Assembly: GCA_026414365.1 (NCBI GenBank)
Contig: JAOAJD010000001.1
Coordinates: 1 to 64,000 of the forward strand
From: Candidatus Iainarchaeum sp.
Lineage (GTDB): Archaea; Iainarchaeota; Iainarchaeia; Iainarchaeales; SKW153
Reading direction: 5' to 3'
Length of the DNA: 64,000 nucleotides
The position numbers and the translations under genes were made by a program. The notes under the pieces are model-generated. The model was not told the DNA's origin. It ran no database searches and saw only the letters and a list, made by a program, of their open reading frames with translations. Below are positions 1 through 64,000 of this stretch, one piece after another (position 1 is the first letter of the stretch; every line of letters begins with the position of its first letter).

Positions 1-831
1 ATGTTTTACTACAAATATATTTAGATCTGCTCCAACTTCATCATTAACATCCACATTAAATAAAATATTATTAACAAAACTAAACTCTCCCTCTGCTGGA
101 GAAGGTGTTACCCTAACAAAGTAAGCATTAGAGTCATTTAACTCTATAAATTGAGGACTTTCACAACTGTCACTAAACAAAAGCTCTGAAAAATGAGCCC
201 TTATCATATAATTATTGTTTTCATCAATCATAAAACTCAAAGGGTTTTCAGTATTAGAAACAAGACTCTTATTTTTAATAGAATCTTGATCCGCACCCAA
301 ATAAATATTTTGATAGGAATCTGCCATAATACCAACTAAAATATTGTAATCTGTGGCCATCAAGTATTTATTAAAATAATCAAGCTCTAAATTATCTTCT
401 ATTTGAATCGCATTAACATCCCCATTTTCAACATAAGCTTCAATAAAATTCCAATCAAAACCTAAAATTTTTTCAAAAATAAACCACTCAGGCTCGTCAG
501 ACATGTATAAAGCAAAGTTTTGTGTCCCGTATAAAATATTCTTATCTCCTCTATTAAAATCATTCATATCCTTCGGTAAAAACATAATTGCTAAAGTTAA
601 TTCTCTCTCTGTAAAGCTAGAATCATCACTTTTTAGTTTTATATAAAGCAAGTCTAACAATCCTGACTTTTCACTAGTAACATCTACCCAATAAAGATTT
701 GTGTCATTTAATAATATCCAATTATCTACACCACCATCATCATATCCAACAACAAACGCGGAAACTGAAGAAACAAAGGAATATGCAAAACAGACAAACA
801 ATAAAAACCTAACAAATAGCCTATTTCTCAT
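1..831 (-). CDS. Secreted or surface protein, 3' end cut by window edge
   Basis: An open frame runs from an ATG at 829-831 to base 1 without a stop, so 277 codons are visible and the C-terminus lies outside the window. The first 25 residues form a clear signal peptide: basic MRNR, a Phe/Leu/Val-rich core, then a small-residue cleavage region ending SVSA. The mature part is acidic and rich in Asn, Asp, Tyr and Phe, as expected for an extracellular beta-rich domain, and shows no motif I recognise. The upstream spacer is AT-only in character and gives no neighbour context. Secretion is supported by the sequence; the function is unknown. It could be a cell-surface or adhesion protein, but that is only inference. 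Confidence 0.75.
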   Translation of the reverse strand, partial: MRNRLFVRFLLFVCFAYSFVSSVSAFVVGYDDGGVDNWILLNDTNLYWVDVTSEKSGLLDLLYIKLKSDDSSFTERELTLAIMFLPKDMNDFNRGDKNILYGTQNFALYMSDEPEWFIFEKILGFDWNFIEAYVENGDVNAIQIEDNLELDYFNKYLMATDYNILVGIMADSYQNIYLGADQDSIKNKSLVSNTENPLSFMIDENNNYMIRAHFSELLFSDSCESPQFIELNDSNAYFVRVTPSPAEGEFSFVNNILFNVDVNDEVGADLNIFVVKH

Positions 832-1250
832 TTTTTGCCACTTACACTAAATTTATAATACACTATCTTCAATTTTTAAGGTAATATAATAATACTCATT
901 CTTATATATTAACTTTTCTATTTTAGTTTTATCTTTAAAAATTACAAATTTTAAAATTACCATAATTTCTCTTATCTTCTGATTATTTTTCATAAATTTT
1001 TAAAATAAAAAGTATTAATTAAAATCAGTAATTAAAAGAAGTTAAAAAAAGAAACTAACTAGAAATAACAGAAAACCAAACTTTTGTATAAGTTAAGAAC
1101 TAGGGAATACTGGAAAGCCAAAAGCCAAAGTAGAAGCCAAGTAGTATTAAAATATAAATTTATATAAAAAAAGAAATAATATAATAACAACACAATTAAA
1201 ATTCTTAAAAACACGAGTTAAAAAGTTAAACTAAAAAATATTAAAAGTAT
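832..1250. other. AT-rich spacer, no gene seen
   Basis: This stretch between the divergently placed secreted-protein gene and tRNA-Arg is extremely AT-rich. I found no convincing open frame with a ribosome binding site and no C/D box pair or tRNA. It presumably holds the promoters of both flanking genes, with several TATA-like runs, but none stands out. Confidence 0.4.
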
Positions 1251-1325
1251 GGGCCCATAGCGTAGTCAGGATAGCGCAACTGGCTTCTAACCAGTAGGTC
1301 GTGGGTTCAAATCCCACTGGGCCCG
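1251..1325 (+). tRNA. tRNA-Arg (anticodon TCT)
   Basis: The sequence folds as a standard cloverleaf. The acceptor stem GGGCCCA pairs with TGGGCCC, the anticodon stem ACTGG/CCAGT encloses the loop CTTCTAA, and the T arm is GTGGG-TTCAAAT-CCCAC. The anticodon TCT reads AGA, the main arginine codon expected in an AT-rich genome. The discriminator base is G. No intron is present and CCA is not encoded. Confidence 0.95.
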
Positions 1326-1345
1326 TAGAAAAAAAATCCTGTAAT

Positions 1346-1474
1346 TTAATAAAACAACTTGAAAAACAAAAGAACCAAAACAACAAAGAAACCAATTAAC
1401 ATAACTAACTCTGCAAAGATAGGAGAAAAAGAAAACAAGAAATAAAAAAATTCTTTTTTAGATTTAAATTTCAT
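1346..1474 (-). CDS. Possible 42-aa single-span membrane protein
   Basis: A short frame starts at ATG 1474, preceded by a GGTG ribosome-binding-like motif about six bases away, and begins MKFKSKK. The rest is hydrophobic (Phe, Leu, Val) and would form one or two membrane spans before the stop. It follows ATPase subunit D by 32 bases on the same strand, so it could be the last cistron of the operon. A frame this short can arise by chance in AT-rich DNA; the binding site and the basic-then-hydrophobic pattern are the only support. Confidence 0.35.
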   Translation of the reverse strand: MKFKSKKEFFYFLFSFSPIFAELVMLIGFFVVLVLLFFKLFY

Positions 1475-1506
1475 AAAAAACACCAAAGCTAAAAATTCTT
1501 AATATT

Positions 1507-2127
1507 TTAATTCTCTCTTTCAAATTTCTTCTCTTTAACTATTTTCAACCTAATAAAATTTTCTCTTTCTATCTCTTCTAGTTTTGAATCGACAATATCA
1601 TAATATTTTTCAAATTTAGGAATAATTATCTTCTCTAAAGAATTTGTCCTACGTTTTGTTTTCCTTATCTCTTCGCCAATCTTTTTTAATGCTAATTGCT
1701 TCTCACAAAGCTTTAGAAAAAGTGGCATAACCTCTCTAAATTTTAAAATAGAATTCTCTAACTCTAAACTGTAATCTCTATAACTATACAAATCTCTATC
1801 AAAATTTTCGCTTTTAAAAACATCTAAGCTTAACAATTCCACACCCATAACCTTTCTAGAATTTACTTCAACATCATAACCTGCAAAAGACAATCTCTCT
1901 AAATTAACAGTCCCATCTATTGCTTCTGCCAAATCTAAAGAATTACATGCAATATCAAATTTATCTGCAAGTTCTTTTCCAATATTCCTTAAGTCCCTTA
2001 AAGTTGAAAAAAACTCCATAACCAAAACATCGTTTTTTTCTTTTAGTAACTTATGACCCCTCCTAGCCAGATTAATCTTTTTTCTAAGTAAAAGCATCTG
2101 TGTTCTCGTAGCCTTAAGATTTTGCAT
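1507..2127 (-). CDS. atpD: A-type ATP synthase subunit D (central stalk)
   Basis: Subunit D forms the central rotor shaft linking the A3B3 head to the membrane ring. The protein (206 aa) has the family pattern: an N-terminal NLKATRTQMLLLRKK motif, a long Lys/Glu-rich helix, a variable middle, and a C-terminal helix that would pair with the N-terminal one as a coiled coil. I chose ATG 2127, preceded by GAGTGAT four bases away; a TTG at 2139 overlapping the stop of subunit B is the alternative. It is the last recognised gene of the ATPase operon. Confidence 0.93.
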   Translation of the reverse strand: MQNLKATRTQMLLLRKKINLARRGHKLLKEKNDVLVMEFFSTLRDLRNIGKELADKFDIACNSLDLAEAIDGTVNLERLSFAGYDVEVNSRKVMGVELLSLDVFKSENFDRDLYSYRDYSLELENSILKFREVMPLFLKLCEKQLALKKIGEEIRKTKRRTNSLEKIIIPKFEKYYDIVDSKLEEIERENFIRLKIVKEKKFEREN

Positions 2128-2131
2128 CAAA

Positions 2132-3592
2132 TCACTCAAAATCTATTTTAAAAAAATCAAGAGATGATTCTAAATCAACTGAAGCAGAGGCTAAATGCTT
2201 TTTTTCAAACTCTGGTAGAGAAAATCCTTTGTAGTATTTATTTAAATAATCTTGTTTTATCCTCTTAAGTTCGCTCTTTGGCAAAATTGAAATTAAATTC
2301 CAAGCTAAATCAAAAGTTTTTTGTATGTCTCTATTTTCATTTAAGTTTTGATTTAAAAAATATTTCTCAAAAAATTCTGCAAATCTTAGATATAACTTAT
2401 CAACTTCATCTAAAGATTCTTCGCCAATTACTGCCACCAAATCTCTAAGCTCTCTACCTTTTGCATAGCTAGCATAAAGCTGATCTGATAGGTTCAAATG
2501 GAAAACATCTGTTTTTCCCTCACCAATACCATTCTTCATCAATCTACTTAAACTAGGTAAAACATCAATTGGAGGATAGATTCCTTTTCTATGCAAATCT
2601 CTGCTTAAAACAATTTGTCCTTCTGTAATATATCCTGTCAAATCAGGTATTGGATGAGTAATATCATCATCAGGTAAAGTTAAAATAGGAATTTGAGTTA
2701 TACTTCCTTTTTTACCCTTTATTCTGCCTGCCCTTTCATAAATTGTTGCTAAATCAGTATACATGTAACCAGGATAACCTCTTCTACCAGGAACTTCATC
2801 TCTTGCAGCAGAAATTTCCCTTAATGCCTCACAATAATTAGTCATATCTGTTAATATAACTAAAACATGCATGTTGTGATAAAAAGCCAAGTATTCTGCA
2901 GTAGTTAAAGCAACCCTTGGAGTAATTATTCTCTCTATTGCAGGATTATTTGCTAAATTCAAAAATAAAACAGATCTATCCAAAGCGCCAGTTTTTTTAA
3001 ACTCATTTATAAAAAACAATGCTTCTTCATTAGTTATTCCCATAGCAGCAAATATAACGCTAAAATTTTCTTTTTCATTCAAAACTCTTGCTTGTCTAGC
3101 AATTTGAGCAGCAAGTTTATTATGCGGCAAACCAAAAGCGGAAAATATTGGCAATTTTTGTCCTCTAACTAATGTGTTCATTAAATCAATAGCAGATATC
3201 CCTGTTTGTATAAAATCATTTGGATGATCTCTACAATAAGGATTTATTGGAAACCCATTAACATCAAATTTATCTTTAGAAACTAATTTTGGTAAGTTAT
3301 CTATAGGATAACCTTTTCCATCAAATACTCTTCCTAAAACTTGTTCAGATAAATAGATTTTCATAGTTTCTCCCAAAAACCTAACTCTAGTTTCTTTTGC
3401 ATCTACTCCAAAGCTTCCTTCGAAGAGTTGAACTATTGCTCTACTTTCATCAACTTCTAAAACTTGACCAAACTTAAGAGTATTATCGCCTAATCTAATT
3501 TGTACTAGCTCGCCATAAGCTACATCTTCTACTTTATCAACAACCATTAATGGACCTTTGAGCTCTTTGATAGTAGAATACTCCTTTATCAT
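2132..3592 (-). CDS. atpB: A-type ATP synthase subunit B (regulatory)
   Basis: This is the non-catalytic nucleotide-binding partner of subunit A in the hexameric head. At 486 aa it is slightly longer than typical archaeal B subunits. It carries the beta-barrel start ([20 protein letters not shown]), the [22 protein letters not shown] region where a canonical P-loop is replaced, the arginine-containing segment [21 protein letters not shown] and [18 protein letters not shown]. It starts at ATG 3592 and ends just before subunit D. The last 40 residues are acidic and variable. Confidence 0.96.
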
Positions 3593-3644
3593 TCCAACAC
3601 ACCACTAAAAATATAAAAAATTTTTTGACTATTCAATTAATTTC

Positions 3645-5399
3645 TCAGTCTTTATTTTTTTCTAATCCTCCAACTTCTTTCTCTATTAAAGCTTGAATCT
3701 CTTTACAATATTCTTTAATATCTTTGGCCTCTTTCATTCTTGCAATCTTTTCAACAACTTTTAAATTTCTTATATCTGAAATTTTAACCCCTTTTGTCAA
3801 AGCAGCCTTTAAACGTTTATTAAATTCAATAATAGTCTTTAACATCAAAAATTGTTTTTCAAGACTACAATAAGCATCTTCGCCATAAGCACTTTGCTGT
3901 AATAAATCTTCTTTAATACTCCTTGCTGTAAAAAGAACCAATTTATCGTCTTCAGGCAAAGCATCCTGACCTACTAATTGAACTATTTCTTGTAACTCCG
4001 CATCCTTCTGTAAAATTGCCAACGCTTCATTTCTTAATTTATAAAAATCTTTAGATACGTTTTTTTCAAAATAAGAACTTAAAATTTCAACATATAAACT
4101 ATAAGAGTTTAACCAATTTATTGCAGGGAAATGTCTTCTGTAAGCTAACTGAGAATCCAAAGCCCAAAAAACTTTGGTTAACCTTAAAGTGTTTTGAGTA
4201 ACCGGTTCTGAAAAATCTCCACCAGGTGGGCTTACAGCCCCAATTACAGAAATGCTACCTTTGTTATTATTCAAGCTAATAACATAACCTGCTCTTTCAT
4301 AAAATTGAGCAATCCTCGAACCTAAATATGCTGGATAACCTTCTTCTCCTGGCATCTCCTCTAATCTTGCACCTATTTCCCTCATAGCTTCAGCCCATCT
4401 TGATGTTGAATCTGCCATTAGTGCACAATCATAACCCATATCTCTGAAATATTCTGCAATTGTTATGCCTGTATAAATACTTGCTTCTCTTGCAGCAACC
4501 GGCATGTTAGAAGTATTTGCTATTAACACTGTCCTTTCCATTAAAGGTCTATTAGATCTAGGATCTAAAAGTTTTGGAAAATCACTAAGTACTTCTGTCA
4601 TTTCATTACCTCGTTCGCCACAACCTATGTAAACTATAACATCAGCATCACTCCATTTTGCTAAACTCTGTTGGGTAACTGTTTTTCCAGAGCCAAAAGG
4701 ACCTGGGATAGCTGCAGTGCCACCTTTTGCAATAGGGAAAAAACTATCTATAACTCTTTGTCCAGTAATTAAAGGCTTCTCTGGCATAAGTTTTTGTAAA
4801 AAAGGCCTTGGAGTTCTAACAGGCCATTCTTGATACAATTTTAATTTCTTTATACCTTTGGATGTTTTTATAGAAATAAATTCAGTCTCAACATCTAGCT
4901 TTCCATCACATACTTCTAAAACTTCTCCTTCTATTCCATAAGGAACCATTATCTTATGTTCAATAAGGGATGTTTCTTTTATAGATGCAATAATTTGCCC
5001 AGAAGAGATTTTTTGTCCTTTTTTAACTAAACTTTTTACTTCCCATCTTTTCTTTCTGTCTAAAGCTTTAATAGAGATTCCTCTTTTTATAAAGTCACCT
5101 GAGAAATCTTTCAACTTATCTAAAGGCCTTCCGACACCGTCATAAATATTAGCTATAATACCAGGTCCTAACTCAATAGTCAATGGTTTTCCTTCAGAAA
5201 CAACAGTTTCGTTTGGTTTTAAGCCATAGCTATCTTCATAAACTTGAATTATTGCCTTATCACCAGAAATCTGTATTATTTCGCCTAAAAGTTCTTCTTC
5301 ACCAACTTTTGCTATATCATAAACTTTAGCACCAAACATGCCCTTTGCTACAACTACCGGGCCTGAGATAGAAGAAATTTTACCTTTTATAATATTCAT
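3645..5399 (-). CDS. atpA: A-type ATP synthase subunit A (catalytic)
   Basis: This is the catalytic ATPase subunit, 584 aa. It contains the family's inserted non-homologous domain after the N-terminal barrel, the Walker A motif GPFGSGKT with catalytic Lys, the Walker B region ([15 protein letters not shown]) and the segment [19 protein letters not shown] longer frame reaches 5444, but that extension ([12 protein letters not shown]) overlaps the end of subunit F and is not family-like. ATG 5399 is preceded by a GGGGGTT binding-like motif and gives the expected start [16 protein letters not shown]. Confidence 0.97.
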
Positions 5400-5416
5400 C
5401 CAAATTAACCCCCAAA

Positions 5417-5695
5417 CTAAACCTCTAAATAAAATCCTAAGCAATCTTTAACAAACTCTTTTAACTCATTGTCATTTTTAAGCTCTCTAAAATTATCTGG
5501 CAAAACAACCAAGTTTTGAAACTCTTTAAGCTCTGGTACAGAAAGAAAAACCGATTTATTAACTACAATAATTTCTTTCTTATCAATTTTTTTAATTAAA
5601 TCTAGAACCTGCTGTCTACTCTCAAATATAACACTGTTTTTAATTCCTCCCAAACGCATACTTACCACAAAAATTCTATTTCCAACTATCAACAT
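5417..5695 (-). CDS. atpF: A-type ATP synthase subunit F
   Basis: Subunit F is a small central-stalk protein that binds the rotor near subunit D. The 92-aa frame has the alternating beta-alpha Rossmann-like pattern of the family, opening [18 protein letters not shown], equivalent to the usual glycine-containing start with the conserved 'FRLAG' region. Its ATG overlaps the last codons of subunit C by seven bases, indicating translational coupling. It lies in the expected C-F-A order. Confidence 0.9.
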
Positions 5696-6762
5696 ATTAA
5701 AAGCTCCTTTGCCTTTTCCTTTGGCAATTTTGAATCGATAGCTTTACTTATTGCAATAAGATTCATTAAATCAAATTCGTTTTTTATAATCTTTGAAAAA
5801 ATTCTATAAGGACTTTGAAAATAAAGCAGATCTTTTTTATCAATCTCTCTTTTTAAGAAACAATAAAGTTCTTTCTCGAAATAGAAAATATTTTGGGTTT
5901 GCTCGTACTTTTCATAAGCCTTTTTAATTGGAATCTCATAGTCAGAACCATCGCAAACATTAACCAAATCTTTCAAACTAGAAATATCGCAAATAGACTT
6001 TAATCTGCTAGAGAAATAACTTTTATTTTTTATTAAAAGATTGTATCTTTTTTCCTTTGGTACGTCCCTTAATAAGAATTTTATAGATGATAGAATATTT
6101 ATGATGTCTATCTTTCTTTCCATCAAATCCAAAATTTCTCTTTTATTTGGTATTGTTGATTTCTCTAGTTTGTTGTAAAAATCATCAGCAACAAAACTAT
6201 CTATTGCAATTTCAAAATCTTCTATTGTAATATAATCTTTCTTAAATACCTCTGCATAATCAGTTAAACCAAAAACTACCGCAATATCCTTAACAGTTTT
6301 AGTTGATTGGAGCTTATCTAAAAAAGCTTCATTCAAGGAACCAAAACTAAACAATAATTTTTTGTTTATGTCTGTCCCTAAAAACCTGCTCCTATAGAAA
6401 AACTTTATTATTTTTATTTCATAAAATTTAAAATAACTATCCAATATATCTTGCACTTGCTTAGGTGAAGAATCTCTAATCTCTTTAGAATAATCTAGAA
6501 AATATTTTTCTAAAGAAAGGTGAAAACTTAATAAATCATCTCCTTCAACTTTGTAACCCAAACTGTTTAAGTAATAAACAAGATCTGCAAGACTGTTCTT
6601 TTCTAATGCTGAATTCAATCTATCTTCACTTAAAACATTTGCTTCTTTAGCTGCTATTTTTGTGGTTACGTAAAGATAAGGTAGTCTGTTACTAATGTTG
6701 TAAATACTATACGATATACCTATCAAAGACAAAAAACCAAAAGAAAAAACAATGAAATCCAT
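5689..6762 (-). CDS. atpC: A-type ATP synthase subunit C with hydrophobic N-terminus
   Basis: Subunit C (V-type d homologue) sits on the proteolipid ring and receives the central stalk. The 357-aa all-helical protein has the family opening NRLPYLYVTTKIAAKEANVL near residue 25 and the three-lobed repeat pattern. What is odd is the first 22 residues (starting MDFIVFSFGFLSLIGISYS), which look like a transmembrane helix not usual in this soluble subunit. No later in-frame ATG could remove it without also losing the conserved opening. Position between E and F supports the assignment. Confidence 0.9.
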   Translation of the reverse strand: MDFIVFSFGFLSLIGISYSIYNISNRLPYLYVTTKIAAKEANVLSEDRLNSALEKNSLADLVYYLNSLGYKVEGDDLLSFHLSLEKYFLDYSKEIRDSSPKQVQDILDSYFKFYEIKIIKFFYRSRFLGTDINKKLLFSFGSLNEAFLDKLQSTKTVKDIAVVFGLTDYAEVFKKDYITIEDFEIAIDSFVADDFYNKLEKSTIPNKREILDLMERKIDIINILSSIKFLLRDVPKEKRYNLLIKNKSYFSSRLKSICDISSLKDLVNVCDGSDYEIPIKKAYEKYEQTQNIFYFEKELYCFLKREIDKKDLLYFQSPYRIFSKIIKNEFDLMNLIAISKAIDSKLPKEKAKELLIC

Positions 6763-6786
6763 ACAACCACTTGTAAATATTAATAA

Positions 6787-7317
6787 TCAATTTTCCAAAA
6801 ATTCAAAAAATTTCTGCTTTAGAAAATCTTCTTTTTCCTCAATTAAAGAGTCTATAGTTAAATCATAAACAACACCTTCTTTATGAAACAGCACACCTTT
6901 AATCAAATTATTTTCTTTAAATCTTACAAAATATTTCCTAAAAACACTAGGACCTTCAGCCAGAGAATCTTTTGGTTGTTTGGCTAAAACATAGTCAATA
7001 TAATCTTTACTTTTAATTACATTTTCATAATTTTTTTTCAAATTATTTAAGAAATCTTTAAACAAAAGTTCTTTCTCATTTTCTAAGTCTCTTCTTACTT
7101 TAAGAGAAATTTCACTATAAACAGAACTTTTTATTTCTTTCACTTTATCTTCTTTTAACAAATCAAAATCCTCTTTTATCTTTCTTAATTTCTCATCTAA
7201 ATCTTTTTTCATTGCTTTCAAAATGTTTCTTTTTTCTTTCCTAATTTCGGAAATTTTTTTATCATAGCCTTTTTTAATTATTCTCTTAAGTTTGTCTAAA
7301 TTTCCATAGTATTGCAT
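6787..7317 (-). CDS. atpE: A-type ATP synthase subunit E (peripheral stalk)
   Basis: Subunit E pairs with H to make the peripheral stalk that holds the head against rotation. The 176-aa protein shows a long N-terminal Lys/Glu coiled coil (about residues 8-110) followed by a compact C-terminal domain that would bind the head, ending in LKQKFFEFLEN. It starts at ATG 7317 and is separated from K and C by short gaps. Sequence identity in this family is low, so the call rests on architecture, length and operon position. Confidence 0.85.
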   Translation of the reverse strand: MQYYGNLDKLKRIIKKGYDKKISEIRKEKRNILKAMKKDLDEKLRKIKEDFDLLKEDKVKEIKSSVYSEISLKVRRDLENEKELLFKDFLNNLKKNYENVIKSKDYIDYVLAKQPKDSLAEGPSVFRKYFVRFKENNLIKGVLFHKEGVVYDLTIDSLIEEKEDFLKQKFFEFLEN

Positions 7318-7355
7318 AACAACTACCGAAAAAAATAAAATTCAAATAAAAAAAC

Positions 7356-7841
7356 TTAACCTAGAACACCTAAACCAACAACTAAAACTATTAACGCTGT
7401 AATAAAACCAAAGATTGCAGGAGTTTCAACTTGACCAGCAAACACCAAACTTGGAACAAAGGCAGAAGAATTCTTTGCTGTACCTGCTATACCTGCAGAA
7501 GCAACTTTTCCTTGGAATATTGCAGATAAACCAGTTAATGCAACAATTGCACCTGTGGCTAACATTACATAGCCTTGTTCTTTAGTTATCTCCTTCCCTG
7601 AACTGCCCAATAAGCCAACACCTATAACAATCAAAAGCGCTGTTATAAAACCATAAATTGTTTGAGTTTGTGGTAATGATTGTAATATCAAAGAATTTTT
7701 GAAATTCTCTTTATTCTCTGAAACTGCTGCTGCAGCAGAAACTCCTGCAGCACCTAAACCAATTGCTGTAGCTATTGCCGGAACACCTAAAGCCAAAGCT
7801 GCACCAATCATTGCATAAAATACACCCTCTGAAACAATCAT
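7356..7841 (-). CDS. atpK: A-type ATP synthase subunit K (proteolipid c ring)
   Basis: This is the membrane rotor subunit, 161 aa, made of two tandem helical hairpins (four membrane spans). The second hairpin keeps the ion-binding carboxylate (E139 in QVETPAIFGF); the first has Gln instead (LPQTQTIYGF), so there is one carboxylate per four spans. Residues L56, T59, Q60, Q110 and E139 correspond to the sodium ligands described for Enterococcus hirae NtpK (L61, T64, Q65, Q110, E139). The start overlaps the stop of subunit I as ATGA, with GAGGTG upstream. Confidence 0.96.
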   Translation of the reverse strand: MIVSEGVFYAMIGAALALGVPAIATAIGLGAAGVSAAAAVSENKENFKNSLILQSLPQTQTIYGFITALLIVIGVGLLGSSGKEITKEQGYVMLATGAIVALTGLSAIFQGKVASAGIAGTAKNSSAFVPSLVFAGQVETPAIFGFITALIVLVVGLGVLG

Positions 7842-9751
7842 TCTAACACCTCTCTATTTTCTATCTTAGCAGAAAATGGCTTATATTTGACGCCACCACC
7901 TTCATAAAATTTCTGGAAAAATTCAAGATAATGTAATCTCATAGAATGTATAAATGCGCCTAAACCTGACATAAACATATTAAAACTATGTCCAACAAAG
8001 AAAATAAAAATTGCTATTGGTAACCCAAGATAAGGTATGTTGTTAAAAGCAAGTAATGCCATAAAGTTGACTGCTAAAGCAATCCCTGATGTACCAACAG
8101 CCAACGCAGTTAATCTAGCATAACTAAAAATATCACCTAATAAAGCAGTAAAATCAAAAATAGATAGTAAACCTAAGATAACTCCATCTTTAGATTTAAA
8201 ATAAAAATTTATCAAAACTGCTAGAATGAAACAGAAAAGAGCTAGATAAATAAACAAGCCGCCTGAAAATAATAAAAAAATCCCTATTATAAAAAATATC
8301 AAACTGCCCTGCTTAGAAAAAGCTTCAGAGAAAAAACCTCTCTTAATATTATTATAAAAACCAACTATTAGTCCAACTAAGATATGTAATACGCCAATTG
8401 CAATTGATAGTTCGATTACTAAAATTACATCTCTTATTGGGTCAACAAGACCCAAAGCCCTAAAACCTATTCTTGCAAAAAAATCACCGAAATAAGAAGA
8501 GAAAATAAACCCAAACAACAAAGTTGAAATACCTAAACCTAAAAACATGGCAGAAAGTTTCTTCAAAGCTTTGTCATACTTACCCGCACCATTAAATATA
8601 GCAAAAGCGGTTATTGCCAAAACAAGACCGTAAAAAAAATCACTTAACATAAAACCAAAAAATAACATAAAAGTAAATGCTACTATTGGTGTCGGATCAA
8701 AATCTTTGTATTTAGGTAAAGAATAAAGTTCAACTAATATTTCAAATGGTTTTAAGATTTTTGGATTATCCAACAATGTAGGTGCATTGTCACTTTCATA
8801 TGCTTCTAAAAAATAACCTTCAGAATCTTCAATAATCTTCAAAAAATAGTTGAAGTTTTTTCTTGGAACCCATGCTGAGATCATACAAAAACTATTTGAA
8901 GACATTGTTTTCTCTATAGCAATTTCTCTATCTAAATTTATATCAAGCTCTGTCAAGACAAAATCTACTTCTGGTAAAAATTCTTTAGATATGTTCTCTA
9001 ACTCTGAAAAAATAACATTTAACTCTTCACTAACTTTTTTCTTCTCTTCATCTAACATGTCTAATATTTCTGCTGGCGTATTTTTTTGCAAAGGGAAATT
9101 AATACTCTCAAATCCAAACAAATGTAATGTTTTGTCTACAAAATCTTTTTTGCTGCTGTGATAAAAAACTGCCAAAAAAGAAATTTCTTTGTTTATTTTA
9201 TGTTCTACTAAAAAACAACTTTGCAATTTATCTTTTATCTTTGCTACATTTTTAGAAAAAACTAATCCCTTAGAAACATAATAATTTTTTCCATCTGAGA
9301 AGTATATGGTTTCTATATCTCTTGGTAAGAAAGACAAATTTTTCTTTTCTTCTTCAATCTCTTCTAATTTTTTCCTTCTATCTATGAAGTTCTCATATGG
9401 TCGTTTTATTTTTTCTTCTAGTATATTTATTAACATATCTGCTTTAGTCAAAATATCCTCATTATAATAAAAAGTAGAGTTTAGGTTTGTGGGTTTGTTT
9501 GGATAAAATAATTTTTTTATAAAACTCTCTGGCTGCAGAACTGGTTTGAATTCAGACAAAATATTTTTTAAATGCGCCAACTTGTTCCTCGAAATTTTTA
9601 TAGCTTCTACTCTTGGCTGAACAGAAATATTTTTACTTTCCTCAAAAACAAGCTCACATACTCCTTTTTCATGTAATAAAGAAATTGTTTTTTTTAAACA
9701 CTCTTTTGGTAATATTGCATTTACCTTAAGCATTCTTGCTGGTCTAAACAT
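7838..9751 (-). CDS. atpI: A-type ATP synthase subunit I (membrane stator a)
   Basis: Subunit I carries ions to and from the c ring. The protein (637 aa) has a soluble N-terminal half with coiled-coil segments and a C-terminal half with about seven or eight membrane helices starting near residue 360. The segment GDIFSYARLTALAVGTSGIA carries the conserved arginine expected to face the ring carboxylate. I prefer ATG 9751 (MFRPARMLKV); a TTG at 9757 overlapping the stop of H is possible. It is translationally coupled to K downstream. Confidence 0.95.
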   Translation of the reverse strand: MFRPARMLKVNAILPKECLKKTISLLHEKGVCELVFEESKNISVQPRVEAIKISRNKLAHLKNILSEFKPVLQPESFIKKLFYPNKPTNLNSTFYYNEDILTKADMLINILEEKIKRPYENFIDRRKKLEEIEEEKKNLSFLPRDIETIYFSDGKNYYVSKGLVFSKNVAKIKDKLQSCFLVEHKINKEISFLAVFYHSSKKDFVDKTLHLFGFESINFPLQKNTPAEILDMLDEEKKKVSEELNVIFSELENISKEFLPEVDFVLTELDINLDREIAIEKTMSSNSFCMISAWVPRKNFNYFLKIIEDSEGYFLEAYESDNAPTLLDNPKILKPFEILVELYSLPKYKDFDPTPIVAFTFMLFFGFMLSDFFYGLVLAITAFAIFNGAGKYDKALKKLSAMFLGLGISTLLFGFIFSSYFGDFFARIGFRALGLVDPIRDVILVIELSIAIGVLHILVGLIVGFYNNIKRGFFSEAFSKQGSLIFFIIGIFLLFSGGLFIYLALFCFILAVLINFYFKSKDGVILGLLSIFDFTALLGDIFSYARLTALAVGTSGIALAVNFMALLAFNNIPYLGLPIAIFIFFVGHSFNMFMSGLGAFIHSMRLHYLEFFQKFYEGGGVKYKPFSAKIENREVLE

Positions 9752-9753
9752 AA

Positions 9754-10197
9754 TCAATCTTTAAACAAATAATCAAGCAAACTATTAAACAAAATATCTT
9801 TTTTTTCATAATATTTTTTCTTTAAACTTTTTATTTTCTTCTCTGACTCTTTTACTAAACCCTCTCTTTCTTTAACAGCATCTTTTTTTGCATTATCCAA
9901 CGCATTATCTAAACTATTCTCTAATTTTAATTTTCTCTTTTCTAAAATTTTTTTTGCTCTCTCCTTAAAATTGGATATCTCTTTGTCTTTTTTCTCAATC
10001 TCCTTTGCAACCCTATCTTCTTGTTTTTTTTCAAATTCATACAACTCTTTTAGTTGTATTTCAACAGATTTATCTTTAAACTTACTTATTCCACTCTTAG
10101 TACCTTCTCTCTTGCTCCCACTCTCTAAACTATCTTCGCAACTTTCTCTTACTTTTCTCATATCAAAGATTAGAAGCAAAAAATTATTAAGTTCCAA
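9754..10197 (-). CDS. A-type ATP synthase subunit H-like coiled-coil protein
   Basis: A 147-aa Lys/Glu-rich protein at the head of the ATPase operon, where the peripheral-stalk subunit H (or G) normally lies. Residues from about 45 onward are almost entirely predicted coiled coil and the end (LFNSLLDYLFKD) would form a short terminal helix. The annotated start is TTG at 10197; an ATG at 10161 (MRKVRESCEDS) is an equally reasonable choice and gives a length nearer the family norm. The assignment depends mainly on position and coiled-coil character. Confidence 0.75.
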   Translation of the reverse strand: MELNNFLLLIFDMRKVRESCEDSLESGSKREGTKSGISKFKDKSVEIQLKELYEFEKKQEDRVAKEIEKKDKEISNFKERAKKILEKRKLKLENSLDNALDNAKKDAVKEREGLVKESEKKIKSLKKKYYEKKDILFNSLLDYLFKD

Positions 10198-10230
10198 TCT
10201 TACTATAGTAGGGCTTCAATCAATTGGAAG

Positions 10231-10243
10231 TTCTATAAAATAA
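10231..10243 (-). promoter_or_regulatory. Candidate TATA element of the ATPase operon
   Basis: On the minus strand the A/T element TTATTTTATAGAA lies about 35-45 bases upstream of the first ATPase codon, at the right distance for transcription starting just before the TTG at 10197. The rest of the 10198-10509 spacer holds no gene that I can support. The element is judged by position and composition only. Confidence 0.35.
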
Positions 10244-10509
10244 GCAAAAATTTCGATAGATTTCAACAATTCGAAAAGTATAGCAAAAGTGAAAAAGTCT
10301 TCATTTAGAAAGTTTCTTCAAAGAGAAAAAAATAGTAAAAACAAAAAAAATCTAAAAATTTTAATAAAATTTCCAAAAAAATGAGAAACATCAATTATAA
10401 TTTTCTAATGTTCTAATATAACTATAAACACAATAAAACTCAGTCAATTATGCAAATAAATAAAAAATTGTTAATCGAAAAAGTAAAATTAAATAAAAAT
10501 AATCTAAAA

Positions 10510-11313
10510 CTAAAGTTTTATTTTTTGACCCGCAACAGTAAAAAAACTTAAACCATCGAACATCCAAGAGATCTGACTAGTAATTAAAGAAAATCTGTCT
10601 AACGATTTAACCTCTGGTTTAGAAGAGTAAAATTTGACATTATTTTTACCAAACCAATCCAAAACCTCTTCAAAAGAAACACTATGTTCTAAAGGATTAC
10701 AATATTTGTCAGCAAACCAAATTCTTTTTTCTTTGGTTAAAGGTCTGTTTTTATAGAAAAGTTTATTCGCCAAATTAATCCTTCTCTCAATATCTTTACC
10801 AACAAAAATATCAAGAATCATTCTTCTAATAACAACTGGAAATCTTGAATATTTATTATAAAGCCCAACTACAATAAAGCCGTTAGGCTTAACCAACTCA
10901 ACTAATTTCTCAAATGCTTTCTCAGGATTGTTGCAATGATGTAAAACACCAACACTAAAAACGTAATCAAAACTTTCTTTTTCAAAAGAATTATTCATTA
11001 TATCCATTTTTAAAAACTCAACATTTCTCAAATTAAACCGCTTAGCTAAACTTTTTGCTCTCTTAATTGAATTTTCGCTAATATCAATACCAATAACTTT
11101 TGCTTTACTCAAACCAAAACCACAACTAAACTCGCCAGTCCCGCAACCAGCCTCCAGTATTTTTTCATTCTCATTGAATTCATCTGGCCTTTTACCAACA
11201 AGTTTGGTTAACCAAAGTGCATTTCTATATAATTTTACTTTTGAATTAATTATCTTAGAAGGATAAGGGAAGTTTTCGTAAAAATTTTTTATCTCATCGT
11301 TCATAGTTAACAT
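10510..11313 (-). CDS. Class I SAM-dependent methyltransferase
   Basis: A 267-aa protein with the Rossmann methyltransferase motifs in order: motif I ILEAGCGTGEFS (about 50-61), the acidic ribose-binding residue after beta-2 in VIGIDISENSIKRA, motif II-like LKMDIMNNSF and the post-motif DYVFSVGVLHHCNNP. The C-terminal third (roughly 165-267) is a helical extension typical of small-molecule or lipid/quinone-type methyltransferases, but the substrate cannot be read. The N-terminal FYENFPYPS matches a subgroup often acting on sugars or polyketides. A TATA-like TTTTTTATAG lies about 20 bases before ATG 11313, suggesting leaderless transcription. Confidence 0.85.
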   Translation of the reverse strand: MLTMNDEIKNFYENFPYPSKIINSKVKLYRNALWLTKLVGKRPDEFNENEKILEAGCGTGEFSCGFGLSKAKVIGIDISENSIKRAKSLAKRFNLRNVEFLKMDIMNNSFEKESFDYVFSVGVLHHCNNPEKAFEKLVELVKPNGFIVVGLYNKYSRFPVVIRRMILDIFVGKDIERRINLANKLFYKNRPLTKEKRIWFADKYCNPLEHSVSFEEVLDWFGKNNVKFYSSKPEVKSLDRFSLITSQISWMFDGLSFFTVAGQKIKL

Positions 11314-11382
11314 TCTTGAAAAATGGACTATAAAAAATATTGAACAAAAAAGAAATATAAGATTAATAGAGAGATTATATTT
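11314..11382. promoter_or_regulatory. Divergent promoter, methyltransferase / argS
   Basis: The 69-base gap separates two divergent starts. Toward argS, AAATATAAG lies about 30 bases before the ATG; toward the methyltransferase, TTTTTTATAG lies about 20 bases before its ATG. Neither gene has a convincing ribosome binding motif, so both are probably transcribed leaderless. Confidence 0.4.
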
Positions 11383-13104
11383 ATGGACAACTACAAAAAA
11401 AATATTGCAGAAGAGATTGCAAGAGTATTAGATAAGAATAAAAATGAGGTTGAAAAAACAATTGAAATACCACCATCAAAAGACTTGGGTGACTATGCAT
11501 TTCCTTGCTTTCATATAGCAAAAGAATTAAAGAAAAATCCAAATGAAATAGCAAGACAAATTTCTGAAAAAATTAAAAAACCTGAATTTGTTAGAGATAT
11601 TAAAGTCGTAGGACCTTACGTTAACTTTTTCTTAGATGAATCAGAATTCGCAAAAGCAGTAATAGTTAGAGTGCTAACTGAAGGAAAAAACTACGGAAAA
11701 TCAAAAATATTGCATGGAAAAACAATAATGGTTGAATACTCTGCTCCAAATACAAACAAGCCTTTGCACGTAGGACACCTAAGAAATGATTCTATAGGAA
11801 TGGCTATTTCTAATATCTTATGCTTTTGCGGAGCTAAAGTAATAAAGGCTAACTTATATTCAGACAGAGGAGCTCACATATGCAAGAGTATGATTGGTTA
11901 TCTAAAATATGGAAACAACAAAACACCTGAAGATGAGAATATAAAAGGAGACCATTTTGTAGGAAAATTTTACGTACTATTCTCTAAAGACCTAGAACAA
12001 AACCCAGAATTAGAAAAAGAAGCAATTGAAATGCTCAAAAAATGGGAAAATAAAGACAAAGAAGTTAGAGAGTTATGGGAAAAAATGAATTCGTGGGTAA
12101 TTAAAGGATTTGAAGAAACATATAAAAAATTTGGTTCTAAATTTGATGTTGTATTTAAGGAAAGTGATTTTTACGACAAAGCTGGTAGTTTAATAGAAGA
12201 AGGGCTAAAGAAAAAAATATTCAAAGAAACTGATGTTGGAATTGTCGCATTATTAGAACAATATGGACTACCAAACAAAGTTCTACTGAGAAAGGATGGA
12301 ACTTCAATATATATAACTACCGATTTATCTTTAACAAAGTATAAGTTCGATAAATACAAATTGGATGAAGCAATCTGGGTCGTTGGATCGGAACAAAAAC
12401 TTTATTTTCAACAGTTGTTTAAAATATTTGAATTGTTGAATTATGAATTTGCAAAGAAATGCAAGCACCTTAGTTATGAAATGATTTACCTACCAGAAGG
12501 AAGATTAAAAAGTAGGGAAGGAAAAGTAGTAGATGCAGATGAATTAATTGAGAGTGCAGAAGAAAAAGCATTAGAAGAAATAAAAAAGAGATATCAAAAC
12601 ATTACTAAAGAACACTTAGAAAGAAAAAGAGCAATAGGTTTGGCAGCAATAAAGTTTTTTATGCTTAAAGTTGATCCGAACAAGCCAATATTCTTTGACA
12701 TAAACAAAGCTATAGAATTTGAAGGTGAAACTGGGCCTTATGTTCAATACACATATGCCAGAGCAAAAAGTATAATAAGAAAATCAGGTTTAGAAAAAGA
12801 ACTTAAAAATATTTTTAAATCTGCTGACTTTTCATCTTTAGATTCGATAGAAGAAAAAGAAATTATAAGCTTAATAAATGAATTCCAACAAGTTGTAGAA
12901 GAATCTGCAAAAAGTTTGGCTCCTGATAAAGTATGCCAATATTTATTAAAACTTAGTGAAAAGTTTAACAAATTCTATCATTCTTGTAAGATAATACAAT
13001 CAGATAAAGTGGACTTAGAAAAACTATTATTGGTTTATGCTGTTTCTCAAACTATTAAAAACGGGTTAGAATTATTAAATATCGAAACATTAGAAGAAAT
13101 GTAA
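11383..13104 (+). CDS. argS: Arginyl-tRNA synthetase
   Basis: This class I synthetase charges tRNA-Arg, and a cognate tRNA-Arg(TCT) lies 10 kb upstream. The 573-aa protein has the N-terminal tRNA D-loop binding domain (about 1-100, with GDYAFPCFHIAKELK), the ATP motif HVGH at 129-132 within SAPNTNKPLHVGHLRN, the catalytic fold with LRKDGTSIYITTDL, and the C-terminal alpha-helical anticodon domain with FEGETGPYVQYTYAR. As is usual for ArgRS, a canonical KMSKS is not obvious. Length is normal for a compact archaeal enzyme. Confidence 0.96.
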   Translation: MDNYKKNIAEEIARVLDKNKNEVEKTIEIPPSKDLGDYAFPCFHIAKELKKNPNEIARQISEKIKKPEFVRDIKVVGPYVNFFLDESEFAKAVIVRVLTEGKNYGKSKILHGKTIMVEYSAPNTNKPLHVGHLRNDSIGMAISNILCFCGAKVIKANLYSDRGAHICKSMIGYLKYGNNKTPEDENIKGDHFVGKFYVLFSKDLEQNPELEKEAIEMLKKWENKDKEVRELWEKMNSWVIKGFEETYKKFGSKFDVVFKESDFYDKAGSLIEEGLKKKIFKETDVGIVALLEQYGLPNKVLLRKDGTSIYITTDLSLTKYKFDKYKLDEAIWVVGSEQKLYFQQLFKIFELLNYEFAKKCKHLSYEMIYLPEGRLKSREGKVVDADELIESAEEKALEEIKKRYQNITKEHLERKRAIGLAAIKFFMLKVDPNKPIFFDINKAIEFEGETGPYVQYTYARAKSIIRKSGLEKELKNIFKSADFSSLDSIEEKEIISLINEFQQVVEESAKSLAPDKVCQYLLKLSEKFNKFYHSCKIIQSDKVDLEKLLLVYAVSQTIKNGLELLNIETLEEM

Positions 13105-13144
13105 TTAATTATCTTGGTGAAATTTAGGATTTTTCAAAAATTAA

Positions 13145-15883
13145 CTACTCCATATAGATAGCTGGTTTCATTGGCAAAGCATTCTTTGCTTTCGAAGTAG
13201 GATCATAAGAAGGATTCATTTCCTTTTCAACTAAAATCTCACAACCAAATTGTTTTTCTAGTATTTTTTTGAAGGATGTTAAGAATTTATATTCATCAAA
13301 GAACTCTAATTTTTCATATTCTCCAATTTTTGGAACAACTTTCTTAGCAAAGTTTATCAAATACTCAGACTTATCTTTTAAAGAAGTCTCTTGCGTTAAT
13401 GCTTTCATTGCCAAACCAAAATCAGGTTTCATGCGTGTAGCTTTTTTAATAACCATTATTGCATCCCATTTCCATTTGTCAGCAACGTATATAACTATTC
13501 TCTTTGGCTTATCTATTTTTGCTAAATCTTTTATGTGCGAAATATCTTCCCTTATTGTTTGTAATAAAACTTCTACGCCTTCTAGAGAAATATTGATCAG
13601 TTTCTCATCAACTTCCGGCCATTTTTGTTTTGAAATTAAACTCTTTTTATCAAACTTATACCATAACTCTTCGCATACGTGAGGAGCAAATGGAGCTAGC
13701 ATCAAAACAATTCTCTCTAAAGAATATTTAAAAGATTTATTAGACAAAAACTCTTCGTATCTATAAAGATCATCCACCAAAGCAATTATTTTTGCGATAG
13801 CGTAATTAAACTCATATTTCTCCATATGCTCAGTAACTTGCTTCAGAGTTGTGTTCGTTTTACTAATTACAAGCCTATCAAAATCATTGATTTTATTATT
13901 TCTATTTTCTTTTCCTTCTAAATATTTATCAGATATCTTCCAAAGCCTGATTAAAAATCTGTGAATTGAATCTACACCTTCATCAGACCACTCTAACTCT
14001 TTAGTTGGCAAAGAGGCAAAAAGTATAAACAGTCTAGCAGTATCTGGACCATATTTATCAATTATTTCTCCAGGATCAACTATATTACCCAAACTTTTCG
14101 ACATTTTAGCGCCGCCTTTAGTTACCATACCTTGCGCCAACAATCTCTTAAATGGTTCATCAAAATCAACAAATCCCAAATCTCTCAAAGCTTTACAAAA
14201 AAACCTTGCATAAAGTAAATGTAAGATAGCATGTTCTATACCTCCAATGTATTGATCAACAGTCATCCAATAAGAGACTTTTTCTTTATTAAACGGTTTG
14301 TTTTTCTCTTTAGCACTACAATATCTTAAAAAATACCAAGAGGAGTCAACGAAAGTATCCATAGTATCTGTTTCCCTTTTTGCATTACTACCACATATAG
14401 GACAAATAGTATTAACAAACTCTTCAACAGTTTCTAAAGGGTTTCCTACTCCTGTGAACTTTGCTTTTTTAGGCGATGGTAACAATACAGGTAGATCTTT
14501 TTCTGGAACTTTAACTACACCACATTTGGGGCAATAAATTATTGGGATTGGAGTACCCCAAAACCTTTGTCTTGAAATAAGCCAATCTCTTATTTTATAA
14601 TTAATTTTCCTTCTTCCAATACCCATTGAAATTAACTTATCTGTTATAGCTTTTATTGCTTCAGTTGATTTCATTCCACTAAATTCAGCAGAATCTGACA
14701 AAATACCTTCTCCTTCATATGCTTCTGTCATTTCTTCAGCAACTAATCTTTTACCTTCTGGGTGTATAACTGGAATTATTCTTAAGTCATATTTCTTTGC
14801 GAAATCAAAATCTCTTTGATCATGAGCAGGAACACATTGCACGATACCTGTCCCATAGTGCATTAAAACGAAATCTGCGGCGAATATAGGAATTGGTTCG
14901 TTAGTTAAAGGATGAATTGCATATTTCTCTAAAAAGAAGCCTTTTTTATCCTTTTTCTCAGAAGTTCTCTCAATTTCTGTTTCATACTTAACTTCATTTA
15001 GAAATCTTTCATAATCTTTCTCTAAAGGCGTTCCTTTAACCCACTCTAATGCTTTTGGGTGTTCAGGGGCTATAACAATAAAAGTTATTCCAAACAAAGT
15101 ATCTGGCCTTGTTGTAAAAGTTGTTATCGTTTCATTTGAATCTTTTATTTTAAAAGTTACTTCGACACCTTCACTTCTCCCAATCCAATTTTTTTGCATT
15201 ACTTTTACGCTTTCTGGCCAATCCTCTAATTTATCAATAAAATCTAAAAGTTCATCAGCATATGCAGTTATTCTAAAAAACCATTGTTCTAGGTCTCTTT
15301 GCTCAACTTTGCTTCCGCACCTCCAACAACCACCTCTCGCTTGTTCATTTGCCAAAACAGTATTGCATTTAGGACACCAATTAACAGGAGCCTTTTTCTT
15401 GTAAACTAAACCTTTATCATAGAACTTCAAAAAGAAGTATTGATTCCATTTATAATATTCCTTATCGCAAGTTATAACTTCTCTATCCCAATCATAACTA
15501 AAACCAAGTTCTTTTTGTTGTTGTTTCATTTCCTTTATTCTTGCATAAGTCCATTCTGAAGGATCTGCATTGTTTTTAACAGCTGCGTTTTCTGCAGGCA
15601 AACCAAAAGCATCATATCCCATGGGATAAAGTACATTATAACCTTGCATTCTCCTATATCTTGCTAAAGCGTCACCTATAGAATAATTTCTTACATGGCC
15701 CATATGTAGTTTCCCACTAGGATATGGGAACATCTCCAAAACATAATACTTTGGCTTCTTAGACTTTTCACTAACTTTGAATATTCCCTTTTCTTCCCAT
15801 ACCTTCTGCCATTTTAGAGCTATGGCCTTAAAATCAACGTTTAAACTCTTTTGCTCAGGTTCTATCTTTTTTGTTTGTTCCAT
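13145..15883 (-). CDS. leuS: Leucyl-tRNA synthetase, bacterial-type core with archaeal-type C-terminus
   Basis: This class I synthetase (912 aa) charges tRNA-Leu. The catalytic part reads like bacterial Leu[22 protein letters not shown] with HMGH at 60-63, [13 protein letters not shown], zinc-ribbon cysteines (NWCPKCN...GGCWRCG), [11 protein letters not shown] before the editing domain, the editing motif [12 protein letters not shown] and KMSKSLGN. The last 130 residues instead resemble the archaeal/eukaryotic tail: [28 protein letters not shown] and the terminal MKPAIYME. It is convergent with argS, 40 bases away. The mosaic is my reading by recalled family motifs; a domain-wise phylogeny would confirm it. 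Confidence 0.95.
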
Positions 15884-15920
15884 AAAATAAAAATTAACAA
15901 AATTAGGTTTTTAAATAAAT

Positions 15921-16820
15921 TCAAGATTCAAAAATATCGCAAATTGCCATTAATTTTTTGAAGTTGCCTTGATTTTCAACATGATTCTTTATTTCGTTCT
16001 CTTTAAAACCTAGCCTCTTAGCTATAATTATTGAAAATATATCCGGGAAATAAATATGTGCTTCTCCACCAAGATCTTTCATCTCTAATATACTCAAAAA
16101 AGGGTCTTTTACCTTTTTAGCAAACTCTCTCCAAATATAAAACATACCATTTACAGTCAGTCTCTCTTTATCAAAAACTTTCCAAGCTGGCAACAAGATG
16201 TTTGAATCTTTTGAATCTATTCTAGAAACACTTTTTTTACTCAATGAGAAAACAAAACAATGCTTGTAAAACTCATCAGACATATAGTTAAATCTGAGAG
16301 CGGCTCTATCATAAAAGACAAAATTAGAATTTTTAATTTTTTTTAAAATCGTTGAATACATCTTTTTTTGACTATCAAACCTTGTCTCATTTTTCAAACT
16401 TTCAAGTACTTTAACTGTATTACCAAAAAAATTGCTCAGTTGAATTTTTTTTTCTTCTGTGAGAACATTTAAAATTGTACTATATTTAAGAAAAACGTGA
16501 AACACTATAACTACTAAAATAGATAAAACAACACAAATAACTATCCAACCCACAATATAAACAAAACCGATATTATTATCTTCAAAATAATTGTAATCAT
16601 TACCTTTAGTTAAAGAACTATATATAAATGCAATCCCGCTAAAGAATCCTAGCTCTCTTTTTTTTTCACAATCTTCAAAATTAACTACTCCTTGAGTCTT
16701 ACAAATATACAACTCATAAAAAAAAGGAGCCTGCATAAAGAGAAGGAAAAACACAAACGAGATTAGAAAAATTACTAAGTAATAGAATTGAAAATCATCA
16801 CTTTTTATTCTGTCTATCAT
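15921..16820 (-). CDS. Two-span membrane protein of unknown function
   Basis: I do not recognise this 299-aa protein. Two hydrophobic helices are clear, at about residues 13-33 and 87-112, separated by an extracellular-looking loop with three cysteines (CKTQGV, and DCEKK). The remaining 190 residues are soluble, Lys-rich and predicted helical, with a C-terminal part rich in Phe and Lys. The helix placement suggests a membrane-anchored cytoplasmic domain. It follows leuS upstream by 37 bases on the same strand and may share its transcript. Confidence 0.65.
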   Translation of the reverse strand: MIDRIKSDDFQFYYLVIFLISFVFFLLFMQAPFFYELYICKTQGVVNFEDCEKKRELGFFSGIAFIYSSLTKGNDYNYFEDNNIGFVYIVGWIVICVVLSILVVIVFHVFLKYSTILNVLTEEKKIQLSNFFGNTVKVLESLKNETRFDSQKKMYSTILKKIKNSNFVFYDRAALRFNYMSDEFYKHCFVFSLSKKSVSRIDSKDSNILLPAWKVFDKERLTVNGMFYIWREFAKKVKDPFLSILEMKDLGGEAHIYFPDIFSIIIAKRLGFKENEIKNHVENQGNFKKLMAICDIFES

Positions 16821-16904
16821 AAAAATTAAAATAAGGGAGAAAAAATATATAATTGTTCCTTAAAAATATAAAAAGTAAAGTGGCAAGAGCATTGTGTTTG
16901 AAGG

Positions 16905-17057
16905 CTATGTGAAATATTCTTGCTGACATTTCTCTGAACAGAATCTTCTTGCATAAACATTATTTGTTGGTCCTGTTATCTCCTTGCCACAATTTACACA
17001 TTTATAACTAACTTTGTTCTTTTCAGATGTTCCTAACTTCTTGATTGAAAGATTCAT
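16905..17057 (-). CDS. 50-aa zinc-binding protein (TRASH/FCS-like)
   Basis: This short gene encodes a 50-aa protein with two cysteine pairs, CVNCGKE (20-23) and FCSEKC (40-44), in the C-x2-C ... C-x3-C arrangement of TRASH or FCS-type zinc fingers, which commonly bind metal or nucleic acid. The start ATG 17057 is preceded by GAGGGAT about eight bases away. It lies 11 bases after the acidic-protein gene at 17069-17224 and is probably co-transcribed with it. The function is not known. Confidence 0.7.
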   Translation of the reverse strand: MNLSIKKLGTSEKNKVSYKCVNCGKEITGPTNNVYARRFCSEKCQQEYFT

Positions 17058-17068
17058 AAGCAAATCCC

Positions 17069-17224
17069 TCAATCCTCATTGTTTTCTTCTAAGTCTTCCC
17101 AATCCTCGTCATCAAAACCTTCGATATCTTCTTCGGGTTCTTCTTCAACAACCTTCTTAACATTTTTCTTTTCCTCTTTCTTTGGAGGAGCTTTTTTTGG
17201 TTCTTTATAACATGATCCTGGCAT
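17069..17224 (-). CDS. 51-aa charge-segregated small protein
   Basis: A clear ribosome binding site GAGGTGAT sits six bases before ATG 17224. The 51-aa product has a basic Pro/Lys first half (KEPKKAPPKKEEKK) and an extremely acidic second half (EEEPEEDIEGFDDEDWEDLEE). The binding site and strong charge bias argue that it is a real gene. Such tails often mediate protein-protein or nucleic-acid-mimic contacts, but no family is recognised. It leads a two-gene unit with the zinc-binding protein downstream. Confidence 0.65.
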   Translation of the reverse strand: MPGSCYKEPKKAPPKKEEKKNVKKVVEEEPEEDIEGFDDEDWEDLEENNED

Positions 17225-17392
17225 AATATCACCTCAATATTAGAGCATTATGTTAAAAATTAATAAACTATTTTTAAAACTATTGAACAAACATAACTTT
17301 TAAATATTGATAAAAGTATTTAATATGCCTTAATATGCCTTTTCTAATTAAATAATAAAAAAATATAAAAATACACACAACCACAATTTGAC

Positions 17393-19936
17393 TTAACAAA
17401 CAAGATTTTTCTTTTTAATTTCTTCTAAGTCAGATAAGAATTTTTTAATAGTGTTTACTAAATAATGAGGTTGAGTTTGGAGTATTTTCGCAGTATATTC
17501 AACCAATTCTTCATCACTTAGATCTATTTTTTGTCTAACCGTTAGTTCAAAATCTGCAAAATTAGGCTTTTTTCCTTTTTTTATTTCTTTTCTAACCTTT
17601 TTCCATTTATTAAAAAGCTCTTCAGCTCTTTTTGGAACTTCTTTTTTATCAACTCCTAAAAGATCTGCTGCTTCTTCAATAATAGAATACTTACTTTCTA
17701 ACATTTTCCTTGCAGCTTTACCAGCAACAAAATTGATTCTTATAACCCCATCTTGAACTTTGTTTACACTAATTATTTTAATTCCTTCGATTTCTGCTGT
17801 ACTATTTACGTGAGTACCACCACACGCTTCTACATCATCACCTATTTTCACAATTCTTATATTTCTCCCAGGAACAGCACCTCCTTGGTATATTCTTGTA
17901 CCATACAAATCCTCTGCTGTTTCTCTAGGTAAAACTTCTTTATAAACAGTTAGATTTTCTTTAATTATTTCATTACACACATTTTCAATTATTTTTATAT
18001 CCTTTTCTGGAGGAATCTCATAGTGAGTTATGTCTAACCTAGCTTTCTCTAGTGTTTTTGCAGCTCCTGCTTGATAAACATGAGGTCCTAAAACTTTTCT
18101 TGCACTAAGATTTATTAGATGGGCAGCGCTGTGGTGTTGTGTTAACTGTTTTCTTCTTTCAAAATCCACTTTCCCAAAAACAATGTCTCCTACTTTAAAT
18201 TTAGAAGGATCTTTAACCTTATGCAATATTACATCATCTTGTTTAATAACTTCCAAAACATCAACATCATTTAACTTACCAATATCATGTAATTGACCTC
18301 CTGATGTTGGATAAAAAGCACTTTTATCTAAAACAACAAAACAACCTTGAACTGACAAAACAGTAGCCTCAAATTCTAAAAACTTCCAGTCAAAATAATA
18401 AAGTATTTTAGTCGGTGATAAATTTTTTATATCTAATAAAACCTCTTTTTTAGTTGAGGTTTGTTGTTGATTCAAAGAATGTCTTTCGGCTACCAACGCA
18501 TAAAAATTATCTGGAATTTTAAAAGACTTTCCTAATTTTTTTGCCTCTTCTAAAACGTGCTCTGGCTCAATACCATGACTATCATACAACTCAACTAACT
18601 TTTCATTGTCAATATCTCTACACAAACAACTTTCAATAATAGCCTTACTTCTCTTTCTGTTATCTAAAAACTTCTTATACTCATTTTCAACTATTTTACT
18701 CGAATTTTCTAAATACTCGGTTAATTCTGGATACATTGGTTTAAGAAAATGTGCATGAAGCTCAAACAATTTTTCTATATTGATATCCCAACTATATTTA
18801 TCAATAAATGAAAACATTCTTCTCATGACTACTCTTAAATTATATCCACCACCAACATTACTAGGTAAAGCACCATCGTTCAGAGCAACCAAAGATGCTC
18901 TAGAATGTTCTGCAACAGCATAAATTGCTACTAACGGCAGAATTTTTTGTTTTAAAATTTCTGTATTAACACCAATCTTATTAGCAACAAAATTCCAAGC
19001 TTGTTGTATATCTTCTGCTTCATCTACATTTAAATAAGCAGCATAAGGCAAAAATTTTCTTAATAAATCATCATCGTATTCAACAGAACAAGTCTGTTTC
19101 AAATATTTCACAACTGTTGGAAAAGTAGTCTCATAACTTGTGCTTATGCCTTGTGTAAACCAAGGAATTCTTTCATGACCTTGTCCCATATCTAAAACTT
19201 TTATTGCTAATTCCTCATAACCTGTCTCAGTAGCCCTATATTGCATATAAACTTGATTTCCTATTTCACAACCACGAGAAAAAAACTCTATACATGGACC
19301 AAAAAAAGAAGCTCCTGCCCAAGCATCTTCATGTAATATAATTTCTTCTATTGGAATTCCCATTCCTTTGTTTATCCACTCAAAATATTCTTCAAAATAT
19401 AACTCCGGTCTATAATTCTTTTTTTCTTCAAAATGGAGTTGGCCAAGCATATCAAAACAAACATAATGAGAACCAGTAATACCAACATTATCCACATCAT
19501 TAAACCTTAAACTAAGTTGCGGTATTATAACTGCATTACTTTTAGGCTTAGATAGTCCATTAACAACCCATGGTTGAAAAGGATAAACAGAAGCTCCGAC
19601 CCAATAAACATCATCTCGCCATCTTGCAACTACAGGATATCTTTTGTATTCATAATAATCTTTCTTTTTAAAAAAATCTCTAAATGCATACCAACTTTCC
19701 AAATAATCAAACTTCTTTGTGGCGGGACTATTTCCTATAAAAGAATAACCGCCTACACAAGAAGAATCACCGCAAAATTCTCTCTCCTGATTAACAGACC
19801 AAAAATATTTACCACATTTCTTACATTGTTTTCTATAAAAACCCTTTTCTTTAAGAAGTTGTACTGGGTAATATTTTTCTGGATTTTTAGATGCTTCTTC
19901 CCTAAAAAAAGACTTTATTTGTTTATCAGTTAGCAT
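17393..19936 (-). CDS. alaS: Alanyl-tRNA synthetase (archaeal type)
   Basis: This class II synthetase charges tRNA-Ala; its tRNA is in the rRNA operon 4 kb away. The 847-aa protein has the archaeal N-terminal zinc-binding segment (CKKCGKYFW...FCGDSSC), class II core motifs around YRPELYFEEYFEWIN and WAGASFFGP, the editing domain zinc motif HHSAAH with the paired CGGTH, and the C-terminal domain shortened compared with bacterial enzymes. I chose ATG 19936 (MLTDKQIKSFFREE); the upstream extension to 19969 is hydrophobic and unlike the family. No ribosome binding motif is visible before it. Confidence 0.96.
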   Translation of the reverse strand: MLTDKQIKSFFREEASKNPEKYYPVQLLKEKGFYRKQCKKCGKYFWSVNQEREFCGDSSCVGGYSFIGNSPATKKFDYLESWYAFRDFFKKKDYYEYKRYPVVARWRDDVYWVGASVYPFQPWVVNGLSKPKSNAVIIPQLSLRFNDVDNVGITGSHYVCFDMLGQLHFEEKKNYRPELYFEEYFEWINKGMGIPIEEIILHEDAWAGASFFGPCIEFFSRGCEIGNQVYMQYRATETGYEELAIKVLDMGQGHERIPWFTQGISTSYETTFPTVVKYLKQTCSVEYDDDLLRKFLPYAAYLNVDEAEDIQQAWNFVANKIGVNTEILKQKILPLVAIYAVAEHSRASLVALNDGALPSNVGGGYNLRVVMRRMFSFIDKYSWDINIEKLFELHAHFLKPMYPELTEYLENSSKIVENEYKKFLDNRKRSKAIIESCLCRDIDNEKLVELYDSHGIEPEHVLEEAKKLGKSFKIPDNFYALVAERHSLNQQQTSTKKEVLLDIKNLSPTKILYYFDWKFLEFEATVLSVQGCFVVLDKSAFYPTSGGQLHDIGKLNDVDVLEVIKQDDVILHKVKDPSKFKVGDIVFGKVDFERRKQLTQHHSAAHLINLSARKVLGPHVYQAGAAKTLEKARLDITHYEIPPEKDIKIIENVCNEIIKENLTVYKEVLPRETAEDLYGTRIYQGGAVPGRNIRIVKIGDDVEACGGTHVNSTAEIEGIKIISVNKVQDGVIRINFVAGKAARKMLESKYSIIEEAADLLGVDKKEVPKRAEELFNKWKKVRKEIKKGKKPNFADFELTVRQKIDLSDEELVEYTAKILQTQPHYLVNTIKKFLSDLEEIKKKNLVC

Positions 19937-20015
19937 TAAAATAATGAAGAAGGGAAATCTTTTAATCATAAATGTTGAAATTAATCTCTTTAAAATAAAA
20001 GTATATTATTAAAAT

Positions 20016-20648
20016 TCATTTCTGTATATGCCTTATAATACCTATCTCTTCTAACTTGTATTCAAAAGGCCTTTTATCTCCAATAACATAAACAGTTGTA
20101 ACTGATGATGTTGGAATTTTAAACTTTCTAATTTCATTAAAATCTATTTTAGTTGCTTCGACCAAGAAGAAATAAATCCAAAAAAAATGTGTCACTATGG
20201 CAATATTTTTTCCTAGATTATTAGAAACTATTTTTTCTACGATGTTTAGAGCTCTTTTTGATAAATCATAACTCTTTTCTAATCCAGGAATATCTAAATC
20301 GGCAATTTCATTATTAAATAATTTTGTAACTTCTGGAAAACTCTTTGCCGCATCTTTAAGACACATACCATCTAAAATTCCTAAATCTCTTTCAATAAGC
20401 TGCTGCTCTTCAATCAAAGGAATTTTTCTGCTAGAGAAAGTTATCTGTGCTGTTTGCTTTGCTCTGATAGCAGGACTATAAAATACAAAATCTATTTTTT
20501 TATTTTTAAAGTATTCTTTCAATAATTCTGTCTGTTTTAAACCTTCTTCACTTAATTCACTATTATATCTACTTTGGAATCTGTTTTCCAAATTACCTTG
20601 TGCCTTTGCATGTCTTATCAGAAATAGTGTTGTCTTCATACTAATCAA
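20016..20648 (-). CDS. Histidine phosphatase family protein
   Basis: This branch-1 histidine phosphatase (phosphoglycerate mutase superfamily), 210 aa, would transfer phosphate through a histidine. It shows the RHA signature in FLIRHAKAQGN (with Ala where many have Gly), the second Arg in SPAIRAKQTA, the acidic ERDLGILDGM segment and the second catalytic His in IAIVTHFFW. A TTG at 20648 has a GGAG five bases upstream; an ATG at 20639 is the alternative. Substrate is not predictable. It follows the RNase P RNA gene and precedes alaS on the same strand. Confidence 0.85.
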   Translation of the reverse strand: MISMKTTLFLIRHAKAQGNLENRFQSRYNSELSEEGLKQTELLKEYFKNKKIDFVFYSPAIRAKQTAQITFSSRKIPLIEEQQLIERDLGILDGMCLKDAAKSFPEVTKLFNNEIADLDIPGLEKSYDLSKRALNIVEKIVSNNLGKNIAIVTHFFWIYFFLVEATKIDFNEIRKFKIPTSSVTTVYVIGDKRPFEYKLEEIGIIRHIQK

Positions 20649-20686
20649 TAAAACTCCATCTTAGAAATTAAAAAATCAAAAAGATA

Positions 20687-20938
20687 AGGAGCAGCAGAGA
20701 GTAAGCCACCTTCTGTTAAGCCAAAGGACTAAAAAAAGTCCTTTCTTATTAAGGCTTGCTGGCATCTTACTACGCGCCTCAAAAGAGGCTTGCACCAAAC
20801 CAAGGCCGTTTCATCCTGCATAACCAGGTATCGTTTCTGTTCCTTGGAACTCCTCTCGGAGTTTTATTTTTAAATGGTGGGCGGACTTTCCTCAGCACTT
20901 CTTTAAGAAGTACCGTCAGCCAGCCTTCTGCTACTCCT
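20687..20938 (-). ncRNA. rnpB: RNase P RNA
   Basis: The minus strand shows the conserved RNase P RNA landmarks: GAGGAAAGTCCGCC near the 5' end, ACAGAAACGATACC and CAGGATGAAACGGCC in the middle, and ACAGAAGGTGGCTTAC near the 3' end. The ends AGGAGTAGCAG and CTGCTGCTCCT pair as an 11-bp P1 helix with one wobble, which sets the limits. The RNA is about 252 nt, short for an archaeal RNase P RNA. It lies just beyond the 23S 3' end on the same strand and could be read through from the rRNA promoter. Confidence 0.92.
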
Positions 20939-21054
20939 ATATTTAAAAATAATTATTTAAATTTAAAATAATATTTCTTATCAATTTTTTGATTTAAAAA
21001 TTATGAAATTCTGTTTTCAAATTAAAAGTTCATATTTGAAATATAAGAATAAAA

Positions 21055-21074
21055 GTCATACATAGTTTTTGTTA
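21055..21074. repeat. 23S processing stem, 3' arm (pairs with 24095-24114)
   Basis: These 20 bases are the exact reverse complement of 24095-24114, so the two arms enclose the 23S gene and would form a 20-bp helix in the precursor. Archaeal 23S precursors are released from such stems by the splicing endonuclease, and endA is in this window at 47124. Confidence 0.85.
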
Positions 21075-21083
21075 CTTATTTGA

Positions 21084-24000
21084 CCCAGAACAGAGCTTTA
21101 TTTCGAGCTTTTAGTACCGAACGGGCTGAAGCAGTCGCAAAAGCTTCTGCCTTACACCCTCGGCCTATCAAGCCGCTCTTCTAGCGTCGCTCTCCTGCCT
21201 AAGCGCCATATTGCTATGGCACCTCAGCAAACGCAGTCTCTTTTCGAGGAGCGCTTCGAGCTTAGATGCTTTCAGCTCTTATCGCTTACAGCGTAGCTGC
21301 CCGGCATCTGCCTTTTCAGACAACCGGTAAACCAGTGGCTGCGACCCTCTGTTCCTCTCGTACTGGGAGGGGCTTCCTCTCAGACTGCGTGCATTCCCGA
21401 CAGATAGTAACCAAACTGGCTCGCACCGTTTTTAACCCAACTAACGAAAGGCTTTAATGAGTTAACACCTCCACCCTTGGCTGCTTATGCACAGCCAGGA
21501 TGCCTTGAGCCGACGGCGAGGTAGCAAACCGCGGGGTCGATGTGAACTCTCACCCGCGACGACTCAGTTACCCCCAGGGTAAGTTCACTGTCAGACCAGG
21601 GCCCCATCATAGGGCACACTGACGTTCGCTAAGCCCTTCTTTCGAACCTACGTTCCTTGCTGTGTAGAACATAGTTAAGCCTGCTTTTGCCTTTGCACTC
21701 TACGGTGGATTTCTGACCCACCTGAGCAGACCTTAGGGCGCCCCTGATACCGTTTCAGGGGCGTGCCGCCCCAGCCTAACTACCCAACTGGTGGTGTCCT
21801 TTTTTACAAAGTAAGTTGTATCTTTTCTGATGGGTAGTGTTACACTTTCGTCTCCACAATTCCTAGCGAAATTGCTTCGGCGACTCCTACCTACTCTATA
21901 CATCAGAAAACATACAACAACACCAGCCTGTAGTAAACCTCCGTGGGGTCTTCTCTTCCCATCGGGAATCCGCTGCATATTCACAGCGCAGTGAGTTCGT
22001 CCGGACGGCACTAGGGACAGCAGGGATCTCGTTGCTCCCTTGGTGCAAGTCGGCAATAAACCGACAAGGTATTACGCTACCGTGAGAGCCTCAGAGTTAG
22101 GCCCGCTCTTCACCAGCGCTTATTTCTCTTGGAAGAGAATTTCGCGTACTGGCAGTGAGCAGGAGTCAGTGACTATACTCACCATTTCTGGCTTGCAGTC
22201 ACCTGTGTTTTTGATAAACAGTCGTACCCCTCTTGTCACTGCGACCTGTTTCGTGAGAAACAGGCACCCCTTCTACCGAAGATACGGGGCTAGTTTGCCG
22301 AATTCCCTTAGTGCCTTTTACCCGGCGACGCCTTAGCCTTCTCAGCCAGGGCACCTTTCTCAGTTCTTGGTACGGTCACACAGAATCGTTGCTATTTTAC
22401 TTTTTACGAGCTCTTGGCCTCAGCCGAACCTTGCGGCCATTCCTAGCTTTATTCTCATTCTCGCCATGACAGCTCTCCTGAGAACTATGCTAGTTAGATG
22501 TTACGAGAGTAACACTCAGCCTAGCCAAAAGCGTTGTAAAATAGCCTTTCGTTACCGAAAACCTATCTGTGTGGTACGGGAATATGAACCCGTTTCCCTT
22601 TCTCTGCTATCTTGTTAAGTAGCAGATTAGGACCGACTAACCCTTAGCTAACGATTAGCGCTAAGGAACCCTTGCCCTTTAGGCGGAGAGGATTCTCACC
22701 TCTCTTTATTACTACTAGCGCGGGGATCCATATATCTAGTAGATCCATAAGAGATTACTCCCTTACTTCAGCTCTACTAGACTACCTTCCTACTGGATTA
22801 GTTGCACAGCAACTACCCTTAGGTTTCGGCAGCTGACTTAGCCCGGATTATTTTCAGCGCCCTAGTCCTAGACAGGTGAGCTGTTACGCTTTCTTTAAAG
22901 GATGGCTGCTTCTAAGCCAACCTCCCTGTTGTTTTAGGACTAGGACAACTTTCAGCTTAGCACTTAGTCAGCATTTGCGGGCCTTAACCTAAGTCTGGGT
23001 TGTTCCCCTTTCGGATATTAAGCTTACCCCAGATACCCCTACTTCAGCATTCTCAGGAATATTTGTATTCGGAGTTTGACAAGAAAGCCGGATCTTTCGA
23101 TCCAGTACTTTCTAATCAGTATCTCTACCACAAATATTTCCTCGTGCTGAGCTAGCCTTAGGGCTATTTCGGAAGGAGCCTGCTATTGCCAGGTTAGAGT
23201 GGCCTTTTACTACTACTCCCAAGTCACCCGAGCAGTTGGACTAGCACCGGTTGCGGACCTCCACCGTCCGGTTGGACAGTTTCATCCTGCTCAGGAGTAG
23301 ATCACCTGGCTTCAGGTCTTACAGTAGTGACTTAGGCTATTTAAAACCCATCACCTCGCAGTAATAAACTGCTGCGTGAATTCGCTTTCGCTGTGACTTC
23401 CTGCTTTAGGCAGTTAATCTTGCCACTACTGCAAAGTCCCCCGCTCGTGCTTCAAGACGAACGATACAACCCCGATCAGTTTCCTTCGAAAGTTTCGTTA
23501 CCTCACTTTCTTCAGGAAACGTCTACTCTTAAGAGCTGTATCCTCCTGTAGCTGTATGATTTCAAGCGCTTTTCACAACCCGTTAGGGTTCCTTTTCAAC
23601 TTTCCCTCACGGTACTAGTGCGCTATCGGATTCAGGTTAATATTTAGAATTGGGAGATGATGTCTCCCATCTTCCTACGCAAAAACCAATGCGCAGTACT
23701 CAAGCATATAGGGAATTATCTTTGTAAGCTACGCCTACTGGGCTATCACCATCTATGGCACTCTTTTTCAAGAGATTTCGGCTCGCTCACAGAAGATATG
23801 CCCCTAAGCTTAAAACACCACATCTGTTGTATATTTCTATACAACATTCGGTTTGTTCTATGCTCTTTTCCTTCGCCAGTACTCAGAGCATCGCTTTTGC
23901 TTTCTTTTCCTGCAGGTACTAAGATGTTTCAATTCCCTGCGTATGCACTTCTTTCGAAGCGATTCGGGGATCTTCGGGTCTAAGGATGCGTGCTCCTCGC

Positions 24001-24086
24001 CGAAGCTTATCGCAGCTTGCCACGCCCTTCATCGCAACCTGAACCTAGTTATCCATCATACAGCTTGCACAAGCCCTGTTCTGTAA
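21084..24086 (-). rRNA. 23S ribosomal RNA
   Basis: This is the large-subunit rRNA on the minus strand. The terminal helix pairs AGAACAGGGCTT near 24071-24082 with AAGCTCTGTTCT near 21087-21098, which sets approximate ends. Recognisable conserved parts include the sarcin-ricin region AGTACGAGAGGAAC and the peptidyl transferase loop near 21510-21580. The latter differs from consensus at several nearly invariant bases (see findings). G+C is far higher than the flanking protein genes. The apparent open frames inside it on both strands are spurious. End coordinates are uncertain by some bases. Confidence 0.95.
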
Positions 24087-24094
24087 GGCCTAAT

Positions 24095-24114
24095 TAACAA
24101 AAACTATGTATGAC
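24095..24114. repeat. 23S processing stem, 5' arm
   Basis: This is the exact reverse complement of 21055-21074, so the arms flank 23S. It lies between tRNA-Ala and the 23S 5' end. Confidence 0.85.
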
Positions 24115-24207
24115 CTCACAAGCCAAAAAAAATAATTTCTGGCTTCAGTCAAGACTATAGAGAAAAAGCTCTCTATAGTAATTTAACCTCGTTGGATCCA
24201 GTAAATA

Positions 24208-24280
24208 TGGACCCAACGGGATTTGAACCCGTGGCCTCTCCGTTGCAAACGGAGCGCTCTGCCAACTGAGCTATGGGCCC
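24208..24280 (-). tRNA. tRNA-Ala (anticodon TGC)
   Basis: A tRNA on the minus strand lies in the 16S-23S spacer. The acceptor GGGCCCA pairs with TGGGTCC (one G-U), the anticodon stem CTCCG/CGGAG encloses TTTGCAA with anticodon TGC, and the T arm is ACGGG-TTCAAAT-CCCGT. A 16S-Ala-23S order is the usual archaeal operon layout. CCA is not encoded. Confidence 0.96.
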
Positions 24281-24355
24281 TTTAATTTTACATTATTAAT
24301 TTCCTTAAAAAATAATTAAAAACCCAATATACTCAGTGACATGGCCACATTGCAC

Positions 24356-24399
24356 TAAAGTTAGTAAGATTATGTTTTCACAGAGGAACTGTAATGATA
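24356..24399. repeat. 16S processing stem with bulge-helix-bulge-like motif, 3' arm
   Basis: Bases 24356-24379 are the exact reverse complement of 25977-26000, and 24389-24399 of 25957-25967. Between the two helices, GAGG/CCTC can pair with unpaired bases on both sides, including a three-base bulge TGT. This resembles the bulge-helix-bulge site cut by archaeal splicing endonuclease during 16S maturation. Confidence 0.8.
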
Positions 24400-24430
24400 A
24401 AGATTTGCCTTGCAATTTTTGAGAAAATAA

Positions 24431-25926
<1,496 letters not shown>

Positions 25927-25956
25927 GAAAACTTAAATGGAATTAGCAGAAAATCC

Positions 25957-26000
25957 TATCATTACAGCTTTACCTCGAAAACATAATCTTACTAACTTTA
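25957..26000. repeat. 16S processing stem, 5' arm
   Basis: This arm lies just upstream of mature 16S on the minus strand and pairs with 24356-24399 through a 24-bp helix and an 11-bp helix separated by an internal bulged region. Confidence 0.8.
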
Positions 26001-26388
26001 TCACATCCAAAAAAACTTGGATGCTCATGAAATAAACTTTAATATCTGCAACTCAAAAATGCATGCGGATGCCAAACATTAATTCTGCATGCCTGGCACC
26101 GAATGCCAAAAATTTGAGCCGCCTTTTTTAAAAAATTTTGAGCCTAAATATAATTAGTAAATAGTGCTATTTAAAAAGGTTTCGTTAAAGAATCCAAAAC
26201 CATTTTTTAATAAAAAATTAATTTTCAAAACCTAATAAGTTGTTATTAAAAAATAACTAAAAACAAAAAAAGTCTTAGTTTGGAACAAATCAGATGGAAA
26301 AATGTAATAAATAAAATCTTTAAAAATTTTGTTGATGATTAAGAATTTTACGGTTTAATGAGATTTATCTTAAAAATGTGCTAACAAA
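26001..26388 (-). promoter_or_regulatory. rRNA operon leader and candidate promoter
   Basis: No gene is seen in this 388-base gap. On the minus strand ACCTTTTTAAATAGC (26180-26166) is a good TATA-like element with a preceding purine-rich/BRE-like ACC, which would start transcription near 26145. Two direct copies of a GGCTCAAA(A)TTTTT element lie at 26131-26144 and 26108-26120, around and after that start. A small hairpin GGCATTCGGTGCC is at 26095-26107. The 26181-26388 part would also hold the promoter of the divergent UbiA-family gene. Only pattern and position support these. Confidence 0.45.
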
Positions 26389-27288
26389 ATGACTTTTATG
26401 AACAACAACGAAATAAGAGAAAAAATCTTTGGTTTAATTGAACTTACAAGGCCGGCAGAGTGGTCAAAAACTTTTGGAAATATGGTTATAGCAGCTCTCT
26501 TAGCGAAAAAAATGTTATTTGAAGATTGGTTAACATTCATAATAGCTTTTATCACTGCAGGTCCATTATTATGGGGTGGACTATATACTCTTAATGATTG
26601 GACTGACTACAAAAACGATAAATTACACAAAATAAAGAAAGATAGACCAATCCCATCAGGAAAAGTTAAACCAACAGAGGCATTATTTTTCGCATTGACT
26701 TTAATAACAATGTCTTTTTTTATTTCGTATTTTCATTTAAAAAACAACGTACTTTTTACTATTTGTCTTACTGCAATGCTGATTAATCAAACTCTCTACA
26801 CTATGTACCCTTTTAATTTAAAGAAAGTTGTTGTTTTAGATTTAATAAGTGGCTCTTTAATAAACCCTGTTTTTAGATTTTTTGCTGGTTGGGTTATATT
26901 TAAGCAAGATTTTAACGCACCTCTGCCAATAATTATCTTTGTTGTTGGATTACAATTTAGCGGCTATTTACTTTATAGATTAAGTTCAAAAGAACATGAG
27001 CAAAAGTTGGGCTACAAAAGCTCAGTAGTGATATTATCGGAAAATTCTATAAAATTGACATCTTACATTGTGACAAGTATATCAGGCTTATCTTTTGTTT
27101 ATGCATGCATAATAGGTATATTACCACTAAAATTTCTGTTGTTAGTAATTCTCTCATTACTTGCTTTTCCTCTCTACTATGATGCATTAGTCAACCCAAC
27201 GAAAATGAACTTGAAAAAAGTATATAAATTAACATATTTGCATTATATTCTGTTTATTTTTGGATTCATATTATTGAGCTATTTTTAA
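26389..27288 (+). CDS. UbiA-family prenyltransferase
   Basis: A 299-aa membrane protein with about eight hydrophobic helices. The first aspartate-rich motif LNDWTDYKNDKLHKIKKDRP (about 69-88) matches the UbiA-family NDxxDxxxDxxxxxxRP signature that binds prenyl diphosphate through magnesium. A second motif around YRLSSKEHEQKLGYKS (about 198-213) lacks the usual aspartates. The family attaches isoprenoid chains to aromatic rings, sugars or glycerol lipids; the acceptor here is unknown. A second, more typical lipid-pathway UbiA protein lies at 38610-39416. An ATG at 26398 is an alternative start. Confidence 0.8.
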   Translation: MTFMNNNEIREKIFGLIELTRPAEWSKTFGNMVIAALLAKKMLFEDWLTFIIAFITAGPLLWGGLYTLNDWTDYKNDKLHKIKKDRPIPSGKVKPTEALFFALTLITMSFFISYFHLKNNVLFTICLTAMLINQTLYTMYPFNLKKVVVLDLISGSLINPVFRFFAGWVIFKQDFNAPLPIIIFVVGLQFSGYLLYRLSSKEHEQKLGYKSSVVILSENSIKLTSYIVTSISGLSFVYACIIGILPLKFLLLVILSLLAFPLYYDALVNPTKMNLKKVYKLTYLHYILFIFGFILLSYF

Positions 27289-27522
27289 AAAAATGTGATA
27301 ATTTAAGAAATCTATTAATTTTCTAGAAGATCCAAATATCCTTTACATAAAAATTGAAATATTAACTAAAAATTAAAATAAACTACAAAAATTATTTGAA
27401 GGTGATATTGAATTAGCTCTCAAAATAACAAAAATTTTTATCCTTTCACAAAATTATCCCTTTCCAAAAAAAACAAAATATTTTTTTAACTACCAGAAAA
27501 TATAAAACAAAAATAATCTAAT

Positions 27523-29049
27523 TTACCTCGCACCTTTGCCACCACCACCTCCAGCACCTCTTCCACCTCTGCCACCAACTGAAGAACTAAAAGCATTATT
27601 AAAAGAAGATAGATTAGATAAGAAAGAAGCTGAATAAACAGACTGCACTCTTTTATTATTTAAATATTTTAAAAATTCTTTGTTTATAGTATGAGAATTA
27701 CCAAATACGACAGCATAAACAAGATATTTTTCCCATAGTGCAACACTTTCCAATTCTTTATCTTTCATATATTCAAAATCATCAAAAAATTTCTTTAAAC
27801 CAGCCCATTTAACATACTTATCAAAAATATCTGCTTGCATCCTCGATAAAACACCTGAAAAATACAAATTAATCGAAATAAATAAACATATTACAAAAAT
27901 AGACAATGCAAAATAATACTCGTAGTTGCCAAAAGCAAGACTTTTAGTATATACTAATATCCAAATTAGTATAAAAAATGCACAAAACTTCTTAATAGAC
28001 ATTCCTGTTTGGGTTGTGTAAATTAAGAAACAAAAAATCAATGGTAAAACTAAAAAATAAAAATGATAAACATTAGAAAAGAATAAAAATAGCAAGTTAA
28101 AAATAACTAAAACAAAAGCAAAAGCGAAAAATAAAATTTCCCCACGATTATCAAAAAAAGTATTTTGAAATGCGTTTAAATTCAGTTTTTTCCGGAGATA
28201 TTCATTCCAGAGTAAAAAAATATTATAACCGTTCTTCTGACTCATTTTCAGCTTTGAAAGAGTAATCTCATCTACTTCATCTGCTTCAGAAAAACTACCA
28301 ACTGAGCTATAATAATTATATTTAATTCCAAACAATTTAAACAACATATCGAAAGGATTTTTTTCTTTAGCAAATAAAATCTTCATAAAATATTTCTCTT
28401 CCTCGCTTAACTCATCTTTTCCTTTTGATTTTTTTAGTAGCCAATCTTCTTTTGAGAATAAAACATAATTATTTTCTATTTTTTCTACAACTATATGGCC
28501 TCTCCTAACTAAATCTACAAAAGTTCCTAAAAAACCGTTAAGAGTTATCCCCTTGTTTATTATTATGTCTACAATAAAAGGTTTATCATCATATGGAATA
28601 TCTCTAACATAATTTATCTCAACTTTATCTACTTCTCTCCCATATTTATAATACAAGATTACAAAGGCGACTAATAAAACTAAAAATGTGAGTATAACAT
28701 AATAAGGCAAAAGATAACCGAAAGAATGCCAGAACAAATAATTGGACTCTTCTTTATTTATTTTTTCCAGAGCATATTCATTAATTCTTTCAGTATACTT
28801 TGTGTGATAGAAATAATTTTTGTCTGTTATTAGTGCTCTTATAACAATATCTTCTCTAGGACCAACATTTGTTTTTTCTAAATATAATTTATTACCAAGA
28901 ACAATATCTTTCCCTTTACTAAACTGATGAATCCAAATTTTATCTTCTCCAGAAATATCTTTAGGGAATATTAGAGTAAATGTAAATTTATCTATTTTTC
29001 TTTGTGACTCATTATCCCACACAATCCAATAGAAATCATAACAATCCAA
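27523..29049 (-). CDS. DUF2207-family membrane protein, C-terminal part after frameshift
   Basis: This 508-aa frame is the downstream part of a gene that begins at 29507. It contains the end of the extracellular beta domain (FYWIVWDNESQRKIDKFTF), a membrane helix near 117-137, a cytoplasmic winged-helix-like part (KGITLNGFLGTFVDLVRRGHI), two further membrane segments and a Gly-rich tail (GGRGGRGAGGGGGKG). That order is typical of DUF2207 proteins, whose function is unknown. There is no credible start at its own 5' end; the reading frame is open upstream to the A10 tract at 29064-29073... on the coding strand near 29164-29173, where one extra A would fuse it to the next frame. Confidence 0.75.
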   Translation of the reverse strand: MDCYDFYWIVWDNESQRKIDKFTFTLIFPKDISGEDKIWIHQFSKGKDIVLGNKLYLEKTNVGPREDIVIRALITDKNYFYHTKYTERINEYALEKINKEESNYLFWHSFGYLLPYYVILTFLVLLVAFVILYYKYGREVDKVEINYVRDIPYDDKPFIVDIIINKGITLNGFLGTFVDLVRRGHIVVEKIENNYVLFSKEDWLLKKSKGKDELSEEEKYFMKILFAKEKNPFDMLFKLFGIKYNYYSSVGSFSEADEVDEITLSKLKMSQKNGYNIFLLWNEYLRKKLNLNAFQNTFFDNRGEILFFAFAFVLVIFNLLFLFFSNVYHFYFLVLPLIFCFLIYTTQTGMSIKKFCAFFILIWILVYTKSLAFGNYEYYFALSIFVICLFISINLYFSGVLSRMQADIFDKYVKWAGLKKFFDDFEYMKDKELESVALWEKYLVYAVVFGNSHTINKEFLKYLNNKRVQSVYSASFLSNLSSFNNAFSSSVGGRGGRGAGGGGGKGAR

Positions 29050-29147
29050 ATATTCTCTAATACCTTTTGTAATTTTATAAGATAAAATAAAAGTCTTTTT
29101 TATAGGATTCTGCTTGGATGATTTTATAGGATAATAAACAGAATACT

Positions 29148-29507
29148 CTAACCTCCCTCCTTCTTTTTTTTTTCATTGACTGAAAGTTCTTTTAACCCTG
29201 AATCTTCTTTAATATAAACTTTGAAAGAATTATTATCTCTTTTTATTTTCTTTGGCTCATTAAAATACCCAAAAATTTCAGTAAAATTGCCAGCAAAATA
29301 ATAAGTTAGTTCTTCGTTGACATCAATAGTTGCATCATCATTTATTTTATAAACTATATTTACTTCAGAAAAATGATATTCTTTACCTAACAAAGAATCC
29401 AAAAAACTAGGAGATAGAAAACCTGAAAATACAAAAACTACGGAACAAACTATCAGAAAAACAAAAAGTATATCTACGAGTTTATCTTTTAACGAGCCTT
29501 GAATCAT
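29148..29507 (-). CDS. DUF2207-family membrane protein, N-terminal part before frameshift
   Basis: The 119-aa frame begins at ATG 29507 and holds a signal-anchor helix (about 10-35) and the start of the DUF2207 extracellular domain (INDDATIDVNEELTYYFAG). It ends in KKKKEGG shortly after a run of ten A on the coding strand (29164-29173). Reading one base again in that run continues as RLEYSVYYPIKSS..., joining the frame at 27523-29049. So the gene is either disrupted, wrongly sequenced in the homopolymer, or expressed by slippage. Confidence 0.75.
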   Translation of the reverse strand: MIQGSLKDKLVDILFVFLIVCSVVFVFSGFLSPSFLDSLLGKEYHFSEVNIVYKINDDATIDVNEELTYYFAGNFTEIFGYFNEPKKIKRDNNSFKVYIKEDSGLKELSVNEKKKKEGG

Positions 29508-29683
29508 TTAATTTCTATATATAGAAGAAATATATTTAAATATACTTAATTTTAAAAAATTTAGAAATATATCTTAAAATAACAAAATAAAAAAAGAGAT
29601 ATTTCTCAATAACACAAAAACAGGTATTGGAGATTACAAATTTATTCAAAACAACAAAAAAAGATAGAGAAAAAATAAAAACA

Positions 29684-29812
29684 TCAAATTGCTCTCTGTC
29701 TTAGATATCTCTTCTTTCTTTTTTTTCTTCTCATTTTCTTTTTTTTCCACTTCCATCTTTGCCTTGCATGTGTTTTTTTAAATCTGCTACTATCTTGTGC
29801 CCTCTTACTCAA
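29684..29812 (-). CDS. rpl41e: Ribosomal protein eL41 with N-terminal extension
   Basis: This 42-codon gene encodes a highly basic peptide. Residues 21-40 (KWKKKKMRRKKRKKRYLRQR) line up with the eukaryotic eL41 pattern K-W-x-K-K-x-M-R-R-x-K-R-K, ending R-Q-R; eL41 is about 25 aa and bridges the two ribosomal subunits. The frame starts at TTG 29812, four bases after the stop of the upstream membrane-protein gene, and adds some 18 residues (MSKRAQDSSRFKKTHARQ). An internal ATG at codon 27 would remove the conserved Trp, so the long form is preferred. Identification is by pattern match only. Confidence 0.7.
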   Translation of the reverse strand: MSKRAQDSSRFKKTHARQRWKWKKKKMRRKKRKKRYLRQRAI

Positions 29813-29816
29813 AGAA

Positions 29817-30527
29817 TCACCCTGCCAAAATCTTCAGATTTGATTTTGAGATAACATACTTTTTGTCTATGTGCAATGCCTCCTGTGGTAAATAATGTTC
29901 AAACTTATTAAGTAAAGTATTCATCCCCAAATAAGAAAACCAAATTCCTAATGCAAATACAGTTCTTTCAAATGCAACTATTGGAATCAAAGTTTGCCAA
30001 AGTATAGGTGTAGAAGGAATTGTATACAAGAAAATAGTTGAACCTATCGCATGAGCCGTAAAAGTTGCACCAAAGCTTTTTGCTATTCTGTTTTCACTAA
30101 ATATAGTTGCTGCAACAATAGGAATAAGCCAGTATAGACTATAATACCAAACTTGATTACCTATAGGATGAACAATAAACAACAACATGCAAAATATTGG
30201 TACTAATGCAATAAACTTTGAATCTTTTTTCCCAAAATAATATGCTGCAAACAACATAGGAGTTAATCTAAAAATATTGACCCAATCAAATGTTTTTTGG
30301 GCGATGAAAAAATCAACTATTTGCGCCAATAAAACTGAAATTGCCCCAACCAACGGTCCAAGAAATGCCCCTGCTATTGGACCTAAAAGTTGATTTAAAG
30401 TGAAATATTGGTTTTGAACACCTAATAAAGGAGAAAAATTTATTCTTGAAGCAATAAGAAAAATTAGTGCAAATATTGGTATAAACAATATCTTCTTAGG
30501 ATTTATTTTAAAAAAGTTAATCTCCAT
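29817..30527 (-). CDS. Polytopic membrane protein, ECF S-component-like
   Basis: This 236-aa protein has six or seven hydrophobic helices and the segment LLGPIAGAFLGPLVGAISVLLAQIVDFF, which has the small-residue helix pattern of substrate-binding (S) components of energy-coupling-factor vitamin transporters. The start ATG 30527 has a strong AAAGGTGG site. No ECF ATPase or T-component is nearby, so if the call is right it would use a shared module encoded elsewhere. The ligand is unknown. The eL41 gene follows it by four bases. Confidence 0.6.
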   Translation of the reverse strand: MEINFFKINPKKILFIPIFALIFLIASRINFSPLLGVQNQYFTLNQLLGPIAGAFLGPLVGAISVLLAQIVDFFIAQKTFDWVNIFRLTPMLFAAYYFGKKDSKFIALVPIFCMLLFIVHPIGNQVWYYSLYWLIPIVAATIFSENRIAKSFGATFTAHAIGSTIFLYTIPSTPILWQTLIPIVAFERTVFALGIWFSYLGMNTLLNKFEHYLPQEALHIDKKYVISKSNLKILAG

Positions 30528-30852
30528 TAAACCACCTTTAAAGCTGCGAATTATGAGGATAATAATATGGATTAATAAAAAGAAAGTGTTTTAAAAGAAT
30601 GTGCTAACTTATAGGGAAAAACAGATAAAGAGCTAAAAAACAAAATTAAAAAACAAAATTGTTTGCTAATTAAACTTTACCAACTTAATTTTGATAAAAA
30701 TAATATAACTAAAAATAACTTGCGTAAAATAAAAATTATAATTCAATAAATGTTTTAAGTAAAAAGTATTTTTGCTAAAATTTTAACCTGAGTTAAACAA
30801 GAAATTGAAAAATAAAAAAAGAAAAGAAAGAAATTGAAAAATAACAAAAAAT
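30528..30852. other. AT-rich spacer, no gene seen
   Basis: The 325-base spacer is almost entirely A/T with long poly-A/T runs. Apart from the ribosome binding site immediately before ATG 30527 I see no supported element. Confidence 0.4.
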
Positions 30853-31233
30853 TTAATCTTTGGAAATGTTGTAAATCTCCTTCAATGCGGGGATGAATAA
30901 AGAACTTGCTACGAAAGTACTAAAAACTGTGAATGCGCTCATCATTGCTATACCCAAACCTGTCGTTGCTGAAGACATTGCTAACAATTGTCCTAGATTA
31001 GCCAATGCTGTTGAACCCATTGTTAATCCTATAGCTGCAATTACATAACCCATGATTTCTTTGTCTTCTATGTTGAGTGCACCCACTATAAGACCTAATA
31101 TTACCATTGCTATAGACACTAGGCCCATATCAACTGAAACTATGTTAAAACCTGTTACCAACCCCACTATTAAAGCTATTGCAACTCCTACAATGAATGC
31201 ATAGCTTCCCAACTTTTCCAAGTTTTTGACCAT
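30853..31233 (-). CDS. Small four-span membrane protein of unknown function
   Basis: A 126-aa protein with four hydrophobic helices (about 10-28, 36-53, 60-80 and 92-113) and short polar ends. It contains a small acidic loop after helix 2 (NIEDKEIMG) and ends in KEIYNISKD. The upstream GAGGTGATATTCC is a strong ribosome binding site, so it is probably well expressed. I do not recognise the family; small proteins of this build are common in DPANN genomes. Confidence 0.7.
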   Translation of the reverse strand: MVKNLEKLGSYAFIVGVAIALIVGLVTGFNIVSVDMGLVSIAMVILGLIVGALNIEDKEIMGYVIAAIGLTMGSTALANLGQLLAMSSATTGLGIAMMSAFTVFSTFVASSLFIPALKEIYNISKD

Positions 31234-31350
31234 TGGAATATCACCTCTTTAGTTAATAATTAATTTTGAAAAACAATTAAAAACCTTGCCTATAGTAATA
31301 AAAAACAAAAAGTTAATTTACAAAATGACTAAACTCAAAATAAAATATAA

Positions 31351-31374
31351 AATAGAGGCTTATCTGCCTCTATT
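31351..31374 (-). terminator. Hairpin at the end of the zinc-ribbon gene
   Basis: AATAGAGGC and GCCTCTATT form a nine-base-pair stem with a six-base loop that includes the stop codon of the 31360-31518 gene. On the minus strand it is followed by a T-rich run, so it may act in termination or 3'-end protection. Confidence 0.5.
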
Positions 31375-31518
31375 TCTGAAACTTCTTTTCTTCCTTTTAC
31401 TATAGCAATCTCTGCAGTAAACTGGTCTTGAAGGATCAGGTTCAAAAGGAACTTCTGTATCCAAACCACATTCACTGCACTTTGCCTTGTACAAGGTTCT
31501 TCCAAACTTATCTTGCAT
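31360..31518 (-). CDS. 52-aa CxxC...CxxC zinc-ribbon protein
   Basis: This 52-aa gene has an excellent GGAGTGA site before ATG 31518. The protein carries CSEC (14-17) and CRDC (35-38) separated by the segment GLDTEVPFEPDPSRPVY, then a basic tail KRKKRSFRNRGR. This matches a small zinc-ribbon family frequent in DPANN and candidate-phyla bacteria; a nucleic-acid-binding role is inferred from the basic tail. A longer overlapping frame in another phase (31335-31562) has no such features and is a shadow. Confidence 0.82.
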   Translation of the reverse strand: MQDKFGRTLYKAKCSECGLDTEVPFEPDPSRPVYCRDCYSKRKKRSFRNRGR

Positions 31519-31713
31519 CTTTTTTCACTCCTTTTATTGAAAACTAACTCCTCACACATCAAAGAAGAATTAGTTTTTCAGTATTAATGCATTTTAACAA
31601 GGTTATTAAAAATTTATCTATGGACAAAAAAATGCATAGAAGTTCTAAAAATCTGATGCTAATATTATTTAACACTTTTAATTTACAAAGTATGAAATAA
31701 TGTAAAAAAGAAT

Positions 31714-32295
31714 TCATTTTTCCCAGTACTTTTCAAACTCTTTCTCTAACAAAGCTGCTAGATTTTTGTCATAAACAAAAATTAAATTTTCAGCATTTCC
31801 ATAGGAAGCATTGTTAGTATAATTATAACTTCCACTACTAAACGCAATCCCATCTATAATAGAAATCTTATTGTGAAAAATATTTCTGCCAGACAAATCT
31901 ACAATTTTTATGTCTATTCCATTTTCTTTGAGATATTCATCTTTCGCATCCTCTAGAGATGCTTGAGTACTATCAAATATAACCTTAACATCAACTCCAC
32001 GTTTCTTAGCAGCGATCAAAGCATCTGCGATGTCTTTTTTAGTAAAGGAATATATCATAACATGAATTGACTTATTGGCGGAGTTATAAAAAGAAATTAG
32101 TTTTTCATGACAATTATCTTGTGGACATAAGTATAAATTAATCTTTGAAGAATCAACACAACTCAAAGAATCTGTGTTGGTTCTGTTATTTAAACTCAAA
32201 CTAGGATAAAAATCTGGAAAAAATATTGGTATAAATAAACCTAAAGAGAAAGATAGAAACAACAAAATAAAAAGTAAACTTTTATTTATTCGCAT
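31714..32295 (-). CDS. Membrane-anchored phospholipase D-family protein
   Basis: A 193-aa protein with an N-terminal hydrophobic anchor (MRINKSLLFILLFLSF) and a single phospholipase D domain. The catalytic HxK motif is in FHNKISIIDG, followed by SGSYNYTNNASYGNAEN, the usual S/T and N positions. One-domain PLD proteins act as dimers, and relatives include Nuc-type endonucleases. The anchor suggests an extracytoplasmic active site, so nuclease or lipid hydrolase action outside the cell is possible. I took ATG 32295; TTTTTATATTT lies about 20-30 bases upstream. Confidence 0.85.
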   Translation of the reverse strand: MRINKSLLFILLFLSFSLGLFIPIFFPDFYPSLSLNNRTNTDSLSCVDSSKINLYLCPQDNCHEKLISFYNSANKSIHVMIYSFTKKDIADALIAAKKRGVDVKVIFDSTQASLEDAKDEYLKENGIDIKIVDLSGRNIFHNKISIIDGIAFSSGSYNYTNNASYGNAENLIFVYDKNLAALLEKEFEKYWEK

Positions 32296-32446
32296 AATTT
32301 TAATTTTATCACAAAAATATAAAAAGTTAATCAATAATTAAAAATAGAAAATAAAAAATTTTATAGTAAAAGTATTTTTTCGTATGTAACCTAAAGAAAA
32401 ACTTAACTTATTTAAATAACAAAAAACAAAGATATCTTCAGATATA

Positions 32447-32719
32447 ATGAAGAAGATTATAAACAAGACAACTAGTTATAGACATCCTTTGGATAACCCG
32501 ACAATAAGGGTAATATACACCGGTAGACCAAAAGAGTATAAAAGTTATAGAATGGCCTATCCTTATAAAGTTTTGAGTGAAAGAGATCCAGTATTCAAAG
32601 CAAACATCCAGAAAATTCAAGAAGAATACAAGAAAGGCAAAATAAGCAATGAGCTAAGTAGAAAACTTTTCTTTGAAGAGGTTGAAAAAGCTTTAGAGAG
32701 AAGAAAAAACACTTACTAA
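32447..32719 (+). CDS. 90-aa protein of unknown function
   Basis: I do not recognise this 90-aa protein. It is basic and Tyr-rich in its first half (NPTIRVIYTGRPKEYKSYRM) and a charged helix in its second (residues 48-88). The codon use resembles neighbouring genes. It sits between the PLD-family gene and an Lrp regulator on the opposite strand; an opposite-strand frame over the same region looks like a shadow. Confidence 0.55.
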   Translation: MKKIINKTTSYRHPLDNPTIRVIYTGRPKEYKSYRMAYPYKVLSERDPVFKANIQKIQEEYKKGKISNELSRKLFFEEVEKALERRKNTY

Positions 32720-32744
32720 GCAATTTTATTAACTTCTAGAACTT

Positions 32745-33221
32745 CTAGTCCAGAGTTATTGGTTCTGGACAGATAGATTCTCTATTTATCTTTTCGACAT
32801 ATAACAAATCAGCGAACTCTACATCTTCATCATCTCTTAAAGAATCAACAAAATCAGATAATAGCTCTGGATTTTTAAATTTAACAATGAATAATAAATC
32901 ATAAATACCTGCTAAAACAAAAGAAGTGGTTATGTTTGCGCTATCATATTTCTTTAAGAATTCTTTTATAATATTGTTGTTAACAAGTTTAACTAAAACC
33001 AAAGCAGTGATTTTATAACCTAGAGAAGAAGTTGAAATTTTAGGATATATTCCTAAAAGAACTCCATTCTGTTTTAGTTTTTTAATTCTCTCATAAATTG
33101 TTTTTTGAGTTGTTTTGAAAAGAGTTGCCATCTTCTTACTATCTAACTTCTCATTTTGAAGCAGATAATTTAGTATTTTTACATCTAATTCATCTATTAA
33201 ATAATCCATGCTAAAAAGCAA
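32745..33221 (-). CDS. Lrp/AsnC-family transcription regulator
   Basis: The 158-aa protein has an N-terminal winged helix-turn-helix (about 8-60: DELDVKILNYLLQNEKLDSK, then FKTTQKTIYERIKKL) and a C-terminal RAM-like alpha-beta domain (about 68-145) with the VLVKLVNN and LLFIVKF strands. Family members bind DNA as dimers or octamers and sense amino acids or related metabolites through the second domain. The target is unknown; autoregulation is common in the family. Start ATG 33216 (MDYLIDEL) is an alternative. Confidence 0.88.
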   Translation of the reverse strand: MLFSMDYLIDELDVKILNYLLQNEKLDSKKMATLFKTTQKTIYERIKKLKQNGVLLGIYPKISTSSLGYKITALVLVKLVNNNIIKEFLKKYDSANITTSFVLAGIYDLLFIVKFKNPELLSDFVDSLRDDEDVEFADLLYVEKINRESICPEPITLD

Positions 33222-33369
33222 TAATTAGTTAGTAATATAAAAATCTTTACATCAAAAAGAGATATACAAATTTAGGTTAAAAAAATACGAAATCTCAAAA
33301 ATCTCATAAGGTAGAACATGTTTGATATTTCTTGAGAAAAGTAAATTCCAAAATGTTTTTCAAATAGAC

Positions 33370-33747
33370 TCAAATAACTATTACTTCAAAACCCTCTTTA
33401 GAAAGTTTCTTAATCAAATCTTGGAAATATTGGTTATTCTGGCTTTTCAGATAAACTCTTTTTATTTCACTTTTCTTTGCAGTTGCAATTATCTTATTAA
33501 CTGTCTCGCCCCACTCAAGACTTTCTTTAACACACACGCCCCTTTTAGATAGTTTGCTTTTACATTCCTCTAGAAGACGGTTAGCTTGCGATATCTGAGA
33601 TGCAACAAAACCACATATCCCTTTTAAAGAATCTACATCAATAACAGCTAACAAAAAAATCTCTTTTGAATCTTGAGAAACTTTTTCTAAGAAATCTTCA
33701 TTATCTTCACAATTATTTAAAATTACAACTAATGCTCTTTTACTCAT
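33370..33747 (-). CDS. Universal-stress-protein-like alpha/beta protein
   Basis: The 125-aa protein shows alternating strands and helices (ALVVILNN, IFLLAVIDVDS, VCVKES, RVYLKSQ, FEVIVI) in the order of the UspA/HUP fold. The usual ATP-binding G-x2-G-x9-G(S/T) motif is missing; SQNNQYFQDLIKKL stands in its place, so nucleotide binding is doubtful. Its start codon overlaps the stop of the 269-aa gene upstream (ATGA-type overlap), so the two are co-translated. The role is unknown. Confidence 0.6.
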   Translation of the reverse strand: MSKRALVVILNNCEDNEDFLEKVSQDSKEIFLLAVIDVDSLKGICGFVASQISQANRLLEECKSKLSKRGVCVKESLEWGETVNKIIATAKKSEIKRVYLKSQNNQYFQDLIKKLSKEGFEVIVI

Positions 33748-34553
33748 ATGTATCTATATATTTCTTTTCTTTCTTCTAAAATTAATCCCTTTTCACAAAG
33801 AAAAACACACAATGTTTTAGCCAAATCTTTGTTATTAACAACTTCTGCTAATTCATCCAAACTTGCTTTTCCTTTCTTCTTCAAAAAGTTGAGCAAGATA
33901 TTAGATTTTTCATCAAAAATCTTTTTTTCTATAAAATAAATGTTGCCATCAAAATATTTCATTGACATAATTTTCTTTGAATCAATCAAGTTACGATTTT
34001 TATTTGAAAAATTTATTGCATCCTCTTCTTTAGAAAAAATTGAAAATCCTTTATCTAAAAAAGAGCAAGATTCTTTTATCTCAATATCTTTCCTTTCTGG
34101 ATTATTTACAACTTTCAAAAGTTCTTTTGATCTTTCTAAGTTTAAATTACCAGACAAATTATCTCTTTCAAATATCTCGCTAACATCTTTTGTTTCTTTA
34201 TACTGATAAATTGCTTTTTTATATCTGCTGCCCAACTTAAACTTTTCTACAACTCCTTCTTTTATCATATTTTGCAATTCTGCTATCTCCTCTTTGTTCA
34301 ACAAATTTTCGAATTTACCTTCAACTCTATCCGACAAGCTCTTTGTTTTAAGCAGTCTTAATATTTTTTCTCTAGCACGATTGCTCTGTTGAATTTTTTC
34401 TAATTGCTTTTTATCATAGGATTTATTTACCATAACAAAAACATCATCTTTTATCTTAAAAAATTCTAAAACATCATTTTCTGATAGATTCACATTATCT
34501 TTTGGTTCTAACTTAATAAAAACACCCGAATCTTTTCTTAAAACAATTGCCAT
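33744..34553 (-). CDS. Unknown 269-aa protein with C-terminal winged-helix-like segment
   Basis: I do not recognise the family. The protein opens with MAIVLRKDSGVFIKL, has a Lys/Glu-rich helical middle, and ends with a segment (LLNFLKKKGKASLDELAEVV...VFLCEKGLILEERKEIYRYI) that has the helix-turn-helix-wing pattern of archaeal winged helices. A similar pattern may occur around residues 65-110. I chose ATG 34553, preceded by GTGAT; GTG 34562 is possible. It is coupled to the Usp-like gene and lies 32 bases from the FEN1 gene, so an operon is likely. Confidence 0.6.
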   Translation of the reverse strand: MAIVLRKDSGVFIKLEPKDNVNLSENDVLEFFKIKDDVFVMVNKSYDKKQLEKIQQSNRAREKILRLLKTKSLSDRVEGKFENLLNKEEIAELQNMIKEGVVEKFKLGSRYKKAIYQYKETKDVSEIFERDNLSGNLNLERSKELLKVVNNPERKDIEIKESCSFLDKGFSIFSKEEDAINFSNKNRNLIDSKKIMSMKYFDGNIYFIEKKIFDEKSNILLNFLKKKGKASLDELAEVVNNKDLAKTLCVFLCEKGLILEERKEIYRYI

Positions 34554-34594
34554 AAAAATCACATAAAATTAAGAATAATTAAAACTAATAGAAA

Positions 34595-35620
34595 TTAAAA
34601 CCATCTTGATATTGAAGATTGGCCTCCCTTTTCAGAAAGGTTTTTTTCTAGTTTATCTATATACCCTTCTACTCTATCCTTAGAAAAATCATGCTTATCG
34701 CACAAAAAAGAAAGTATTCCTTCTTTATCAGGTTTTCTAAAATCAAGAAGATAATCATCGCAATGATCTGGGTTCATGAAAATATCTTCAACTTCGTGAT
34801 AATCAAACGTAGGTGCGTTTTTAACATTCTTTGTGATATCATCAAAGGAGTTATATTTTTTTACAAGATCTAAAGCTTTTTTTGGTCCAATATTGGGAAA
34901 TTTATCATTAAAATCAGTTCCTATTAAAATGCCAATCCATATTAGCTTTTTTCTGTCAATACCTAACGAAGAAAGCACTTTTTTTAGTTCTACTCTTTCT
35001 GGCTTTATCTCAACATAATAAGATCTTCCTGCAACTTTCCTCTTTCCTACAATTGCAACATTCCTTAGTAAAACAGGAGCACCAAATAATAAACAATCGT
35101 AATCTTGTGAGGCACAACCATAGATATCACCTCTAGCATTCATATAGCTAAGTTGTGCTTCTCCATCAGAAGGTGCTTGAACACAAGGCAATCCCATAAG
35201 ATCAATAAGTTCTTTTGCATCTTTTATCATCTCTTCATTAACTTTTAAAGCCTTGCTTCCTACTTTCCTAGCTTCTTCTAAATCGCCTTCTTTAAGCGCC
35301 TCCTCATGTTTTACTATTGCTTCTGTTCTAATCTTTGTTCTTTCTGTTAAAGTTTTCATCTTCAATTCTTTGGGCTTACCATCAAAAACAAAAACTGGCT
35401 TTATACCTTTTTCAATAATATTAATTGTTCTATAAAATATACCTGAGAGATGAGAAGTAACTCTTCCTTCAGAGTCCATTAAAGGAGTCCCATCATAACC
35501 TCGGATGCTTGCTAAAAATTGATAAATTATATTATATGCATCAAAACCTATCATCTTTCCATTTAAGGACTCTAACGAAATTTCTTCTTTTTCAACAATA
35601 TCTCCCAAAGCAACTCCCAT
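34595..35620 (-). CDS. fen: Flap endonuclease 1
   Basis: FEN1 removes 5' flaps during Okazaki fragment maturation and repair. The 341-aa protein has the N (XPG-N) region with FDAYNIIYQFL and VFDGKP, the XPG-I region with SDGEAQLSYM and SQDYDCLLFG, and IGTDFND with helix-hairpin-helix IGPKKALDLVKK. These hold the metal-binding acidic residues. The C-terminus QSSISRWF is a canonical PCNA-interacting (PIP) box. Length is normal for archaea. It begins MGVALGDIV, the conserved family start. Confidence 0.97.
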   Translation of the reverse strand: MGVALGDIVEKEEISLESLNGKMIGFDAYNIIYQFLASIRGYDGTPLMDSEGRVTSHLSGIFYRTINIIEKGIKPVFVFDGKPKELKMKTLTERTKIRTEAIVKHEEALKEGDLEEARKVGSKALKVNEEMIKDAKELIDLMGLPCVQAPSDGEAQLSYMNARGDIYGCASQDYDCLLFGAPVLLRNVAIVGKRKVAGRSYYVEIKPERVELKKVLSSLGIDRKKLIWIGILIGTDFNDKFPNIGPKKALDLVKKYNSFDDITKNVKNAPTFDYHEVEDIFMNPDHCDDYLLDFRKPDKEGILSFLCDKHDFSKDRVEGYIDKLEKNLSEKGGQSSISRWF

Positions 35621-35718
35621 AATAAAAGATATTTGTTTTTACCTAAATATAAAAATAACACAACCACAAAAAAACGCTAGTTACAAATAAAAAATGAAAT
35701 TTTACAATATTTTAGACT

Positions 35719-36948
35719 TTAAGAAAATATTTGTTCTATCAGGTAATGAGAACCTAAAATTAAGATTAAATCTTTTTTTGTAGCAAAAAGCTTGGCTTGC
35801 TCAAACGCAATTTTTGGATTTTTTATAACAACACAATTTTTAGGACAATATTTTGCAAGCATCTCAACACTCGCAGCTCTTTTGTTTTTAATTTCACATA
35901 TTATTAAAAGATCTGATTTTATGCATTTTAACATTTTTCTAAAATCTTTATCAGCGAGACATGAAAAAACTACAATAAGCTTATTAAAATTTATATAATT
36001 TAAACTTTCAAAAGTACTTTTAACAGCACTGGGATTGTGCGCAACATCTAAAATAATCAGAGGATTTTTTTGTATAACTTCAAATCTTCCTTTCAAATAA
36101 GCATTTTTTAATCCTTCTCTAATAGCATTTTCACTAATTGGAAATCCAATAACATTTAAGTAGAAAGCAACACAACATGCCAAAGAAGCATTTTTTACAT
36201 AATGTCTTCCTATGAATTTAATTTCTAAATTATCTAACTTCAATGGCCTTTTAATATTAAAAACGCAACCATTTTCACAAATATTAACTATTTCATAAAG
36301 AGGATTCAAAATTTTTGCTCTTTTCTTTTTTGCCATTTCCAAGATAACTTTTTTGCCTTTGTTGTTTTTGTCAAATACGACAACAGAATATTTCTTGATT
36401 ATACTTGATTTCTCAAATGCAATCTTTTCTATAGTATTTCCCAAATATTGTACATGTTCTAAATCTATTGCGGTGATAACAGAGACTGTCTCTTTAAATA
36501 TGTTTGTAGCATCTAATCTACCACCCATGCCAGTTTCAATAACTGCAAAATCAACTCTGTTATCTAAAAAATGCTTTATTGCAGCAGCAGTCAACAATTC
36601 AAAATAACTAGGTTTCTTTTTCATCTTTTCTGCATAACCTACAAAAAAACTAATAAGCCTTGCAAAATCATCATCAGAGATTTCTGAGTCATTTATCCTT
36701 ATCCTCTCATTAACCCTAAACAGATGTGGTGAATAATAACTGCCAACTTTATAACCTGCCTCTTTTAATATTGAAGAAATAAAGCAAACAGTACTACCTT
36801 TCCCGTTACTACCTGCTACATGTATAACTCTCAAAGAATTGTAATCTATATTGCTAATTCTCATAAGCTCCTTTATTGTGTCTAAATTAAATCCTTTCAT
36901 CTTAAAGTCAAGAGAATTTAAATAAGAGAGTGCCTCCAAGTAATTCAT
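35719..36948 (-). CDS. folC: Folylpolyglutamate / dihydrofolate synthase (Mur ligase family)
   Basis: This ATP-dependent ligase adds glutamate to folate-type cofactors. The 409-aa protein carries the P-loop GSNGKGSTVCF (about 45-55), the folate-family motif YYSPHLFRVNERIRI, ETGMGGRLDATN, the central-domain His/Asp residues and the C-terminal domain with LDVAHNPSAVKSTFESL. ATG 36948 gives the family start MNYLEALSYLNSL and is preferred to 36969. In some archaea relatives act on coenzyme F420 or tetrahydromethanopterin, so the true substrate is uncertain. No other folate genes lie nearby. Confidence 0.88.
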   Translation of the reverse strand: MNYLEALSYLNSLDFKMKGFNLDTIKELMRISNIDYNSLRVIHVAGSNGKGSTVCFISSILKEAGYKVGSYYSPHLFRVNERIRINDSEISDDDFARLISFFVGYAEKMKKKPSYFELLTAAAIKHFLDNRVDFAVIETGMGGRLDATNIFKETVSVITAIDLEHVQYLGNTIEKIAFEKSSIIKKYSVVVFDKNNKGKKVILEMAKKKRAKILNPLYEIVNICENGCVFNIKRPLKLDNLEIKFIGRHYVKNASLACCVAFYLNVIGFPISENAIREGLKNAYLKGRFEVIQKNPLIILDVAHNPSAVKSTFESLNYINFNKLIVVFSCLADKDFRKMLKCIKSDLLIICEIKNKRAASVEMLAKYCPKNCVVIKNPKIAFEQAKLFATKKDLILILGSHYLIEQIFS

Positions 36949-37006
36949 ATAACCACTTAATACAAACATTAATTTTATTTTAGCCTAATCTTATTTTATA
37001 AAAAAA

Positions 37007-37660
37007 TTATTTAAAGCCAAATTCACCACGCAATGGTACAAACACAAAGAGTCCCGGGTATTTTACTTTAACAATTTTTCCATTTGATTTAGTAAGTACT
37101 TCCAACTGTTGTGAATACTTGTCACCAATTGGTGCAACAATCTTACCTTTATCTTTCAATTGATCAACCAACGGCTTAGGAAAATATGGACAAGCCGCAC
37201 TAATTATAATTCTATCAAAAGGTGCTTTTTCAACCAACCCTAGAGAACCATCTTTAGCATATAATTCAACATTTTCAATTTTGTGTTTTTTAAGATTATT
37301 CTCTGCAATATCCTTAAGCTCCTTTATTATCTCGGTACCATAAACTTTACCTTTTGGTCCTACAAGAAAAGATAACAGAGCGCAAACATAACCACAACCA
37401 ACTCCTACTTCCAAAACTCTCATTCCATCTTCCACATCTAACAATTCAAGCATAATGGCTATAGTGGTAGGTTGGCTAATAGTTTGACCAAATCCTATCG
37501 GTAAAGCATCATCAAAATATGCATATTCTATAAGATCCTCTCTAACGAAAAATTCTCTCTTTACAGATAAAAAAGCATTTTTTACATTTTCACTTTTTAT
37601 TACTTTACCAAAAAGCTCATTAACTAAATCTTGTCTTTGTTTATCAAAGTTTACTACCAT
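37007..37660 (-). CDS. pcm: Protein-L-isoaspartate O-methyltransferase
   Basis: This enzyme repairs isoaspartyl damage in aging proteins. The 217-aa sequence has the PCMT signature: AYFDDALPIGFGQTISQPTTIAIMLELL, motif I VLEVGVGCGYVCALL, then KVYGTEIIKEL, FDRIIISAACP and the post motif IGDKYSQQLEVL. The length is normal. It is on the same strand and 32 bases from the HTH-regulator gene, itself overlapping a lipid-synthesis gene, so the three may form an operon. Confidence 0.95.
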   Translation of the reverse strand: MVVNFDKQRQDLVNELFGKVIKSENVKNAFLSVKREFFVREDLIEYAYFDDALPIGFGQTISQPTTIAIMLELLDVEDGMRVLEVGVGCGYVCALLSFLVGPKGKVYGTEIIKELKDIAENNLKKHKIENVELYAKDGSLGLVEKAPFDRIIISAACPYFPKPLVDQLKDKGKIVAPIGDKYSQQLEVLTKSNGKIVKVKYPGLFVFVPLRGEFGFK

Positions 37661-37692
37661 AAAATATTAACAAATAAGTATAAACTAAAAAA

Positions 37693-38613
37693 TTATTCTG
37701 CTTTTATTTTGGACCTTCTACTAATTTCTTTAACAAAATCTTTTGCATTACTAAAGGAATCTAATTCAGACTCCTCAACTATAGGAATACTTTCTACACT
37801 TCTTTTCTTGAATTCTCTGACAACAACAAAAGGCTTGCTTTCGAAAACAGATTGTGCTTTCTTAAGTTCCATTGCCTTTTTCTTTACCTCTTGCCTATGA
37901 ACTGTCCTTGCAATTATCAGGTCAGAAAAATCAGAGTATGCTTTAAATGGTGCATGTTGAAAAATCGCCATATTCAACCCAAGCTTTTTGAGTTTATACA
38001 ACGCTTCATCATCTATTTGTTCATCGAAAACATCTTTAAAATTTTTAACCTCTTCAAAAAAATCAATGTTTTTAAAAATTTCTGATCCTAACACAAAACT
38101 AATTCTTTCAGCAACTTCAAAACTTGCAGTTTCTCCCTTTGTATACCTTAAAATAGATTCTTTTGTAACAGAAACTTTTTTTGCTAACTCCGAAGAATTT
38201 ATCCCCAACTCCGACATCTTTTTATTAAGCTTGTTTCTATCAACCAAAACTATCTCTTTACCTTTAAAATACCTTTTAAACAAAGGCTTGCCTTTTAGTA
38301 CATCAGAAAATGTTTTTAAGGATAAAACTGGCAGAGAATATCTCTCATACAGTACCCCATCTTTTAAATCAAAAACTTTTGTTCTTTCTCCAATTATAAA
38401 TGCTTTAGCATTTAAAACCGCCGATAATTTCTTCAAATCGTCTGCCTGCTCAGGCCTAATTGAATCAACATTGCTAAGTACTTTGATTAGAAAGATTTCA
38501 TTATTTATTTTTGCCATAATATCAAAACATGAGTTTGTATCTGTAAAAGTTGCTACATCAAAATTATTCTCCCTCAACAAAGCAACTAACTTCGCCAGAA
38601 GAATTTCTCTCAT
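37693..38613 (-). CDS. Archaeal HTH (Cro/CI-type) transcription regulator with nuclease-like N-domain
   Basis: The 306-aa protein belongs to an archaeal-specific regulator family (COG1395-like). Residues 1-115 form an alpha/beta domain resembling a restriction-endonuclease-like fold (FDIMAKINNEIFLIKVLSNVD, AFIIGERT). Residues 128-185 are a Cro/CI helix-turn-helix (MSELGINSSELAKKVSVTKESILRYTKGE). The C-terminal 120 residues are variable. Family targets are unknown. Its ATG overlaps the stop of the upstream prenyltransferase gene (38610-38613), so it is co-translated with it. Confidence 0.85.
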   Translation of the reverse strand: MREILLAKLVALLRENNFDVATFTDTNSCFDIMAKINNEIFLIKVLSNVDSIRPEQADDLKKLSAVLNAKAFIIGERTKVFDLKDGVLYERYSLPVLSLKTFSDVLKGKPLFKRYFKGKEIVLVDRNKLNKKMSELGINSSELAKKVSVTKESILRYTKGETASFEVAERISFVLGSEIFKNIDFFEEVKNFKDVFDEQIDDEALYKLKKLGLNMAIFQHAPFKAYSDFSDLIIARTVHRQEVKKKAMELKKAQSVFESKPFVVVREFKKRSVESIPIVEESELDSFSNAKDFVKEISRRSKIKAE

Positions 38614-39416
38614 AATATCACACTAAATATAAAACCAAACATTGCCAATAACATTGCATATTTACTCAAAAATTGAGACTTACTATAATTATTTTTCTTA
38701 AATTCATTCAGCGCATTATATAAAAAAATACCTGCAAAGAAAACTAATAAAAAATATACTAAACTCTTGGTAAATCCTAAAATCCAAACAAACAAAGCTA
38801 AACAGAAGCAAACAACATAAGAAAAGAAGATTAAAACAGTAGCTAAATTTTTGTCTAACATGGGTAAGGTGACCTTATGTTTTTTATCAATTCCCATGTC
38901 CTCAAAATCCTTTATAATTTCTCTTCCAAGTGTAGCAAAAAATGCACAAGTTGCAAAAATAAAAGGCATAGCATAATTACCAAAGCGAGAAGCTCCTAAG
39001 ATAAAAGTTGCACCAGTGTTATAAGATACAACAATATTTCCAAAAAATTTTATCTTGTTCATAAAAGAGGAATAAACTATCAAAAGCACCGTACTTGTAA
39101 AAGATATTAAAAAGGGGACCAAACCAACAAAGAGAGCAATTAAATTACCTAAAAAGAATAATAGAATTGAATAATAGAAAAGATTTTCTTTTTTTATACT
39201 CAAAAACTTGTTTTTCTTTTTATCAATAGAATAGTCAAAATAGTCATTTATTGTTTGCCCGCCAGCACAAACAAAAAAAGCTACGGACATAGCAGATATT
39301 AGTTCTAAAGATAAAAGACTAGAACTTTTTGAAACAAAAGCCCCTGCCATCACTCCCAAGGAAGCAATAAAACAATTAAGTGGCCTTATAATTAACAAAT
39401 AATCTTTTAATCCCAT
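38610..39416 (-). CDS. UbiA-family geranylgeranylglycerol-phosphate geranylgeranyltransferase
   Basis: This membrane enzyme would add the second geranylgeranyl chain in archaeal ether-lipid synthesis. The 268-aa protein has the first motif NDYFDYSIDKKKN (about 56-68) and the second motif GREIIKDFEDMGIDKKHKVTLP, which closely resembles digeranylgeranylglyceryl phosphate synthases. Eight or nine membrane helices are visible. It is a better fit to the lipid pathway than the other UbiA-family protein at 26389. No other lipid genes are adjacent; the downstream gene is a regulator. Confidence 0.85.
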   Translation of the reverse strand: MGLKDYLLIIRPLNCFIASLGVMAGAFVSKSSSLLSLELISAMSVAFFVCAGGQTINDYFDYSIDKKKNKFLSIKKENLFYYSILLFFLGNLIALFVGLVPFLISFTSTVLLIVYSSFMNKIKFFGNIVVSYNTGATFILGASRFGNYAMPFIFATCAFFATLGREIIKDFEDMGIDKKHKVTLPMLDKNLATVLIFFSYVVCFCLALFVWILGFTKSLVYFLLVFFAGIFLYNALNEFKKNNYSKSQFLSKYAMLLAMFGFIFSVIL

Positions 39417-39549
39417 AATAAATAAGTTTTACTTTTTAAGTTATAACCTTTATCTTTCCTTATTATAAGTAAATACTTTATATTTTACCTTTGCCAAGCA
39501 AATTTTTTATTTTAGATCCAATGGCTACAACTTCGTAAAATATTAAATA

Positions 39550-40782
39550 TTATCTCCTTGCTTTAAATGCCTTTGCAACTGCCAAAATAGCTTTTCTATA
39601 TGCTGCTTCTCTCATATCACAATTAAACTGACTTTTTATTTTCCAAACTTCCATAAAACTACTTTTCATCCTTTGAGATAATTTTGAATGAACTTCATCT
39701 TCAGTCCAATAATAGCCGCTTAAATTTTGTACCCACTCAAAATAGCTAACAGTTACTCCTCCTGCATTTGCCAAGATGTCAGGCAAGACCACAGAGCCTT
39801 TTTCAAACAATATTTTATCTGCCTCTAAAGTTGTTGGGCCATTAGCTAATTCTAAGATAATTTTTGCTTTTATATTATCAGCATTCTTTTTTGTTATCGC
39901 GTTTTCTAAAGCTGCAGGAACCAAAATATCAACATCTAACTCTAAAAGTTCTTCATTTGTTATGTTTTCACTATTTTTCATGCCTATAACACTTGTTGTA
40001 TTTCTCTTGTGCTCCAAAATTTTTTCCGAAGATGGCAATCCATTTTTATTATATATACCTCCTTTGGAATCACTAACTGCTAAAACTTTAAAACCGTTCT
40101 CTTGTAAATATTTTGTTATATAATATCCTGCATTTCCATAACCCTGAACAGCTACAGTCTTACCTTTACATTTTATGTTCTTTAAAGCCTCTTCTAAACA
40201 AAACCATCCGCCCAAAGAAGTTGCTGTTTCTCTACCTAGAGAACCACCTAAACATAAAGGCTTACCTGTTATAACGCCTGGTGCATGCTTACCACATAGT
40301 TTTTCATACTCGTCCAACATCCAGCCCATTATCTCTGCATTTGTATTTACATCTGGCGCAGGAATATCTATTTCTGGACCCAAAATTTTGTAAATTGCTC
40401 TTATATATGCTCTACTCAAATGTTGAAGCTCGTGTCTAGATAACTTCTTAGGATCTACTGCAATTCCTCCTTTACCGCCTCCATATGGCAAACCTAATAA
40501 TGCGCATTTCCAAGTCATCCACATAGCCAAAGCTTTAACTTCCTCGCCTGTTACATTAGGATGAAACCTAATTCCTCCTTTAGTCGGACCCAAAAAGTGA
40601 TTATGTTGGCTTCTATATCCTTTGAAAACTTTCGTAACACCACTATCCATATCTATTGGTAAACTAACTTCAACACACAATTCAGGCTCTTTTAACGCTT
40701 CTCTGATGTGTTGTTCTAACTCCATTTTCTCTGCTACTATCTCGAATTGATCTTGTGCTAACTTAAAAACATTTTCTGTCAT
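39550..40782 (-). CDS. gdhA: Glutamate dehydrogenase
   Basis: This enzyme interconverts glutamate with 2-oxoglutarate and ammonia using NAD(P). The 410-aa protein has GPTKGGIRFHP, the catalytic lysine region LLGLPYGGGKGGIAVDP, the substrate Asp in PAPDVNTNAEIMGWM, and the nucleotide fold motif VAVQGYGNAGYYITKYL followed by SDSKGG. Length and order match archaeal hexameric GDH. TATTATAAAC lies about 25-30 bases before ATG 40782, so the message may be leaderless. It is divergent from the thiamine genes. Confidence 0.96.
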   Translation of the reverse strand: MTENVFKLAQDQFEIVAEKMELEQHIREALKEPELCVEVSLPIDMDSGVTKVFKGYRSQHNHFLGPTKGGIRFHPNVTGEEVKALAMWMTWKCALLGLPYGGGKGGIAVDPKKLSRHELQHLSRAYIRAIYKILGPEIDIPAPDVNTNAEIMGWMLDEYEKLCGKHAPGVITGKPLCLGGSLGRETATSLGGWFCLEEALKNIKCKGKTVAVQGYGNAGYYITKYLQENGFKVLAVSDSKGGIYNKNGLPSSEKILEHKRNTTSVIGMKNSENITNEELLELDVDILVPAALENAITKKNADNIKAKIILELANGPTTLEADKILFEKGSVVLPDILANAGGVTVSYFEWVQNLSGYYWTEDEVHSKLSQRMKSSFMEVWKIKSQFNCDMREAAYRKAILAVAKAFKARR

Positions 40783-40878
40783 TTAACCATTTAAAAAAAC
40801 AAAAAGTTTATAATAGTGACGAGTTTAAAAAAAACAAAATATAAAGCTTTTGCATTTTACCAATTAAATGTGATTTCT
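40783..40878. promoter_or_regulatory. Divergent promoter, gdhA / thiM
   Basis: The AT-rich gap has GTTTATAATAG in the middle, which reads as a TATA element toward gdhA, and AAAATATAAAG at 40837-40847 about 32-40 bases before thiM ATG 40879. I see no TPP riboswitch. Confidence 0.35.
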
Positions 40879-41673
40879 ATGGAAAGCTATCAAACTTTAA
40901 AAAAAATAAGAGAGACAAAACCTCTAATCCATCATATAACAAACTGGGTCACAATATATGATTGTGCAAACATAGTCAGAGCTTTTGGTGCACTGCCAGT
41001 GATGGCACACGCAGAAGAAGAGGTAGAAGAAATGACATCAATATCTAATGCCTTAGTTTTAAACATAGGAACGTTAACAAAAGATATCATAAATTCAATG
41101 ATAAAGTCAGGAAAAAAAGCAAACGAAAAAAATATACCGATCGTTTTAGACGCTGTGGGTGCTGGAGCAACTAAGTTTAGAACAGAGTGTGTTAATAGGA
41201 TTATTAAAAGTTGTAAAATAGACGTTATTAAAGGAAACCTCGGAGAAATTGCAAGTGTTTTCGGTTCAAAAGCAGAAGTTAAAGGTGTTGAATCTATAAG
41301 TTCTTCTGAAAAACCAGAGGAGTTAGTTAAAAAGTTTGCAAAAAAGTTTGATTGTACTGCAGTTATTACCGGAAAAATAGATTATGTTTCAAACGGAAAG
41401 AAAAACTATAAGATATCAAATGGCTCAGAGTATATGGGACAAATAGTTGGTACAGGTTGCATGGCTGCATCAGTAATAGGTTGTTTCGTTGCCATTGAAA
41501 AAGATTATGCGAAAGCATCTGCTCAAGCTTTAAGCTGCTTTGGTATAGCAGGAGAACTTGCAGAAAAAAGAACTAAAGAAATCGGTAGCTTTAAAACTGC
41601 TCTTTATGATTGTATATCGCAAATTAGTGAAGAAGATATAAAAAGACTATCTAAAGTTGAAGAATATGTATAA
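40879..41673 (+). CDS. thiM: Hydroxyethylthiazole kinase
   Basis: ThiM phosphorylates the thiazole alcohol in thiamine salvage. The 264-aa protein opens with the ligand-binding LIHHITNWVTIYDCANI and AHAEEEVEEM, then ALVLNIGTLT, VLDAVGAGATKFRTE, the phosphate-binding VIKGNLGEI and the C-terminal anion-hole segment QIVGTGCMAASVIGCF with catalytic Cys. ATG 40879 has a TGTGAT binding site; the frame extends to a GTG at 40816, but that part is not family-like. It leads the thiM-thiE-thiC-thiL operon. Confidence 0.95.
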   Translation: MESYQTLKKIRETKPLIHHITNWVTIYDCANIVRAFGALPVMAHAEEEVEEMTSISNALVLNIGTLTKDIINSMIKSGKKANEKNIPIVLDAVGAGATKFRTECVNRIIKSCKIDVIKGNLGEIASVFGSKAEVKGVESISSSEKPEELVKKFAKKFDCTAVITGKIDYVSNGKKNYKISNGSEYMGQIVGTGCMAASVIGCFVAIEKDYAKASAQALSCFGIAGELAEKRTKEIGSFKTALYDCISQISEEDIKRLSKVEEYV

Positions 41674-42298
41674 AAAGATATCAAACAAAATGGGTTTGTA
41701 TTTTATTACAGATAGTAGATTAACAAAACAAGGAATAATAAAAGATGTTAAAGATGCTTTAGAGTCAGGAGTAAAAGTTATTCAATACAGAGAAAAAAAT
41801 AAACCAACCAGAGAAATGCTTGTTGAAGCAATAGAAATAAAAAAAATGTGTAAAAAGAAAAAGGCCATATTTTTGGTTAATGACAGACTAGATATTGCAT
41901 TAGCTTCCAAAGCGGATGGAATTCATATAGGCCAAGACGATATGCCAATAAAATATGTAAAAAAATTAATGCCCTATTCAATAATAGGTGTTACAGTTCA
42001 TAATATAAAAGAGGCTTTAGAAGCAGAAAAAAAGGGTGCATCTTATTTAGGTGTTTCCCCAATATTTGAAACATCAACAAAATCTGATGCTGGAAAAGCT
42101 ATAGGAGTTGAGGCTTTAGAACATATTATGAAAAAAGTTAAAGTTCCTGTAGTAGCAATAGGTGGAATAAATGAAGATAATTTGCAATCTGTCTTAAAAA
42201 CAGGTTGTAGAAATATTGCAATGATCTCAGCTATTTTAAAATATGAAAATGTTAGAAAAAGATGCGAAGAATTTAACAAAATAATACTTAAAGAATAA
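41666..42298 (+). CDS. thiE: Thiamine-phosphate synthase
   Basis: ThiE joins the pyrimidine and thiazole halves to thiamine phosphate. The 210-aa TIM-barrel protein shows YFITDSRLT, VIQYREKNKP (pyrophosphate-binding), FLVNDRLDIALASKADGIHIGQDDMP, GVTVHN, LGVSPIFETSTKSDAG and VAIGGINEDNL, all in family order. Its ATG lies in the last codons of thiM, eight bases before the end of the stop, showing coupling. TTG 41657 or ATG 41690 are alternative starts. Confidence 0.96.
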   Translation: MYKKISNKMGLYFITDSRLTKQGIIKDVKDALESGVKVIQYREKNKPTREMLVEAIEIKKMCKKKKAIFLVNDRLDIALASKADGIHIGQDDMPIKYVKKLMPYSIIGVTVHNIKEALEAEKKGASYLGVSPIFETSTKSDAGKAIGVEALEHIMKKVKVPVVAIGGINEDNLQSVLKTGCRNIAMISAILKYENVRKRCEEFNKIILKE

Positions 42299-42310
42299 TA
42301 AAGTGATGCA

Positions 42311-43576
42311 ATGACACAGTTAGAAAAAGCAAAAAATAAAGAAATTACCCAAGAAATGAAGATAGTTGCTAAAGAAGAGAATATTAAAATAAATAAATTA
42401 GTTAAAGGAATAGCTGATGGTAAGATAATAATACCATCTAATATAAACCATAAAAAAAAGAATATTGTGGGAATAGGTAAAAACCTTAGAACTAAAATAA
42501 ATGCGAATATTGGGAATTCATTATACAATAGTAGTGAAGAAATTGAATTAGAAAAACTAAATGTTTGTATAAAATATAAAGCAGATTGCGTTATGGATTT
42601 GAGCACTGGAAATAATATTGATGGAATAAGAAAAGAAATGTTAAAAAATGCACCTATGCCTTTAGGTACTGTGCCTATTTATCAAGCAGTTGTAGAAAAG
42701 CAATCAATCACAGATCTGACAGAAAGAGATTTTATCGAAGCAATAAAAAAACATATTGTTGATGGAGCAGATTTTATAACAATACATGCAGGAATTAATA
42801 AAAAAAGTTTAAAATATTCTAAAAAGAGACTTGGAGGAATTGTTAGTAGAGGTGGTTCAATTATAGCTCTCTGGATGCACCATAACAAAAAAGAAAACCC
42901 ACTCTATGAATGTTTCGAAGAAATATTAGAAATTGCCTATAAATATGACTGTACTTTGAGTTTAGGAGATGGATTAAGACCTGGATGCATAAAAGATTCC
43001 ACAGATAAAGCACAAATATCTGAGCTAAAAAAATTAGGAGAACTTGCTAAAATAGCAAAAAATAGAAATGTACAAGTAATGATCGAAGGTCCTGGACATA
43101 TACCAATAAATCAAATAAAGGAAAATATTTTTTTAGAAAAAAAATATTGTGATGGAGCACCATTTTATGTTTTAGGTCCGATAGTTACTGACATAGCTCC
43201 TGGTTATGATCATATAACTTCTGCAATCGGTGGCGCTTTGGCAGCATACTATGGTGCTGACTTTTTATGTTATGTTACGCCTGCTGAACATTTGAGACTC
43301 CCTTCTTTAGAAGATGTAAAAGAAGGGATAATAGCGGCAAAAATAGCGGCCCACGCAGCTGATATTGCAAAAGGTATAAAAAATTCTAAAGAATGGGATA
43401 ACAAAATGTCAAAAGCAAGAGCTATGTTAGATTGGCCAAAGATGTTTGAATTAGCAATTGACAGCGAAAAAGCTAGAAAGTATAAAGGAGAAATTAAAAA
43501 TAATTTTGAACCATGTACTATGTGTGGTAAATATTGCGCGGTGAAGATCTATCATGAGTGCAACAATAAAAAGTGA
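42311..43576 (+). CDS. thiC: Phosphomethylpyrimidine synthase (radical SAM)
   Basis: ThiC rearranges aminoimidazole ribotide into the thiamine pyrimidine using a [4Fe-4S] cluster and SAM. The 421-aa protein has VMDLSTGNNIDGIR, TVPIYQAV, DFITIHAGI, SRGGSIIALWMHH, LSLGDGLRPGC, MIEGPGHIPINQI, PLVTD-like GPIVTDIAPGYDHITSAIGGA and the C-terminal cysteines CTMCGKYC. The cysteine spacing here is C-x2-C-x3-C, while bacterial enzymes have C-x2-C-x4-C; whether this is normal for short archaeal forms I cannot check. GTGAT precedes the ATG. It overlaps thiL by 23 bases. Confidence 0.96.
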   Translation: MTQLEKAKNKEITQEMKIVAKEENIKINKLVKGIADGKIIIPSNINHKKKNIVGIGKNLRTKINANIGNSLYNSSEEIELEKLNVCIKYKADCVMDLSTGNNIDGIRKEMLKNAPMPLGTVPIYQAVVEKQSITDLTERDFIEAIKKHIVDGADFITIHAGINKKSLKYSKKRLGGIVSRGGSIIALWMHHNKKENPLYECFEEILEIAYKYDCTLSLGDGLRPGCIKDSTDKAQISELKKLGELAKIAKNRNVQVMIEGPGHIPINQIKENIFLEKKYCDGAPFYVLGPIVTDIAPGYDHITSAIGGALAAYYGADFLCYVTPAEHLRLPSLEDVKEGIIAAKIAAHAADIAKGIKNSKEWDNKMSKARAMLDWPKMFELAIDSEKARKYKGEIKNNFEPCTMCGKYCAVKIYHECNNKK

Positions 43577-44516
43577 AGTTGACTTTATAAATGCGATAAA
43601 AACAGAACCAAAAAATAAAGAAGTTATTGAAGGAATAGGAGATGATACAGCAATTATAAAAATTAGTAGTAACAAATATCTCCTTTTCACCACAGATATG
43701 TTCGTAGAAAACGATCACTTTTCTTTAGCATATTCTAAACCCGAAGATATAGGGAAAAAAGTTATAGAAGCTAATGTTAGTGATATTGCTGCGATGGGAG
43801 GAATTCCAAAATATGCAGTAATATCTATTTCTTTAAAACAAAATATTAGTTTTGACTTTGTGAAAAGACTTTACAAAGGTGTTTACTATTCTTGTAATAA
43901 ATACAATGTTGATCTCGTGGGTGGTGACACTGTTCATGGAAATGAAATTGTTATTAATGTAGCTATGTTAGGTTACGCAAAAACTGATGAGATATGCAAA
44001 AGAAAAGATGCGAAAGTTGGAGATTTGATAATGTGTTCTGGATATTTAGGAACATCAACTTGTGGGTTAGAATTATATAGAAATAATATAGACGGCTTTG
44101 AAAGTATAAAAAAATTCCATAGAGCACCGCATGCAAACTTAGACAAATCAAGAAAAGTTTGTAAATATGTAAATGCAATGGAAGATGTTAGTGATGGATT
44201 AGCCTCAGAAGTTAGAAACATTTGCTTAGAAAGCAAAAAAGGGGCAATAATATACTGGGAAAAAATTCCAATAAGGGAAGATGTGAGAAAAGCTGCGAAG
44301 ATTCTCGGAAAAGAACCTGAAGATTTCGCGCTTTATGGCGGTGAAGATTTTGAACTTGTTTTTACAGTTAGCAAAAAAAACTATGAAAAAGTAAAGAAGT
44401 TTGGTTATGTTGTAGGAGAAGTTATAAAAGGTAACAAAATTTATCTAAGCAAAGAAAACAAATTGATAGAAATAAAAAAATTTGGCTACGATCATTTTGC
44501 GAGGACTAAAGTTTAG
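43554..44516 (+). CDS. thiL: Thiamine-monophosphate kinase
   Basis: ThiL makes thiamine diphosphate from thiamine monophosphate and ATP. The 320-aa PurM-like protein has IEGIGDDTAIIKI, FTTDMFVENDHFSL, ANVSDIAAMGGIPKYAVISIS, VDLVGGDTVHG, the substrate region MEDVSDGLASEVRNI and ALYGGEDFELVFTV. The ATG 43554 lies inside the end of thiC with GGTGA nine bases upstream, so it is translationally coupled. It completes the operon. A pyrimidine phosphate kinase (ThiD) is not in this window. Confidence 0.96.
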   Translation: MSATIKSEVDFINAIKTEPKNKEVIEGIGDDTAIIKISSNKYLLFTTDMFVENDHFSLAYSKPEDIGKKVIEANVSDIAAMGGIPKYAVISISLKQNISFDFVKRLYKGVYYSCNKYNVDLVGGDTVHGNEIVINVAMLGYAKTDEICKRKDAKVGDLIMCSGYLGTSTCGLELYRNNIDGFESIKKFHRAPHANLDKSRKVCKYVNAMEDVSDGLASEVRNICLESKKGAIIYWEKIPIREDVRKAAKILGKEPEDFALYGGEDFELVFTVSKKNYEKVKKFGYVVGEVIKGNKIYLSKENKLIEIKKFGYDHFARTKV

Positions 44517-44536
44517 AGAATGACAAAACTAACTAA

Positions 44537-44704
44537 TTACTTAGCAATCCTCTTTCCTTTCTTTTTGGGTCTTAGTTTTTTACTACCGCATTTTCTGCAT
44601 AGTACTGGTTTTTTGTTTGTACCACTACGCATCTTATGGTTGCATCGCATACAAATCCATATACCTTCAAACAACCTCTTTTCAGCAGCTGGAAATCTAG
44701 CCAT
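44537..44704 (-). CDS. rpl40e: Ribosomal protein eL40
   Basis: A 55-aa zinc-ribbon ribosomal protein of the large subunit. It opens MARFPAAEKRLFEGIWIC, then has two cysteine pairs, CMRC (18-21) and CRKC (34-37), followed by the basic GSKKLRPKKKGKR. This is the archaeal, ubiquitin-free eL40. I chose ATG 44704, preceded by GTGAT; the upstream extension to 44758 is not family-like. The opposite-strand frame is a shadow. Confidence 0.93.
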   Translation of the reverse strand: MARFPAAEKRLFEGIWICMRCNHKMRSGTNKKPVLCRKCGSKKLRPKKKGKRIAK

Positions 44705-44794
44705 AAAAATCACTTTTTGCCTTATTAACAATAAAGATATAGTATGATTTAAAAACAAAACCTATAATAAAAAATAGTTATAGCCTAATTTTTT

Positions 44795-44869
44795 GCTCCC
44801 GTAGTGTAGTCCGGTTAAGCACAAGGGCCTTTCAAGCCTTTAGCCTGGGTTCAAATCCCAGCGGGAGCA
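44795..44869 (+). tRNA. tRNA-Glu (anticodon TTC)
   Basis: The acceptor GCTCCCG pairs with CGGGAGC. The anticodon stem AGGGC/GCCTT encloses CTTTCAA with anticodon TTC, and the T arm is CTGGG-TTCAAAT-CCCAG. The discriminator is A and CCA is not encoded. It is intron-free. Confidence 0.95.
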
Positions 44870-44993
44870 TAGTACTTATCTAATTATTAATTATCCTTTA
44901 TTAAACTATGAAAGATGTCAATTAATTTAACCTTTATTTTATTATAGATCAGGAATGTTACAAATCTAGCAAATAAAAAATAAATATTATATA

Positions 44994-45347
44994 TTATTGC
45001 TTTTCTTGTAAATTAGAATAAAAACAATTCTTTTCTTTTATCTCGTTAGCAAAGCAGATTACTTCGTCAACCCAATCTAGGTTTATGTAATATTTGTTAT
45101 ATTCCTTCTTAAGAACACCGCTATGCTCTAAAATTTTTGTATATTTGAATACAGATTGAAAAGTCACACTTCTTTTCCTTTTTATCTTAAAATAAATCTC
45201 TTTTATAGATAAAGGACCTTCTTGGGAAATAATATAAACAATCATCTCAGCAACAGAACTTTTCTCTTTTCCAAAAGTTATAGGTATAAAAAAACTGTCC
45301 TTGTCTCGGCAAATGTCAAAAAAATAGTCTTTATCAGTGAGTCCCAT
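44994..45347 (-). CDS. Winged-helix DNA-binding protein
   Basis: The 117-aa protein has a winged-helix core at about residues 32-85: AEMIVYIISQEGPLSIKEIYFKIKRKR (helix 1 and 2), VTFQSVFKYTKILEHSGVLKKE (recognition helix and turn) and KYYINLDW (wing). This resembles ArsR or MarR-like archaeal regulators. The C-terminal tail contains two cysteines that could sense metal or redox state, but that is a guess. It lies between tRNA-Glu and trpS; a target is not visible. Confidence 0.7.
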   Translation of the reverse strand: MGLTDKDYFFDICRDKDSFFIPITFGKEKSSVAEMIVYIISQEGPLSIKEIYFKIKRKRSVTFQSVFKYTKILEHSGVLKKEYNKYYINLDWVDEVICFANEIKEKNCFYSNLQEKQ

Positions 45348-45439
45348 AAAGAGATGAAATTTTAAATAAAATAAAAATATTTCCTAATAATAACTTCAAA
45401 AAACAGAAGTCTTAAGTTAAAAGAATTACTTTAAAGAAG

Positions 45440-46555
45440 TCAATCTTTAACAATAAACAAATCTAATTTGTCTTTTGCTTTTTCTCTCGCATCTTGATGC
45501 TTTTTAAGAAATCTTTTTATACGCGAAGCTAATTCTGCTTTACATTCTTTACAAAGCAAGTTTCCAGATCTACAATTGTTAAATATTTCACTCAATTTTT
45601 TATCATCCTCTTCAAATAAGAAATAATAATATTTATAAATTGAACAAACTTCAGGAATTCCTCCTTTTCTCTTTTGCTCTTCTACTGTTGCTCTGCCACC
45701 AGTAAATGCTTTTGCAATTTTTTTATCGACATCTTTCTCACTATCTGTTGTAAAAATTGCGCTGTCAGGATCAGAAGCAGACATTTTGCCTTCTTCACCT
45801 AAACCTGGTAAAAACATGCAATGTATTTGTGCTGGCTTTGGGTAATTTAACTTATCTGCAACTGCTCTGGCAATACCCCTCCAATAAGGATCTTGGTCAA
45901 TAGCTGCAGGTATTAAAGCAGGAACCTCTTTGCCCTTCAATATAGTAGGCAAAAAGCAAGGAGCCGCTTGCATTGCTGGGAAAAATATCATTCCAGTGTT
46001 AGTTTCATTAGTAAAACCAAAAACAGCTTTTGCTGTAGAAAATGTTGTCTTTTTAGCTACCTTTATTGCAATTTTATATAAAGTATTTGCATAATCGGTA
46101 TTTGCAAAAATAAAGGTTTTTTTAGGCTTAAAGCCTATTGCAATAACATCTAAAGCATTCTCATAGGCAAAATTATGTGTTTGCTCTAAGGTTAAATCAG
46201 GATTGTACATAAACTTTTCATCATCTGTAAGTTGGAAGTAAAGTTCAGCATCAAAAGCATCTTGCAAATATTTAGTGAAAATCCAAGGCAAAAGATGGCC
46301 TAAATGAGTATTACCTGATGGACCCCGACCAGTATACAGAGCAAACTCGTTACCTGCTTTATACCACTTGATAATATTGTCAAAATCCCTGTGTGAAAAA
46401 AAGATTTTTCTTCTTAAAAAAAAATGGCTTTTGCCTGCAATTTTTTCCAATTCTTCTATTAAGTCATCAGTTATTGGTTTAGTACCAAATTGATTTATAA
46501 GCTTATTATAATCAACTTTTCCTTTAACTTCCCAAGGTGTTACTTTAAAAACCAT
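45440..46555 (-). CDS. trpS: Tryptophanyl-tRNA synthetase
   Basis: This class I synthetase charges tRNA-Trp. The 371-aa protein opens with KVTPWEVKGKVDYNKLINQFGT, typical of archaeal/eukaryotic TrpRS, then TGRGPSGNTHLGHLLPW with the HxGH motif at 84-87, FQLTDDEKFMY, the dimer/substrate region AIDQDPYWRGIARAVADKL, and the KMSAS motif GKMSASDPDSAIF. The C-terminal part is helical. Length is normal. Confidence 0.96.
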   Translation of the reverse strand: MVFKVTPWEVKGKVDYNKLINQFGTKPITDDLIEELEKIAGKSHFFLRRKIFFSHRDFDNIIKWYKAGNEFALYTGRGPSGNTHLGHLLPWIFTKYLQDAFDAELYFQLTDDEKFMYNPDLTLEQTHNFAYENALDVIAIGFKPKKTFIFANTDYANTLYKIAIKVAKKTTFSTAKAVFGFTNETNTGMIFFPAMQAAPCFLPTILKGKEVPALIPAAIDQDPYWRGIARAVADKLNYPKPAQIHCMFLPGLGEEGKMSASDPDSAIFTTDSEKDVDKKIAKAFTGGRATVEEQKRKGGIPEVCSIYKYYYFLFEEDDKKLSEIFNNCRSGNLLCKECKAELASRIKRFLKKHQDAREKAKDKLDLFIVKD

Positions 46556-46623
46556 AAATAATAAAACTAGAGTTTAACATATAAATATTGTGTTAGTTTT
46601 TACGAAACAAAAATAACAATTTT

Positions 46624-47025
46624 CTAATAATTAGCTTCCTTTATTCTTTGCCAAATCTTATTCCTCAAAGGTTCTGGCATCTCATGCCAAAAATTTTTCA
46701 ACACGGAAGCGTAACAGTGAATAAAATTAGATTCTGTTTTTTCTAAACCTTTTACTTTAACTAGATCGTCTGCAAGCCTTGCAGCATATCTCTCTAAAAA
46801 AATAGCCTGTTTTGTTAGTAGTTTATCATCCAAAATTTTATTTGCTTCATCAAAAGCGCACATTCTAATAATTTGCCTTATCCGATCTACACAGTATCTG
46901 CCATGACCGCCCCTTTTCTCTAAAGCCTCAATAACCTCTTTATTCTTTTCTCTCCATTCTTCAACATCTAGAGATAACACTTTACATAATCTCTTTTGGT
47001 TTTTATCTGGTCTCTTAGAAGGCAT
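46624..47025 (-). CDS. Helical protein of unknown function
   Basis: I do not recognise this 133-aa protein. It is predicted all-helical, basic at the start (MPSKRPDKNQKRLCKVL), with an Arg-rich HGRYCVDRIRQIIRM region and three cysteines. It sits between trpS and endA, transcribed with trpS but separated by about 70 bases. A nucleic-acid-binding role is possible from its charge but unsupported by motif. Confidence 0.55.
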   Translation of the reverse strand: MPSKRPDKNQKRLCKVLSLDVEEWREKNKEVIEALEKRGGHGRYCVDRIRQIIRMCAFDEANKILDDKLLTKQAIFLERYAARLADDLVKVKGLEKTESNFIHCYASVLKNFWHEMPEPLRNKIWQRIKEANY

Positions 47026-47123
47026 AAAAATATCTTCTCCTTATAGATATACTTTAATTCTAATTTGACTATTCAAAAAGAAAAACACATATTTTATTAT
47101 GTTTTATTGACTTTATAACTTTT

Positions 47124-47639
47124 ATGGCAGAAATATTAAGTCAAAACAAAGTTATTGTAAAAAGCAACAAACTCAAAAGTCAACTAATAGAAAAAGGATT
47201 TGGAGAAAAAAAAGAAAACGGTTTATTAATACTTGATCTAAAAGAAACACTTTACCTAGTTGAAAAAGGTAAAATAGATATAGAAAATTGCAATCAAGAA
47301 AAATACGACTTCGAAAAATTGTTGAAATACGCAGAAAATAGAGAGAGCCAATTTTATACAAAATATGTGGTATATAAGGATTTAAGAGAAAAAGGCTACT
47401 GTGTAAAAACTGGTTTCAAATTTGGTTTTCATTTTAGGGTTTATCCAAAAGGAAAAAATGTTGGAGAAGCTCATACTCAGTATGTTATAAATGTTACCAC
47501 GCAGGATAAAAGTTTTACTATGCCTGAGTTAAGCAGAATGGTTAGAATGGCCCAAACATTAAATACTGAATTAATATTAGCAGTAGTTGACTCTGAAGAT
47601 GATATAAATTACTACAAAATTGAAAGAGCAACTTTTTAA
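47124..47639 (+). CDS. endA: tRNA splicing endonuclease, catalytic lysine missing
   Basis: The enzyme cuts bulge-helix-bulge sites in tRNA and pre-rRNA. The 171-aa protein is the one-domain form, with an N-terminal mixed domain (1-75) and the C-terminal nuclease fold: YTKYVVYKDLREKGYCVKTGFKFG, HFRVYPKG (Tyr107), EAHTQYVI (His117) and LILAVVDSEDD. The Tyr-His gap of ten and the next 31 residues match the Methanocaldococcus triad (Y115, H125, K156), but position 148 is Thr rather than Lys. It overlaps the frame of thiI and is likely co-transcribed. Confidence 0.9.
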   Translation: MAEILSQNKVIVKSNKLKSQLIEKGFGEKKENGLLILDLKETLYLVEKGKIDIENCNQEKYDFEKLLKYAENRESQFYTKYVVYKDLREKGYCVKTGFKFGFHFRVYPKGKNVGEAHTQYVINVTTQDKSFTMPELSRMVRMAQTLNTELILAVVDSEDDINYYKIERATF

Positions 47640-47661
47640 AGATAACAACAAAAGGAAGATT

Positions 47662-48816
47662 ATGATATATAAAAAAGAAATTTTGGTTAGAGTTAACGAA
47701 ATATTCTTAAAGTCCGAGCCTGTGATGAAAAGATTTATGCAAATTTTAGAGAATAATATAAGAAAAATGTTGGATAATGAAAATATATCTTATAGAATAA
47801 GAAAAAAAAGATTTAGATTTTTCATTGAAGCACAAGAGACAGAAAAAGTAAAAAATATCTTGATTAATATCCCTGGCATATATTCTATTTCAGAATGCTT
47901 TGTGATAGAAACAAACGAAATAGAAAAAATAAAAGAATTTTTAAAACAACAATTTTATGATTATGTTAAAGAAAATGAAAGTTTTGCGATAAGGGCAAAA
48001 ACAGATGGAAAGCAAATCTACAACAGCAAAGAGATAGAAAAAGAACTTGGTAAGTTAATAGACAGAAAAGTCAATCTTACAAAACCAGATAAAACTATTT
48101 TTGTAGAAGTTAGCGAAAGTGAAACATTGTTTTACACTAAAGTTGAGAAAGGGATAGGTGGTTTACCAGTTGGCAGTTCTGGAAAGGTTTTGTGCTTAAT
48201 ATCTGGTGGCATAGACAGTCCTGTTGCATGCTACATGTTAATGAAAAGAGGTTGTAGTATAGAACTAATACATTTTCATAGTTTCCCGTTTGTTTCAAGA
48301 AAAAGCATTGATAAAGTTATCAGAATTACAAGAGAATTAACCAAATTTCAACCAAAAATAAAAATACACTTCATTCCTTTTATAGAATATCAACTTAAAG
48401 TGAAAACAAGTGCAAAGGAAAATCTAAGAGTTATGCTCTATAGAAGAGGCATGTTTAAGATTGCAGAAAATATTGCAAAAAAGAATAAAATAAAATTTTT
48501 AGCAACTGGCGAATCAATAGCACAAGTCTCATCGCAGACTTTAGACAATTTAGAAGTTAGCTCAAAAGCAATAGAAATGGAAATATTAAGACCTTTAATT
48601 GGATTAGACAAAGAAGAAATAATAAACATTGCGAAGAAGATCAATACTTATGAAATATCTATAGAACCACATGAAGACTGTTGCACTATTTTTTTGCCAA
48701 AAAAATCGTCAGCTAAAACAACAATTGAAGAAATAGAAAAAATAGAAAAGAAAATTAAAGTAGACAGTATAGTAAAAAAAATAATAAAAAAAGAGAAAAT
48801 AGAAGATATTAACTAA
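47662..48816 (+). CDS. thiI: tRNA 4-thiouridine synthetase ThiI
   Basis: ThiI adenylates and thiolates U8 of tRNA. The 384-aa protein has an N-terminal ferredoxin-like domain (about 1-75), a THUMP domain (about 75-165, with ELGKLIDRKVNLTKPDKTIFVEV) and the PP-loop ATPase LISGGIDSPVACYML, then RRGMFKIAENIAKKNKIKFLATGESIAQVSSQT and EDCCTIFLP. The rhodanese domain of enteric ThiI is absent, as in most archaea. ATG 47662 has AAAGGAAG upstream. Its role in thiazole synthesis in archaea is doubtful, so tRNA modification is the safer call. Confidence 0.94.
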   Translation: MIYKKEILVRVNEIFLKSEPVMKRFMQILENNIRKMLDNENISYRIRKKRFRFFIEAQETEKVKNILINIPGIYSISECFVIETNEIEKIKEFLKQQFYDYVKENESFAIRAKTDGKQIYNSKEIEKELGKLIDRKVNLTKPDKTIFVEVSESETLFYTKVEKGIGGLPVGSSGKVLCLISGGIDSPVACYMLMKRGCSIELIHFHSFPFVSRKSIDKVIRITRELTKFQPKIKIHFIPFIEYQLKVKTSAKENLRVMLYRRGMFKIAENIAKKNKIKFLATGESIAQVSSQTLDNLEVSSKAIEMEILRPLIGLDKEEIINIAKKINTYEISIEPHEDCCTIFLPKKSSAKTTIEEIEKIEKKIKVDSIVKKIIKKEKIEDIN

Positions 48817-48837
48817 TTGTGATAAAATAATAAGAAC

Positions 48838-49014
48838 TCAGAAGTCTTCTGGCCTAACTGTCTTTCTACCGTTTGCCTTAGCTCTCTCGCAAGCTTTTTT
48901 TATCATCTCCTCCACAACTTTACTTAGTGCTTCAGGTGCATCACCAGCTGTATTCATACCCTCTTTACTTATAATCTCCTTAACCTTTGAAGTTACTACT
49001 AACAATTCCGCCAT
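48838..49014 (-). CDS. Short histone-fold protein
   Basis: A 58-aa DNA-binding protein with the histone-like helices 1 and 2: LLVVTSKVKEIISKEG, GDAPEALSKVVEEMIKKACERA, then the loop and start of helix 3 in ANGRKTVRPEDF, where it ends. Archaeal nucleosomal histones continue about eight more residues. The sequence resembles the short bacterial and DPANN histone type (Bdellovibrio Bd0055-like) more than HMf. ATG 49014 has GGTGAG upstream; the extension to 49056 is a hydrophobic artefact. Confidence 0.88.
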   Translation of the reverse strand: MAELLVVTSKVKEIISKEGMNTAGDAPEALSKVVEEMIKKACERAKANGRKTVRPEDF

Positions 49015-49161
49015 GTTCTCACCTTTTATGATAAAAAACCAATTAAATAAAAACACAAACTTATTTTAATGAATTGCTTTTTAATTTTTTATTATTACAA
49101 AAAAACAAAAATAAGACGTTTCGAAAAACTAACAAAAACAATATAGTTGCAAAAGATAAAA

Positions 49162-50328
49162 ATGACTAAAATATTTCTTAAAATTTTACAAGAAAGTGGC
49201 AAAGAAAGAGAGTTTGATCTATTTTTAAAAATATTCAAAAAAATACCGAGATACAAGTTTGCAATAATAGTTGTAGATGATGAAATAATTGAAAAATATG
49301 TAAATGTGTTATCAAAGGAAATTAAGTTTCTAACAAGGATGAACATATTTCCAACTATCTTGCTAACAAAAAGATGGAAATTAAAAAAAGAAGACTACCA
49401 TAAAAAGAAAAAAAGTTTAGTTGACGTAAAAGAAGCTCTAACAAAATATTTCATGAAATATCAGATAAAATTTGACGAAATGAACTTTGCTATAAAAAAC
49501 GGAAAAACAAGAATCTCGTTATTTAAGATAAAAAAGATAGTAAAAGCAAAAAGGATTCCTGTTGTTATTGGGAATATAAAAGAAAAAGGTAAAATAAGGA
49601 CTATAGAAAAAACTAAGGCATGGCAACTTTTGGCATCTACCTTAAGACCAACAAAAATAATAATATTGGATGAAGACGGTTTTGTCAAAGATGCCAAAAG
49701 AAAAAATTTATATTTTATAAACATAAACACTCTCGATACAAAAAATATCTCCGACAAACACATAGATTTTATCAGAAAAAGCAGAAAGTTCCTTAGAAAA
49801 AATCCAAAGATTGCTCTAATAGTCACTTCGCCTGACAAGATAATAAAAGAAATTTTTACAATAAAAGGTAGAGGGACATTTATAAAATACCATGAGATAA
49901 GATATGCTAAAAGACTTGGAAAAGAAAAAAAAGAAAAATTAAGAAAACTTATAGAGAGAGCTTTTAGAAGGAAATTAAAAAAAGATTATTTCAAAGAAAA
50001 AATAATAGAGGTTGTATATCAAAAAGACTTTGAGGGAGCTGCAATAATAAAAAAAATTGGCAATTTTTACTATTTGGACAAATTTGTAGTAGATGTTCCA
50101 TACCAGGGTACAGGTTTAGGAAAAAGTTTGTGGGAAACAATAATCAGAAAATATCATAAAATAATGTGGAGAGCAAGAAAAAATAACAAAATAAATAGTT
50201 TTTACATAAAAGAGTGTGATGGTCTAATCAAGAAAAACAATTGGATAATTTATTGGAAAAATATAAGAGAAGAAGAAGCAATTAAAAACATTTCAAATAT
50301 ATATATAAAAAAAACAGACTTTAAGTAA
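49162..50328 (+). CDS. N-acetylglutamate synthase-like protein (degenerate kinase + NAT domain)
   Basis: The 388-aa protein has two domains. Residues about 1-225 resemble the amino-acid kinase fold of acetylglutamate kinase but lack its K-x-G-G loop: FAIIVVDDEIIE replaces it. Residues about 225-388 match the NAT domain of Xanthomonas-type NAGS/NAGK and animal NAGS, with KEIFTIKGRGTFIKYHEIR, YLDKFVVDVPYQGTGLGKSLW (acetyl-CoA loop), MWRARKNNKINSFYIKECDG and WIIYWKNI. No other arginine genes are in the window. The product is expected to acetylate an amino group, perhaps glutamate, without kinase activity. Confidence 0.82.
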   Translation: MTKIFLKILQESGKEREFDLFLKIFKKIPRYKFAIIVVDDEIIEKYVNVLSKEIKFLTRMNIFPTILLTKRWKLKKEDYHKKKKSLVDVKEALTKYFMKYQIKFDEMNFAIKNGKTRISLFKIKKIVKAKRIPVVIGNIKEKGKIRTIEKTKAWQLLASTLRPTKIIILDEDGFVKDAKRKNLYFININTLDTKNISDKHIDFIRKSRKFLRKNPKIALIVTSPDKIIKEIFTIKGRGTFIKYHEIRYAKRLGKEKKEKLRKLIERAFRRKLKKDYFKEKIIEVVYQKDFEGAAIIKKIGNFYYLDKFVVDVPYQGTGLGKSLWETIIRKYHKIMWRARKNNKINSFYIKECDGLIKKNNWIIYWKNIREEEAIKNISNIYIKKTDFK

Positions 50329-50384
50329 ATTTAAGTAAAAAAAAATATTAATTTGCAAAAAGAGTAAATAAAAGAGTTGGTAAA

Positions 50385-53114
50385 ATGGGTAAACTAAGAA
50401 ACCAAAAAATCTTGACAGAGAGTGACATAAAATATTGGGCATTGGGAGCAAAAGAAGTAATAAAAATATTGAATAGTTCAGATAAAGGCTTAAGTAACAA
50501 AGAAGCAGCACAAAGATTAGAAAAATATGGGCCTAACGAAATAAAAAAAGAAAAAGAAGTTACTCCTCTGGAAGTTTTTCTGAATCAATTTAAGAATACT
50601 TTTATAATTCTATTAATATTTGCGGGCATCCTTTCTTTAATAATAGGAGAAACTTTAGAAGGGGCTGCAATATTCTTTATAATAATACTCAACGCTACAT
50701 TGGGATTTATCCAAGAATATAAGGCAGAAAAAGCAATAGAGTCACTCAAAAAGATGACTAGTCCAAACGCAATAGTGCTAAGAGATGGAATAGAACAAAA
50801 AATACCTTCAGCTGAAATTGTTCCAGGAGATATTGTAATATTGGAAGCTGGATCAATAGTGCCTGCAGATTGTAGAATAATAGAATCATTTAATTTAGCT
50901 GTTGACGAAGCTTCATTAACTGGTGAATCAGTACCATCTAAAAAAGATGTTAAAGTAGTGAGTGAAAAAACATCTGTTGCTGACAGAAAAAACATGGCAT
51001 ATATGGGTACAATAGTTAGTGTTGGGAAAGGAAAAGCAATAGTTACTTCCACAGGTATGAATACCGAGTTAGGAAAGATAGCAGAATCTTTAAAAGAAAG
51101 TGAGCAAACAGAGACACCGTTGCAAAGAAAATTTACAATGCTTTCAAAACAAATAGCAAAAATAGTACTTTTGTTAGTCTCTTTTGTTTTCTTAGTTTCA
51201 TTTTATAGAAACTTTCCATTATTTGAAATAATTTTGTTTTGTTTAACAATAACTGTATCGACAATACCAAACTCTTTGCCAATAATTGTAACTGTTGGTT
51301 TATCCCTAGGAGCAAAGAGACTTGCAGAAAAGAACATGCTAGTAAAAAAGTTATTTGCTGCAGAAAGTTTGGGCTCTGTTACAGTAATATGCTCAGATAA
51401 AACAGGAACTTTAACTAAGAACCAAATGACTGTAACAAACATATTTTTTAATTATGAGGTTGAGGTTAGTGGTAGTGGTTATGAACCAACTGGAGATTTT
51501 AAAAAAGATGGAGAAAAAATAGAACCTTCAAAGTTAGAGAAATTAATGAAAATAGCTACACTTTGTAACAACGCTTCTCTAGTAGAAGAAAAAGGAGAGT
51601 TTAAAATAATTGGTGACCCGACTGAAGGCTCACTAATAGTAATGGCAAAAAAAGCAGGATATGATAAAGATTATTTTTTGAAAGAAGAAGAACTGTTAGC
51701 AGAATTGCCATTTGACTCTGAAAGAAAAATGATGTCAGTGATATATAAAAACAAACAAACCAAAAAAATAGAAGCTTATGTTAAAGGGGCACCGGACATA
51801 CTAATAAAAAAATGTAACAGAATATTACTAGAAGATGGTAAAATAAGAAGAATAAGAGAAGACGATATTAAACTGATTATAGAAAAAAATAGAAAATATG
51901 CTGAAAGCGCATTAAGAGTATTAGGCTTTGCATACAAAGAAGTTTCAGATAAAACAAAAATGGAAATAGATGAAATTGAGGAAGAATTGATATTTGTTGG
52001 ATTAGCAGGAATGATAGATCCGCCAAGAGAAGAAGTTAAAGAGGCAGTGAAGAAATGTGAAGAAGCAGGAATAAAAGTTATAATCATTACTGGGGATCAT
52101 CCAGCTACTGCCAAAGCTGTTGCAGAAAAAATAAACTTGTTCAAAAAAGGAGATATTGTCCTGAATGGTGCTGAGTTAGATGAAATGAATGAAGAAGAAC
52201 TTTTAAAAAATATAGAAAATATAAGGGTTATAGCAAGAGCCCTGCCAACCCATAAGTTAAAGATTGTAGAAGCATTGCAGAAAAAGGGACATATTGTTGC
52301 CATGACAGGAGACGGAGTTAATGACGCTCCTGCTTTAAAAAGGTCAGACATTGGTGTAGCTATGGGAATTACTGGAACTGATGTGGCTAAAGATGTTTCA
52401 CAAGCAATATTAGTTGATGACAATTTTGCTACTATTGTAAATGCAATTGAAGAAGGCAGAGATATTTATGATAAGATAATAAAATCAGCCAGATATTTGT
52501 TGTCTTGTAATATGGGAGAAATAACTGCAGTAATAATCACAGTAATAACTAATTTACCTTTACCATTAACTCCCATACAAATACTAACCATGAACATACT
52601 AACAGATGATCTCCCAGCACTAGGTTTAGGTACTGAAAAACCAGAAGAAGGAATAATGAAAAGACCACCAAGAAAGCCCCAAGAAAATCCAATAACAAAA
52701 ACCATATTTATCTTAATATTTATTTATGGCCTAATAATGGGAATAGCAACTGTTTGGATATTCCAAAGCTATCTTGGAGAAGGATTAACAAAGGCCAGAA
52801 CTATGGCATTCACAACTCTTGTTATGATACAGATGTTTGCTGTTGTTAGTAGTAGAACATTATATCCTTCAATAAAACATATAAATTTACTAACAAACAA
52901 ATGGTTGTTTTTGGCAATAGTTGCATCAATAATAATACAATTAGGAATAATATACTTCCTTCCATTACAAACAATATACGAAACAACTTCAATAGGGATA
53001 GAAGACTGGATAAAAATAATTGAAATATCTATAACTGGGTTTATTCTCATGGAATTAGGAAAGTTTGTAATCAGAGATATTGACAAAAAAAACAATAATA
53101 TAAAAAATATTTAA
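50385..53114 (+). CDS. P-type cation-transporting ATPase (P2-like)
   Basis: A 909-aa ion pump of the SERCA/PMR-like group. It has the N-terminal cation-ATPase domain, the actuator TGES (179-182), the phosphorylation motif DKTGTLT (Asp338), nucleotide-binding KGAPDILIKKC, and TGDGVNDAPALK. Ten membrane helices are expected. In helix 4 the motif is IPNSLP (294-299), where calcium pumps have PEGLP with an ion-binding Glu; helix 5 keeps NMGE and helix 6 keeps NILTDDLPA. So the transported ion may not be calcium. GGTAAA precedes the ATG. Confidence 0.93.
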   Translation: MGKLRNQKILTESDIKYWALGAKEVIKILNSSDKGLSNKEAAQRLEKYGPNEIKKEKEVTPLEVFLNQFKNTFIILLIFAGILSLIIGETLEGAAIFFIIILNATLGFIQEYKAEKAIESLKKMTSPNAIVLRDGIEQKIPSAEIVPGDIVILEAGSIVPADCRIIESFNLAVDEASLTGESVPSKKDVKVVSEKTSVADRKNMAYMGTIVSVGKGKAIVTSTGMNTELGKIAESLKESEQTETPLQRKFTMLSKQIAKIVLLLVSFVFLVSFYRNFPLFEIILFCLTITVSTIPNSLPIIVTVGLSLGAKRLAEKNMLVKKLFAAESLGSVTVICSDKTGTLTKNQMTVTNIFFNYEVEVSGSGYEPTGDFKKDGEKIEPSKLEKLMKIATLCNNASLVEEKGEFKIIGDPTEGSLIVMAKKAGYDKDYFLKEEELLAELPFDSERKMMSVIYKNKQTKKIEAYVKGAPDILIKKCNRILLEDGKIRRIREDDIKLIIEKNRKYAESALRVLGFAYKEVSDKTKMEIDEIEEELIFVGLAGMIDPPREEVKEAVKKCEEAGIKVIIITGDHPATAKAVAEKINLFKKGDIVLNGAELDEMNEEELLKNIENIRVIARALPTHKLKIVEALQKKGHIVAMTGDGVNDAPALKRSDIGVAMGITGTDVAKDVSQAILVDDNFATIVNAIEEGRDIYDKIIKSARYLLSCNMGEITAVIITVITNLPLPLTPIQILTMNILTDDLPALGLGTEKPEEGIMKRPPRKPQENPITKTIFILIFIYGLIMGIATVWIFQSYLGEGLTKARTMAFTTLVMIQMFAVVSSRTLYPSIKHINLLTNKWLFLAIVASIIIQLGIIYFLPLQTIYETTSIGIEDWIKIIEISITGFILMELGKFVIRDIDKKNNNIKNI

Positions 53115-53137
53115 ACTTAATACATAAGAAATAATAT

Positions 53138-53214
53138 TGTGCGGCCTTGATGAATTGACGATGAATCTGATCTTTAATAAGAAATGAAGATAGATGGGCG
53201 AACTGAGCCGCACA
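53138..53214 (+). ncRNA. C/D box sRNA with two guides against 16S rRNA
   Basis: The RNA is bounded by an exact eight-base inverted repeat (TGTGCGGC / GCCGCACA). Inside are box C TTGATGA (53147-53153), guide 1 (53154-53166), box D' CTGA (53167-53170), box C' ATGAAGA (53184-53190), guide 2 (53191-53202) and box D CTGA (53203-53206). Guides of 13 and 12 bases fit the archaeal architecture. Bases 53156-53164 match antisense 16S at 24905-24913, and 53193-53200 match 24559-24566. By the fifth-nucleotide rule the targets are the equivalents of E. coli 16S 1061 (A here) and C1402. It lies 24 bases after the P-type ATPase gene. Confidence 0.88.
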
Positions 53215-53345
53215 AAACAAAATTTATATTTTGAAACCTATATACAACAAATAGTGAATAAATTATCGACCAAAAAAATTTCTCCAACATTTATTAAAAG
53301 AATTATAAAAAAAGAAAAGAAGAAGACAGAAGTGCTTTAATCACT

Positions 53346-54971
53346 TCAGTCTAAATCAGGAGTCTCTCCTGTATCTTTGCTTGGTCCTTTAGACTTACTA
53401 CTACCTGCAATGATATCATCAATTCTTAGTAACATTTCTGCAACTTCTGAGGCAGATGTTATAGCTTGTGTTTTTACACTCAATGGTTCAATCACTCTTA
53501 ATTTTCGCATATTCTCTATTTTGCCATTAAAAACGTCTACTCCATAATACTTTCCATCCTTCTCTTTGTGCTTACTTCTTAACTTTACAATAGTGTCTAT
53601 CGTATCCATCCCAGCAGTCTCTGCTAAAGTTTTTGGTATTACCTCCAATGCATCTGCAAATGCCTCTATTGCTAATTGTTCTCTACCACCAACATTAGGA
53701 GCATACTCTCTAAGTTTTATAGCCACTTCAACTTCAGAAGCACCTCCACCTACAATAATCTTTCCATTCTTCAGTGCGCTGCAGACAGCTCCTACTGCAT
53801 CATGTACTGCCCTCTCAGCTTCATCAACAACGTGTTCTGATCCACCTCTTAGCAAAATACTTACTGCCTTCGGATTTTTACAATTCTCTATGAAAGTCAT
53901 TGCGTCACCTGCTATCTTTCTCTCTACTACTAAACCTGCATAGCCTAAATCTGACTTACTCAAATCATTTATTCTAGACACTATCTTTGCACCTGTAGCT
54001 CTTGCTAATGCATCCATATCTGATTTCTTAACCCTTCTGACAGCTAATATCCCTTCTTTTGCTAGATAATGCTGAGCTATATCATCAATCCCTTTTTGAC
54101 AAAGTAAAACGTTTGCCCCTGATTCTTTTATTTTAGCCACCATATTTTTTAACATTCTTTCCTCTGAATCTAAGAAAGCTTGTAATTGTTCAGGATCTGT
54201 TATTTGGATCTTCGCTTCAGTCTCAGGGCCTTTTATTTCTAATGCTGCATCTACCAAAGCAATTTTTGCATCTTCTATTTTTTTAGGCATGCCTGAATGT
54301 ACTACTTCTTTATCTATAACAATACCTTTTATTAACTGCGAATCCTTCAAACTGCCACCAACTTTCTTCTCCACCTTTATAAAGTCCATATCAATTATTA
54401 CTTTGTTATCTTTTTCTTCAGCCACTTGTACAACAGCATTAACAACTAGGTCCGCGAGCTCTGATGCTGCCTCAGCACTTTTTCCAGTCATAGAAGTTAA
54501 TGCAATATCTCTCAGTATATCCTTATCTTTTATACTTATTGACTCAGAAATACTCTCATAAACCTCTTTGGCTTTCTGGGCAGCGAGTCTATATCCTTTT
54601 ATTATTATTGATGGATGAATCTCATCATCCAAAAGCTTCTCTGCATTATGTAAAATTTCACCTGCAAATACCACTGCTGTAGTCGTACCATCTCCAACTT
54701 CATCATCTTGAGTCTTTGCAACTTCGACCATCATCTTTCCTGCAGGATGTTCTATACTCATTTCATCTAAGATTGTTGCACCATCGTTACTTATTGTAAT
54801 ATCACCTAAGTCATCAACAATCATCTTATCCATTCCTTTCGGACCGAGAGTACTTCTAACGGCTTGCGCCACTGCTCTTGCAACTAATATATTTATTCTT
54901 TGAGCATCTCTTCCTCTTGTTCTTTTAGTTCCTTCAGCTAAAAAAACAACAGGCTGTTGATTTTCTGCCAT
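53346..54971 (-). CDS. thsA: Thermosome (group II chaperonin) subunit
   Basis: The 541-aa protein forms the archaeal double-ring folding chamber. It has the ATP-binding [16 protein letters not shown] near the N-terminus, [28 protein letters not shown] (catalytic Asp), [17 protein letters not shown] and [17 protein letters not shown], then [12 protein letters not shown] near the C-terminus. The tail ([18 protein letters not shown]) lacks the Gly/Met-rich ending of many thermosomes. A strong AAGGAGGTG site precedes the ATG, so high expression is likely. Only one subunit gene is seen here. Confidence 0.97.
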
Positions 54972-55078
54972 AAACCCACCTCCTTAAGTTAGGTTAAAAT
55001 AAAATCAGTATGTAAAATTTTGATGTACATAAGTTTTTAAAAATATATTTCAAAAATTGATGGATATGTGATTATTGG

Positions 55079-55678
55079 TTAAAGAGGAAACCCTTCTGAA
55101 AAAAATATAGTAAAATCTGTCGGGATATTTTTTTTCAGAATATTTACAAACTTCTCTTTTTGTTTGCTTGAAGAAAAAATTTTACAATCTTTATCTAAAA
55201 GGACAACTTTATTTTTACTATCAAACTTCACAGGATAAAGTCTACATGATAAAGGATAACTTTTTTTATTGTGGATGCTACATCCTAAACCTTCATAGAA
55301 TGGGCAGCTATTACCGGCAAAAAACAAAATATCTTTAGAAGGAACTTTAGAATAGAAACCATTAGGCAACGCTAATGGAAAAAATATATCTGCTTCGCTA
55401 ACATCTATAATTACAGGAATAGTTTTATTTCTTATTTTATTTATTAATTTACCTCCATCGTAAATTAATCTTGGCTTTTCTATAGGAATACCCTTCTTTG
55501 AAGCAAATTTTTTTGTTTCTTTATCTATCATAACAGAGGAAAAAGCCCTACAACAAAGCCCACACCTTGTACACATAGAAGATGTGAGATCAAACACGAA
55601 AGATTCTATTTTTGATAAATCATTCTGCTTTATTGCTCTCCCTTTATCTTTTTTTTTATCCTTATTTTTGTTACTCAT
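55079..55678 (-). CDS. YkgJ-family cysteine cluster protein
   Basis: The 199-aa protein has a cysteine-rich core of the YkgJ type (CxxCxxCC): MCTRCGLCCRAF, then NSCPFYEGLGCSIHNKKSYPLSCRLYPV. The family is thought to bind zinc or an iron-sulfur cluster; function is unknown. The flanking parts include a Lys-rich start and a helical C-terminus (EKFVNILKKNI). It lies between the thermosome gene and a divergent kinase-like gene. Confidence 0.88.
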   Translation of the reverse strand: MSNKNKDKKKDKGRAIKQNDLSKIESFVFDLTSSMCTRCGLCCRAFSSVMIDKETKKFASKKGIPIEKPRLIYDGGKLINKIRNKTIPVIIDVSEADIFFPLALPNGFYSKVPSKDILFFAGNSCPFYEGLGCSIHNKKSYPLSCRLYPVKFDSKNKVVLLDKDCKIFSSSKQKEKFVNILKKNIPTDFTIFFSEGFPL

Positions 55679-55715
55679 ATAAAAAAATAATATTAAGAAT
55701 ATTTAAATTATTTTT

Positions 55716-56309
55716 ATGAATCTTAGCGAAAGGCTAAAGAGATGTGCAGAAAAAAATAATCTCTTCATATTAGAAAAAATTTCAAAAGGTTGGAGTAGTG
55801 AGATATACAAAGCAATGACAAAAGAATCTAATTTAATTGCCATAAAAATAGAGAAAGATAAAAGCAAAAGAAATGATATGTGCTTAAAAGAATACGAAAA
55901 CTTAAAAAAAGCAAATTCTGTAGAAGTTGGTCCAAAGGTCTATTTCTTAGATAGAGAAAACAGAGCAATAGGGATGGAATTAATAGAGGGTATTCAACTT
56001 AGAGAATGGCTCTTCAAAGAAAAGATAAATAAAGAAAAGCTAAAATTTTTTCTTGAAAGACTTTTCTCACAAGCAAAGAAACTGGACGACATAAATTTAA
56101 GCCACGGACAATTAGCGAAAGTAGGTAAGAACATATTAGTTAGAAGAAACTGTAATAATTTTGAACCTGTTATCATAGACTTTGAAAAAGCATCATCCAA
56201 TAGAAAAGCAAGGAATACAAAACAATTGGCATGCTTATTAATAACTAACAAAAATTCAAAGATAGCAAAAAAAGTGAGAGAGATTTTGGAACTTAAAGTT
56301 AAAAATTAA
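55716..56309 (+). CDS. Predicted Ser/Thr protein kinase (RIO/Kdo-like, short)
   Basis: This 197-aa protein has a compact kinase fold: Gly-rich-like ISKGWSSEIYKA, the VAIK-type lysine in NLIAIKIEKDK, hinge IGMELIEGIQLREWL, catalytic loop SHGQLAKVGKNILV and metal-binding IIDFEKAS. The catalytic loop has HGQL in place of the canonical HGDL, with Gln where the catalytic Asp lies in most kinases; archaeal relatives of COG2112 may share this, which I cannot verify. Activity is therefore uncertain. Substrate unknown. Confidence 0.75.
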   Translation: MNLSERLKRCAEKNNLFILEKISKGWSSEIYKAMTKESNLIAIKIEKDKSKRNDMCLKEYENLKKANSVEVGPKVYFLDRENRAIGMELIEGIQLREWLFKEKINKEKLKFFLERLFSQAKKLDDINLSHGQLAKVGKNILVRRNCNNFEPVIIDFEKASSNRKARNTKQLACLLITNKNSKIAKKVREILELKVKN

Positions 56310-56326
56310 TAATATTTGGTAAAAAA

Positions 56327-56713
56327 TTACTTTACAAATTTCCTATCTACTTCATTAATTAAAACATCACAAGCTGCTTTTATTGATTCTAATTGCTTTA
56401 TTATCCTCTCTTTTTCCTTCTCAATATCTTCTAGATTTTCATATGGTTCAATAGCCTCTCTAAACATACTCATATCTATATAAGAATAAGGGTGCGCATC
56501 CATCTTTTTTGCAATCCTTTCGACCATCTTACCTAACCAAATATTCAACTCATCTTTGACTTGACCTTTGATTTGTTTTCCTTTACTTATATGTTTTCTA
56601 ACCATATTTACAATTGTTGCCCTCGGAAAAGGTAATTTGTCTTCAGGTAATTCGCCTTCTGTTTCTTCAACTTGTACTTCATCCCCTAAATGTTGCTCAT
56701 TATTTTGTTGCAT
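56327..56713 (-). CDS. Histone-fold protein with C-terminal coiled-coil tail
   Basis: The 128-aa protein has an acidic N-terminal tail (1-26), a short-long-short helix set at about 27-93 (LPFPRATIVNMVRK; KGQVKDELNIWLGKMVERIAKKM; MSMFREAIEPYENL) that fits the histone fold, and a charged helix at 94-128 (EDIEKEKERIIKQLESI) with coiled-coil character. Positively charged loop residues (SKGKQIKG) could contact DNA. ATG 56713 has a GAGGTG site and is preferred over TTG 56779. No database search was possible, so the fold is inferred from pattern. Confidence 0.65.
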   Translation of the reverse strand: MQQNNEQHLGDEVQVEETEGELPEDKLPFPRATIVNMVRKHISKGKQIKGQVKDELNIWLGKMVERIAKKMDAHPYSYIDMSMFREAIEPYENLEDIEKEKERIIKQLESIKAACDVLINEVDRKFVK

Positions 56714-56880
56714 AAAAACACCTCTCAAATAAAATTCAGAAACATAAGTAAGAGTATTTATAATAAAATAGTCATTCAATAATATTTTAAATGGAATGCA
56801 TAAGCAACAAAAAACTAAAGAACCATAAAGCTGAAATTATTATTACCTAAAATCATTTACTAAATGTTTATGTGAGTTTT

Positions 56881-57435
56881 ATGACAGAAAATGAAAATGT
56901 GTTAGTTGTGGTTGGACTGGCAAGAAGTGGTAAAGACGAACTTGGCAATTATTTGGTAAAAAAATATAAATTTAGGAAATTTGTGATGAGTGATTCAATA
57001 AAGAAATATATTAAAGCTCTAGGGATAAAACCAACAAAACAAAACCTCTCAAAATATGGAGACTTGTTGAGAAAAGAAAAAGGAATGGATATTGTAGCAA
57101 AATTAACCTATAGAGAGATTCAAAAGTCTAAGAGTAATAAGATTATAATAATTGGACCACGCTCAAAAGAAGAAATAATTTTCTTTAAGAAAAAATTCCC
57201 TAAATTAAAGATTATCCTAGTAGAGGCAAATAAAGAAATAAGATTTAAAAGAAGAAATAAACTAGATCCGCAAACAAAAAAAGAATTCTTTAAAAGGGAT
57301 AAAATCGATATAAAGAATAAAGGATTGAAAAAACTAATAAAATTGGCTCATTTCAAAATTAAAAACAACTCTACTCTACAAAAATTTCACACAGAAATAG
57401 ATAAAATAGTAAATAATTTAAAAAAAATCAGTTGA
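56881..57435 (+). CDS. P-loop nucleotide kinase-like protein
   Basis: The 184-aa protein has the P-loop GLARSGKDELGNYL, then FVMSDSIKKYI, LRKEKGMDIVAKLTYREI, IIIIGPRSKEEIIFFKK and a lid-like LVEANKEIRFKRRNK, in the order of small nucleoside/nucleotide kinases. The DSIK...RKEKG...VVAK-like arrangement resembles the archaeal UPF0200/dephospho-CoA-kinase-like group. The substrate is unresolved. I took ATG 56881, preceded by GTGAG. It lies just upstream of tRNA-Ile. Confidence 0.7.
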   Translation: MTENENVLVVVGLARSGKDELGNYLVKKYKFRKFVMSDSIKKYIKALGIKPTKQNLSKYGDLLRKEKGMDIVAKLTYREIQKSKSNKIIIIGPRSKEEIIFFKKKFPKLKIILVEANKEIRFKRRNKLDPQTKKEFFKRDKIDIKNKGLKKLIKLAHFKIKNNSTLQKFHTEIDKIVNNLKKIS

Positions 57436-57513
57436 AGATTATCTTTTTAAAAACCCAATTATTTACTTATTATTTATAAAAACATATTTGGCAATAAAAA
57501 TAAAATTAACAAA

Positions 57514-57587
57514 GGACCCATAGCTCAGCCTGGTAGAGCATTGGTCTTATACACCAAGTGTCGGCGGTTCGAATCCGCCTGGGTCCA
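57514..57587 (+). tRNA. tRNA-Ile (anticodon TAT)
   Basis: The acceptor GGACCCA pairs with TGGGTCC. The anticodon stem TTGGT/ACCAA encloses CTTATAC, giving anticodon TAT, which reads AUA. The T arm is GGCGG-TTCGAAT-CCGCC and the discriminator is A. A UAU anticodon is unusual in archaea, where most lineages use a CAU anticodon modified to agmatidine. It sits 93 bases upstream of ileS. No intron. Confidence 0.92.
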
Positions 57588-57680
57588 CTTTTAATAAGAA
57601 TTAAAAAATCAGAAAGGGTTAAGATAAGAATAAATAATTGCAATTTAATATGAAAATTTAAATTGATAAGGAATGATCTT

Positions 57681-60524
57681 ATGACTAAGTTAATCCAATC
57701 TTTTTCTAAAGAATTGGAAGAAGAGATAATAAAATTTTGGAAAAATCAAAACATTGTAAAAAAGGTTGAACAAAAAAAAGGGGAGAAAAAGTTCTATATG
57801 ATGGATGGGCCCCCTTATGCTTCTGGACATATTCACATGGGCACTGCATTAAACAAGATACTAAAAGACGTAGCTATAAGAAGTAAAAGAATGGAAGGAT
57901 ATGATGTTAGAGCACAAGCGGGTTATGATACTCACGGGGTACCTATTGAAATACAAGTAGAGAAAAAAATGAATTTTAAAACAAAAAAAGATATTGAACA
58001 ATTTGGAGTAGACAACTTTATAAAAGAGTGTAGAAATTTTGCTACAAGATATATTGATACAATGAATGAGGAATTTTTAGATTTAGGAGTTTGGATGGAC
58101 TATGAAAATCCTTACCTTACACTATCAAACGAATATATCGAAGGTATTTGGTGGACGTTCAAAATAGCTGATGAAAAAGGTCTTCTTTATTTAGGCAATT
58201 ATCCAGTACATGTGTGCCCAAGATGTGAAACTGTAGTAGCATACAACGAAATTGAATATACAAAACTAACAGATAATTCAATATATGTAAAATTTCCAGT
58301 AAAAGGTCAAAAAAACAAGTTTTTGATAATATGGACTACTACTCCTTGGACATTGCCTGCAAACACTGGTATAATGGTACACCCTGAATTTGAATACGCG
58401 GAAATAAAACTATCAAATTCGGAAATTTGGATAGTTGCAAAAGATAGAGTAGAAGCTTTAATGGATGTGTTAGAAGCTGGTTATTCAATAGAGAGAACAT
58501 TCAAAGGAAAACAAATAGAAAATATGGAATATGAAAATCCATTATTAAAATATCTTAATTTAAAAAAAATCAAAGGTGCTTATAGGATTATATTAAGTGA
58601 AAGATATGTCAACCTAGAAGATGGTAGTGGTTTGGTACATACAGCACCAGGTCATGGTAAGGAAGATTATGATGCAGGCACAAAAGCAGGATTGCCAATA
58701 TTAAGCCCAGTAAATTTAGATGGAACAATGAAAGAAGAAGCTGGAAAATATTCAGGTAAAAAAGCCAGAGAAGTAGATAGTGAAATAATTAATGATTTAG
58801 AAAAAGATGGGTTTTTAGTCTATAAACATCCGTATACTCATGATTATCCAGTATGCTGGAGATGCAAAAGTCCTCTGCTTATGATTGCGCTACCTCAATG
58901 GTTCTTTGCTGTTGAAAAATTAAGAAATAGAATGATGGAACTTAATGAAGAAGTTAAGTGGGTTCCAGATTGGGGTAAAGCAAGATTTAAGAATTGGTTA
59001 GAATCTTTATCAGATTGGCCAATATCGAGGCAAAGATATTGGGGAACCCCTCTGCCAATATGGATATGTGAAAAATGCAACAAGAGGAAAGTAATTGGAT
59101 CAATTGAAGAATTGAAAAAAGAATCTAATATCAAAGAAATAAAAGATTTGCATAAACCATGGGTAGATGAAATATTAATAAAGTGCAGTTGTGGAGGACT
59201 TATGAAAAGAGTTCCTGAAGTTATGGATGTGTGGTTTGATTCTGGTGTATGTTCTTGGGCTTCATTAAATTATCCTAAAGAAAAAGAATTATTTGAAAAG
59301 TTTTGGCCAGCCGATTTAAACATAGAGGGTTCTGATCAAATAAGAGGATGGTGGAATTCCCAGATGATTACTTCTACTATCTGTTTCAATAATAAACCAT
59401 ACAAAGCAATTGTTATGCATGGGATGGTTTTAGATTTAGATAAAAGGAAAATGTCAAAAAGTTTAGGAAATGTAATTACGCCAAGCCAAGTTATAGAAAA
59501 ATATAGCAGAGATGCTTTGAGAGTATACTTAATAAGTCAATCAAAAGGCGAAGATATACTATTTGATTGGAAAGAGTTTAAAGAAATAAATAGATTCTTT
59601 AATACACTTATAAACTGTTACAACTATCTCGCAATGTACGAAGTTGAACAAAAGCAAACAAAAGTTCTAGTAGAAGATAAGTGGATAATTAGTAAACTAA
59701 ACTCGCTTAAGAAAGAAGTTATTGGGTATTACAATAACTACCTATTCTACAAAGCTGCAGCTGCAATAGACAGATTTGTTGTAGAAGAATTAAGTAGAAA
59801 TTATATAAAACTAATAAGACCAAGAGTAGATGATGAAGATTACAGTTGTTTAGTTGTACTTAGGGATGTTCTTCTAGAAACTCTAAAAATATTAGCACCG
59901 ATCGCACCACATATTACAGAATACATATACCAAGAATTGAGAAGTTCAAAAATGCCAGAATCTATTCATTTATGTGAAATAAAAGAAGAAGAAAAAATTT
60001 ATCCAGAACTAGAAGAAGAATTCGAAATGACCAAAGAAATAACACAGCAAGTTTTATCTCTTAGAGAAAAACACAACTTAAGATTAAGATGGATATTGGA
60101 AGAACTAGTAATAATGACAAAAGATGGAAATACGCTAAAAGAAACAAAAGATGTTTTAAAAAGGTTTTGTAATGTGAAAGAGGTTAAAGAAACAACAAAA
60201 GAACCAAAAGGAAATTACGCAAAAATAATAACTCCAGAAATTGCTATATTTTTAAAGCTGGATGTAAATAAAGAACTGAGAGATGAATGGGAATTCACAG
60301 AATTGAGAAGAAGAATACAAGCATTAAGAAAAGAAAAGAAACTTCTACCTAAAGATAAAGTAGAACTAAACATATATTGTTCAGACAAAATATTCTTAGA
60401 AAAATTATCAAAAAGAATAGAAACAGAAACCAACACAGAACTAAAAATCATTAATCAACCTAAAGAAAAAGAAAAAATAATAGAAAGAGAATATTATATA
60501 GAAATCGGTGAAAAAATAAACTAA
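57681..60524 (+). CDS. ileS: Isoleucyl-tRNA synthetase (archaeal/eukaryotic type)
   Basis: This class I synthetase charges tRNA-Ile. The 947-aa protein has MDGPPYASGHIHMGTALNKILKD with the HxxG motif near 50-54, AQAGYDTHGVPIE, editing-domain residues in IIWTTTPWTLPANTG and GLVHTAPGHGKEDYDAG, ISRQRYWGTPLPIW, DQIRGWWNSQM and [16 protein letters not shown]. The C-terminal region is the long archaeal form. ATG 57681 has AAGGAATGAT upstream; TTG 57663 is less likely. A tRNA-Ile is directly upstream. Confidence 0.97.
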   Translation: MTKLIQSFSKELEEEIIKFWKNQNIVKKVEQKKGEKKFYMMDGPPYASGHIHMGTALNKILKDVAIRSKRMEGYDVRAQAGYDTHGVPIEIQVEKKMNFKTKKDIEQFGVDNFIKECRNFATRYIDTMNEEFLDLGVWMDYENPYLTLSNEYIEGIWWTFKIADEKGLLYLGNYPVHVCPRCETVVAYNEIEYTKLTDNSIYVKFPVKGQKNKFLIIWTTTPWTLPANTGIMVHPEFEYAEIKLSNSEIWIVAKDRVEALMDVLEAGYSIERTFKGKQIENMEYENPLLKYLNLKKIKGAYRIILSERYVNLEDGSGLVHTAPGHGKEDYDAGTKAGLPILSPVNLDGTMKEEAGKYSGKKAREVDSEIINDLEKDGFLVYKHPYTHDYPVCWRCKSPLLMIALPQWFFAVEKLRNRMMELNEEVKWVPDWGKARFKNWLESLSDWPISRQRYWGTPLPIWICEKCNKRKVIGSIEELKKESNIKEIKDLHKPWVDEILIKCSCGGLMKRVPEVMDVWFDSGVCSWASLNYPKEKELFEKFWPADLNIEGSDQIRGWWNSQMITSTICFNNKPYKAIVMHGMVLDLDKRKMSKSLGNVITPSQVIEKYSRDALRVYLISQSKGEDILFDWKEFKEINRFFNTLINCYNYLAMYEVEQKQTKVLVEDKWIISKLNSLKKEVIGYYNNYLFYKAAAAIDRFVVEELSRNYIKLIRPRVDDEDYSCLVVLRDVLLETLKILAPIAPHITEYIYQELRSSKMPESIHLCEIKEEEKIYPELEEEFEMTKEITQQVLSLREKHNLRLRWILEELVIMTKDGNTLKETKDVLKRFCNVKEVKETTKEPKGNYAKIITPEIAIFLKLDVNKELRDEWEFTELRRRIQALRKEKKLLPKDKVELNIYCSDKIFLEKLSKRIETETNTELKIINQPKEKEKIIEREYYIEIGEKIN

Positions 60525-60534
60525 TGATCATAAT

Positions 60535-61452
60535 ATGAAAGCTACAGAGATCAGAGACTTTGGAGGTATAGAGGATAAGAACCAACTATTAAAATCTTAT
60601 TACAATATAGGCTTTCAGGCTTCTCATCTTGGTGAAGCAATAGACATAATAGAAAGAATGAAAAAAGAAAAAAGTTTGATTTTTTTTGGTTTCACTGCTA
60701 ACCTAGTAGCTTCAGGATTGAGAGGAATAATAAAAGAATTCTGCAAAAAAAAATTTGTTGACGTTGTAGTCACAACTGCTGGTGCTATAGAGCATGACAT
60801 AATGAAAAGTCACAAACCTTATTTCTTAGGGAGTTTTTACTTAGATGATGAGGAACTTCATAAAAAAGGCATTAATAGAATAGGCAACATACTTGTACCA
60901 AATGAACGTTATATTTTTTTAGAAAAATTTGTAAAAGAAACTTTTAAAGAAATGTATGAAAGAGAAAAAATAATCTCTCCATCTGAACTATGCAAAGAAT
61001 TTGGAAAAAAATTAAAAGATGATTCTTTTTTATATTGGTGCAACAAAAACAATATTCCTGTTTTTTGCCCTGGTATAATTGATGGTGCAATAGGCTTACA
61101 ATCATACTTCTTTAAACAAGAAAAAAAAGATTTTGGGATAGATGTAACAAAAGATATGAAAGAATTGGCAGATTTAGTATTAAACGCAAACAAAACATCT
61201 GCAATAATAATAGGTGGTGGAATAGCAAAACACTATATAATAGGAGCAAACATATTAAGAGATGGGTTAGAGTATGCTGTTTATATCACAACTGCACAAG
61301 AATATGATGGAAGTTTAAGTGGAGCCCATACAAGAGAAGCTAAGAGTTGGGGAAAGATAAAGGAAAAATCTAAAACAGTTGTAGTATATGGAGATGCAAC
61401 CATAACTGTGCCAATAATCTATTATTCATTAAAACAAAGAAATTTTTTCTAA
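60535..61452 (+). CDS. dys: Deoxyhypusine synthase
   Basis: This NAD-dependent enzyme transfers an aminobutyl group from spermidine to a lysine of translation factor aIF5A. The 305-aa protein has GFQASHLGEAIDII, SLIFFGFTANLVASGLRG, VVTTAGAIEHDIMKS, CPGIIDGAIGLQSYF and the catalytic lysine in GGGIAKHYIIGANI (Lys232), then TTAQEYDGSLSGAHTREAKSWGKI. Normal archaeal length. It starts ten bases after ileS and is probably co-transcribed. Confidence 0.96.
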   Translation: MKATEIRDFGGIEDKNQLLKSYYNIGFQASHLGEAIDIIERMKKEKSLIFFGFTANLVASGLRGIIKEFCKKKFVDVVVTTAGAIEHDIMKSHKPYFLGSFYLDDEELHKKGINRIGNILVPNERYIFLEKFVKETFKEMYEREKIISPSELCKEFGKKLKDDSFLYWCNKNNIPVFCPGIIDGAIGLQSYFFKQEKKDFGIDVTKDMKELADLVLNANKTSAIIIGGGIAKHYIIGANILRDGLEYAVYITTAQEYDGSLSGAHTREAKSWGKIKEKSKTVVVYGDATITVPIIYYSLKQRNFF

Positions 61453-61544
61453 TCTTTAGAACACTTTTTAAAAAATCCGCATTAAAACAAAAACCGTAAA
61501 AAAGTAACAAAAAGCAATTTCATAGCTAAAAAAAATCTAAAACT

Positions 61545-61709
61545 TCAAATAAATTTTAATATTATAATTATTAATATAAAAGCTAAAGTTAGACCTATAA
61601 CAAACCCAGGACTTATCTTTGGCCCTCCTATCTCTACATCGAAAAACCTCATTATCCCTAATGTCGAACTAGGACCCTGAGAGGTATCTCCTATTTTCCT
61701 AAACTTCAA
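61545..61709 (-). CDS. secG: Preprotein translocase Sec61-beta (SecG) subunit
   Basis: This is the small subunit of the archaeal Sec channel, 54 aa. It has the family pattern: a polar Ser/Gly/Pro-rich start (GDTSQGPSSTLGIMRFFD), the conserved ISPGFVIG and one C-terminal membrane helix (LTLAFILIIIILKF). No ATG fits; TTG 61709 with GGTGAT a few bases upstream is the likely start, and TTG 61727 is the alternative. It is convergent with dys. Confidence 0.85.
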   Translation of the reverse strand: MKFRKIGDTSQGPSSTLGIMRFFDVEIGGPKISPGFVIGLTLAFILIIIILKFI

Positions 61710-61852
61710 AAAATCACCGATAAACAAAGTTACTTAAACAAACTTATTAAATATAAAATATATCATAAAATAATATAAATTAATAACATAACCAACGTAA
61801 CATAAACCAATGAGAGATAAAAAACATTTTTGGTTAAAACAAAAATTAATAA

Positions 61853-62836
61853 GTGATAAATTTGAATATAACGTCTGACAAAATTAGAGTAGCGACAAAA
61901 GATTTATTTCATATTGTTTTACTCTTTGTTCTCATATTTGCTCTACTCTTTGCATATAGCCTTTTTACTAGATGTGGCAATATACCTTTGCCAGGTTGGT
62001 GTGACATTTATTGGAGTATCCTAAGATATGACAACGGAGGAAACCCTAGAGTACTTATAGTTTATGGAGATGGTGGTTTGGGAGATCATGAGTTATTAGC
62101 AAACATAATCCAAGATCCACAACATGTCGGAAAAAGAGTGTTTGTAAGGCATATTGAAGAGGTTAGTTTAGGAAATCTAAAAAATTACGATTTAGTAATA
62201 GTGGAGGAATGTAGAAGGATGAGTACAGATAAAATGAAAATGTTTATAGACTATGCTATTTCAGGTGGTAAAAAATTAGTTTGGATAGGTGATGCAGGCA
62301 CAGAGCTTTATCAAGGAGATGAAATGGTAAAATGGAAAGAACACCCAGAATATGATAAAAATTCAGATGAACCAATAAGCCCATGGATAAGAAAGAAAGG
62401 AGAAAACATTATTTCATTAGAAGCTTTGTTAGGAGTTAGATATAAAACTAATTATTGCGATATAAAAGAATGCAAAAGCTCAGAACTTCCGTGGGTAGGA
62501 ACCTTAAATGCCGAAGATAGAACACATAAATTAGTACGTGGAATAAAAGCAGACTTACAAATGTACGGTAACTTTTCGATAGTAGAAGTAATATCAAGTG
62601 CTGAAACAAAGAAAGTTTTAGATGTTGATTTTGGCTCAAGCCTAATAACAAAAGATGGGAATAGCTTAGGAAGGTATTTTCCAATCATTGTAACATCTGG
62701 TTTTGGGGAAAATATAGCATATTATGCAATTCCTCCAGAAACTATGGCTTCAGATAAGATGCCAAAAAACGAGGAAGGAGAAGTTCTAAGATATTATTCT
62801 CTTGTCGAGAAATTGTATTATGGTATGTTATATTAA
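61853..62836 (+). CDS. Membrane-anchored protein with glutamine-amidotransferase-like fold
   Basis: The 327-aa protein has an N-terminal anchor (about 19-38) and a large extracytoplasmic domain. RVLIVYGDGGLGDHELLANII, YDLVIVEECRRMSTDKMKMFIDYAISGGKKLVWIGDAG have the alternating pattern of ThuA/class I amidotransferase-like folds, with no obvious catalytic triad. Two cysteine pairs (CGNIPLPGWC; CDIKEC) may form disulfides. It starts at GTG 61853. The function is unknown; similar proteins occur in DPANN genomes by recall only. Confidence 0.65.
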   Translation: MINLNITSDKIRVATKDLFHIVLLFVLIFALLFAYSLFTRCGNIPLPGWCDIYWSILRYDNGGNPRVLIVYGDGGLGDHELLANIIQDPQHVGKRVFVRHIEEVSLGNLKNYDLVIVEECRRMSTDKMKMFIDYAISGGKKLVWIGDAGTELYQGDEMVKWKEHPEYDKNSDEPISPWIRKKGENIISLEALLGVRYKTNYCDIKECKSSELPWVGTLNAEDRTHKLVRGIKADLQMYGNFSIVEVISSAETKKVLDVDFGSSLITKDGNSLGRYFPIIVTSGFGENIAYYAIPPETMASDKMPKNEEGEVLRYYSLVEKLYYGMLY

Positions 62837-62874
62837 AATTCTTCCTAACAAACCAAAAAAACATTAAAAAAATT

Positions 62875-63642
62875 TTATATTTTTATTTCTAAAAATGTAA
62901 AAAGCAACATCAAAAATATTCCCAAAACTAAATAAATGAAGGAAGAGAAAGACTTTTTTATATCTTTTTCTTTATGAAGTTCTGGAATTATATCGGAAGA
63001 AGCAATATAAAGAAAACCACCAGCTGCAAAAGATAATATATATACAGGAAGAATGCTGTCTTTAATCACAAAAAATCCGATTATGCCACCCAAAATACAG
63101 AATGCTTGCGATACAAAATTAAGAAGTAATGCCTTCACTCTACTTATTCCGCTATAGACTAACAAAGCAAAATCTCCTAGTTCTTGTGGAATCTCATGGA
63201 CAATAACCAACAGAGTAGTCAAAACACCTAAATTAAAATCTACTAAAAATGAAGCAGCTATTGAAATTCCATCAACGAAATTATGAATACCATCGCCTAC
63301 TATTATTAAGTTACTCATAGGATGTATATCGCATTTTTGTTCATGACAATGTCTCCACCTCAAAGCTCTTTCCAAAATAAAAAATAAAACAAAACCAACA
63401 ATAACTAATAAAAAAACACTAATTGATTCTAATTTATCTAAAGCCTCTGGAATCAAGTGTAAAAAAGCACCACCTAATAGAGCACCTGCAGAAAAAGAAA
63501 CTAGTGCAAATATCATCTTTTCCTGTATTTTCTTATTAAACAATGTTACCAAAAAACCTACAAACGAGACTAAACTAACTACTAAAGTTGCAAAAAATAT
63601 TATTAACAACAAGTCTAGCCTACAGACTGAACAGTCAAACAT
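62875..63642 (-). CDS. ZIP-family metal transporter
   Basis: A 255-aa membrane protein with eight helices that would import zinc or related divalent metals. The diagnostic helices are present: GDGIHNFVDGISIAASFL (metal-binding His/Asp in helix 4) and VIVHEIPQELGDFALLV (helix 5). A His/Cys-rich loop RHCHEQKCDIH between helices 3 and 4 can bind metal. The protein has normal length. The N-terminus (MFDCSVCRLD) adds two further cysteines. Confidence 0.92.
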   Translation of the reverse strand: MFDCSVCRLDLLLIIFFATLVVSLVSFVGFLVTLFNKKIQEKMIFALVSFSAGALLGGAFLHLIPEALDKLESISVFLLVIVGFVLFFILERALRWRHCHEQKCDIHPMSNLIIVGDGIHNFVDGISIAASFLVDFNLGVLTTLLVIVHEIPQELGDFALLVYSGISRVKALLLNFVSQAFCILGGIIGFFVIKDSILPVYILSFAAGGFLYIASSDIIPELHKEKDIKKSFSSFIYLVLGIFLMLLFTFLEIKI

Positions 63643-63796
63643 ATTAAATAGTGGATCAACAAAAAGTCTTATAAAAATTCTCTATTTTAAAAAGATTTTA
63701 AAACACAACCAAAATAAAAAAGAAAAGTTATATAAATGTAAAAGTAGAAATAATAATTTAGGAAGTTAGAATAAATTAATTAAAAAAGGTGAAAAA

Positions 63797-64000
63797 ATGT
63801 ATCCTGAAGATGCTGGAGCAGAAGCACCACCTGCTAATTATTACCCCGAACCAAGTATACAATCAAAAATAGCATATCATTTAGAAGGTCTTGTACCTAT
63901 TTTAATAATTCTTATTTTGGCGCTCTTCTTAGCAGTTAAGTTTGATATTATAACTACAAATACTCCTGTTTTAGGAATATTGGCAGATGTTGTAGAACCT
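63797..64000 (+). CDS. Membrane protein, 3' end cut by window edge
   Basis: The frame starts at ATG 63797 with AAAAAGGTGA six bases upstream and is open to the last base (68 codons). The first 25 residues are Ala/Pro/Glu/Tyr-rich and likely cytoplasmic (EDAGAEAPPANYYPEP), then a hydrophobic helix follows (GLVPILIILILALFLAVKF). This suggests a signal anchor with the remainder outside. Function cannot be assigned from the visible part. Confidence 0.7.
   Translation, partial: MYPEDAGAEAPPANYYPEPSIQSKIAYHLEGLVPILIILILALFLAVKFDIITTNTPVLGILADVVEP

Follow-up and report, generated by a model that had tools for sequence, protein, structure and literature searches.

The small-subunit rRNA position equivalent to C1402 of Escherichia coli is served by guide RNAs in eukaryotes, namely SNORD43 in human and snR70 in yeast. 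The Arabidopsis guide U43 directs the methylation of 18S Cm1645, which is the equivalent of E. coli Cm1402, and the equivalent methylated sites are Cm1703 in human and Cm1639 in yeast (PMC11542601). The same review lists the archaeal 16S Cm1369 beside Cm1402 in its Table 2 and cites Gaspin et al. 2000 on the sRNAs of Pyrococcus (PMC11542601). In bacteria, the same C1402 is 2'-O-methylated, but by a protein-only enzyme, RsmI. Archaeal C/D sRNAs of the geometry described below are already established (PMC7994747, PMC4644070). The dual-guide sRNAs of the archaeal sR families, known from Pyrococcus, Sulfolobus and Pyrobaculum, share with the present locus the boxes C, D', C' and D, the terminal k-turn stem, the two guides and the N+5 geometry, as well as the genes for L7Ae, Nop5 and fibrillarin. 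The literature search found no publication joining Diapherotrites with box sRNAs and, supplementary tables aside, no previous report that the equivalent of position 1061 is methylated.

The window, by which we mean the whole 64-kb stretch of DNA analysed here, was confirmed to carry a complete archaeal dual-guide C/D box sRNA gene, located between the genes of a P-type ATPase and a thermosome subunit (Table 1). In a strict scan for the C/D architecture, this was the single match in the window, and 10 shuffled windows gave no match. All four boxes were found where the earlier note had placed them, and the terminal stem that it described is present as well, extending one base further on either side than was noted, to 9 bp. 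Boxes C and D, a 3-nt bulge and the 9-bp stem, which covaries in the homologues, make up the terminal k-turn, while the internal boxes D' (CTGA) and C' (ATGAAGA) are also kept in the homologues. Box C reads TTGATGA, its first base being U and not R as in RUGAUGA. The fold of the sRNA has a z value of -3.1. The covariance-model search proposed in the earlier note gave a negative answer, as no sRNA in the window matched Rfam at the gathering threshold, and the best match, sR2 (RF01139), scored 24.1 bits where its cut-off demands 42, which is below membership.

Table 1. Features of the sRNA locus, its neighbours and its predicted 16S targets (positions in the window; 16S bases in E. coli numbering).
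Feature	Position	Strand	Remark
P-type ATPase gene	50385-53114	+	upstream neighbour of the sRNA; name read from the ORF
Possible TATA-like element, TTTAAA	53110..53115	+	suggested by the sequence; ~25 nt upstream of the sRNA, overlaps the ATPase stop codon
C/D box sRNA gene	53137..53215	+	probable ends of the mature RNA, taken from the stem ends
Terminal stem, 5' arm TTGTGCGGC	53137..53145	+	9-bp pairing with 53207-53215
k-turn bulge CTT and box C, together CTTGATGA	53146..53153	+	box C TGATGA at 53148-53153
Guide 1 (D' guide) ATTGACGATGAAT, 13 nt	53154..53166	+	predicted target 16S A1061
Box D' CTGA	53167..53170	+	architecture scan
D'-C' linker	53171..53183	+	hairpin (stem TCTT/AAGA, loop TAAT), followed by the initial bases of the C' k-turn bulge
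Box C' ATGAAGA	53184..53190	+	architecture scan
Guide 2 (D guide) TAGATGGGCGAA, 12 nt	53191..53202	+	predicted target 16S C1402
Box D CTGA	53203..53206	+	architecture scan
Terminal stem, 3' arm GCCGCACAA	53207..53215	+	pairs with 53137-53145
Thermosome-subunit gene	53346-54971	-	downstream neighbour of the sRNA; name read from the ORF
16S target of guide 1 (h34)	24904..24913	-	predicted methylated base A1061 at 24911
16S target of guide 2 (h44, decoding centre)	24559..24566	-	predicted methylated base C1402 at 24564

The target search bore out the antisense matches of nine and eight bases to 16S that had been claimed for the two guides. Guide 1 forms 9 contiguous Watson-Crick pairs with 16S bases 1059-1067 and a neighbouring wobble pair, which brings its position 5 onto A1061, and guide 2 forms 8 contiguous pairs with bases 1400-1407, its position 5 lying on C1402. 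The fifth-nucleotide rule thus points to the bases named in the earlier note once the numbering is taken from an alignment to rrsH of E. coli MG1655; the 16S copy of E. coli Nissle is one C short at the site and gives shifted numbers, and MG1655 was taken as the reference. Base 1061 is A in the 16S of the window and G in E. coli. With guides of 13 and 12 nt and 9 and 8 pairs, the sRNA has the N+5 arrangement, with duplexes at the short end of the range: the D duplex comprises 8 bp compared with the usual guide of 10-12 nt, its ends vary and its positions 4-10 are nearly invariant.

Both 16S sites were the top-scoring matches of their respective guides in a search of the 16S, 23S, RNase P RNA and four tRNAs of the window, and all of the alternative targets in the 23S, the RNase P RNA and the tRNAs scored below them. 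The RNase P RNA gene (window 20690-20935, reverse strand) follows immediately downstream of the 23S gene and runs in the same direction. Shuffled guides equalled the observed 16S duplex score in 1.1% of trials for guide 1 and in 2.5% for guide 2, and when either 16S or 23S was allowed as the target these values rose to 3.1% and 9.2%. Taken singly, the matches are thus no more than moderately unlikely, and the probability of finding both is about 3e-4 (16S only) to 3e-3. The earlier statement that two matches are unlikely by chance is fair, although it rests on modest numbers, 0.011 and 0.025 in 16S.

The 23S, 16S and RNase P RNAs found in the window are archaeal, and the loci homologous to the sRNA belong to Candidatus Diapherotrites/Iainarchaeota. 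BLAST detected homologues in 13 of 52 relatives from the order. A pattern running from box C' through the D guide to box D, with at most two mismatches allowed, matched 46 of 53 genomes, including all 21 of high quality, while its reversed control gave 6 matches; some of the weakest matches to the pattern, e.g., in G020, G032 and G039, appear spurious when inspected. Of the 75 genomes of the order, 55 contain the exact C'-guide-D pattern (the matches in G032 and G053 look spurious), with one match to the reversed control and none in the 12 genomes of sister orders. When 84,980 species were searched with a pattern containing both guides, 37 records matched; almost all have Diapherotrites or archaeon in their titles, and the records titled Chloroflexota are probably mislabelled bins. 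The sRNA represents a new family, conserved across the order, within a well-known class of guide RNAs. Several Diapherotrites genomes (G012, G027, G030, G065 and G067; loci L122, L125, L104 and L149-L151) hold 2-4 copies of the sRNA, some of them within 1-4 kb of one another, and the copies have the same guides with different stems and linkers.

The terminal stem and a hairpin in the D'-C' linker covary within the family. In the first four positions of the terminal stem of 43 dual-guide sequences, 150 of 172 positions are paired though the bases change, while dealing the 3' arms anew among the sequences gave a mean of 84 and a maximum of 104 pairs. Likewise, the D'-C' linker forms a hairpin with at least two closing pairs in 36 of the 43 sequences (shuffles: mean 4.6, maximum 13), and the loops are GNRA- or UUCG-like in many members, the window copy being TCTT-TAAT-AAGA. 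The usual archaeal C'/D' motif is described as a k-loop (PMC7994747), whereas in most members of the present family, where this hairpin caps it, the motif would be a capped kink-turn.

The comparison of guides with their targets was made on genomes in which both the guide and the 16S site were readable. The 1061 guide is retained in 22 of the 24 genomes with an intact 16S site and in 0 of the 7 with a diverged site (Fisher p = 1.4e-5, a value that ignores phylogeny, the diverged sites falling in three families). In these families, f8, f9 and f20, the site is altered to ACCGCCA, ACTTGCA or ATCGCCA, the D' guide is swapped for a variable, mostly AT-rich sequence and the D guide stays. A compensating 1061 guide was sought in these lineages and not found, their D' guides being unrelated, and those of the unrelated D' guides that were searched against their own 16S loci gave no convincing target. 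The two exceptions, G003 and G038 from family f4, no longer carry the 1061 guide despite an intact target; the D' guide of this family (L050, L051 and L052) is a conserved TTGAACACCTG, for which no target was found in the 16S loci searched. The lineages with a changed 1061 site, where one guide has disappeared along with its target and the other is kept, offer a natural experiment on how guide repertoires follow rRNA change.

For the D guide, every genome of the order with a readable 16S has A1405, and the matching U is invariant in the guide. The sister orders have G1405 and are without the C'-guide-D module, and the C8 version of the D guide (GACGGGC...CTGA) was found in 0 of the 12 genomes of these orders. 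Within the order, 16S bases 1401-1407 are invariant, so a compensatory change at the C1402 site can be seen only between orders, as presence versus absence. Strict covariation of D-guide position 3 with base 1400 was not seen, and some genomes have an A-C mismatch there.

The genes for fibrillarin and Nop5 are adjacent in the genome from which the window comes (G000:C11:112188-113545; genome ~69% complete), and two proteins of the L7Ae family are encoded in the same genome. A search for RsmI (TIGR00096) gave matches over the cut-off in 10 of 14 control genomes and in none of the 53 genomes searched from the order, which leaves the RNA-guided route as the only candidate seen for C1402. The dual-guide reading proposed in the earlier note, together with its two 16S targets, is strongly supported: both guides are conserved, the stem covaries, the 1061 guide has disappeared where the 16S site diverged, genes for fibrillarin, Nop5 and L7Ae are present, and RsmI was not found.

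The locus is thus very probably a dual-guide archaeal C/D sRNA, predicted to direct the 2'-O-methylation of 16S A1061 and C1402. The sRNA would be transcribed from the locus, L7Ae would bind its two kink-turns, and Nop5 and fibrillarin would then assemble on it. With the D' guide, the RNP is expected to methylate the ribose of A1061 in h34, and with the D guide the ribose of C1402 in h44, on the P-site side of the decoding centre, where it would stand in for the bacterial RsmI in this order. The earlier note saw a nice convergence in an RNA-guided route to C1402, which is overstated in that such a route is not new: it is known from Arabidopsis U43, and the archaeal Cm1369 has been listed (PMC11542601). 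The predicted C1402 site corresponds to the position at which Cm1369 is listed. The sRNA shares with U43/SNORD43 a guide to the C1402 equivalent in the same register, which indicates a like function and is not proof of common descent, because the conserved target dictates the guide region and hence its likeness. Unlike U43/SNORD43, it has a second guide, to 16S 1061, and a D guide adapted to A1405. The locus provides a conserved RNA-guided candidate for the C1402 methyl group of the decoding centre in an uncultured DPANN order apparently without RsmI. The C1402 2'-O-methyl group is protein-made in bacteria and RNA-guided in eukaryotes and probably in archaea, and this division becomes testable in a deep archaeal branch.

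It is improbable that only the D guide, directed to C1402, is functional and that the D' match to 1061 is an inherited sequence causing no modification. The D guide does stay in lineages in which the D' guide was replaced or degraded (f4, f9 and f20), but TGACGATGA persists in many families amid stems and linkers that change freely, and it has disappeared in lineages with an altered 16S site. A C/D sRNA acting mainly as a chaperone, which keeps h34 and h44 of the 16S open or together during assembly with methylation being secondary or absent at one site, appears very unlikely. Such a role would suit a single RNA that matches two sites separated by ~340 nt within the 3' half of the 16S and covers one side of a helix at each of them (1059-1067 of h34 and 1400-1407 of h44), yet the box spacing is exact, the N+5 register falls on a base that is 2'-O-methylated in other domains (PMC11542601), a fibrillarin gene is present, and the 1061 guide has been lost alone in several families, so bridging is not needed. 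Chance box-like motifs with short complementarities in AT-rich intergenic DNA, which the chance probability of 1-9% for single-guide matches might suggest, can be dismissed, since conservation and covariation across the families of the order refute this explanation and the strict architecture occurred in no shuffled window.

The predicted guidance of methylation at A1061 and C1402 may also be related to base changes in the 16S itself. In every aligned 16S of the order (window 24432-25926, reverse strand, and 27 relatives), an A-U pair replaces the G-C pair of E. coli at both 1405-1496, in the decoding helix, and 1061-1195, in h34. We tentatively suggest, as a possibility that is more doubtful than probable, that an order-specific sRNA co-evolved with the swaps of G1405-C1496 and G1061-C1195 to A-U, and that an RNP with two full kink-turns, the second arising from the stem that caps the C'/D' motif, would help both regions to fold or would stabilise the weakened pairs by methylation.

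Two of the 16S genes of the relatives are unusually long, spanning 2233 bases in L043 (G030:C47:383-2615) and 1586 bases in L031 (G044:C58:8019-9604) compared with ~1487 bases, which suggests the presence of introns or intervening sequences.
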